DNA from: an uncultured Actinomycetes bacterium
GTDB taxonomy: Bacteria > Actinomycetota > Actinomycetes > Nanopelagicales > Nanopelagicaceae
NCBI GenBank assembly: GCA_903825015.1
Contig: CAIJYZ010000033.1
Span: 1 to 42,185, forward strand
Reading direction: 5' to 3'
DNA: 42,185 nt
Position 1 is the first letter of the stretch, and every line of letters starts with the position of its first letter. The position numbers were made by a program, and so were the translations under genes. Positions 1 to 42,185 of this stretch are shown here, piece by piece. The notes under the pieces were generated by a model, which was not told the DNA's origin, did not search any database, and saw only the letters and a program-made list of their open reading frames with translations.

Positions 1-53
1 GGAGCTGCTGCCTTCTTGCGCTTCTTTGGTGCTGCTTTCTTTGCTGCGGCCAC
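1..53 (-). CDS. N-terminus of a Lys/Ala-rich (histone H1-like or other basic DNA-binding) protein, truncated by the window edge
   Basis: Minus strand from GTG at 53 reads V-A-A-A-K-K-A-A-P-K-K-R-K-K-A-A-A. AGGAG lies just upstream and an in-frame TAG immediately precedes it. Not in the ORF track because it has no stop in the window. Confidence 0.6.
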   Translation of the reverse strand, partial: MAAAKKAAPKKRKKAAA

Positions 54-290
54 GTACTTCTCCTATCGGAATGGTTCGGATCCGTCACCCAAACCTTTTC
101 GTGGATAAGCGTGACATCAATTGGGTAAAAATGCCAACATTTTGTGATAAATATTTAAGTGCGTGTCGCAAATTCTTTTTATTTATTTTTTATGCATTAA
201 CGGAAAATTTAATGAATTCTTTTAATTCGCATTTAAAAAAAAATCCTAAAAATATAAAAAATATTGAAAATTAATGAAATTTTGCGAAAA

Positions 291-1583
291 TTAGGAAATC
301 TCTTCCTCAGATTGAGGGTTTGAGCGTGATTTTTCACTTTCAGCGGCCTTTTTGAGAGCAAATTCATCGGTTTTTATGTCGAATTTCCGGAATTTTGGAA
401 GCAAAAAAGCAAGAACACCTACTGAAATCATGCAGATAACTCCACCTGCAGTGACGGAAAAAGTTAATGTGAAAGCCGCCGCCATACCAGCAGCACGCAT
501 CTGTCCTGCTAGTGGTCCAAGTGAATATGAGAGCAATTCGATACCCGCAAGTCGGCCGCGCAGGTGATCGGGGATTGTTTGATTCCACATCGCGGATCGA
601 AAGAGAGCACTGACCATGTCTGAAGCACCAGCTAATGCCAGAAAAAGAAGTACCAGGGCTAAGTAATTAGTGGCACCAGCTAATGCGATAGCTGCGCCCC
701 ACCCGATTGCTGCCCACATGATTGCTCGACCATAAAAGCGAACCTCTTTTGTCCACCCACTAGTTAATGTCACGGCAATTGATCCAACCGTGCCGGCGGC
801 ATATAGCAAACCCAATGCCCAGGTGCTTCCTAATTGGTCAGCCCAAAAAGGGATCAACGCGGTAGGCATTGCAAAAAACATCGCAGCAAGATCAATCAGG
901 TAAGTTCCTAATAAATCCTTTCGCGAAAATGCGTACTTAATTCCATCAAATAACGCTGCCAGAGATGGCTTTTCGGCCTCCTTGGAGGCAGGGATGTTGC
1001 TCATCATTGCTAATAAAATAAGTGAAACAACGAATGTAGCGATGTCAGCGGCATAACCAACGGCAACTGAAAAAGTAGAGATTAATATTCCACCAATTGT
1101 TGGCCCAATGATTACACCTGTCTGCCAACGAATGCTCATGAGAGCCGCGGCCGCGGTCATATCTTCATGATCGACTAAGCGCGGCAATGCCGCCTGCATC
1201 GCCGGTTGTCTAAGGCCGCTAACCGCGGCAAATAGGCCAGACACAACATAAATCAAAATGATGCTCGGTGAATTTAGTAGGGAGTTAACCAAAAGTAGGC
1301 CAGTGAAAGTGAGGGAAAGGGCTTCAGTTATCCAGATTAATTTCTTGCGATCAATGGCATCAGCCAAAACGCCGCCATAGAGACCGAAGATGACCAATGG
1401 CACAATTTCAATCAGACCGCTGATGGCTACAGCAACATATGAGTTAGTGAGCTCTTTGATTTGAAAGGGAACTGCAACGTAGGTAATCATCGAGCCTAAA
1501 TACGAGATAAGCCCAGCCGTCCAGAGGTTGCGAAAATCGGCAGATTTACGCAGCGGAGATAGATCTATCGCATATTTCGCCAC
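291..1583 (-). CDS. MFS transporter (EntS-like / DHA3-type)
   Basis: Multi-TM protein with typical MFS sequence (FRNLWTAGLISYLGSMITYVAVPFQIKELT...GGVLADAIDRKKL). The ORF-track start at 1679 overlaps panB by 86 bp. GTG at 1583 (VAKYAIDLSPLRKSADF) has TAATCT-N7 directly upstream and is preferred. Confidence 0.88.
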   Translation of the reverse strand: MAKYAIDLSPLRKSADFRNLWTAGLISYLGSMITYVAVPFQIKELTNSYVAVAISGLIEIVPLVIFGLYGGVLADAIDRKKLIWITEALSLTFTGLLLVNSLLNSPSIILIYVVSGLFAAVSGLRQPAMQAALPRLVDHEDMTAAAALMSIRWQTGVIIGPTIGGILISTFSVAVGYAADIATFVVSLILLAMMSNIPASKEAEKPSLAALFDGIKYAFSRKDLLGTYLIDLAAMFFAMPTALIPFWADQLGSTWALGLLYAAGTVGSIAVTLTSGWTKEVRFYGRAIMWAAIGWGAAIALAGATNYLALVLLFLALAGASDMVSALFRSAMWNQTIPDHLRGRLAGIELLSYSLGPLAGQMRAAGMAAAFTLTFSVTAGGVICMISVGVLAFLLPKFRKFDIKTDEFALKKAAESEKSRSNPQSEEEIS

Positions 1584-1593
1584 AAGGGTGAGA

Positions 1594-2406
1594 TTAGTTG
1601 AAAGTGTGTTCGGCTGCAGGGAAAGCCGAGCTAGAAACATCGGCTGCAAATTCATTGGCCGCTGCCAACATTTCGCCACGCATATCTCGATAAGCCTTAG
1701 CTAATTTGGGAGGGTTTTTAGTAATTCCCATCATGTCGGTCCAAACCAAGACTTGGGCATCGCAGTGAACACCCGCACCGATTCCAATTGTCGGAATCTT
1801 TAAGGCCGCAGTTATTTTCGCTGCTAATTCTGCTGGGACTAATTCAAGCACAACGGCAAAAACCCCGGCTTTTTCAAGAGCTAAAGCAGCATCTAAAATC
1901 GCATCACCATCGGTGCGCCCTTGAACTTTATAGCCGCTCAATAAGTGAACTGCCTGAGGGGTCAAACCAACATGGCCCATTACGGGAATTCCACTGGCCG
2001 TTAATTTTTCAACAGTTTCTATATGTGGTCCTTCGATCTTTACGCCCATCGCACCAGCCTCTTTGAAGAAGCGGGTACTAGTTGCAAGGGCTTGTTCGGG
2101 GGAGCTTTCATAAGATCCAAAAGGTAAGTCTGCAATAACCAAGGCCCGCTTTGAAGCCCTAACAACTGCGCGGGTCAATGGAATTAGCTCATCAACTGTT
2201 ACCGGGATTGTGTTGGTTTCGCCCAAGAAATTATTACCGGCGCTATCGCCTACAAGCAAAACTGGGATTCCCGCCTCATCAAAAATTTCGGCAGTCATCT
2301 GTTCATAGGATGTGAGCATTGGCCATTTTTCACCGCGAGTTTTCGCCGTCTGAAGATCGGCAATAGTTACGCGTCGGTGCAGCGCACCGCCATATAAAGC
2401 TTCCAT
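1594..2406 (-). CDS. panB: 3-methyl-2-oxobutanoate hydroxymethyltransferase
   Basis: TSYEQMTAEIFDEAGIPVLLVGDSAGN...ADLPFGSY...KIEGP...MGHVGLTPQ...GIGAG motifs; purine-rich RBS (GGAGAGGGGAAA-ATG). Confidence 0.95.
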   Translation of the reverse strand: MEALYGGALHRRVTIADLQTAKTRGEKWPMLTSYEQMTAEIFDEAGIPVLLVGDSAGNNFLGETNTIPVTVDELIPLTRAVVRASKRALVIADLPFGSYESSPEQALATSTRFFKEAGAMGVKIEGPHIETVEKLTASGIPVMGHVGLTPQAVHLLSGYKVQGRTDGDAILDAALALEKAGVFAVVLELVPAELAAKITAALKIPTIGIGAGVHCDAQVLVWTDMMGITKNPPKLAKAYRDMRGEMLAAANEFAADVSSSAFPAAEHTFN

Positions 2407-2479
2407 TTTCCCCTCTCCTCGACGCTGCTGAGGCAGTCCCCGGGTACATAGGCAAGGGTACCCCCGTTACACTTGAAAA

Positions 2480-4129
2480 ATGAAGTTGTCTGTGGCCCTT
2501 GCTCAGATCAATCCAACCGTGGGCGATCTAGCAGGCAACTGCGCACTGATAATGAAAAGTGTTCAAGCGGCACAATCTGCAGGCGCTCACATCATTGTTT
2601 TTCCTGAGATGATTGTGACCGGATATCCAGTTGAGGATTTAGCGCTTCGGCCATCTTTTCAAGCAGCCAGCATCAAAGCTATTGAAGAAGTAGCCGCAAA
2701 GATTAATGGCGACATCGTTGCTGTCGTTGGTTATTTAGATCGTGGTCCTCAAAACGCTGTTGCCATTATTCATGATGGAAAAATCAAGGCCCGCTACGTT
2801 AAACGCCACCTACCCAACTATGGCGTTTTTGATGAGTTTAGAAATTTCACACCAGGTGTAAGTGATTTGGTTGTCAGAATTCATGGCGTAGACGTTGCTG
2901 TCGCAATCTGTGAAGATATTTGGCATTCAATGTCCCATGTTGCTTCAAGAACACCCGGATTATTAGTTGTCCCTAATGGCTCACCGTATGAGCGAAATAA
3001 GGATGATGTCCGATTGGCATTAGTGCAACAACGTGCCCGCGAAATTAAAGCGCCACTGGCTTACGTCAACATGACTGGCGGACAGGATGATTTAGTTTTT
3101 GATGGCGACACGATTATTGTTGATAAAGAGGGCCAGCTTCTGGCAAGAGCTCCGCAATTTGATGACACCTTAATTGTTGTTGAAATAGATTGCATTGAAG
3201 AAAGTTCAAATCCCGACATTGTTATTTCATCAGATCTGGCTTCGAGGACCCCTTCACCTGCAGCTCTTATTGCCCCGCGTTTAAGTGATGAAGCCGAAAT
3301 GTGGTCAGCACTTGTAATTGGTCTGCGCGACTACATCAAAAAGAATGGCTTTACATCGGTCCTAGTTGGCTTATCAGGTGGCATTGATTCTGCCCTTGTT
3401 GCAGCAATAGCAATAGATGCCGTTGGAGCAGCCAATGTTCATGGAGTTGCAATGCCAAGTAAATATTCATCAGATCATTCAGTTGACGATGCAAAAGCAT
3501 TGGCACAGGCAACAGGAATCGGTTTTAGAACAGTACCCATCGCACCGATGGTGGATGCTTATATGAATAATCTAGAGCTCAAAGGAATCGCTGAAGAAAA
3601 TCTGCAGGCCCGAGTTCGAGGAACAACTTTGATGGGCATCTCTAACCAAGAGGGCCATATTGTTTTAGCCACGGGTAACAAGAGTGAGCTGGCTGTTGGT
3701 TACTCGACTCTTTACGGTGATGCTGTTGGTGGTTTTGCTCCCATTAAGGATATTTACAAGACCGATGTCTGGGCACTATCTAGATGGCGAAATGCTCAAG
3801 CTGTAGCCGCGGGTCAAGTGCCACCGATTCCAGAGCGCTCAATAACTAAAGAGCCAAGCGCTGAACTACGTCCTGATCAAAAGGATTCAGATTCATTACC
3901 TGACTACCCACTTCTTGATTCGGTACTTCGTCTATATGTTGACGAGGATCATGGATTTGAAGCGCTATTAGTAGATGGCTTCGATGAGGCGTTAATTCGC
4001 CGTGTTATTTCATTAGTGGATAAAGCAGAATACAAGCGCCGCCAATATCCGCCCGGTACAAAGGTTTCAGGACGCGCCTTTGGAAAAGATCGGCGCTTGC
4101 CAATGACTTCACGCTGGAATGAGCAGTAA
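2480..4129 (+). CDS. nadE: Glutamine-dependent NAD+ synthase (N-terminal nitrilase domain plus C-terminal NAD synthetase)
   Basis: MKLSVALAQINPTVGDLAGN (nitrilase domain) and LVGLSGGIDSALVAAIA (ATP-PPi loop), TGNKSELAVGYSTLYGD. Confidence 0.95.
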   Translation: MKLSVALAQINPTVGDLAGNCALIMKSVQAAQSAGAHIIVFPEMIVTGYPVEDLALRPSFQAASIKAIEEVAAKINGDIVAVVGYLDRGPQNAVAIIHDGKIKARYVKRHLPNYGVFDEFRNFTPGVSDLVVRIHGVDVAVAICEDIWHSMSHVASRTPGLLVVPNGSPYERNKDDVRLALVQQRAREIKAPLAYVNMTGGQDDLVFDGDTIIVDKEGQLLARAPQFDDTLIVVEIDCIEESSNPDIVISSDLASRTPSPAALIAPRLSDEAEMWSALVIGLRDYIKKNGFTSVLVGLSGGIDSALVAAIAIDAVGAANVHGVAMPSKYSSDHSVDDAKALAQATGIGFRTVPIAPMVDAYMNNLELKGIAEENLQARVRGTTLMGISNQEGHIVLATGNKSELAVGYSTLYGDAVGGFAPIKDIYKTDVWALSRWRNAQAVAAGQVPPIPERSITKEPSAELRPDQKDSDSLPDYPLLDSVLRLYVDEDHGFEALLVDGFDEALIRRVISLVDKAEYKRRQYPPGTKVSGRAFGKDRRLPMTSRWNEQ

Positions 4130-4201
4130 CTCTTTCCAATAACCCGCAGATGCAAATGATTGGCAACTCGCACTATTTACTATTTAAACTAGAATTGACC
4201 C

Positions 4202-4279
4202 ATGAAATCAATCGTAACTTGGCTATTTACGCGCAATCGCGTCGTTGATTTCTGTCTCTCCGCTTCTTGCAGCTGCTAA
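4202..4279 (+). CDS. Cys-rich leader peptide upstream of cysK (candidate cysteine attenuation uORF)
   Basis: ATG at 4202: MKSIVTWLFTRNRVVDFCLSASCSC-stop, 25 aa, with 3 Cys in the last 8 residues. TAGAAT (4190-4195) lies 6 nt upstream of the ATG (leaderless). The R-x-R-x-VD-x-C-x-x-AS pattern resembles the actinobacterial sulfur-gene leader peptide family (recall, not searched). Confidence 0.68.
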   Translation: MKSIVTWLFTRNRVVDFCLSASCSC

Positions 4280-4290
4280 TTCTTATTAGC
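4275..4290 (+). promoter_or_regulatory. Small perfect hairpin overlapping the last Cys codon and stop codon of the cys leader peptide
   Basis: GCTAAT-TCTT-ATTAGC, 6-bp perfect stem with 4-nt loop, followed by CCGTTTT. Confidence 0.4.
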
Positions 4291-4355
4291 CCGTTTTGCT
4301 TGCAGTTATAAATATTTCAATCAATTTATTACATTCAATGAATTTAGGGAGAATC

Positions 4356-5282
4356 ATGACAACGTTTAACACAATTACCGAAGCATTTGGAAATACACCA
4401 CTAGTTCGCATCAATAAAATCTCAGATGGTGCGCAGGGAAATGTCTATGCGAAGTTGGAGTTTTATAACCCAACATCATCGATTAAAGATCGCTTAGCAA
4501 TCGCGATGATTGATGCTGCCGAAGCAAGCGGTGCCTTAAAACCAGGCGGAACTGTAGTAGAGGCTACTTCGGGAAATACGGGCATTGGTGTTGCGATGGT
4601 TGCAGCGGCCCGTGGATACAAATCTATTTTCACAATGCCTGAATCTGTTTCAAAAGAGCGTCGTAAATTAATTCTTGCCTTTGGTGCCGAACTTGTGCTG
4701 ACTCCAGCTGCCGAAGGTATGAAAGGCGCAGTTGCCGCAGCTGAAAAGCTTGGCGAAACTGGCGCAGTTTTGGTTCGTCAATTTGAAAATGAAGCGGGAC
4801 CTGCAATTCATTACAAGACAACTGGCCCAGAAATCTGGCGTGATCTTGATGGAAAAGTTGATGCTTTTGTTTCGGGAATTGGGACCGGTGGAACAATCAC
4901 AGGCACTGGCCGTTTCCTGAAAGAGAAAAACCCGGCGATAAAAGTTTTCGGTGTCGAGCCAGCAGCATCACCAATTCTTAACGGTGGCGCTCCTGGACCT
5001 CACCCTTTGCAAGGTATTGGACCAAACTTCATTCCAAATATTCTTGATCGAAGCGTTTATGATGAGATTTTGGATGCAACCGCTGATGATGCAATGAAAT
5101 ATGCGCGTCGAGCAGCTGCCGAAGAAGGCATTTTGGCTGGAATTTCATCAGGTGCAACTCTGTGGGCTGCAATTGAAGTTGCTAAGCGCCCAGAGTTTGC
5201 CGGTAAAAATATTGTTGTAATCCTTGCATCATCTGGCGAGCGTTATCTTTCAACTGTTCTGTATGCGGACTTAGCTGAATAG
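4356..5282 (+). CDS. cysK: Cysteine synthase A (O-acetylserine sulfhydrylase)
   Basis: [18 protein letters not shown]...[11 protein letters not shown]...[10 protein letters not shown]...[10 protein letters not shown]. Start corrected to ATG 4356 (preceded by AGGGAGAA) rather than the track start 4296. Confidence 0.95.
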
Positions 5283-5284
5283 AA

Positions 5285-5797
5285 ATGTCAATCCTTAGTC
5301 GCATGAAAGAAGATCTCGATAATGCGCTGACCCATGATCCGGCAGCGCGAAATCGTTTAGAGGTCGCCTTGGCATATCCCGGTGTGCATGCAGTTTGGGG
5401 CCATCGAATTTCACATTTCCTATGGAATGTAAATTTGAAGTTGTTGGCACGTATTCATGCCAACGCTGTTCGATTTACAACGGGAATCGAAATTCATCCA
5501 GGCGCAACAATCGGGCGTAGGTTCTTTATTGATCATGGCATGGGTGTTGTCATTGGTGAAACTACGATCATCGGTGATGACGTCATGCTGTACCACGACG
5601 TTACTTTGGGTTCTCGTGGATTCACGCACGCAAAGCGCCATCCGACAATTGGCAACAATGTGATTTTGGGCGCCGGAGCCCGCATTATTGGAAATGTCAC
5701 CGTAGGAGATGGGTCTCGCGTGAGTGCAAATCTTGTTGTGACCAAAGATGTTCCAGCACGCTCAACCCTTGAAAGCACTGAGTTTTACTCTATTTAG
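5285..5797 (+). CDS. cysE: Serine O-acetyltransferase (short EpsC/CysE form)
   Basis: Left-handed beta-helix hexapeptide repeats, [30 protein letters not shown]; immediately follows cysK. Confidence 0.93.
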
Positions 5798-5841
5798 CTA
5801 ACCCTCACGAGTTAACACAGCCGTAACCTGTATTTGTAACA

Positions 5842-7155
5842 ATGCTTCTTATGAGCACCGAGATTAGTAAGCAGGAAGAGTTCGTTCTTCGTACCCTAGA
5901 AGAGCGAAATATTCGATTCATACGTTTGTGGTTCACAGACGTATTGGGTTTCCTAAAATCTGTTGCTATCGCACCAGCTGAGTTAGAAAATGCATTTGCC
6001 GAAGGAATCGGTTTCGATGGTTCGGCTATCGAAGGCTTTGCCCGCGTTACCGAATCCGATATGTTGGCAAAACCAGACCCAGCTACTTTTTCGATATTGC
6101 CATGGCGCACTGAAGCTCCAGGAACTGCTCGTATGTTTTGCGACATCGTGATGCCAGATGGCGAACCATCACCTGCCGATCCACGCAATGTTTTGCGCCG
6201 AACTTTAGAAAAAGCTGCGGCAATGGGTTACACCTGTTACACGCATCCAGAAATTGAATTTTTCTTATTTAAAGAAAAGCCAGAAGCGGGCAAAGCTCCA
6301 GTGCCAGTTGATCAAGGTGGATATTTCGATCACACGCCAGCAGTTGTTGGCCATGATTTCCGACGTCAAGCAATTACTTTATTAGAAGCAATGGGAATCT
6401 CGGTTGAGTTTTCTCATCACGAAGGCGCCCCTGGCCAACAGGAAATCGATTTACGTTATGCCGATGCATTAAGCACAGCAGATAACATCATGACTTTTCG
6501 TCATGTGATTAAAGAAGTAGCTATGGATCAAGGTTTCCATGCATCCTTTATGCCAAAGCCATTTACCGATCACCCAGGAAGTGGAATGCACACTCACGTT
6601 TCACTTTTCAAGGGTGAAGAAAACGCTTTCTATGATCCAAACGCCGAGCTCAATCTTTCAGCAATCGGTCGTTCATTTATTGCCGGACTCTTAAAGCATG
6701 CTCCAGAAATTACTGCGATTACTAATCAATGGGTAAATTCATACAAGCGCTTACATGGCGGGGGAGAGGCACCAGCTTTTGTTAACTGGGGTCCAAGTGA
6801 TCGTGGTGCTTTGGTTCGTGTGCCTATGTATAAGCCAAAGAAAGAAAACTCAACCAGAATTGAATTTAGATCACCGGATACTGCATGCAACCCTTACCTT
6901 GCATACGCCGTGATGTTAGCCGCGGGATTGAAGGGCGTTGAAGAGGGTTATGTTCTTAGTGATTCAAAAGATCCCGTATCTCTTCCATCAAACTTGAATG
7001 AAGCGATTATTGAGATGGAAAAGAGTGATTTAGTGCGCCAGACTTTAGGAGAGCACGTATTTGAATACGTGTTGCGAAATAAACGCGCTGAATGGCAGGA
7101 CTACCGCCGCCAGGTCAGTGCTTACGAATTAGATCGATATTTGCCAGTTCTTTAG
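5842..7155 (+). CDS. glnA: Type I glutamine synthetase (GlnA2-like)
   Basis: GFDGSAIEGFARVTESDM...HHEGAPGQQEIDLRYADAL...FMPKPFTDHPGSGMHTHVSL...RIEFRSPDTACNPYLA. Start could also be ATG 5851. Confidence 0.93.
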   Translation: MLLMSTEISKQEEFVLRTLEERNIRFIRLWFTDVLGFLKSVAIAPAELENAFAEGIGFDGSAIEGFARVTESDMLAKPDPATFSILPWRTEAPGTARMFCDIVMPDGEPSPADPRNVLRRTLEKAAAMGYTCYTHPEIEFFLFKEKPEAGKAPVPVDQGGYFDHTPAVVGHDFRRQAITLLEAMGISVEFSHHEGAPGQQEIDLRYADALSTADNIMTFRHVIKEVAMDQGFHASFMPKPFTDHPGSGMHTHVSLFKGEENAFYDPNAELNLSAIGRSFIAGLLKHAPEITAITNQWVNSYKRLHGGGEAPAFVNWGPSDRGALVRVPMYKPKKENSTRIEFRSPDTACNPYLAYAVMLAAGLKGVEEGYVLSDSKDPVSLPSNLNEAIIEMEKSDLVRQTLGEHVFEYVLRNKRAEWQDYRRQVSAYELDRYLPVL

Positions 7156-7173
7156 CCGCCGCGTTACCGTTAG

Positions 7174-8892
<1,719 letters not shown>

Positions 8893-8914
8893 TCAACGCA
8901 CTACCTTTGCCCGT

Positions 8915-9646
8915 ATGAGTTTGTATCGGGATGAAGCCATTGTGCTGCGCACCCAAAAACTCGGCGAGGCAGATCGCATCATCACATTGTTGACCAAAGA
9001 ACATGGCCGAATTCGAGGCGTTGCTAAAGGCGTGCGACGCACGATGTCTAAATTTGGTGCTCGCCTAGAACCTGGCAGCCACGTTGATATTCAACTTCAT
9101 GTTGGTAAAACCTTTGACACCGTCACTCAAGTTGAAGCGCTCATGAATTACGGGGAAGCGATTACACAGGATTATCAGCGCTGGACAGTGGCTTCAGCGA
9201 TCCTTGAAGCGGCTGAACGTTTTTCACCTAACGAGCATGAACCTGCACTTCAAGAGTTTCAATTAGTTGTCGGTGGAATGAAAGCTTTAGCTGAAAATAA
9301 ATATGAACCACTGCTAATTCTCGATGCTTTTCTTTTGCGCTCGTTAGCCGTTGCAGGTTATGCGCCATCCATGACTATTTGTTCACGCTGTGAAAAACCA
9401 GGACCGCACAGATATTTCTCTTTAGTTGGTGGAGGTTCTGTTTGTAATGACTGCCGCCCGTCAGCATGTGCAACACCTGCAGTTGAAACATTGCAGTTAA
9501 TGGGCGCACTGATCAGTAGCGATTGGGAAACCGCATCGGCAAGTGAAGGAAAATTCCGGCGCGAGGCTAGTGGATTAATTGCCGCGTACTTACAATGGCA
9601 CCTTGAACGCGGTTTAAGGAGTTTGCCGATGGTGGAGCGAGTATGA
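8915..9646 (+). CDS. recO: DNA repair protein RecO
   Basis: [58 protein letters not shown] plus Zn motif CSRCEKPG...CNDC. Confidence 0.94.
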
Positions 9647-10347
9647 CAATACATATTCCTAATCATGTTGCCGTAGTGATGGATGGCAATGGTCGCTGGG
9701 CAAAACAACGCGGCCTTGCACGCACTGCAGGGCATGAAGCAGGAGAAGCCGCACTCTTTGATCTGGTTGAAGGTGCAATCGAATTTGGTGTTAAAGAGTT
9801 AAGCGCCTACGCATTTTCAACTGAGAACTGGAGACGATCTCCTGATGAAGTGAAATTCTTGATGGGATTTAATCGCGATGTAATACGCCGGCGCCGAGAT
9901 CAGATGAACGAATTAGGTGTGCGTGTGCGTTGGGTTGGACGGCCAAAGCGCCTATGGAGCAGTGTTATTAATGAACTTGAGGAAGCCGAAGAGTTAACAG
10001 CTAAGAACAAAGTTCTCACACTTAATATGTGCGTTAACTATGGTGGCCGTGCCGAAATAGTTGATGCCGCTGCCGAACTGGCCCGCGATGTAAAACGCGG
10101 CAAAATAAAAGCCGACGCCATCACGGAAAAAGTATTTGCTAAGTATTTAGATTCACCGAAAATGAGCGATGTTGACCTCTTTTTACGCTCATCGGGTGAA
10201 CAACGAACCAGCAATTTCCTGCCATGGCAAAGTGTTTATGCCGAACTAGTTTTTATGGATGTCTTATGGCCTGATGTAACACGCAATACTTTATGGAAAG
10301 CAATTGAAGAGTATTCAAAGAGAGATCGTAGATTTGGAAAGGCGTAG
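9643..10347 (+). CDS. uppS: Isoprenyl transferase / (di)trans,polycis-undecaprenyl-diphosphate synthase family
   Basis: [31 protein letters not shown]...[15 protein letters not shown]...[25 protein letters not shown]; 4-bp overlap with recO. Confidence 0.94.
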
Positions 10348-10358
10348 CTTTTCCAAAT
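10332..10358. terminator. Hairpin overlapping the uppS stop codon, between convergent uppS and zur
   Basis: ATTTGGAAAGGC-GTA-GCTTTTCCAAAT: 12-bp stem (one G-U pair), 3-nt loop. No long T-tract. Confidence 0.5.
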
Positions 10359-10379
10359 TGAGAACGCTAGTGGAAAGGC

Positions 10380-10769
10380 TTAGCATTTTGGGCAAAGGCC
10401 AAATATTTCCGCTGTATGTCCCACATCTCGAAAACCATATTCACTAGCTACTGTTTTGGCCCACTTTTCAATTGCGCCGCCTTCAATTTCTACTGTATCT
10501 CCGCAGCCTTTACACACAAGATGATGGTGGTGGGTTTCACCGCACAAACGATATATAGCTTCGCCATCATCACGTCTTAAAACATCAACGATTTTGTCAT
10601 TGACTAGAGATTGCAGTGAGCGATACACCGTAGTTAAACCGATGCTCTCGCCTTCTCGCTGCATGAGTCGGTAAATTTCTTGAGCACTTGCAAAGCCGCC
10701 GGCTCGCTCAAGCGTGCTTAGGACTCTGGGGTTTGAACGACTCAACCGATGTTCCCAACAATAAGCCAC
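10380..10769 (-). CDS. zur: Fur-family transcriptional regulator, probably Zur
   Basis: Winged-helix region TVYRSLQSLVNDKIVDVLRRDDGEAIYRLCGETHHHHLVCKGCGDTVEIEG...CPKC. Co-directional with a ZIP transporter. A TTG start at 10745 (TTGA overlap with the ZIP stop) is a plausible alternative. Confidence 0.88.
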   Translation of the reverse strand: MAYCWEHRLSRSNPRVLSTLERAGGFASAQEIYRLMQREGESIGLTTVYRSLQSLVNDKIVDVLRRDDGEAIYRLCGETHHHHLVCKGCGDTVEIEGGAIEKWAKTVASEYGFRDVGHTAEIFGLCPKC

Positions 10770-11482
10770 ATTGCAACAACACCAATTACTGTCATAAGCA
10801 TTGTCATTTTGGAGGGATGACGCGAATGTGCCTCAGGCAAGATATGTGAGGTTGCAAGATAAATAACAAAACCTGAAAACATAGCTAAGTAGAGGGCCAA
10901 AGTTGGATCACTTATTACTACGTACGTTCCGAGCGTTGCACCGCTGATTCGCATGAATGCATCGAGCCCTAGTAATGCAATCGCCCGCTTGGTCCAATGG
11001 CCACTCTTAATAAGCAATGAAACAGTGTTTAAACCATCTGAAAATGCGTGGGACAAAATTGCAATAAAGACGGCAAGTCCCAATGCATTACTAATTTTGA
11101 AGGAAAGTCCAAGGGCAACGCCATCGAGAAAAACATGTCCACCCATCGCAAGGGCGCCAAGAGTTCCAGCGATATTGGCCGAGTGATTGTGATCGTGTCC
11201 ATAATCAGATTCAGCCGGCTCATGCGAGCCAAATATCTGTTCGGCAAAGTGAAGCGTTAGGAAGCCGATAACAAATGCGATTGAAACCACCGGGACATTG
11301 CCAAAGGTATTCGTATTTAATTCAAAGACTTCAGGCAGTAAATCAAAGGCGACGAGTCCGAGGAGGAGTCCTGCTGATAATCCCAATACCAAGTGCAATC
11401 GATCGCGTGATTTGATGGCAAGAAATCCACCAGCCGAGGTTGCGATGGCTGTTACTGCGGCTAGGGCGATAGCTATGTTCAT
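10742..11482 (-). CDS. ZIP family metal (zinc) transporter
   Basis: Multi-TM, His-rich loop HEPAESDYGHDHNHS, HVFLDGVALGLSF and LSHAFSDGLNT motifs. Confidence 0.9.
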   Translation of the reverse strand: MNIAIALAAVTAIATSAGGFLAIKSRDRLHLVLGLSAGLLLGLVAFDLLPEVFELNTNTFGNVPVVSIAFVIGFLTLHFAEQIFGSHEPAESDYGHDHNHSANIAGTLGALAMGGHVFLDGVALGLSFKISNALGLAVFIAILSHAFSDGLNTVSLLIKSGHWTKRAIALLGLDAFMRISGATLGTYVVISDPTLALYLAMFSGFVIYLATSHILPEAHSRHPSKMTMLMTVIGVVAMWLIVGNIG

Positions 11483-11498
11483 GGTTGGAAGGTATCAC

Positions 11499-11519
11499 AA
11501 ATGAAAATGGTTTTCATTT
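11499..11519. promoter_or_regulatory. Zur/Fur-type operator upstream of ZIP-zur
   Basis: AAATGAAAA-TGG-TTTTCATTT, 9-bp perfect inverted repeat; abuts the predicted minus-strand -10 TACCTT (11489-11494) of the ZIP gene. Confidence 0.8.
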
Positions 11520-11557
11520 CCATTACCGAAATCCGCGCTGCCGCTAGGCTTAAGCCC

Positions 11558-11827
11558 ATGCTTGCAATCGCCAGATTTTCAATCCCACTCAACAAAGCCA
11601 GTGATTTTCGTGCTCAATTGGAGTCCGTCAAGAGCGTTTTGGCCGAAGCTGCCGGCTTCTTAGATGGATCTGTTGGCCAAAATTTAGATGAACCTACGCT
11701 CTGGGTCTTAACAACTTCATGGCAAAACGTGGGCTCATATCGCAGAGCCCTTAGTTCGACTCGTGCCAAATTGGAAGCGATTCCTGTCCTGGCCCGCGCA
11801 ATCGATGAAGCAGGAGCGTACGAGTAA
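11558..11827 (+). CDS. Small antibiotic-biosynthesis-monooxygenase (ABM)/dimeric alpha-beta barrel-like protein
   Basis: MLAIARFSIPLNKASDFRAQLESVKSVLAEAAGFLDGSVGQNLDEPTLWVLTTSWQNVGSYRRAL. Start corrected from 11501 to ATG 11558 because TAGGCT lies 7 nt upstream and the longer version would overlap the operator. Confidence 0.7.
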   Translation: MLAIARFSIPLNKASDFRAQLESVKSVLAEAAGFLDGSVGQNLDEPTLWVLTTSWQNVGSYRRALSSTRAKLEAIPVLARAIDEAGAYE

Positions 11828-11890
11828 ACTTAACCCACGCAAAGTAACACCCGTTGCTTTTCGCCGACAGCCAGCCGGATGGAGATTATT

Positions 11891-13270
11891 GTGGCAATGG
11901 ATCGTTTAGAAAATATCGTTGGTTTATCAAAGCGTCGAGGTTTTGTTTTCCCATCCTCTGAAATTTATGGCGGTCTTCGCGCGTCATGGGATTACGGCCC
12001 ACTTGGTGTTGAGCTAAAAAATAACGTAAAGCGCCAGTGGTGGAAATCCATGGTTACAGGTCGTGAAGATGTTGTCGGCCTTGATTCATGTGTGATTTTA
12101 GCTAAGGAAGTTTGGCAAGCATCGGGCCACCTTGAAACTTTTAGTGATCCACTCACTGAGTGCACTGCTTGTCACAAGCGATATCGCGCAGATCATTTAG
12201 AAGAAGCCTATGAAGCAAAGCATAAAAAAGCTCCAGCTTCATTAGCTGAAATTAACTGCCCCGCATGTGGAAACAAAGGTCAGTTCACAGAACCAAAACA
12301 ATTTAGCGGAATGTTAAAGACATTTCTTGGACCAGTTGAAGATGAATCAGGTCTTGCATATTTACGCCCTGAAACTGCGCAAGGAATATTTATTAACTTT
12401 GATCAAGTGATGACAACATCGCGCAAGAAACCACCTTTTGGAATTGGCCAGATTGGTAAATCTTTCCGCAATGAGATCACGCCAGGAAACTTTATTTTCC
12501 GTACGCGCGAATTCGAACAAATGGAGATGGAGTTCTTCGTTGTTCCAGGAACTGATGAAGAGTGGCACCAATACTGGATTGATACGCGCATGGCTTGGTA
12601 TACAGACCTTGGAATTAATCCAGAGCGACTGCGCATTTTTGAACATCCAAAAGAGAAATTGTCACACTATTCAAAGCGAACAGCAGATATCGAATACAAA
12701 TTTGAATTTGCTGGTACTGAATGGGGAGAGCTTGAAGGAATTGCTAATCGAACCGATTTCGATCTAAAAGCCCACTCGGCAGCCTCCGGCAAGGATCTTT
12801 CATTCTTTGATCAGGAAAAGGGCGAACGTTGGACGCCTTATGTAATCGAACCTGCAGCAGGTGTTGACCGCTGTGCGCTTACTTTCTTGATGGATGCATT
12901 TACAGAAGATGAAGCACCTAATAGCAAGGGCGAAATGGAAAAGCGGGCAGTCTTAAAACTTGATCACCGCTTAGCTCCAATTAAAGCTGCAGTTTTACCG
13001 CTTTCACGTAACGCTGATTTATCACCTAAAGCCCGCGACTTGGCAGCGCAATTGCGCAAGAACTGGGCCATTGATTTTGATGATTCGGGTGCAATTGGCC
13101 GTCGCTATCGTCGCCAAGATGAAATCGGAACTCCATACTGCATCACAATTGACTTTGAGACTCTAGAAGATCATGCAGTAACAATTCGCGATCGAGACAC
13201 AATGGCGCAAGAGCGCATTGCACTTGATCAAGTTGAAGCTTGGTTGGCACCGCGATTACTGGGCAGCTAA
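11891..13270 (+). CDS. glyS: Glycine--tRNA ligase (single-chain, eukaryote/archaea-like type)
   Basis: [43 protein letters not shown]...[12 protein letters not shown]...[13 protein letters not shown]...[17 protein letters not shown] 11891 after GGAGATTATT. Confidence 0.95.
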
Positions 13271-14406
13271 AACCACTTCGCCTGCCACTAGCAAGCGGAG
13301 ATCATTTAATTGATCCACCCGTAGTGCTTGCACCAATGGCTGGAATTACAAACGCACCTTTTCGCACACTTTGTCGTGAGCAAGGTGCTGGTTTATTTGT
13401 ATCTGAAATGGTCACTGCCCGTGCACTCATTGAACGACGCCCTGAAACCATGCGCATGATTGTCCCAGGTAAAGATGAATGGCCACGTTCGGTTCAGTTA
13501 TATAGCGTTGATCCAACAACAATGCGCGCTGCAGTAACAATGATAGGCAAAGAAAATTTAGCCGATCACATCGACATGAACTTTGGTTGTCCAGTTCCAA
13601 AAGTGACACGCAAAGGCGGGGGAGCAGCGCTGCCTTACAAACGCAAACTTTTTGCCAATATTGTTCAAGCCGCCGTTGAAGCGGCAAAACCATTTGGGAT
13701 TCCAGTCACCGTAAAGATGCGCATTGGTATCGATAGTGATCACCACACATTCTTAGAAGCTGCACAATCTGCTGCGGATTTGGGTGTTGCTTGGGTTGCA
13801 TTACATGCGCGAACTGCGGCACAAATGTATGAAGGTAAATCTGATTGGTCAGCGATTGCGCAGTTAGTCGAGCACTTAAAGCCAAGCGGGGTGCCAGTTT
13901 TGGGCAATGGCGATATCTGGTCTGGCAAAGACGCCGTAGATATGGTCAATCAAACAGGTTGCGCCGGTGTTGTAGTTGGTCGTGGCTGTTTAGGCCGACC
14001 TTGGTTATTTAAGGATCTAGTCAGTTCCTTGCAGGGAAGTGAAAAAGAGGTGACACCAACACTGCATGAGGTGCGCGAAGTTATGTTTCGCCATGCAAAC
14101 TTAATTGTTGAGTACCTAGAGTCGCAAGATCGCGGAATGCGCGATATGCGCAAACACATGGCCTGGTACTTAAAGGGATTTAGAGTTGCTCGCGAAATTC
14201 GCCACGATTTAGGGATGGTTTCTTCTTTAGAAGAGATGCGATTGCTACTTGATCAATTAGAGGATCAACCGTATCCAGTTGAAGTTGGCGATAAGCCACG
14301 TGGTCGCACAAGTCATGGACGTCCGCCAACACTTCCTGATGGTTGGCTCAATGATCCCGACGAACTAGTTCATGTAGAACTAGAGGATGCATTTTCCGGC
14401 GGCTAA
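13240..14406 (+). CDS. dusB: tRNA-dihydrouridine synthase (DusB family)
   Basis: [33 protein letters not shown]...[20 protein letters not shown]...VTVKMRIG...[12 protein letters not shown]...[14 protein letters not shown]. Start (TTG 13240) uncertain. Confidence 0.93.
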
Positions 14407-15060
14407 ATGTTTCTCTTTAGATGGTTACGACGAACAATCACCCTGATTTTGGTTATTGCTTTAATAGCACCTGGATATGCCGTGTCACAAGTGTGGCGTG
14501 CTGCAAAAAATCCGATTGTTCGAAATGCAGATGTAATCGTTGTATTAGGAACGGCCCAATTAAATGGAAAACCTGGTGAAGCGTTAGAAGCAAGATTAAT
14601 TGAAGCAAAACGCATTTTTGATTTGGGTTACGCTCCAACGATTATTACTGTCGGAGCCGGTGCTCCTGGTGATCGCACGACAGAAGCAGCCTCAGGTAAA
14701 TATTGGTTACGTACACATGGAGTACCTTCAAAGAAAATCACGGCCATAGAAGTAGGTCGCGATACTTTAGTAAGCACCAAGGCCTATGCCGAGCTTATGA
14801 AAAAACGGTATGTCAGTGATGTCATCATCGTCACCGATCCATATCACTGCAAGCGCGCCATGACGATGGCAAATGATCAAGGAATAGTGAGCACCTGCTC
14901 TCCAGTTCGCACCGGTCCGAATACGATTTCGAACTCAAGTTATAAGTATTTATTACGTGAAGCCGGCGCCTATCTGGTCTATATAACAGTGGGCCGTAGG
15001 GGTATTCAGGTCAGCGATCATTTACCGGGTGCAGATATCGTCACTAAGGTTATGCCGTGA
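14407..15060 (+). CDS. YdcF/SanA-like DUF218 protein, N-terminal membrane anchor
   Basis: N-terminal TM (TLILVIALIAPGYAVS), ADVIVVLGTAQLNGKPGEALEARL...VSDVIIVTDPYHCKRA. Confidence 0.85.
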   Translation: MFLFRWLRRTITLILVIALIAPGYAVSQVWRAAKNPIVRNADVIVVLGTAQLNGKPGEALEARLIEAKRIFDLGYAPTIITVGAGAPGDRTTEAASGKYWLRTHGVPSKKITAIEVGRDTLVSTKAYAELMKKRYVSDVIIVTDPYHCKRAMTMANDQGIVSTCSPVRTGPNTISNSSYKYLLREAGAYLVYITVGRRGIQVSDHLPGADIVTKVMP

Positions 15061-16274
15061 CGTATAGCCAACTAGATCAGGAACGTTTCCTAGATGAACC
15101 GGCAAAACGTGCTGGTCGCACCGAATTTATGCGAGATCGTGCACGTGTTATTCACTCCGCCGCGTTGCGTCGCTTAGCGGCTAAGACTCAAGTAGCCGTG
15201 CCTTGGGAAAATGATTTTCAGCGAACACGTTTGTCGCATTCACTTGAATGTGCACAGATTGGTCGCGAGCTTGGTGAATCACTCGGTGCAGATCCTGACC
15301 TACAAGACACTGCTTGTCTTGCTCATGATTTAGGTCATCCACCATTTGGTCATAATGGTGAAGAAGCCCTGGCTGCAATCGCTGCAGATTTCGGCGGCTT
15401 TGAAGGTAACGCTCAAAGTTTTCGTTTACTTGTTCGCCTCGAAGCTAAAACTGTTGATGCAGATGGAAAATCTATCGGTCTAAATTTAACGCGAGCATCT
15501 TTAGATGGGGCAACAAAATACCCATGGCCGCGTTCACAAAATTCGCGAAAGTTTGGCGTTTACGATGATGATGTCGAAGTTTTTACTTGGATGCGTCAAG
15601 GTGCACCAATCGACAAAAAATGTATCGAAGCGCAGATAATGGATTGGTCTGATGACTGCGCATATTCTGTTCATGATTTAGAGGATGCAATCTTTGCAAA
15701 TCAGATTTCGGTAAAAAACTTCGAGAATGATTTTGCTGAAATCTTTACTGTAATGACTCGTGATTATGGAAGCGATGCAACTCAACAAGAAGCAATCCAA
15801 GCCCACAGCCGCTTATCCTCATTATCTGCATGGCCGCATTATTACGACGGCACACACCGTTCACTAGCTCGTCTGAAGGATTCGACTAGCCAGCTAATTG
15901 GGCGATTTGTTTTAGCTGCAGAGTTAGAGACTCGTAAAGTTCATGGAGATGGACCACTTTCTCGATATAGCGCAGACCTTGAGATTCCTCGCGATCAGCT
16001 AATTGAGGTCGACTTCCTTAAAGCTATTGCAGGTCACTATTTAATCAATGCGGCGCATTCACAGGATCGATATGCAAAGCAGCAGATTATTGTCAGCGAG
16101 CTAGTTGAGATGCTTTTGGCAAATGCTCCACGAGAACTTGATTCGTTTTTTCTTAAAAGTTGGGATGAAGCAGCAGATGAGACTGCGCGTATGCGCGTAG
16201 TAATCGACCAAGTTGCAGCTCTTACCGATCCTGGCGCTTATGCCTTACACGCCCGTTTATCGGCTTCTCGTTAA
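15057..16274 (+). CDS. dgt: Deoxyguanosinetriphosphate triphosphohydrolase-like HD protein
   Basis: TEFMRDRARVIHSAALRRLAAKTQV...RTRLSHSLECAQIGRELGESLG...CLAHDLGHPPFGHNGEEAL. Confidence 0.95.
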   Translation: MTYSQLDQERFLDEPAKRAGRTEFMRDRARVIHSAALRRLAAKTQVAVPWENDFQRTRLSHSLECAQIGRELGESLGADPDLQDTACLAHDLGHPPFGHNGEEALAAIAADFGGFEGNAQSFRLLVRLEAKTVDADGKSIGLNLTRASLDGATKYPWPRSQNSRKFGVYDDDVEVFTWMRQGAPIDKKCIEAQIMDWSDDCAYSVHDLEDAIFANQISVKNFENDFAEIFTVMTRDYGSDATQQEAIQAHSRLSSLSAWPHYYDGTHRSLARLKDSTSQLIGRFVLAAELETRKVHGDGPLSRYSADLEIPRDQLIEVDFLKAIAGHYLINAAHSQDRYAKQQIIVSELVEMLLANAPRELDSFFLKSWDEAADETARMRVVIDQVAALTDPGAYALHARLSASR

Positions 16275-16283
16275 GATGTGCGT

Positions 16284-18128
16284 ATGAGCGGGCGTATTAA
16301 AGATGAAGATGTTTCATACATCCGCGACCGTGCACCTATTGATGAAATAGTTGGCGAATACGTACAGTTAAAAAACGCGGGTGGAGGACAGAAAAAAGGC
16401 CTTTGTCCATTCCACGATGAAAAATCTCCATCTTTTCATGTGACTCCTAGCAAAGGTTATTTCCACTGTTTTGGATGTCAGGTTGGCGGAGACGTAATCG
16501 CTTTTTTAATGAAGATTGATCATTTAACTTTTGCTGAAACCATTGAACGTCTTGCCGATCGCATGGGCTACACATTGCGTTATGACGAAGGCGGACCAAG
16601 TACACCGACATTTTCAGCAGGTGCACGTTCACGTTTAATTGCTGCAAACACCGAAGCTGCAAAGTTTTATCAAGAACAACTCAACACGTCACCCGATGCC
16701 GCACATGGGCGCGACCTATTAACTAAACGTGGCTTTGATAAAGCAGCATGCATGCAATTCGGTGTTGGTTATGCACCGGGTGAATGGGATGCACTCACAA
16801 AGCATCTACGTGCCCAGGGATACAGCATTGATGAGTTAGAAACCGCTGGACTTTCAAAAATGGGTCAACGCGGCCCAATCGATCGTTTTCGTAACCGCCT
16901 TACCTGGCCAATTAAAGATATCTCTGGCGATGTAGTTGGTTTTGGTTGTCGCAAGTTGGCAAGTGATGAAGAAGATCAAGGTCCTAAATATCTCAATACA
17001 CCTGAGACACCGGTCTATAAAAAAAGTCAGGTTTTATATGGCCTTGATGCAGCGAAAAAAGAGATTGCAAAGAAGCGCCAGGCAGTCATTGTTGAGGGTT
17101 ACACCGATGTGATGGCAGCACAGTTGGCAGGAATCACGACTGCAGTGGCAACGTGCGGAACGGCATTCGGTGCAGACCACATCCGTATTTTGCGTAGATT
17201 ATTAATGGACGATGATTCTTTTAGAGGTGAAGTCATCTTTACTTTCGATGGCGATGCAGCTGGTCAAAAAGCAGCGCTGCGAGCATTTAGCGAAGATCAA
17301 AAATTTGTTACGCAAACATTTGTTGCCGTTGAGCCTGATGGTTTAGATCCATGTGAACTTCGTCAACAAAAGGGTGATCTTGCACTTCGTGATTTAATCG
17401 CCCGCAGAGTTCCATTATTTGAGTTTGCTATACGTGCCGAACTTGCACACCACAAGTTAGACAGTGCAGAGGGCCGAGTCAATGCACTCAATGCCGCTGC
17501 ACCTCTAGTTGCACAAATTCGTGATAAATCTTTGCGCCCCGAGTACATACGCTTATTAGCTGGTTGGCTTGGCACGGAAGTTGAAATCGTTTCCAAAGCA
17601 GTTGCGCAAGGCGTTAAAAATCAACCTAAGGTTGAAAACTCAACTGATGCCGCCAGCGAAGATACCGGCGCATGGAGACCCGACCCCAATGAGGCCAGGT
17701 TAATTCTTGAGCGAGAAGTTTTGAAAGCCAGATTGCAAGAGGCGTCGCTATTTACTGAAGATTTATGGACGCAAATCGAGCCAGGGGCTTTCACACATCC
17801 TGCTTATCGAGAACTTCGCAAGACCATCGATGAAAACGAGAATATTTCACCGCAAACTATTAGCGATGAGAGAATTAAGATGCTTTTCACTGAATTAACA
17901 GTTGAACCTATCCGCGCAGATGGAAAACCCACGGCTGCATACGTAGCCAGCATTACCGCCAGGTTGCGCGAAGTCGCAATATCCCGATCCATTGCAGAAT
18001 TGAAATCATCACTACAACGACTCAATCCCGTTGAAAATGAAATTGAATACAACGCCGCTTTTGCCCAATTAGTGGCCCTTGAAAGCGCCCGTAGAAATCT
18101 GCATGATTTGGCGCTCGGCAGCCTCTAG
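16284..18128 (+). CDS. dnaG: DNA primase
   Basis: Zn-finger LCPFHDEKSPSFHVTPSKGYFHCFGCQVGGDVIAFLM; TOPRIM VIVEGYTDVMAA. Start at ATG 16284 favoured over 16278 (TAAGAT-N6-ATG). Confidence 0.96.
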   Translation: MSGRIKDEDVSYIRDRAPIDEIVGEYVQLKNAGGGQKKGLCPFHDEKSPSFHVTPSKGYFHCFGCQVGGDVIAFLMKIDHLTFAETIERLADRMGYTLRYDEGGPSTPTFSAGARSRLIAANTEAAKFYQEQLNTSPDAAHGRDLLTKRGFDKAACMQFGVGYAPGEWDALTKHLRAQGYSIDELETAGLSKMGQRGPIDRFRNRLTWPIKDISGDVVGFGCRKLASDEEDQGPKYLNTPETPVYKKSQVLYGLDAAKKEIAKKRQAVIVEGYTDVMAAQLAGITTAVATCGTAFGADHIRILRRLLMDDDSFRGEVIFTFDGDAAGQKAALRAFSEDQKFVTQTFVAVEPDGLDPCELRQQKGDLALRDLIARRVPLFEFAIRAELAHHKLDSAEGRVNALNAAAPLVAQIRDKSLRPEYIRLLAGWLGTEVEIVSKAVAQGVKNQPKVENSTDAASEDTGAWRPDPNEARLILEREVLKARLQEASLFTEDLWTQIEPGAFTHPAYRELRKTIDENENISPQTISDERIKMLFTELTVEPIRADGKPTAAYVASITARLREVAISRSIAELKSSLQRLNPVENEIEYNAAFAQLVALESARRNLHDLALGSL

Positions 18129-18177
18129 TTTTTGCCCTTGCGCCTGTGTGCGCTAGAGTTTGCGCTTGCACTCGTAA

Positions 18178-18249
18178 TCCCTGATAGCTCAACGGCAGAG
18201 CAGTCGACTGTTAATCGACAGGTTCTTGGTTCGAATCCAAGTCAGGGAG
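18178..18249 (+). tRNA. tRNA-Asn(GTT)
   Basis: TCCCTGA...TCAGGGA acceptor stem, D arm GCTC-AACGGCA-GAGC, anticodon loop CTGTTAA, T arm TTGG-TTCGAAT-CCAA; 3' CCA not encoded. Confidence 0.96.
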
Positions 18250-18295
18250 CTTTTCATCAGGCATTTTCACAGGTCAAACCTTTACTATTCCTCAT

Positions 18296-19189
18296 ATGAG
18301 CATGATTCAAAACTACTTAAAAACTGCCACTAATTCTTGGCGCACTCAAGCACCTGGCTTACGTGTGATGCGTTTTTGGCTAGGAATCACATGGATCTAT
18401 GCCGGTTGGAACAAAGCCACTGATTCAGGATTTTTAACCGCTGGTTCCTCTTCCTATATCGGAACTCAATTATCTGGATATTCAACACAATCGCCTGTCG
18501 GTTTTGCATTTAATAAAATGATTGAACATGCCGTTCTTGTCGGCGGATTTGTCATGGTCTCTGAGTTTGCAATTGGCTTAGCAACTCTTTTATGGGTCGC
18601 GCCCCGCCTTTCTGCATTTGCTGGTTTCTCAATGTCTGTAGGTTTGTGGTTAGCAAGTAGTTTTCATGCCAACCCATATTTCTTAGCAAGCGATAGTGCT
18701 TATGCAGTCTTGTGGTTGTCCTATTTATTACTCTTGGTTGGAAAACGAAAGGGATTTGAAATGTCGCTGGAACGTCGCGGAGCGTTACGAGTTGGATTAA
18801 CTGGAGTTCTTGCAGTTGGTTTGGCAGGATTTGGAAAAGTATTTGCAAAGGCGGCACCTTCAACAAGTAATTCAGCCGCTTCTGCAAAAGGAACAAAGAT
18901 TATTAAACTTGCCTCACTCAAGGTTGGCGCTACCCATAATTTTGCAACTAAGAATGGCGCCCCAGCAGTTTTATTTAGAACTAAGGCTGGTGTCTTTGCT
19001 TACTCTGCAATCTGTACTCATCAGGGCTGCACAGTTGCATATTCAGGTGCTAGTAAGACTTTGAAATGCCCTTGCCACGGAGCGGAGTTTGACCCATATA
19101 AATCGGCAAAAGTTATTAATGGACCTGCACAATCTCCACTTGCTAAGGTCAAAGTTTCAATTAGTGGTGCTTGGGTAATCGAAGCGTAA
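18296..19189 (+). CDS. DoxX-family membrane domain fused to C-terminal Rieske [2Fe-2S] domain
   Basis: N-terminal 4-TM DoxX-like segment (RFWLGITWIYAGWNKATDSGFL...); C-terminal Rieske motifs CTHQGC...CPCHGAEFD. Confidence 0.87.
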   Translation: MSMIQNYLKTATNSWRTQAPGLRVMRFWLGITWIYAGWNKATDSGFLTAGSSSYIGTQLSGYSTQSPVGFAFNKMIEHAVLVGGFVMVSEFAIGLATLLWVAPRLSAFAGFSMSVGLWLASSFHANPYFLASDSAYAVLWLSYLLLLVGKRKGFEMSLERRGALRVGLTGVLAVGLAGFGKVFAKAAPSTSNSAASAKGTKIIKLASLKVGATHNFATKNGAPAVLFRTKAGVFAYSAICTHQGCTVAYSGASKTLKCPCHGAEFDPYKSAKVINGPAQSPLAKVKVSISGAWVIEA

Positions 19190-19223
19190 CTTCGGCGAAA
19201 CATACTCGGGGTATTATTTAGCC

Positions 19224-19463
19224 ATGGCCCAATTCAGATTGCAGATATCACTTCCAGATCGTCCTGGTTCTCTTGGCTTGCTAGCTTCAGCTATCGGTGT
19301 TGCTGGCGGGGATATTCGAGGTTTAATAGTTCTTAAATCAGAAGATGGTCGCGGTTACGATGATATTACTGTCGCTGTTCCTGGTAATGATCCAACTGAT
19401 CTGCTCAATGTATTGGGAGCAATTGGTGGGGTAGAAGTAGTTTCAATTACCCCCGTTGAATAA
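19224..19463 (+). CDS. Small ACT-domain protein
   Basis: MAQFRLQISLPDRPGSLGLLASAIGVAGGDIRGLIVL, the classic ACT-domain DRPGxLxxL pattern. Confidence 0.85.
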   Translation: MAQFRLQISLPDRPGSLGLLASAIGVAGGDIRGLIVLKSEDGRGYDDITVAVPGNDPTDLLNVLGAIGGVEVVSITPVE

Positions 19464-20583
19464 CCTGCGCACCCTGGCTTGGAAGTGAAGTAAAAAAGCG
19501 CGGAGACTTAAATTTTTTATCAGCGAATGCTTTTTCAACAGCTGCAATAGTGGCTTGAGTGTGTGCAGCATGAATCAAGGCAATCGCACTACCTCCAAAG
19601 CCACCTCCAACCATTCGTGCGCCTAACGCCCCAGCGGTAATTGATGCTTCAACTGCAGTATTGAGTTCAGGGCAAGAGACTGTGTAATCATCACGAAGAG
19701 ATGTGTGGGATTGATTGAGTAATTGGCCAAGAGCTACAAAATCTTTTGCCTCCAGAACTTTCACCGCATCCATAACACGTTGCATTTCAGTCACGGCATG
19801 GCGTGCACGAATGAATTCAGATTCGCTGAGCAAGGTGCGAGAAGTTTCTAGTTGTTCAAGGGATAGTTCACGCAGAGATTTGATTTTGAGTTTTGTAACA
19901 ACTGATTCACATGAAGCACGACGCTCGGCGTACCCACCATCAGTCAAAGAATGATGTGCTTGCGTATCAATAATTAAGAGTTCAAGCCCACTGGAAGCAA
20001 CATCAAATGCGATGTTTCTTGTTGATAAATCTCGGCAATCTAATAGAAGCGCAGAACCAGAATGAGCCATTAGAGAAACTGATTGATCCATGATTCCGCA
20101 AGGAACTCCAACGTAATCATTTTCAGCTTTTTGAGTCAGACGTGCTAACTCTTCCAAAGAGTATCCAAATGAGAATAAATGGTTAAGGGCTGTAGCAACC
20201 GAGCATTCCAATGCAGCTGATGAAGATAATCCTGCACCCAGTGGAACATGTCCATCGATCATGATGTCGATACCTGAAGTCAGGCCCATGGCCCAAATAA
20301 CTCCAAGCGGGTAGCGCTCCCATTCGCCCTTTAAGCCCGGCTTTATTGCATCAAGGTTATGTTCGACAACTTTGTTGCGTCGTTGCATAGAGGCAATTCG
20401 TACTTTGCGGTCATCACGAATGCGAACCGCCGCATATGTTCGATCATTTATTGCAAAGGGCAGAACAAACCCATCGCTGTAATCAATATGTTCACCAATT
20501 AAATTAACTCGTCCGGGAGCAGCGGCGACAATATCGGGGGATGCACCAAAGGTTTCGGCAAACTTTGTGTCGATAGATGACAT
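19447..20583 (-). CDS. galK: Galactokinase
   Basis: APGRVNLIGEHIDYSDGFVLPFAI; PLGAGLSSSAALECS; MVGGGFGGSAIAL. Confidence 0.95.
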   Translation of the reverse strand: MSSIDTKFAETFGASPDIVAAAPGRVNLIGEHIDYSDGFVLPFAINDRTYAAVRIRDDRKVRIASMQRRNKVVEHNLDAIKPGLKGEWERYPLGVIWAMGLTSGIDIMIDGHVPLGAGLSSSAALECSVATALNHLFSFGYSLEELARLTQKAENDYVGVPCGIMDQSVSLMAHSGSALLLDCRDLSTRNIAFDVASSGLELLIIDTQAHHSLTDGGYAERRASCESVVTKLKIKSLRELSLEQLETSRTLLSESEFIRARHAVTEMQRVMDAVKVLEAKDFVALGQLLNQSHTSLRDDYTVSCPELNTAVEASITAGALGARMVGGGFGGSAIALIHAAHTQATIAAVEKAFADKKFKSPRFFTSLPSQGAQVIQRG

Positions 20584-20590
20584 CTATTGC

Positions 20591-21544
20591 CTAACTAAAA
20601 GAGGCCAAAGTATCGGCAACCATTGCCTCGATTCCTCGAGTTGGAACCCAGCCTAATTTTGTTTTCGCTTTATTAATATCGGCGATTAATACTGCAGGAT
20701 CCCCAGCACGACGCGGTGAATCTACTGTCGGTATGTCATAACCAGCCGCCTTTGATGCTGCAGCAACAACTTCACGCACCGAGTATCCGTCACCGCTACC
20801 TAGGTTAAAGATCTCGTGAGTTCCGGGTTGTAAGAATTCGAGAGCCTTGATGTGTGCGTCAATGAGATCAACGACATGAACATAATCGCGAATACATGTT
20901 CCATCTGCAGTTGGCCAATCGCTTCCAAAAATTTTAACTGGATTAGCGGCAGTACTGCGCAAAACATTTGGAATCAAATGCGTTTCTGGGTTGTGGCGCT
21001 CGGCAAGCCAACCGCGGGTTGATTTAAGTGAACCGGCAACATTGAAATAACGAAGCGAAGCGGCAGCGATTCCACGAGACGCAGATTCGGCAGTGATCAT
21101 CTGATCAATAGCAAGTTTTGTCGCACCATAAGGATTTGTCGGATTAGTTGCAGCAGTTTCAAGGATTGGGACAACTTCAGGTTCACCATAAGTTGCTGCA
21201 GATGAAGAGAAGACCAGCTTTTTTACTCCACTCTTGTGCATTTCATCAAGCAAATTGCGAGATCCATCGACATTGACTTGGTGATAAAGGTCAGGTTTTT
21301 CAACTGACTCGCCAACAAGTGATTTGCCGGCAAAGTGCATCACGGCATCGACTCCAACTAGAGCTTGAGCTAAATCACCTGCGATTAGTAGTGATCCCTG
21401 AATAAAACTAACTCCAGCCGGCGCGGCATCGGCATGGCCAGTACTGCAATCATCAAGAATTGAAATCTCATAACCCTGCGATAACAAGATATCAACGGCA
21501 GTCGAACCGATATACCCGGTACCGCCAGTTACTAATACGCGCAT
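20591..21544 (-). CDS. galE: UDP-glucose 4-epimerase
   Basis: MRVLVTGGTGYIGS; YGATKLAID; CIRDYVHVVDLIDAH; GWVPTR. Confidence 0.95.
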   Translation of the reverse strand: MRVLVTGGTGYIGSTAVDILLSQGYEISILDDCSTGHADAAPAGVSFIQGSLLIAGDLAQALVGVDAVMHFAGKSLVGESVEKPDLYHQVNVDGSRNLLDEMHKSGVKKLVFSSSAATYGEPEVVPILETAATNPTNPYGATKLAIDQMITAESASRGIAAASLRYFNVAGSLKSTRGWLAERHNPETHLIPNVLRSTAANPVKIFGSDWPTADGTCIRDYVHVVDLIDAHIKALEFLQPGTHEIFNLGSGDGYSVREVVAAASKAAGYDIPTVDSPRRAGDPAVLIADINKAKTKLGWVPTRGIEAMVADTLASFS

Positions 21545-22656
21545 TACAACACCACTTCCCGGAGTTGAGCCGCTGATTGCTCGGGGCGCATGTCCATAAT
21601 AAATGCGCCCATCGCAGATTCAGATCCAGCTAAATATTTCAATTTTCCTGGTGCGCGGCGAACACTTGTTATTTGCCAGTGAAGACGCAATACATCACGA
21701 CCTACGCGAACAGGGGCTTGATGCCATGCAGCGATATAAGCCATATCAATTCCAAAGACGCCATCAAGACGCTTCATTACTTCTAGCGCAATTGGTGCAA
21801 ATGCTTCTCGATCTTCATCATTAAGTCCAGTCAGATCTGCAACTGGGTTAAGTGGGGCAACATGAATTTCGAATGGATAACGGGCAGCGTATGGGACGAA
21901 GGCTATCCAGCGATCATTGCGCGCGATGATTCGTTCTTCGTCACGGATTTCACGTGCAACTACTTCATCAAATAAAACTTTACCCGTTGCTTCTTTGTAT
22001 TTAATTGCAGCAGCTAACATTTTTTCAACACGTGGAGGAATGAATGAATATGAATAAATCTGTCCGTGCGGATGAGTCAGCGTCACGCCGATTTCTTCAC
22101 CGCGGTTTTCAAATGGAGCAATATGTTCGATGAAGATTTCTGTTGAAAGCTCAGAAGTACGGTCAATCCACGCCTCAAGTAATATGCGAACGCGTTGAGG
22201 CGTTAAGTCTTTAAAAGCGTTTCCATGTTCGGCGGTAAAACAAATGACTTCACATTTTCCGGCAGCAGTTCCTAAATCGGTATCTGGTCCAACTTGATCA
22301 GGTAGCGCCCAATCACCAACGGGAGGACGCAATGAAGGGGAGCGGTTATCAAAAACAACGACTTCAAAATCAGCTTCTGGAATCTCGGTTAAAAGTTCGC
22401 CAGTTGTTGGACACAGTGGGCAGAGCTCTTTTGGCGGTAAAAAGATTCGCCCTTGTCGGTGAGATGCCATGGCAATCCACTCATTGACTAGAGGATCAAG
22501 GCGAAGTTCTCCGATTGACGGTTGCTCTTCAACGGGACGCAAATCTTTGGCGTCGCGGTTTTGGCCAGCAGAGTCGTAATAGCGAATTGTTCGGCCATCG
22601 GCCATTAAGCGATCATTGCGAAGGATCCCAGCGCTTAGTTTTTTACTCTGCTCCAT
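21544..22656 (-). CDS. galT: Galactose-1-phosphate uridylyltransferase
   Basis: CPLCPTTG, VFDNRSPSLRPP, LTHPHGQIYSYSFIPPR catalytic motif; operon with galE and galK. Confidence 0.94.
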   Translation of the reverse strand: MEQSKKLSAGILRNDRLMADGRTIRYYDSAGQNRDAKDLRPVEEQPSIGELRLDPLVNEWIAMASHRQGRIFLPPKELCPLCPTTGELLTEIPEADFEVVVFDNRSPSLRPPVGDWALPDQVGPDTDLGTAAGKCEVICFTAEHGNAFKDLTPQRVRILLEAWIDRTSELSTEIFIEHIAPFENRGEEIGVTLTHPHGQIYSYSFIPPRVEKMLAAAIKYKEATGKVLFDEVVAREIRDEERIIARNDRWIAFVPYAARYPFEIHVAPLNPVADLTGLNDEDREAFAPIALEVMKRLDGVFGIDMAYIAAWHQAPVRVGRDVLRLHWQITSVRRAPGKLKYLAGSESAMGAFIMDMRPEQSAAQLREVVL

Positions 22657-22676
22657 AGTGTCGTTACTCTACCTTT
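22657..22676. promoter_or_regulatory. Compact bidirectional promoter between galT and alpha-galactosidase
   Basis: 20-bp divergent spacer AGTGTCGTTACTCTACCTTT. TACTCT (+, 22665-22670) is 6 nt before GTG 22677; the overlapping minus-strand hexamer is TAGAGT (22666-22671). Confidence 0.55.
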
Positions 22677-24779
22677 GTGACCAAGCAATCTGCACTTTTG
22701 ACCGCCGCAACTTCATCTTTGCTCATTGAAGTTGTAAATGGAGCCCTGGTGATTCGCCATTGGGGCGCCCCAATCCAAGGTGAGCTTTCCGACATTGCAA
22801 CGGCTAGCAAACCCTCTATTGCAAATAGTTCTTGGGACGAACCACAGTTTCCAGGAATCATGCGCGAAAGTGCACGGGGTTTTCTGGGACGTCCGGCATT
22901 ATCTGGACACCGAAATGGAAAAGCTTGGTCAACTAAGTTTGAGGTCACAGATTTTCACCATCAAGGTAATCACTGCGCTGTGACATTGCGAGATTTCCAC
23001 GCCGAACTTGAAGTTGCAGTGTCATTTGATCTTGATTTATTTGGAGTTTTGATTCAAAAAGCAGTTGTGAAAAATATCGGTGACTCAGATTACGTGCTCA
23101 ATGAATTTATACAGTGGTTGCCTTTGCCACGCGAAGCAACACAAACGCTAGATTTTGCAGGTCGCTGGTCTAATGAGCGCCAACCTCAACGCCGTGATAT
23201 TCAAACAGGCACATGGGTGCGCGAATCACGTGAAGGTCGAAGCGGACATAATTTTTCAATTGCAGATATCGCATTAACTGCCCAAACATCTTTTCAATCT
23301 GGATCAGCATGGGCAACGAGTATTGCTTGGAGCGGAAATTCACATTATCTAGTCGAACGTGGATTTGATGGCCAACAGGCTATTGGTGCAGGAGAACTTT
23401 TGCTGCCTGGTGAAATAGTTTTAAAAGCTAATGAAAACTATGAAGCGCCACTGCTCTTTGCCGTGTATTCCAATAAAGGTCTAGATGGAATAAGCGAAGC
23501 GTTCCATTCGCATCTACGCGCACGCGCTGTGCACCCTAAACGTCCGCGTCCACTAACTTTAAATATGTGGGAAGCCCTCTATTTCGACCATGATGAAACA
23601 AAGATCAAGGAGTTAGTAGATATCGCCTGCGAAATCGGCATCGAACGTGTTGTTTTAGATGACGGATGGTTTCATTCAAGACGCAATGACCGTTCAGGCT
23701 TAGGTGATTGGGTTATTGATCCAGATGTCTGGCCAAATGGTTTAAACCCGGTTATTGAGTACATCAATAGCAAGGGAATTGAATTTGGCCTGTGGTTTGA
23801 AGGCGAGATGGTTAACCCTGATTCTGATCTATACCGGGCCCACCCAGAATGGATTTTGCATGAGGGGGATCGAGTACCACCGCTTTGGCGCCATCAGTTG
23901 GTTTTGGATTTAGGCCATGAAGGCGCTTATAACCACGTGCTCGAACAAACTTCGGCCGTGTTAGCTGCACATAACATTGTCTATATTAAATGGGATCACA
24001 ATCGCGTCCTTGTTGATGCAGGCCATTTGGGTCATGCTGGTGTGCGTAAACAAACTCAGGCTATTTACCGTTTATTTGCTGAGCTGAAGAAGCGTCATCC
24101 AGGGTTAGAGATTGAATCATGCGCATCAGGTGGAGCGCGAATCGACTTGGGTGTAATTGATTTAGTAGATCGTTTTTGGACAAGTGATAACAACGATGCA
24201 CTAGAACGCCAAACAATTCAGCGTTGGACTTCACAAGTTATTCCACCAGAATTATTAGGAACCCACATTGGACCGACACATGGCCATCAAACTGGACGCA
24301 CACTTGAACTTTCAATGCGAGCAGTAACAGCCCTTTTTGGTCACGCTGGAATCGAATGGAATATAACTGAAGCAACAGTTGATGAAAGAAAACATCTTGC
24401 TACATGGGCCTCTTACTACAAAGAAAATCGCGGACTTTTACATAGTGGAAAATCTATTCGCGTTGATTATCCAGATGAGCATGGCTATTTATATGGCGTC
24501 AGTGCTGTTGATACAAAGAAATCAATCTTTGCTTACGTGCAATTGACACCGACTGTCGCGATACACCCAGCAGCGATTAAATTTCCAGGCTTAGATTCTG
24601 CTTCAACGTATTCTGTGAAAGCGGTTTATCCCGCAGGTAAACCAAGATTTATGTTGATTACTCCACCGACATGGATGGATGGAATCAAACTCTCAGGCTC
24701 TGCGTTGGCCACAATTGGAGTAACTGCGCCAATTCTTGCACCAGCTAACGCGGTGTTAATCGAGATTACGAAGCTTTAA
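22677..24779 (+). CDS. GH36 alpha-galactosidase (cytoplasmic, no signal peptide)
   Basis: [83 protein letters not shown]. Confidence 0.94.
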
Positions 24780-26281
24780 TCAACCCAATTTAAAGTTCGT
24801 TCAACAGCTTTCTTCCATTGGGCATAACCATCTTCACGCACCTGCTGAGTAGAAGTTGAAGACCATCGTCGTGATTGTTTCCACTGCTTCTTAACTTCGT
24901 CCTGTGAGCTCCAGAAACCAACGGCAATGCCTGCGGCATATGCAGCTCCCAGTGCTGTTGTTTCACCAATTAATGGTCGGGTGATATCAATGCCCATAAT
25001 GTCGGCCTGCATCTGCATACATAAAGAGTTAGCAGTTATTCCTCCATCAACGCGCATTTCTGACATTGGTACGCCACTGTCAGCGACCATTGCATCCATA
25101 ACATCGCGAGTCTGATAACAGATTGCTTCAAGGGCCGCGCGGGCCAAATGTGCTTTTGTGGCCGCCCGAGTTAGTCCAACTATTGCGCCACGTGCATCAC
25201 TTCGCCAATAGGGCGCAAATAAACCAGAAAATGCTGGAACAAAATAAACACCAGCGGTATCTGTAACTGAAGATGCTAAATTCTCAGTTTCTGCGGCGTT
25301 AGAGATTATTCCAAGTTGATCGCGTAACCATTGGATAGCCGATCCCGTTACTGCAACCGATCCTTCAAGTGCATAGCGTGCTGGTTGATCTCCAAATTTA
25401 AAGCAGACCGTAGTTAACAAACCATTTTTAGATCTGACAATCTCTGTTCCAGTATTAAGTAATGCAAAGTTTCCTGTTCCATAAGTTGTCTTTGATTCAC
25501 CACGTTCGAAACAAACTTGTCCCACCATTGCTGCTTGCTGATCGCCCAATATTCCGGCGATAGGAATTGCAGTGCCGAATGGACCATGAGGATCGGTTAG
25601 GGCATAGGTTTCTGATGAAGAGCGAATTTCTGGGAGCGCACTACGAGGAACCCCAAAAATCTCTAAAAGTTCATCATCCCAATCCAATGTTTCCAGATTC
25701 ATCAATAACGTTCGACTTGCATTCGTTACATCTGTTAGATGCACGCCACCTTGGACGCCACCGGATAAATTCCACAGTAGCCAAGAGTCGATAGTTCCCA
25801 TGCGAGCATTTGTGCCATGAGCTGCTGAAACATTGTTTAAGAACCAGTTCATTTTGCTACCGGCAAAGTAAGGGGCGATTGTTAAACCAGTTTTAAATCT
25901 AATCGCCTCTTTTTGAGAATCACTCAGGCGGGCAAGAAAATCAGTAGTACGAGTGTCCTGCCACACAATGGCATTGGCTAATGGTTGACCAGTAGTTACA
26001 TCCCAGATGACCGTAGTCTCTCGTTGATTTGTAATTCCTATCGCATCTAAATCAGAGCCCAAGATGTCGGCCTGCTTAAGTGCGCCAGCTATGACCTCCT
26101 GAACTCGTTCCCAAATTTCATTGGCATCATGTTCTACCCAGCCAGCATGCGGCAGAATTTGGCGATGTTCGAGTTGATGTTGACCTACAACTTTTCCGGC
26201 ATGATCAAAGATCATAAATCGAGTGCTAGAAGTTCCCTGATCCAAACTGCCGATATATGCCACGTCGTGAAAACCTTTCAC
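24776..26281 (-). CDS. glpK: Glycerol kinase
   Basis: [56 protein letters not shown] 26263 ([10 protein letters not shown]) is an alternative start. Confidence 0.95.
26267..26281. promoter_or_regulatory. Palindrome in the divergent glpK/glpD control region (candidate repressor operator)
   Basis: GTGAAA-ACC-TTTCAC, perfect 6-bp arms, at the annotated glpK start and next to the 48-bp glpK/glpD spacer. Confidence 0.4.
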
Positions 26282-26329
26282 AATTAAGTTAGGCTTACTC
26301 TACCCAGATGCAATGGAGATGTAACGCTT

Positions 26330-28003
26330 ATGTTCTCATCACAGTTAAGCCCGGACCAGCGTGAACGCGCTATCTCACAATTGACTGGCGAAAAATTTGA
26401 TGTATTGGTAATTGGTGGGGGAGTCACAGGCGTCGGAGCTGCTCTAGATGCAGCATCTCGCGGTTTAACAGTGGCCCTTATCGAATCTCAAGATATAGCA
26501 TCAGGAACATCTAGTCGTTCAAGCAAGTTAATTCATGGCGGCCTTCGCTATCTAGAACAATATGACTTCAAGTTAGTTCGTGAAGCGCTACACGAACGCG
26601 AACTCATGGTCTCTTCACTCTCTCCACATTTAGTAAAACCTGTGGGTTTCTTATTCCCGTTAACTGAAAAATTTAAAGAGCGCACTTATGTCGGCGCAGG
26701 CCTTGCTCTCTACGATGCTTTGCGTGGATTTCAGCGCGCCCTTCCTTGGCACAAGCACATCGGTCAGAAACAGATTAATGAGATTGCTCCATCGCTTCGC
26801 CCTGATTTAATTATGGGTGCGATTAAATATTTTGATGCTCAAGTTGACGATGCACGTCACACAATGAGTATCGCTCGAACTGCCGCGCGTCATGGCGCAG
26901 TTATCGCTACACGGGTAAGCGCAGAATCTTTATTACGCGAAGGCAAGCGAGTCGTTGGCGTTAAGGCTAAAGATCTAGTCACCGGTAAGACAATTAATAT
27001 CTCTGCAACTGCCACAGTTATGTGTGCCGGCATTTGGAGCGATGAACTTCATGCAAAGTTCGATTTGGTGCCGGGATATGGCGTCACTATGAGTAAAGGC
27101 GTGCATATTGTTTTGCCAGGATCAGCGATTAAATCAAATGCCGGAATTATATTAAAGACTCCAGTCTCTGTTCTGTTTCTAATTCCTTGGGCAGACAAAT
27201 GGATTGTGGGAACAACAGACACTCCATATACAGGAGATCGTGCCGAGCCTTTCGCTAGCCGCGAAGATGTTCAATACATCTTGGATCAGGCTAACCGTGT
27301 GTTGACTCCCAAGCTTGATGCAACAGAGATTATTGGTGTTTATGCAGGATTGCGTCCGCTTGTTGCAAATAACAAAAACTCCGCAACAACTAAACTTTCG
27401 CGCGAACATACGGTAGATCGCCCAGCTGCTGGTTTTGTCAGCGTTGCTGGCGGTAAATACACGACTTATCGAATCATGGCTAAAGATGCGATTGACCGTG
27501 CTGTTATTGAGCTTCGGGAATTAACACCGGAGTCTGTTACTGAAAAACTTCCGCTAGTTGGCGCCGATGGCTATTTTGCACTTGTTCAACAAATAGAACG
27601 TTTAAGCCAGGCAAGCGGACTAGACGCACTAACTATTACGCATCTTCTTAATCGCTATGGGTCATTGATTAGCGAAGTACTTGAATTAATAGAAGAAAAC
27701 CCAAAGTTGGCCGCGAAAGTCGATGAGGATTTACTTTATATAAAGGCTGAAATCCATTACGCCGCAAGCCATGAAGGTGCCCGCACAGTCGATGATGTTA
27801 TTTCAAGGCGAACCCGAATCGCTTTTGAAGCCCGAGATCACGGTGTTCACTTAGCTGATGAAATTGCTGCAATTATCGCGCCTGTACTTAGTTGGAGCGT
27901 TAAGGAGCGTAAGGCATCAGTTCAAGCCTATGAAGATTTAGTTGATCGCGAACTAGAAGCATTAGATCAACTTCTCGAATCTAACGAATCGGTTAATTCT
28001 TAA
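26330..28003 (+). CDS. glpD: Aerobic glycerol-3-phosphate dehydrogenase
   Basis: FDVLVIGGGVTGVGAALDAASRGLTVALIE, GTSSRSSKLIHGGLRYLEQ, GGKYTTYR. Confidence 0.95.
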   Translation: MFSSQLSPDQRERAISQLTGEKFDVLVIGGGVTGVGAALDAASRGLTVALIESQDIASGTSSRSSKLIHGGLRYLEQYDFKLVREALHERELMVSSLSPHLVKPVGFLFPLTEKFKERTYVGAGLALYDALRGFQRALPWHKHIGQKQINEIAPSLRPDLIMGAIKYFDAQVDDARHTMSIARTAARHGAVIATRVSAESLLREGKRVVGVKAKDLVTGKTINISATATVMCAGIWSDELHAKFDLVPGYGVTMSKGVHIVLPGSAIKSNAGIILKTPVSVLFLIPWADKWIVGTTDTPYTGDRAEPFASREDVQYILDQANRVLTPKLDATEIIGVYAGLRPLVANNKNSATTKLSREHTVDRPAAGFVSVAGGKYTTYRIMAKDAIDRAVIELRELTPESVTEKLPLVGADGYFALVQQIERLSQASGLDALTITHLLNRYGSLISEVLELIEENPKLAAKVDEDLLYIKAEIHYAASHEGARTVDDVISRRTRIAFEARDHGVHLADEIAAIIAPVLSWSVKERKASVQAYEDLVDRELEALDQLLESNESVNS

Positions 28004-29618
28004 TCTGATTAGCGCAACCATCTACTGATGGTTTAGGCGAAGGCTTCTTTGTGGATGTTGGCGTTGGTGATGGTGAAGGTGTTGGGCCTTGAAGGACAGT
28101 GAATGTAACGGGCTGCGAACTCTGTGCATGAGTTTGAGAAACATCGCTATAAACAATTTTCCCACTATATGTTCCTGCCGGAACTCCCTTAATCGCTAAC
28201 GTCCATTCACCGCTTGTCGCACGTAAAATAGTTTGGGTTGGCTTAGCCGTAGGCGCGGTTAAAAGATCAAAAACAAGCTTTACAGCCCCTGTCACAACTG
28301 GGGTCAAATCTGGACGTACAACAGATACATTAAAAGTTACTAATTTATTTGTCGTACTCGCCGATTGTTTATTGATTGTTAACTGTGATGGCTCATTTAC
28401 TGGCATAAGATCAAGAAGTTGTGGCGCCCAACTTCCCTTTGCTAAATCTATAAAGTCACCAGCAGTTCCTCTAAAGATATTGAGATCTAGACGAGTACCA
28501 GGAACTCCATACTTAGATGCGATTCCACATGATGTGTACTGCCACATTGTCCACTGTGAATCGCAATTGGCGCCGGTCCAGGAATGAACGTAACAACCAC
28601 CGGCCTTTAACCCTGGAGTGTTAATTGGATTGAATGGATCAATCGCATATTGGGCAAGCCACAATGGATATTGAGAAAGTAACGTGCTTTTATTCATCGA
28701 TCCTTCTAGAAAGTTTGAATATGAATACATCATCGGAGTTTTACCGGTTTTAGCTTTAAGAATTCCAAGAAATGTTTCAGCCCATAAGGTGACCTCTGCT
28801 CGGCTGGCATATAACTGACATGCACCCGATGTGGATAGTCGAACACATTTATTTTCAAGGTCTAATGCATAAGGCAGATCTCTTTCGGTGTACCCACCGA
28901 TTGAAGCAAGGCGCCAGATTACCTTCTGTGCTTGCGCAGTTGCATCACGAATAATTGATTCCGTATCTGTTACATCAGGAAGGATTGCGTAGTGGTAAAA
29001 ACCTGTGTAGAGCCCAGCAGCCTGCGCTGCTGCATGATCCATTACAAGATATTTAAGAGAAAGAGCATCGGCATCGTCTCGAGTATCTGAAGCCTTAATC
29101 ATTACAAATCGCAGACCAGCAGAATATGCAGTGACGAAATCAATCTGTTTATCACTTGGATGCTGCCATCTACTTATATCGGCGCCATGAATTCGCCCAC
29201 CAGGTCCAAGCTGTTCAACAACCATTGATGGGTCAGCGGTAGACATTTCAGGCAGGCGCTTAATAGTTATTGTTCTAATCGCTGAATAGAAAATCTTTCC
29301 ACTGGCGCTGACCTGAGCCCGATATTTAATTGGAGCATCGAATGAGGTTGCAACTGCAGCTACCTTCCATGACCCAGCTTTGGCAGTCTTGGCCTGAATG
29401 CGAGTTGATTTCCAAGAACCAGAAGTATTACTTTGAATCTTTACAGTCAATCCAGATCGAGCAGGTTTGATTGTTCCGTAAAAAGTCACTACTGATTCAC
29501 TGGCCGAAGGGGTTTGGCGTACGGAGAAAGTTAATGTAGTTGTTGCGGCCTGCACTTGCGGTACACCAACTACAAGTAAAGCAAGAGCAATGGCTGTTAT
29601 TGCAGCTCGAATCTTCAT
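27993..29618 (-). CDS. Secreted GH25 muramidase (lysozyme) with N- and C-terminal accessory regions
   Basis: Signal peptide MKIRAAITAIALALLVVGVPQVQA; HGADISRWQHP...FVMIKASD...YALDLEN...WLAQYA...WTMWQYTS; Pro/Ser/Thr tail TPSPSPTPTSTKKPSPKP. Confidence 0.88.
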   Translation of the reverse strand: MKIRAAITAIALALLVVGVPQVQAATTTLTFSVRQTPSASESVVTFYGTIKPARSGLTVKIQSNTSGSWKSTRIQAKTAKAGSWKVAAVATSFDAPIKYRAQVSASGKIFYSAIRTITIKRLPEMSTADPSMVVEQLGPGGRIHGADISRWQHPSDKQIDFVTAYSAGLRFVMIKASDTRDDADALSLKYLVMDHAAAQAAGLYTGFYHYAILPDVTDTESIIRDATAQAQKVIWRLASIGGYTERDLPYALDLENKCVRLSTSGACQLYASRAEVTLWAETFLGILKAKTGKTPMMYSYSNFLEGSMNKSTLLSQYPLWLAQYAIDPFNPINTPGLKAGGCYVHSWTGANCDSQWTMWQYTSCGIASKYGVPGTRLDLNIFRGTAGDFIDLAKGSWAPQLLDLMPVNEPSQLTINKQSASTTNKLVTFNVSVVRPDLTPVVTGAVKLVFDLLTAPTAKPTQTILRATSGEWTLAIKGVPAGTYSGKIVYSDVSQTHAQSSQPVTFTVLQGPTPSPSPTPTSTKKPSPKPSVDGCANQIKN

Positions 29619-29872
29619 TTCTCAGTAATCTTAATCTCAATGGCTAGAGTTCTTTTTACCGCAGCGATTAGAACTTCTTGTTGATTAATGCGAGTTTTTG
29701 AATACTCGTGGGCCGCTGAAAGCTTGCGGGTGTCTGAGAAATCCAGGGTGAGGGTTGTGCCATCAAAATCGGCCAATCTGGCATCAAAAAAGGCCAACCA
29801 AGAGATGCGGTCTACTTCAAGTACGGCATCAAGGACTTCGTTCCATCGATTACGAATCTCTTGAAGCTCCAT
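29615..29872 (-). CDS. Small protein resembling the actinobacterial DnaX (gamma/tau) C-terminal domain
   Basis: MELQEIRNRWNEVLDAVLEVDRISWLAFFDARLADFDGTTLTLDFSDTRKLSAAHEYSKTRINQQEVLIAAVKRTL: same order of elements (x-I-x-x-x-W-x-x-VL...R...L..A.....G..L.L.F) as DnaX C-terminal region. Confidence 0.5.
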   Translation of the reverse strand: MELQEIRNRWNEVLDAVLEVDRISWLAFFDARLADFDGTTLTLDFSDTRKLSAAHEYSKTRINQQEVLIAAVKRTLAIEIKITEK

Positions 29873-29904
29873 AAGGCCGCACTTTACCTATTAATTCTGT
29901 GCAT

Positions 29905-30573
29905 TTAGGGGTGAGGCGCGCCTAGCCATCGGTAATACTCACTCACAAGTTGCACTCTCATATTCATATTTCGATCTGGTTGAACATTTAGCTCTTGTGC
30001 AACGCGAGAAATTACCTGTTCCACAGATTTTTCACTGACATATCGTGTACGTCCAATTTGCGCGTTAGTCATTCCGTTTGCAACTAAGCGCAACACCTCA
30101 ACTTGAGTATCAGTTAAATGCGCCATCAAAGTCAAGATTCCCTTTTCTTGCACAGAGGTATTTCCATTAATCCATGCAACTTTGTGCTTCTCTACTCCAG
30201 AAACTTTAGAATCAACGATAGCTGCGCATAGAACCGTAAAATCTACAATTGATTTTTTCAGTAGGATTTTTGAACCAGCTGGAACGTCATTATTTGATTC
30301 CCCAATTAAACGCAGATCTGAACAACTCTTTAGAATAACCACGCCAATATTTGGATTTTCTTTGCGCACATTAATCGCAATTTTTACTGCCGAAATTCCT
30401 ACTATTTGCATATCAAGAAGAATTACATCTGGTTGAAGTCTGCGCACCATATTGAGTGCGACTGCTTCGCTTTTAGCTTCTCCAATAACATCCATCTCAT
30501 ACATACGAAGTGCTGCGACTAAAGTTGACATTTCAAAGGCATCATCAACGACAACTAATATGCGTTCATTCAT
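29905..30573 (-). CDS. Orphan NarL/LuxR-family response regulator
   Basis: Receiver ILVVVDDAFEMSTLVAALRMYEMDVIGEA...PDVILLDMQIVG; HTH LTDTQVEVLRLVANGMTNAQIGRTRYVSEKSVEQVISRVAQEL. Confidence 0.88.
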   Translation of the reverse strand: MNERILVVVDDAFEMSTLVAALRMYEMDVIGEAKSEAVALNMVRRLQPDVILLDMQIVGISAVKIAINVRKENPNIGVVILKSCSDLRLIGESNNDVPAGSKILLKKSIVDFTVLCAAIVDSKVSGVEKHKVAWINGNTSVQEKGILTLMAHLTDTQVEVLRLVANGMTNAQIGRTRYVSEKSVEQVISRVAQELNVQPDRNMNMRVQLVSEYYRWLGAPHP

Positions 30574-30621
30574 GTCTTTAAGGTTAACTGCGAAGCAATC
30601 AATTGCTCATGTAAAGCCTCA

Positions 30622-31476
30622 TCACTTAAGCAATTGAGTGATGGCTCCTTGTATTTGCATAGTAATCATCTCTGCAGAGATAGGGCCACCCCTAGATGCA
30701 TTTTTTGCTGCTTGTGCATGAATAAATGCACCGGTAGCAGCGACTTCAGCTAATCGGTTTATGTCATTGAGAATTTCCACAGTATTTGTTGCAACTAATG
30801 CACCAATAATGCCTGCTAACACATCACCACTTCCTGCAGTTGCAAGCCATGGAGTTGCAATTGGTAATTCAATAAGTAAATTATCATTTGCGACGTAGGT
30901 AATTGAACCTTTAAGTAGAACTGTTACGCCAAGTGTTTGCGCAGCAGTTTGAATCCATTTTTTTGGATCTCCCTCAATTGCTTCAACTGATACTGGAACC
31001 CCGCGAGAAGTTAATAAGGTAGAGAGTTCGCCGCTATGCGGAGTTATTAATGTTGGTTGCTCTAATGACCCTGCCAAATAAAGTGCTCCAGCATCTAACA
31101 CGGTTGGAACACTTTGCTTAGCAGCCAATGTAAACCAGCGATGTCGAAGATATGTTGTAATACTTGAGTATTTCTTTGCTGGAATTCCGGAACCTATTAG
31201 CCAAGCACTAACTTTTCCTGGCTGAACAACACACGATGGCGTTGCATGTAAAACTAGGTGTGCCAAACCGGATGAACTATGAAAACGAATCATTCCAATG
31301 CCAGTTGCAGCGGCGGCAGAAGTTGAAAGTACCGCCGCACCTGGAAATTGTGCTGAACCAGTTATAACGCCAATAACTCCGCGAGAATATTTATGGTCTA
31401 AGTCACTTGGAACAACGATGCACTTCTTAGCATCACGGGCAGACCATTTCTTGGAAGTTTTTGTTAATTGGCTCAT
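30622..31476 (-). CDS. nnrD: ADP-dependent NAD(P)H-hydrate dehydratase (stand-alone NnrD domain)
   Basis: RGVIGVITGSAQFPGAAVLSTSAAAATGIGMIRF...LDAGALYLAG...LITPHSGELSTLL...VLLKGSITYV...TAGSGDVLAGIIGALVA. ATG 31476 preferred over 31491. Confidence 0.9.
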   Translation of the reverse strand: MSQLTKTSKKWSARDAKKCIVVPSDLDHKYSRGVIGVITGSAQFPGAAVLSTSAAAATGIGMIRFHSSSGLAHLVLHATPSCVVQPGKVSAWLIGSGIPAKKYSSITTYLRHRWFTLAAKQSVPTVLDAGALYLAGSLEQPTLITPHSGELSTLLTSRGVPVSVEAIEGDPKKWIQTAAQTLGVTVLLKGSITYVANDNLLIELPIATPWLATAGSGDVLAGIIGALVATNTVEILNDINRLAEVAATGAFIHAQAAKNASRGGPISAEMITMQIQGAITQLLK

Positions 31477-31615
31477 AACTAATTGTTGCATACAACCAAC
31501 TGGGGGATAGCACTCGTGAAAGCTGAGCCCAAATATTGAAAGCGATGCGCATCACGGTTTCATTTGTACTTAATATTTTTAAAGAGAGTAACCTAAAAAT
31601 TGTCAAGGAGACATC

Positions 31616-32887
31616 ATGAGAAAGTTACTCGTATTAGGTGGCGGCACAGCCGGCACAATTGTCGTTAATAAATTAGTTAAAAAACTCCCGAAAGATTCTT
31701 GGGAAATTACAGTAGTAGACCAGGATACAAAGCATATTTATCAGCCAGGGCTGCTATTTCTTCCCTTTGGAACATATGAGCCCGAACAGATAATCAAGAA
31801 ACGTCAGAGTTATTTTCCAAAAGGCGTGGATTTTATTCAGGCACAAATCGACAGGGTTGATCCCGAACTCAACAAGGTTTATCTAAGTGATTCCCGTGTC
31901 CTTGAATATGATTATTTAGTCATTGCATCTGGCACAACACCTCGTCCAGATCAAACGCCCGGAATGAATGATCCAAAGCTTTGGTACAAGAGCGTTTTTG
32001 ACTTCTTCACTTTAGAGGGCTCTGTTGCTTTGCGCGAAGCACTTAAGAATTTTAATGGGGGACGCCTGGTTGTCCATATTGCTGAGATGCCGATTAAGTG
32101 CCCTGTGGCTCCACTTGAATTTACATTTTTAGCTGATGCCTACTTTGAAAAGCGTGGTATCCGTGACAAAGTCGAAATTGTTTATGTGACGCCGCTTGAA
32201 GGCGCTTTTACTAAACCTGTCTGCTCTAAAGCTTTGGGATTCATGCTGGATGAACGAAAAATCACGTTAGAACCCGATTTCGTTATCGAACATATCGATG
32301 CCGAAACAAAGACCATGGTTTCAATGGATGAACGTGAAATTGCATTTGACTTGCTTGTAACCATTCCAGTCAACATGGGAGCTGATTTCATAGCACGCTC
32401 TGGATTGGGAGATGAGCTCAACTACGTTCCTGTCAGTAAGCGCACTTTCTTATCAGATAAATTCGCAAATATTTTTGTGCTTGGCGATGCCTCAAATATT
32501 CCTGCATCTAAGGCCGGATCTGTTGCTCACTTTGCAATCGATTTATTTTCAGAAAACTTCGCAGAATATGTGCAAGGCCGTCCGATGACTCACGAATTCG
32601 ATGGTCACGCTAATTGCTTTATCGAGTCTGGTCATCGCAAAGGCTTGCTCATTGACTTTAACTATGACGTAGAACCACTTACCGGCAGATTCCCAATCCC
32701 AGTGATTGGCCCTATGCCATTATTGAAAGAGAGTTATTTAAACCATATGGGCAAGTTAGCTTTCAGGTGGATTTACTGGAATATCTTGCTTAAAGGACGC
32801 TACCTACCTATCCCGTCATTAATGTCGATGGCCGGAAAGGATCAAGTCATAAAAATGAATAAGGAGAGAGAAAATGCCCACAATTGA
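31616..32887 (+). CDS. Sulfide:quinone oxidoreductase-like FAD/NAD(P) oxidoreductase
   Basis: MRKLLVLGGGTAGTIVVNKLVKKLP...YLVIASGTTPRPDQTPG...IKCPVAPLEF...FVLGDASNIPASKAGSVAHF...ANCFIESG. Confidence 0.85.
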   Translation: MRKLLVLGGGTAGTIVVNKLVKKLPKDSWEITVVDQDTKHIYQPGLLFLPFGTYEPEQIIKKRQSYFPKGVDFIQAQIDRVDPELNKVYLSDSRVLEYDYLVIASGTTPRPDQTPGMNDPKLWYKSVFDFFTLEGSVALREALKNFNGGRLVVHIAEMPIKCPVAPLEFTFLADAYFEKRGIRDKVEIVYVTPLEGAFTKPVCSKALGFMLDERKITLEPDFVIEHIDAETKTMVSMDEREIAFDLLVTIPVNMGADFIARSGLGDELNYVPVSKRTFLSDKFANIFVLGDASNIPASKAGSVAHFAIDLFSENFAEYVQGRPMTHEFDGHANCFIESGHRKGLLIDFNYDVEPLTGRFPIPVIGPMPLLKESYLNHMGKLAFRWIYWNILLKGRYLPIPSLMSMAGKDQVIKMNKERENAHN

Positions 32888-33188
32888 AATAGCTAGCAAG
32901 CCTGTCACCGTTAACGAAGAAGGTTTCATGACCGTCTATGACGAATGGAGCGAAGATATCGCCAAGGTGTTAGCGGCCCAAGTCGAAATCGAATTAACGC
33001 CAAGGCATTGGGAAGTCATTCACTTCTTGCGTGAGGATTACAAAAAAGAAGGCGAATCATCGACATCGCGCCATACACAAACCGTCGGTGGTTTTCCAAT
33101 TAAAGAACAGTTTGAATTATTTCCAAAGAAACCTGCAAAGAAAATGTCGTATATAGCTGGACTTCCAAAGCCTAAGGGCTGTGTTTAA
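32874..33188 (+). CDS. DsrC/TusE-family sulfur carrier protein, single C-terminal Cys
   Basis: VNEEGFMTVYDEWSEDIAKVLAAQVEIELTPRHWEVIHFLREDY...IKEQFELFPKKPAKKMSYIAGLPKPKGCV; penultimate Cys conserved. Confidence 0.9.
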   Translation: MPTIEIASKPVTVNEEGFMTVYDEWSEDIAKVLAAQVEIELTPRHWEVIHFLREDYKKEGESSTSRHTQTVGGFPIKEQFELFPKKPAKKMSYIAGLPKPKGCV

Positions 33189-33199
33189 AGGGGATTGAA

Positions 33200-33721
33200 A
33201 TGACTACACCTGCAATTGTTCCAAATTTTGGAAGTGAAGATACTGGCCGCAAGATGGCGATTATCTGCTCAAAAGGAAATTTAGACATGGCTTACCCGGG
33301 ATTGATTTTGGGTAATGCAGCGTTAGGTGAAGGTATCGAAACGCATCTATTTTTCACATTCTGGGGCTTTGACATGATTATCAAATCTCGCATGGATGAT
33401 CTGCAATTTTCACCAGCCGGTAACACGGCGATGCACTTGCCTGGCACTAATGCCCATATTCCTCAAGCCGTTATGCCTGTACCTGGAATGACATCTATGG
33501 CAACTCACATGTTGAAGAAGCAGTTGGATGATTTGAAGATCCCATCTGTTCCGGATTTTCTTGAGCAGATTGTTGCAGCTGGTGGACATTTATGGGCATG
33601 TCGATTATCTGCAGATATGAATAAGGTCTCTGAAACAGATCTACGCGATGACGTTGAAGGAATAATAAGTGCGTCAGATTTCATCGAAATGACAGAAGGC
33701 GCTCAACTTCTATTCATTTAG
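33200..33721 (+). CDS. DsrE/DsrF/DrsH-like (DsrE2-type) sulfur-transfer protein
   Basis: KMAIICSKGNLDMAYPGLILGNAALGEGIETHLFFTFWGFDMI...HLWACRLSADMNKV; conserved Cys in the LWACRxSADM motif. Confidence 0.87.
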   Translation: MTTPAIVPNFGSEDTGRKMAIICSKGNLDMAYPGLILGNAALGEGIETHLFFTFWGFDMIIKSRMDDLQFSPAGNTAMHLPGTNAHIPQAVMPVPGMTSMATHMLKKQLDDLKIPSVPDFLEQIVAAGGHLWACRLSADMNKVSETDLRDDVEGIISASDFIEMTEGAQLLFI

Positions 33722-33774
33722 CATCCTGGGCAGTGCCCTAGATTTGAGATTACAAGCCTGCACTCATTGGTTAG

Positions 33775-35973
<2,199 letters not shown>

Positions 35974-35974
35974 C

Positions 35975-36304
35975 ATGATTAAACAGCGCAAGCTCGGCCC
36001 GTGGTCTCCATTGGGCGGTGGATCTAATTTTAAGAAATTAGCGACGGGTGATTTAGGTATCTTTAAAGAGATGGCCGATCGTAAAGGTGTCTCTGTATAT
36101 GCATTAACCATTGCGTGGCATTTGAATCAATTTCCAACATCAATTCCAATTCCAGGGGCCTCTAGAGTTTCATCGATTTTAGATTCACTAGCCGGTGTGG
36201 ATATTTCGTTGACAGCAGAAGAAATTCAAGAACTCAATGCAAGTTGTCCAACCGATACTCCTATTAACTCTGAACTTTTGGATATCGCCACCCTTGGCGC
36301 TTAG
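35975..36304 (+). pseudogene. C-terminal third of an aldo/keto reductase (remnant or minigene)
   Basis: WSPLGGG...KEMADRKGVSVYALTIAWHLNQFPTSIPIPGASRVSSILDSLAGVDISLTAEEIQELNAS matches the AKR C-terminus only; the catalytic Asp/Tyr/Lys barrel half is absent and katG ends 1 bp upstream. Confidence 0.7.
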
Positions 36305-37374
36305 TTAGCCCAGGCTGCTTTAGAACTCCTTACCTCTTGACCGGTTGCAATCGATTCGTCGATGGCGATTGAAATAAGTTGATCTTGACACGCTTCTCGC
36401 AAGGGATACGGCGCAGCAGCTTTGCCATTGATCCATTCAGCCATCTGAACCATCATCTGAGCGATGGCAATCTCTTCATCCATAAATCGAAGCCCTACGA
36501 ATGGGTTATTGAAGATTACTCTGCCCTCGAAAGATAAATGCTCAGTGTCAAATCCATCAAGATTTAAGTCGTACCCAAGTTGGTATCGCTGTATCAGTGA
36601 AGTGGTAATTGCTGGGCCATCGATGAGTCGAATGACCTGGTCATCGAGGATTTCGCCTTTACTGCCGCGCACCACAATTCTGCGATGACGCAATTGGTTG
36701 TGCCATTGGTTATCTACAAAGTTATAAACCCCAGATTTGTTATCTCCAAAGTCAATGAGCGAGATAGTTGTTTTAGCCAATTTCGGAGATAAATCTGTAT
36801 TCCATCCTCCTCGAAATAGTGGATCAACTAGTGGCGCTTCAAAAACTTTTGTCACAACTGTTGTGGGCTCAAAACCAGATTGCAAGAAACCGCGCATCAT
36901 CGATACAGCGTGATAGCCGTGTGTAGATGAAAGTTCAACAGAGGTCGGTTGACCAATCACGCCTTCACGGGAGATAGCCAATCGAGCCGCATGGCCGGGA
37001 AGATATAGATATTGCTCCGCTACTTGCACCATTTCAGTCGCACCTACCGCGGCCCACAAACTATTGAGATCTTCTAGTGTTCTTGCTGGCGGTGTTTCAC
37101 ACAAAACAAATACACCTGCTTTAACAAGTTCTTCTACAACGGATGGATTTGAATCCCATGAAACAGCGCTGACTGCAAAATCTGGCTTCGAATGACCAAT
37201 AAGTTCGCCGACATAGGCAAATACATTAACTGCATATTTTTCTTGAATCTGTGTGCGAATTTCTTCTTTTCGGGCGACAACACCAACAATTTCAAATCTA
37301 TCGGGCATTAATTCTGCAATGCGTAGATAGAACTCAGAACGCCATCCAGCGCCAACAACTGCGATTTTAACCAT
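36301..37374 (-). CDS. Gfo/Idh/MocA-family oxidoreductase
   Basis: MVKIAVVGAGWRSEFYLRIAELMPDRFEIVGVVAR...VLCETPPARTLEDLNSLW...AEQYLYLPGHAARLAI. Confidence 0.88.
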   Translation of the reverse strand: MVKIAVVGAGWRSEFYLRIAELMPDRFEIVGVVARKEEIRTQIQEKYAVNVFAYVGELIGHSKPDFAVSAVSWDSNPSVVEELVKAGVFVLCETPPARTLEDLNSLWAAVGATEMVQVAEQYLYLPGHAARLAISREGVIGQPTSVELSSTHGYHAVSMMRGFLQSGFEPTTVVTKVFEAPLVDPLFRGGWNTDLSPKLAKTTISLIDFGDNKSGVYNFVDNQWHNQLRHRRIVVRGSKGEILDDQVIRLIDGPAITTSLIQRYQLGYDLNLDGFDTEHLSFEGRVIFNNPFVGLRFMDEEIAIAQMMVQMAEWINGKAAAPYPLREACQDQLISIAIDESIATGQEVRSSKAAWAN

Positions 37375-37408
37375 GAGTGATAGTAATCCTCGTGTCTAAT
37401 TTGAAGCG

Positions 37409-37482
37409 TGGGGCGGGTCGGGCTCGAACCGACGACGACAGAATTATGAGTTCTGGGCTCTAACCAACTGAGCTACCGCCCC
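37409..37482 (-). tRNA. tRNA-Met(CAT), probably elongator
   Basis: GGGGCGG-TA-GCTC-AGTTGGTTA-GAGC-C-CAGAA-CTCATAA-TTCTG-...-GTCGG-TTCGAGC-CCGAC-CCGCCCC-A. tRNA-Ile2 (lysidine-modified CAT) not strictly excluded. Confidence 0.94.
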
Positions 37483-37526
37483 TACGGTGAGGAGTTTAGA
37501 GCACTGAAAAGCTTTTCAAATCACCG

Positions 37527-39011
37527 GTGACTTTTGCGCCTAATCTTTGTACAGTTTCGGCAACTGAATTGGAGTCTGCCATTACTGACAATAGCCCGGC
37601 CGTTGTTGGCCCATCTCTGACAACCCGAAAAGTAGTTTTTCTTGTTATTGCAGCAGCAGCCCCAATGGCAGCGATGGTGGGCAATGTGCCGCTGGCACTT
37701 GTCTATGGAAATGGTGCAGGTCTGCCCGCCGCCTTTTTAATCGCCACCTTAGTTTTGATCTGCTTTTCAGTTGGCTATGCAGCAATGAGCCGCAAGGTAA
37801 TTAACACTGGGGCCTTCTATACATATATTGCCCGTTCGTTAACTAAACCCGTTGGCGTGGGATCTGCATATGTTGCACTCGCCGCATATACCGCCCAAGC
37901 ATGCGGCCTTGCAGGTGCCTTTGGTTATTTCATGCAACAGCTAATTCTTGAAGGTGCCGGAGTAAATGTGCCTTGGTATGTATTTAGCGCAATAGGAATT
38001 GTCGTGGTTGCAATCCTTGGTTATCGATCTGTTGAAATGGGTGCAAAAGTTGTTGGCGTATTTATGGTTGCCGAATTTGCGATTCTCTTTATCTTTGAAG
38101 CTTTAGTTTTAAACAAGCAACACATGCAGGCATTTCCAATTGAATCATTTAGCAAATCAGCAATAACTTCAGGACCAATCGGTATCGCAATGTTATTTGC
38201 CTTCACTAGTTTTATCGGCTTTGAATCAGCAGCCCTTTATGGCGAAGAAACCAAAGACCCAGAGCGCAGCATTCCGCGGGCCACATATATCGCTGTCAGT
38301 TCAGTTGGAATCTTCTATGTTCTATCTTCTTGGATCATTATCGGTTCAGTTGGTGCCGACAAAGTTCGTGCCCTGTCTGAAAAAGATGGGGGAGTCTTTG
38401 TTATTAATTTGGTGCAGCAATATGGCGGAACAATCCTTTTTGATATTACCGCTGTGCTGCTTTGCACCAGTGTTTTAGCTGGCTATTCAGCAATCCATAA
38501 TGCTGCCAGTCGCTATCTATTTGCCTTGGGCCGTGAATCAATCATGCCGACGCACTTTGGCCATCACCACAAATCATTCTTGAGCCCACATAAAGCAAGT
38601 CTTGCAATTACTGGCGTTGCAACTTTTTCGGCCGTTGTATTTGCAATAAGCGGCGCGGATCCCTATACGGTTTATGCCGCAAGTTTGATTGCCGTAGGCA
38701 CTTTAGGAATCGTTGCTTTGCAAGCAATGGCTTCACTTTCTGTAGTTGCTTTCTTTTGGAAGCGACCAGACCGCCAACTGTGGCAAGGTGTTATTGCACC
38801 GCTTATCGGCTTCATTGGTTTGGTTACGGCATTCTTTTTAGCTGCGATGCATTACAACACGCTAACCGGAAGCGATAACAAGATAGTTAACTTGGTTCCA
38901 TTCGTTTTACTTGTAATAGCAATCGGTGGGACAATTTTTGGATATGACCTAAAGACTAGAAAACCACAGGTCTATGCAGATTTAGCAGTTTCAAAGCTTC
39001 GCAGCAAGTAG
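37527..39011 (+). CDS. APC-superfamily amino acid permease
   Basis: About 12 TM; VVFLVIAAAAPMAAMVGNVPLALVYGNGAGLPAAFLIATLVLICFSVGYAAMSR...FTSFIGFESAALYGEETKDPERSIPRAT. Start uncertain (GTG 37527 or TTG 37569). Confidence 0.9.
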   Translation: MTFAPNLCTVSATELESAITDNSPAVVGPSLTTRKVVFLVIAAAAPMAAMVGNVPLALVYGNGAGLPAAFLIATLVLICFSVGYAAMSRKVINTGAFYTYIARSLTKPVGVGSAYVALAAYTAQACGLAGAFGYFMQQLILEGAGVNVPWYVFSAIGIVVVAILGYRSVEMGAKVVGVFMVAEFAILFIFEALVLNKQHMQAFPIESFSKSAITSGPIGIAMLFAFTSFIGFESAALYGEETKDPERSIPRATYIAVSSVGIFYVLSSWIIIGSVGADKVRALSEKDGGVFVINLVQQYGGTILFDITAVLLCTSVLAGYSAIHNAASRYLFALGRESIMPTHFGHHHKSFLSPHKASLAITGVATFSAVVFAISGADPYTVYAASLIAVGTLGIVALQAMASLSVVAFFWKRPDRQLWQGVIAPLIGFIGLVTAFFLAAMHYNTLTGSDNKIVNLVPFVLLVIAIGGTIFGYDLKTRKPQVYADLAVSKLRSK

Positions 39012-39013
39012 TT

Positions 39014-39886
39014 CTATTGCTCGATGTATTCCCATGTCTCGCCAACTTTGCGGGCGATTCCGCGAGCCTCTAGTTCCTTCAAGAACTTCTTATGTCCTTT
39101 GTCGCCACTTCCTTTAAAGAGCGGCATTAACTTTGGTAGCAAGTTAGGAACCAACATTGCCGCTTTTACTAGAAGTGATTCGCTAAAGCGAGGATAGATT
39201 TCAAATCGAGGTTTATCTAACATTTTATGGAAAGATTTAAGAACATCACCGCTTGTCTGTGGTGGATCCATAAATTGCAATGTGTTGCCGCCTTCAATTG
39301 CTTCGCGGTGCAACATTGGTGTGTCTGTAGCCGATGGCAGAACTGAACCCGCCTTTATTCCCTTGCCCGCTAGATCTAAACTCATTGAAAGCATGGCACC
39401 GCGTAGCCCAAATTTTGAAGCTGTATACATGGGTGTTTCACCTAGTGGAAAGATTCCACCTAAAGAGCCCGTAGTAATAATGCGGGGATCATCACTTTTC
39501 TTCAATAAATCAATAGCACTTCGAATAAAGATAAGCGGTGCAACAAGATTGATATCTAATTCGCGTTCGATGCTTTCGATACTGCGTACATCAAAACGAT
39601 CTGTGGTGGTGATTGCTGCATTAGGGATAAGCACATCGATATGACCATATGTACTTTCGATAGTTTCTAGTACCCGGATAATCTCTTTTCGATCCGTTAA
39701 ATCGGCTGCGATATACATATGGCCATCACCTTCAAGGCCGGCAAGAACGGACTTTAACTTTGATTCAGTCCGTGAAACCAAAACTACTTTGGCGCCTTTA
39801 CTTGCAAAATCAGCAGCTAAATAGGAACCGATTCCACCTCCGCCACCGGTGATAACAAATACTTTGCCAGGATATGAGTACTTCAT
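39014..39886 (-). CDS. Short-chain dehydrogenase/reductase
   Basis: VFVITGGGGGIGSYLAADFASKGAKVVLVSR; LIPNAAI (NNAG-like); YTASKFGLRG. Confidence 0.9.
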   Translation of the reverse strand: MKYSYPGKVFVITGGGGGIGSYLAADFASKGAKVVLVSRTESKLKSVLAGLEGDGHMYIAADLTDRKEIIRVLETIESTYGHIDVLIPNAAITTTDRFDVRSIESIERELDINLVAPLIFIRSAIDLLKKSDDPRIITTGSLGGIFPLGETPMYTASKFGLRGAMLSMSLDLAGKGIKAGSVLPSATDTPMLHREAIEGGNTLQFMDPPQTSGDVLKSFHKMLDKPRFEIYPRFSESLLVKAAMLVPNLLPKLMPLFKGSGDKGHKKFLKELEARGIARKVGETWEYIEQ

Positions 39887-41349
39887 GTTGAACTCCCAAT
39901 GGTTAGTCGAGCAAGTGAAATAGATTCGCGTAGATCAAAGCGGCCGGTTTCAAAGAGCACCAAGATGGTGTTATCGCTAAGCACACCAATCTGGGAACAC
40001 CCAGCGGCCCCGTTGTATAAGAGTTTTGAATAGCCCCAGGTTGCACCGTTGTCATCACTCTTTCGAAGCGTCATCTCGGCGCGATAACCTGCGGCTGGAT
40101 TACTAAAGAGGAGTTGATCTTGGTAGTTAGTGATCGCGGCCTGGATTCCGGCATCCACTAAATTGGGATCGTTTTGCGTTGCTGGCCAAGTGATGCCGCC
40201 ATCGTTGCTGCAACTAACTAATCGTGGTTTCTTCAAGGCGTTACGCAAATTCGCGCACACTGTTCCATCACTTAGTTCAACGTATTGTGGTTCTTCCCCA
40301 GCGTTCATAGTCTTGCCTAATTTCCAAGTCACGCCATCATCATCGCTGTATAAAGAGCGTGGAGCATCCAAGTTGGAAGGAACAATCAAACGCCCAGAAG
40401 CAATCTGCAATCCGCTGCCAGGACCCGTTGCACAATGTTGTGTTACAGGTAGCGATAGTTCTTGCGTTAAGTTTCGTGCCTTTGCCCATGTCACACCTTG
40501 ATCTTTGCTCGAAGTCATAAAGAGTTCGGTGTAATCGGCGCAGAATGCTAGCCACACTATTTTGGTTTTCTTGTCGAACAAAACTGTTGGGTTATGCACC
40601 GTGCGGCTGCCCATATCTTCGACTACTTGAATTGGTTGCCAGGTTTTTGCACCATCTGTACTTCGGCGTAAAACAATATCGATATTGAGAAGATCACTCA
40701 TAGCTTCTTGGCGACTTTCAGAAAACGCTAAAACGGTGTCATTGGGTAATACCGTCATCGCTGGAATTCGATATCCATGATCACCTGAGGTGAAAATCTC
40801 TTGGTGCGTTACATCTTTTGCCCATTCTGGATGCCATGTAGCGGCCTGGACTCCAACTGCGCTAAAGACTAAAACAAATGGCATCCCGATTAGAAATGAA
40901 CCTCGTAATAAACGAACTGGTTTTTTCTGGGCAAATTTAACCCACGACAAAACTCCACTTGCAAAGAAAAAGGTTGGATACAAAATAAATGGTAGAGCGA
41001 GCAGCGCCACGGCAAACATTGGCACCGAACCCATTGCACCTAAGGCCAAAGTACGGCCAACGCTAAGAATGGGGCAGGCGATGATTATTGAAATAGTTGC
41101 CCATACCATTCGCCATGCAATTGGAACTTGGTTGCGAAAGTGCGCATGTTTTGAATTAAAGACAGAAGCAGCTGTGGAAAGAATAAGGAGAAGGATAAAT
41201 ACATAGATATACATGCTGGCGCGAACGGCGATCAGAAACTCACCCGAGAAAGACATTTCGTATATTCCAAAGACTGCAAGCAATAGAACTAGAGCAGTCA
41301 CATGAATTGTTGTAAGCCATCTTGTTTTGGAGTTATGGGCCGATGCCAT
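39883..41349 (-). CDS. Membrane-anchored sialidase-like (BNR/Asp-box) protein with about 5 N-terminal TM helices
   Basis: YRIPAMTVLP (RIP motif); Asp boxes STDGAKTW, SKDQGVTW, SDDDGVTW, SNDGGITW, SDDNGATW. Start corrected to ATG 41349 (GAGAGG RBS). Confidence 0.85.
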   Translation of the reverse strand: MASAHNSKTRWLTTIHVTALVLLLAVFGIYEMSFSGEFLIAVRASMYIYVFILLLILSTAASVFNSKHAHFRNQVPIAWRMVWATISIIIACPILSVGRTLALGAMGSVPMFAVALLALPFILYPTFFFASGVLSWVKFAQKKPVRLLRGSFLIGMPFVLVFSAVGVQAATWHPEWAKDVTHQEIFTSGDHGYRIPAMTVLPNDTVLAFSESRQEAMSDLLNIDIVLRRSTDGAKTWQPIQVVEDMGSRTVHNPTVLFDKKTKIVWLAFCADYTELFMTSSKDQGVTWAKARNLTQELSLPVTQHCATGPGSGLQIASGRLIVPSNLDAPRSLYSDDDGVTWKLGKTMNAGEEPQYVELSDGTVCANLRNALKKPRLVSCSNDGGITWPATQNDPNLVDAGIQAAITNYQDQLLFSNPAAGYRAEMTLRKSDDNGATWGYSKLLYNGAAGCSQIGVLSDNTILVLFETGRFDLRESISLARLTIGSST

Positions 41350-41455
41350 GGTGTACCTCTCGCGAATTTCATCGAAGGCTATTGCTATCAATGTTGTAAT
41401 TCAAGGCTGGCTATGCAAAAGTAGATTATTAGATTCCTAGAAAAAGGTGATTTGT

Positions 41456-42185
41456 ATGTCTGAGAGCGCGCAAAGCTCAAGTTCAGAGATGGACTCGATG
41501 CTAAATGAGTTGTACCCCTATCGGGATACAACCACGACATATTCTCAGATTCCCGCCCAGGGTCTAAAGGCTGAAGAAGTTTTAGAGATGGTGCGATCTT
41601 TTGCAAAGCGCGAAGATGCCGTTGGAGATCAGGGAAAGGTCTCTGGCTCGTTATACAGCGGAGACCACGATCATTACCATGTGCTGACTCAAGTATTTGA
41701 AGAGTTTGCTCATGCCAATGTTTTACAGCGTGATATGTATCCATCGGCAACAAAATTTGAATCTGAAATTATTGCGATGACTCTAGATATGTTGCATGGG
41801 ACGGGCCCTGAAAGTGATGCCTGTGGAGTAATCACAAGCGGCGGCAGTGAATCTTTGATTACCGCCCTTTACACATATCGCGAACAAGCATCACGCGAAC
41901 GCGGTGTAACAAAGCCCAATGTTGTTATTCCAACTACTGCTCACGTTGCTTTAGATAAAGGCGCACACTGGCTGGGTATTGAAGTTCGCCATGCGCCTCT
42001 GACCGATGCATTTGTTGTCGATCTAGCAGCTATGGATGCTCTCATTGATGAAAACACAATCGCTTTAGTTGGTTCTGCCGGAAACTATGCACACGGACTT
42101 ATTGATCCCATTACCGAAATCGGCCAGTTAGCAATCAAGCATGGAATCGGACTGCATGTAGATGGCTGCTTAGGTGGATTTTTAC
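41456..42185 (+). CDS. PLP-dependent group II decarboxylase / sphingosine-1-phosphate lyase-like protein, truncated at window end
   Basis: ATG 41456 after AAAAAGGTG; reads MSESAQSSSSEMDSMLNELYPYRDTTTTYSQIPAQGLKAEEVLEMVRSFAKRED...GKVSGSLYSGDHDHYHVLTQVFEEFAHANVLQRDMYPSATKFESEIIAMTLDMLHG...GVITSGGSESLITAL. Missing from the ORF track because it is open at the edge. Confidence 0.85.
   Translation, partial: MSESAQSSSSEMDSMLNELYPYRDTTTTYSQIPAQGLKAEEVLEMVRSFAKREDAVGDQGKVSGSLYSGDHDHYHVLTQVFEEFAHANVLQRDMYPSATKFESEIIAMTLDMLHGTGPESDACGVITSGGSESLITALYTYREQASRERGVTKPNVVIPTTAHVALDKGAHWLGIEVRHAPLTDAFVVDLAAMDALIDENTIALVGSAGNYAHGLIDPITEIGQLAIKHGIGLHVDGCLGGFL

Follow-up and report, generated by a model that had tools for sequence, protein, structure and literature searches.

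The stretch of DNA analyzed here (the window; 42,185 nucleotides from an uncultured Actinomycetes bacterium of the family Nanopelagicaceae) carries a sulfide:quinone oxidoreductase (SQR) gene, a DsrC/TusE-family gene, and a DsrE2-like gene on one strand and in that order. The trio is a conserved same-order unit, far from a chance arrangement, and the reading that we cautiously favor is that it forms a self-contained sulfide-capture relay in which a protein, instead of a small thiol, accepts the sulfur. Each of the three families was already known and their combination appears to be new; no description of an SQR-DsrC-DsrE2 unit was found in the open-access literature, a scope that leaves out most subscription journals. 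The unit and its immediate neighbors are as follows.

30622-31491, opposite strand: NAD(P)H-hydrate dehydratase gene, head to head with the trio
31492..31615, no strand: divergent intergenic region of 124 bp with no regulator gene inside
31616..32887, + strand: SQR gene (ATG at 31616, stop ending at 32887; 423 aa)
32874..33188, + strand: DsrC/TusE-family gene (ATG at 32874, stop ending at 33188; 104 aa)
33200..33721, + strand: DsrE2-like gene (ATG at 33200, stop ending at 33721; 173 aa)
33808-35973, same strand as the trio: KatG (catalase-peroxidase) gene, 87 bp downstream of the trio

The three-gene operon and coordinates described in an earlier note on this DNA were reproduced from the sequence: the DsrC gene starts inside the end of the SQR gene (14-base overlap), and the DsrE2-like gene follows after a gap of 11 bp. 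All three starts are preceded by a purine-rich, ribosome-binding-like stretch. The operon promoter is likely to lie in the divergent intergenic region; scans for promoters and terminators gave matches at chance level only.

In a scan of named genomes, the three genes were found in the order SQR-DsrC-DsrE2 at 78 of 80 loci, the other two ending at contig edges; these loci were picked by SQR similarity and thus show linkage given this SQR, not overall frequency. The hosts belong to at least four phyla and comprise Actinomycetota (Nocardioides, Phycicoccus, Intrasporangium, Actinoplanes, Kribbella, and Acidimicrobiia), Chloroflexota (Anaerolinea thermolimosa), and bins of Bacteroidota and Trueperaceae. 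The order was likewise fixed in all 15 loci of the window's own family. The minimal sulfur-trafficking unit proposed in the earlier note is supported, and the three genes are conserved together, where the note had named the opposite as a ground for refutation. In a scan of 398 Actinomycetota genomes, SQR scored over the cut-off in 32 (seven of them with an in-frame TGA) and DsrC in 48. Twenty-seven of these 48 genomes have a Cys-type SQR (25 over the cut-off and two partial) with DsrC adjacent to it, and the DsrC and DsrE2 genes follow the SQR gene on the same strand in the Cys-type loci fetched, some DsrE2 genes running past the fetched stretch. DsrC thus accompanies the Cys-type SQR in 27/27 genomes and occurs in 21/371 others (Fisher p = 4e-29). 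One further DsrC genome (G349) holds a variant of the trio in which the SQR is divergent, and dsrA was over the cut-off in 19 of the remaining 20, compared with 0/23 trio genomes. At the G349 locus (L144:6072-7741), an SQR-like gene scoring 98 bits against the window protein lies beside ordinary DsrE2-like and DsrC genes. Distances among the three gene trees agree (r of 0.65, 0.65, and 0.83), to which shared host ancestry may contribute. A plasmid search returned only distant SQR-like proteins with about 28-35% identity.

Some related loci hold further genes. In 30 of the 79 trio loci, SQR and DsrC are separated by a gene for a protein of about 230 residues (e.g. L043:8239-8961); a Bacteroidota member matches DUF1641, and the one actinobacterial member tested fell short of that model. 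An HTH_17 gene lies directly upstream of the trio in 26/77 related loci, in many cases with a PocR sensory domain (L094:6192-7004 and L105:1374-2093 are examples), and these regulators are candidate sensors of sulfide or sulfane sulfur. The genes for the 230-residue protein and for the HTH_17 protein co-occur above expectation (19/29 vs 7/48, p = 1e-5). Both are absent beside the window trio, and the DUF1641-like gene may either have been lost from this version of the trio or never have been part of it. DUF302 proteins were seen shortly downstream of several trios (L068:9921-10313, L078:9932-10324, and L048:9716-10123). Beyond this occasional DUF302, no recurrent sulfur gene was found in the flanks, where the other genes are mostly unrelated.

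Since a regulator stands beside so many related loci, regulation evidently matters in the trio system, and a rather improbable alternative builds on this: the SQR alone would carry out the sulfide chemistry by polysulfide release or by loading a small thiol, and DsrC and DsrE2 would act as a sulfane-sulfur sensor that tunes expression or enzyme activity. A DsrC that has one cysteine and lacks a dedicated enzyme partner would suit such a role, as would the adjoining HTH_17/PocR gene. The regulator is a separate gene, however, and is missing from the window while both carriers remain; the trio DsrC gave no DNA-binding domain match in a domain search; and conservation of all three genes across several phyla, together with an invariant reactive cysteine, fits a reaction partner better than a sensor.

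The genome from which the window comes is 1.36 Mb long and 86% complete, so absences carry less weight in it than in complete congeners. Its order is probably the freshwater acI group (Nanopelagicales); the sampled members all fall within one small-genome family, and SQR was over the cut-off in 24 of 201 genomes. In the carriers of the window's genus that were read, the trio occupies one chromosomal site, after glpD, GH25, an 85-aa gene, a response regulator, and NAD(P)H-hydrate dehydratase. DsrE2 was present in 8/8 carriers and in 0/13 single-contig non-carriers; within the genus, the trio comes or goes as a block. TusA (PF01206) had no match in the window's genome or in 13 congeners (14 genus genomes, single-contig ones included), and within the window's genome there was no match to relatives of TusBCD/DsrEFH (PF02635), to CCG/Hdr protein (PF02754), or to DsrA or a related sulfite reductase, although the last model detects assimilatory enzymes in controls. 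With TusA missing from the genus and TusBCD/DsrEFH and CCG/Hdr from the genome, the SQR is the only evident donor beside the two carriers, and the lack of CCG proteins in this genome speaks against a link to the sHdr pathway. The earlier note had held that a complete DSR, sHdr, or TusBCD system elsewhere would speak against its interpretation, and none was found in this genome. The lack of Dsr, Tus, and Hdr partners, which it had noted for the window, stood genome-wide. The genome has four rhodanese-domain matches, so a relay need not end at DsrC.

The missing sulfite reductase also bears on a second alternative, to which we give slightly less credence than to the sensor: that the relay mainly feeds cysteine, Fe-S, or cofactor synthesis with sulfur from sulfide in cells unable to reduce sulfate. 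Assimilatory sulfate reduction is missing from cultured acI strains, some of which possess a CysM-CysO-Mec route (PMC5301498). Against this assimilatory role, most congeners do without the trio, its carriers include genomes with a sulfite reductase match, ordinary cysteine synthesis needs no sulfide oxidation, and the acI membership of the window's genome is itself something that we infer.

The flavoprotein encoded by the first gene is an SQR by family and by predicted fold, as the earlier note had assigned it, and probably acts as an FAD-dependent sulfide:quinone oxidoreductase. Its match in NCBIfam is NF049943 ('type III sulfide quinone reductase, selenoprotein subtype'), with 631 bits where the cut-off is 525. 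Among solved proteins, human SQOR is the closest in sequence and also the top PDB fold match of the predicted model (mean pLDDT 87; TM 0.84-0.85, E about 1e-39), with the FAD domain in common. The two SQR-type cysteines quoted in that note are in place as Cys162 (IKCPVAP; codon 32099-32101) and Cys334 (ANCFIESG; codon 32615-32617). By alignment, their counterparts in the human enzyme are Cys201 and Cys379, the residues that carry its catalytic trisulfide (PMC12510033), and both are kept in 116/116 trio homologues; a third cysteine (203) is not conserved. The helix at 374-391 is a possible membrane-contact helix. A different identity, as some other oxidoreductase linked to quinone or NAD(P)H (NDH-2 or CoA-disulfide reductase, for example), is very improbable: it does lie within the wide Pyr_redox_2 superfamily, but the models for these two enzymes scored far under their cut-offs, NDH-2 ranked behind human SQOR by fold (E about 3e-27), and both SQR cysteines are invariant.

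The window SQR differs from the selenoprotein subtype after which NF049943 is named in having cysteine (codon TGC) instead of selenocysteine at position 334, yet it passes the cut-off easily; automatic annotation may therefore mislabel such Cys-only proteins. An in-frame TGA was found exactly at the Cys334 position in seven loci of one actinobacterial family of close relatives (f26) in the Actinomycetota scan (L011, L012, L013, L014, L016, L028, and L030), a finding that fits selenocysteine and a redox function at the second catalytic position; a selenoprotein form of SQR with the motif HxxU is listed in a 2026 review (PMC13188914). These TGA-type loci have no adjacent trio, and dsrA is present in most f26 genomes. 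Unlike human SQOR and the TGA-type actinobacterial proteins, the window SQR is genetically tied to DsrC and DsrE2.

The second protein belongs to the DsrC/TusE superfamily (PF04358, 104 bits, cut-off 24.9; TIGR03342, 79.7 bits, cut-off 53.5), and its gene is single copy in the window's genome. It shares the family fold and the penultimate reactive cysteine with the DsrC of the dissimilatory sulfite reductase system: Cys103 (codon 33180-33182), pointed out in the earlier note, is kept in 113/113 trio DsrCs with a readable end. The same note had placed Tyr at the second cysteine of the C-x10-C arm, which proved wrong; both the spacing and the alignment put Ser92 (codon 33147-33149) there, in the column where two-Cys DsrC proteins have Cys and E. 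coli TusE has Thr, and the Tyr is residue 93. Across the trio DsrCs, position 92 is Ala in 81, Ser in 31, and Thr in one, and never Cys. Where an organism has no DsrAB, its DsrC-family protein nearly always shows Ala, Ser, or Thr at this position (PMC3397948), so the single cysteine is the expected state and not unusual; the earlier interpretation otherwise held as to the SQR, the minimal unit, and the absent partners. A canonical DsrC role was rejected on the single arm cysteine and on the lack of a dsrA match in the window's genome and, over the cut-off, in the 23 trio genomes.

In a tree with eight reference sequences, one of them TusE, the DsrCs of the trios group as a clade of their own (support 0.95, with few references). 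Like E. coli TusE of the TusABCDE tRNA-thiolation relay, the window protein is a single-Cys TIGR03342 member with a residue other than Cys at the second position, and this resemblance would suit a TusE-like role in tRNA 2-thiouridine synthesis with the SQR as an unusual sulfur source; such a role is hardly credible and was rejected, as the protein scored 59.9 bits against the TusE equivalog PRK11508 (cut-off 191), lacks the 7-residue insertion of TusE, has neither TusA nor TusBCD as partners, and, unlike a housekeeping tRNA pathway, is missing with the rest of the trio from most congeners.

The third protein, also encoded by a single-copy gene, matches PF13686 (DsrE_2) with 100 bits. Fold matches of its predicted model are 2qs7 (DsrE2B of S. 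solfataricus, the nearest solved structure) and 3pnx. The cysteine that had been noted in LWACRLSADM is Cys134 (codon 33599-33601), kept in 109 of 110 readable trio homologues. Domain, fold, and conserved cysteine are those of a DsrE2 carrier; the score against the NF047629 equivalog was 105 bits (cut-off 210), and the protein is therefore named DsrE2-like. A DsrE2-type carrier is shared with the rhd-tusA-dsrE2 and dsrE3A-dsrE2B-tusA clusters (sHdr pathway) of sulfur oxidizers. The trio differs from them in that TusA is absent from its surroundings and from the genus, the genome shows no CCG/Hdr protein, and a DsrC, lacking in many such clusters, is present. As in the DsrEFH to DsrC transfer of Allochromatium vinosum, a DsrE-fold sulfurtransferase stands beside a DsrC acceptor with a penultimate cysteine, but the window has one DsrE2-like gene in place of three subunits, and the donor would be the SQR and not rhodanese or TusA.

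In the relay that we favor, a membrane-attached SQR would oxidize H2S by means of Cys162, Cys334, and FAD and pass the electrons to quinone. Cys134 of the DsrE2-like protein would then take up the sulfane sulfur that remains on the SQR and hand it to Cys103 on the DsrC arm, yielding a cytosolic protein persulfide; the two carriers would thus stand in for glutathione or CoA, the small thiols that usually accept sulfur from SQR. Loaded DsrC may then supply a consumer or be discharged, and for the cell the outcome would be sulfide detoxified, electrons gained, and sulfur kept reduced. The SQR assignment, invariance of the cysteine pair, the in-frame TGA at the second cysteine in f26, fixed gene order, block-wise presence, absence of dsrA, and the lack of another evident donor were counted in favor. 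In Allochromatium, experiments have shown a DsrE-type protein passing sulfur to the penultimate cysteine of DsrC: DsrEFH loads up to three sulfurs on this residue in vitro and the second cysteine is not needed (PMC3397948). SQOR is promiscuous as to its sulfur acceptor (PMC12510033); both observations argue for the relay. Weighing against it, transfer from the SQR to DsrE2 or DsrC is a step that we infer, M. cuprina DsrE2B, a DsrE2 relative, was inert with the compounds tested, the genome's four rhodaneses, encoded away from the trio, might draw sulfur as rival acceptors, and the trio loci have no recurrent downstream sulfur consumer.

DsrC-family proteins also occur in genomes without DsrAB and TusBCD, and the strict block-wise link points to SQR as their likely donor. 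More tentatively than for the trio itself, single-Cys DsrCs outside the Dsr and Tus pathways may be dedicated SQR acceptors that form, with a DsrE2-like protein, a minimal and widespread sulfide-capture machine in place of small-thiol acceptors; if so, this role would account for many orphan DsrC proteins. A protein-borne acceptor would then be added to the scheme of sulfide oxidation, and the scheme would reach cultured Nocardioides, Phycicoccus, Intrasporangium, and Anaerolinea as well as some small-genome actinobacteria.

Base composition (42.7% GC in the trio, 43.8-45.4% in its surroundings) gave no signal of recent transfer. KatG was considered as a fourth operon member and rejected, as among the family loci read its position next to the trio is confined to the window and one congener (L128). 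Downstream of KatG, positions 35975-36304 encode a 109-aa aldo/keto reductase fragment that matches only profile positions 226-288 of 291 and is probably a gene remnant.
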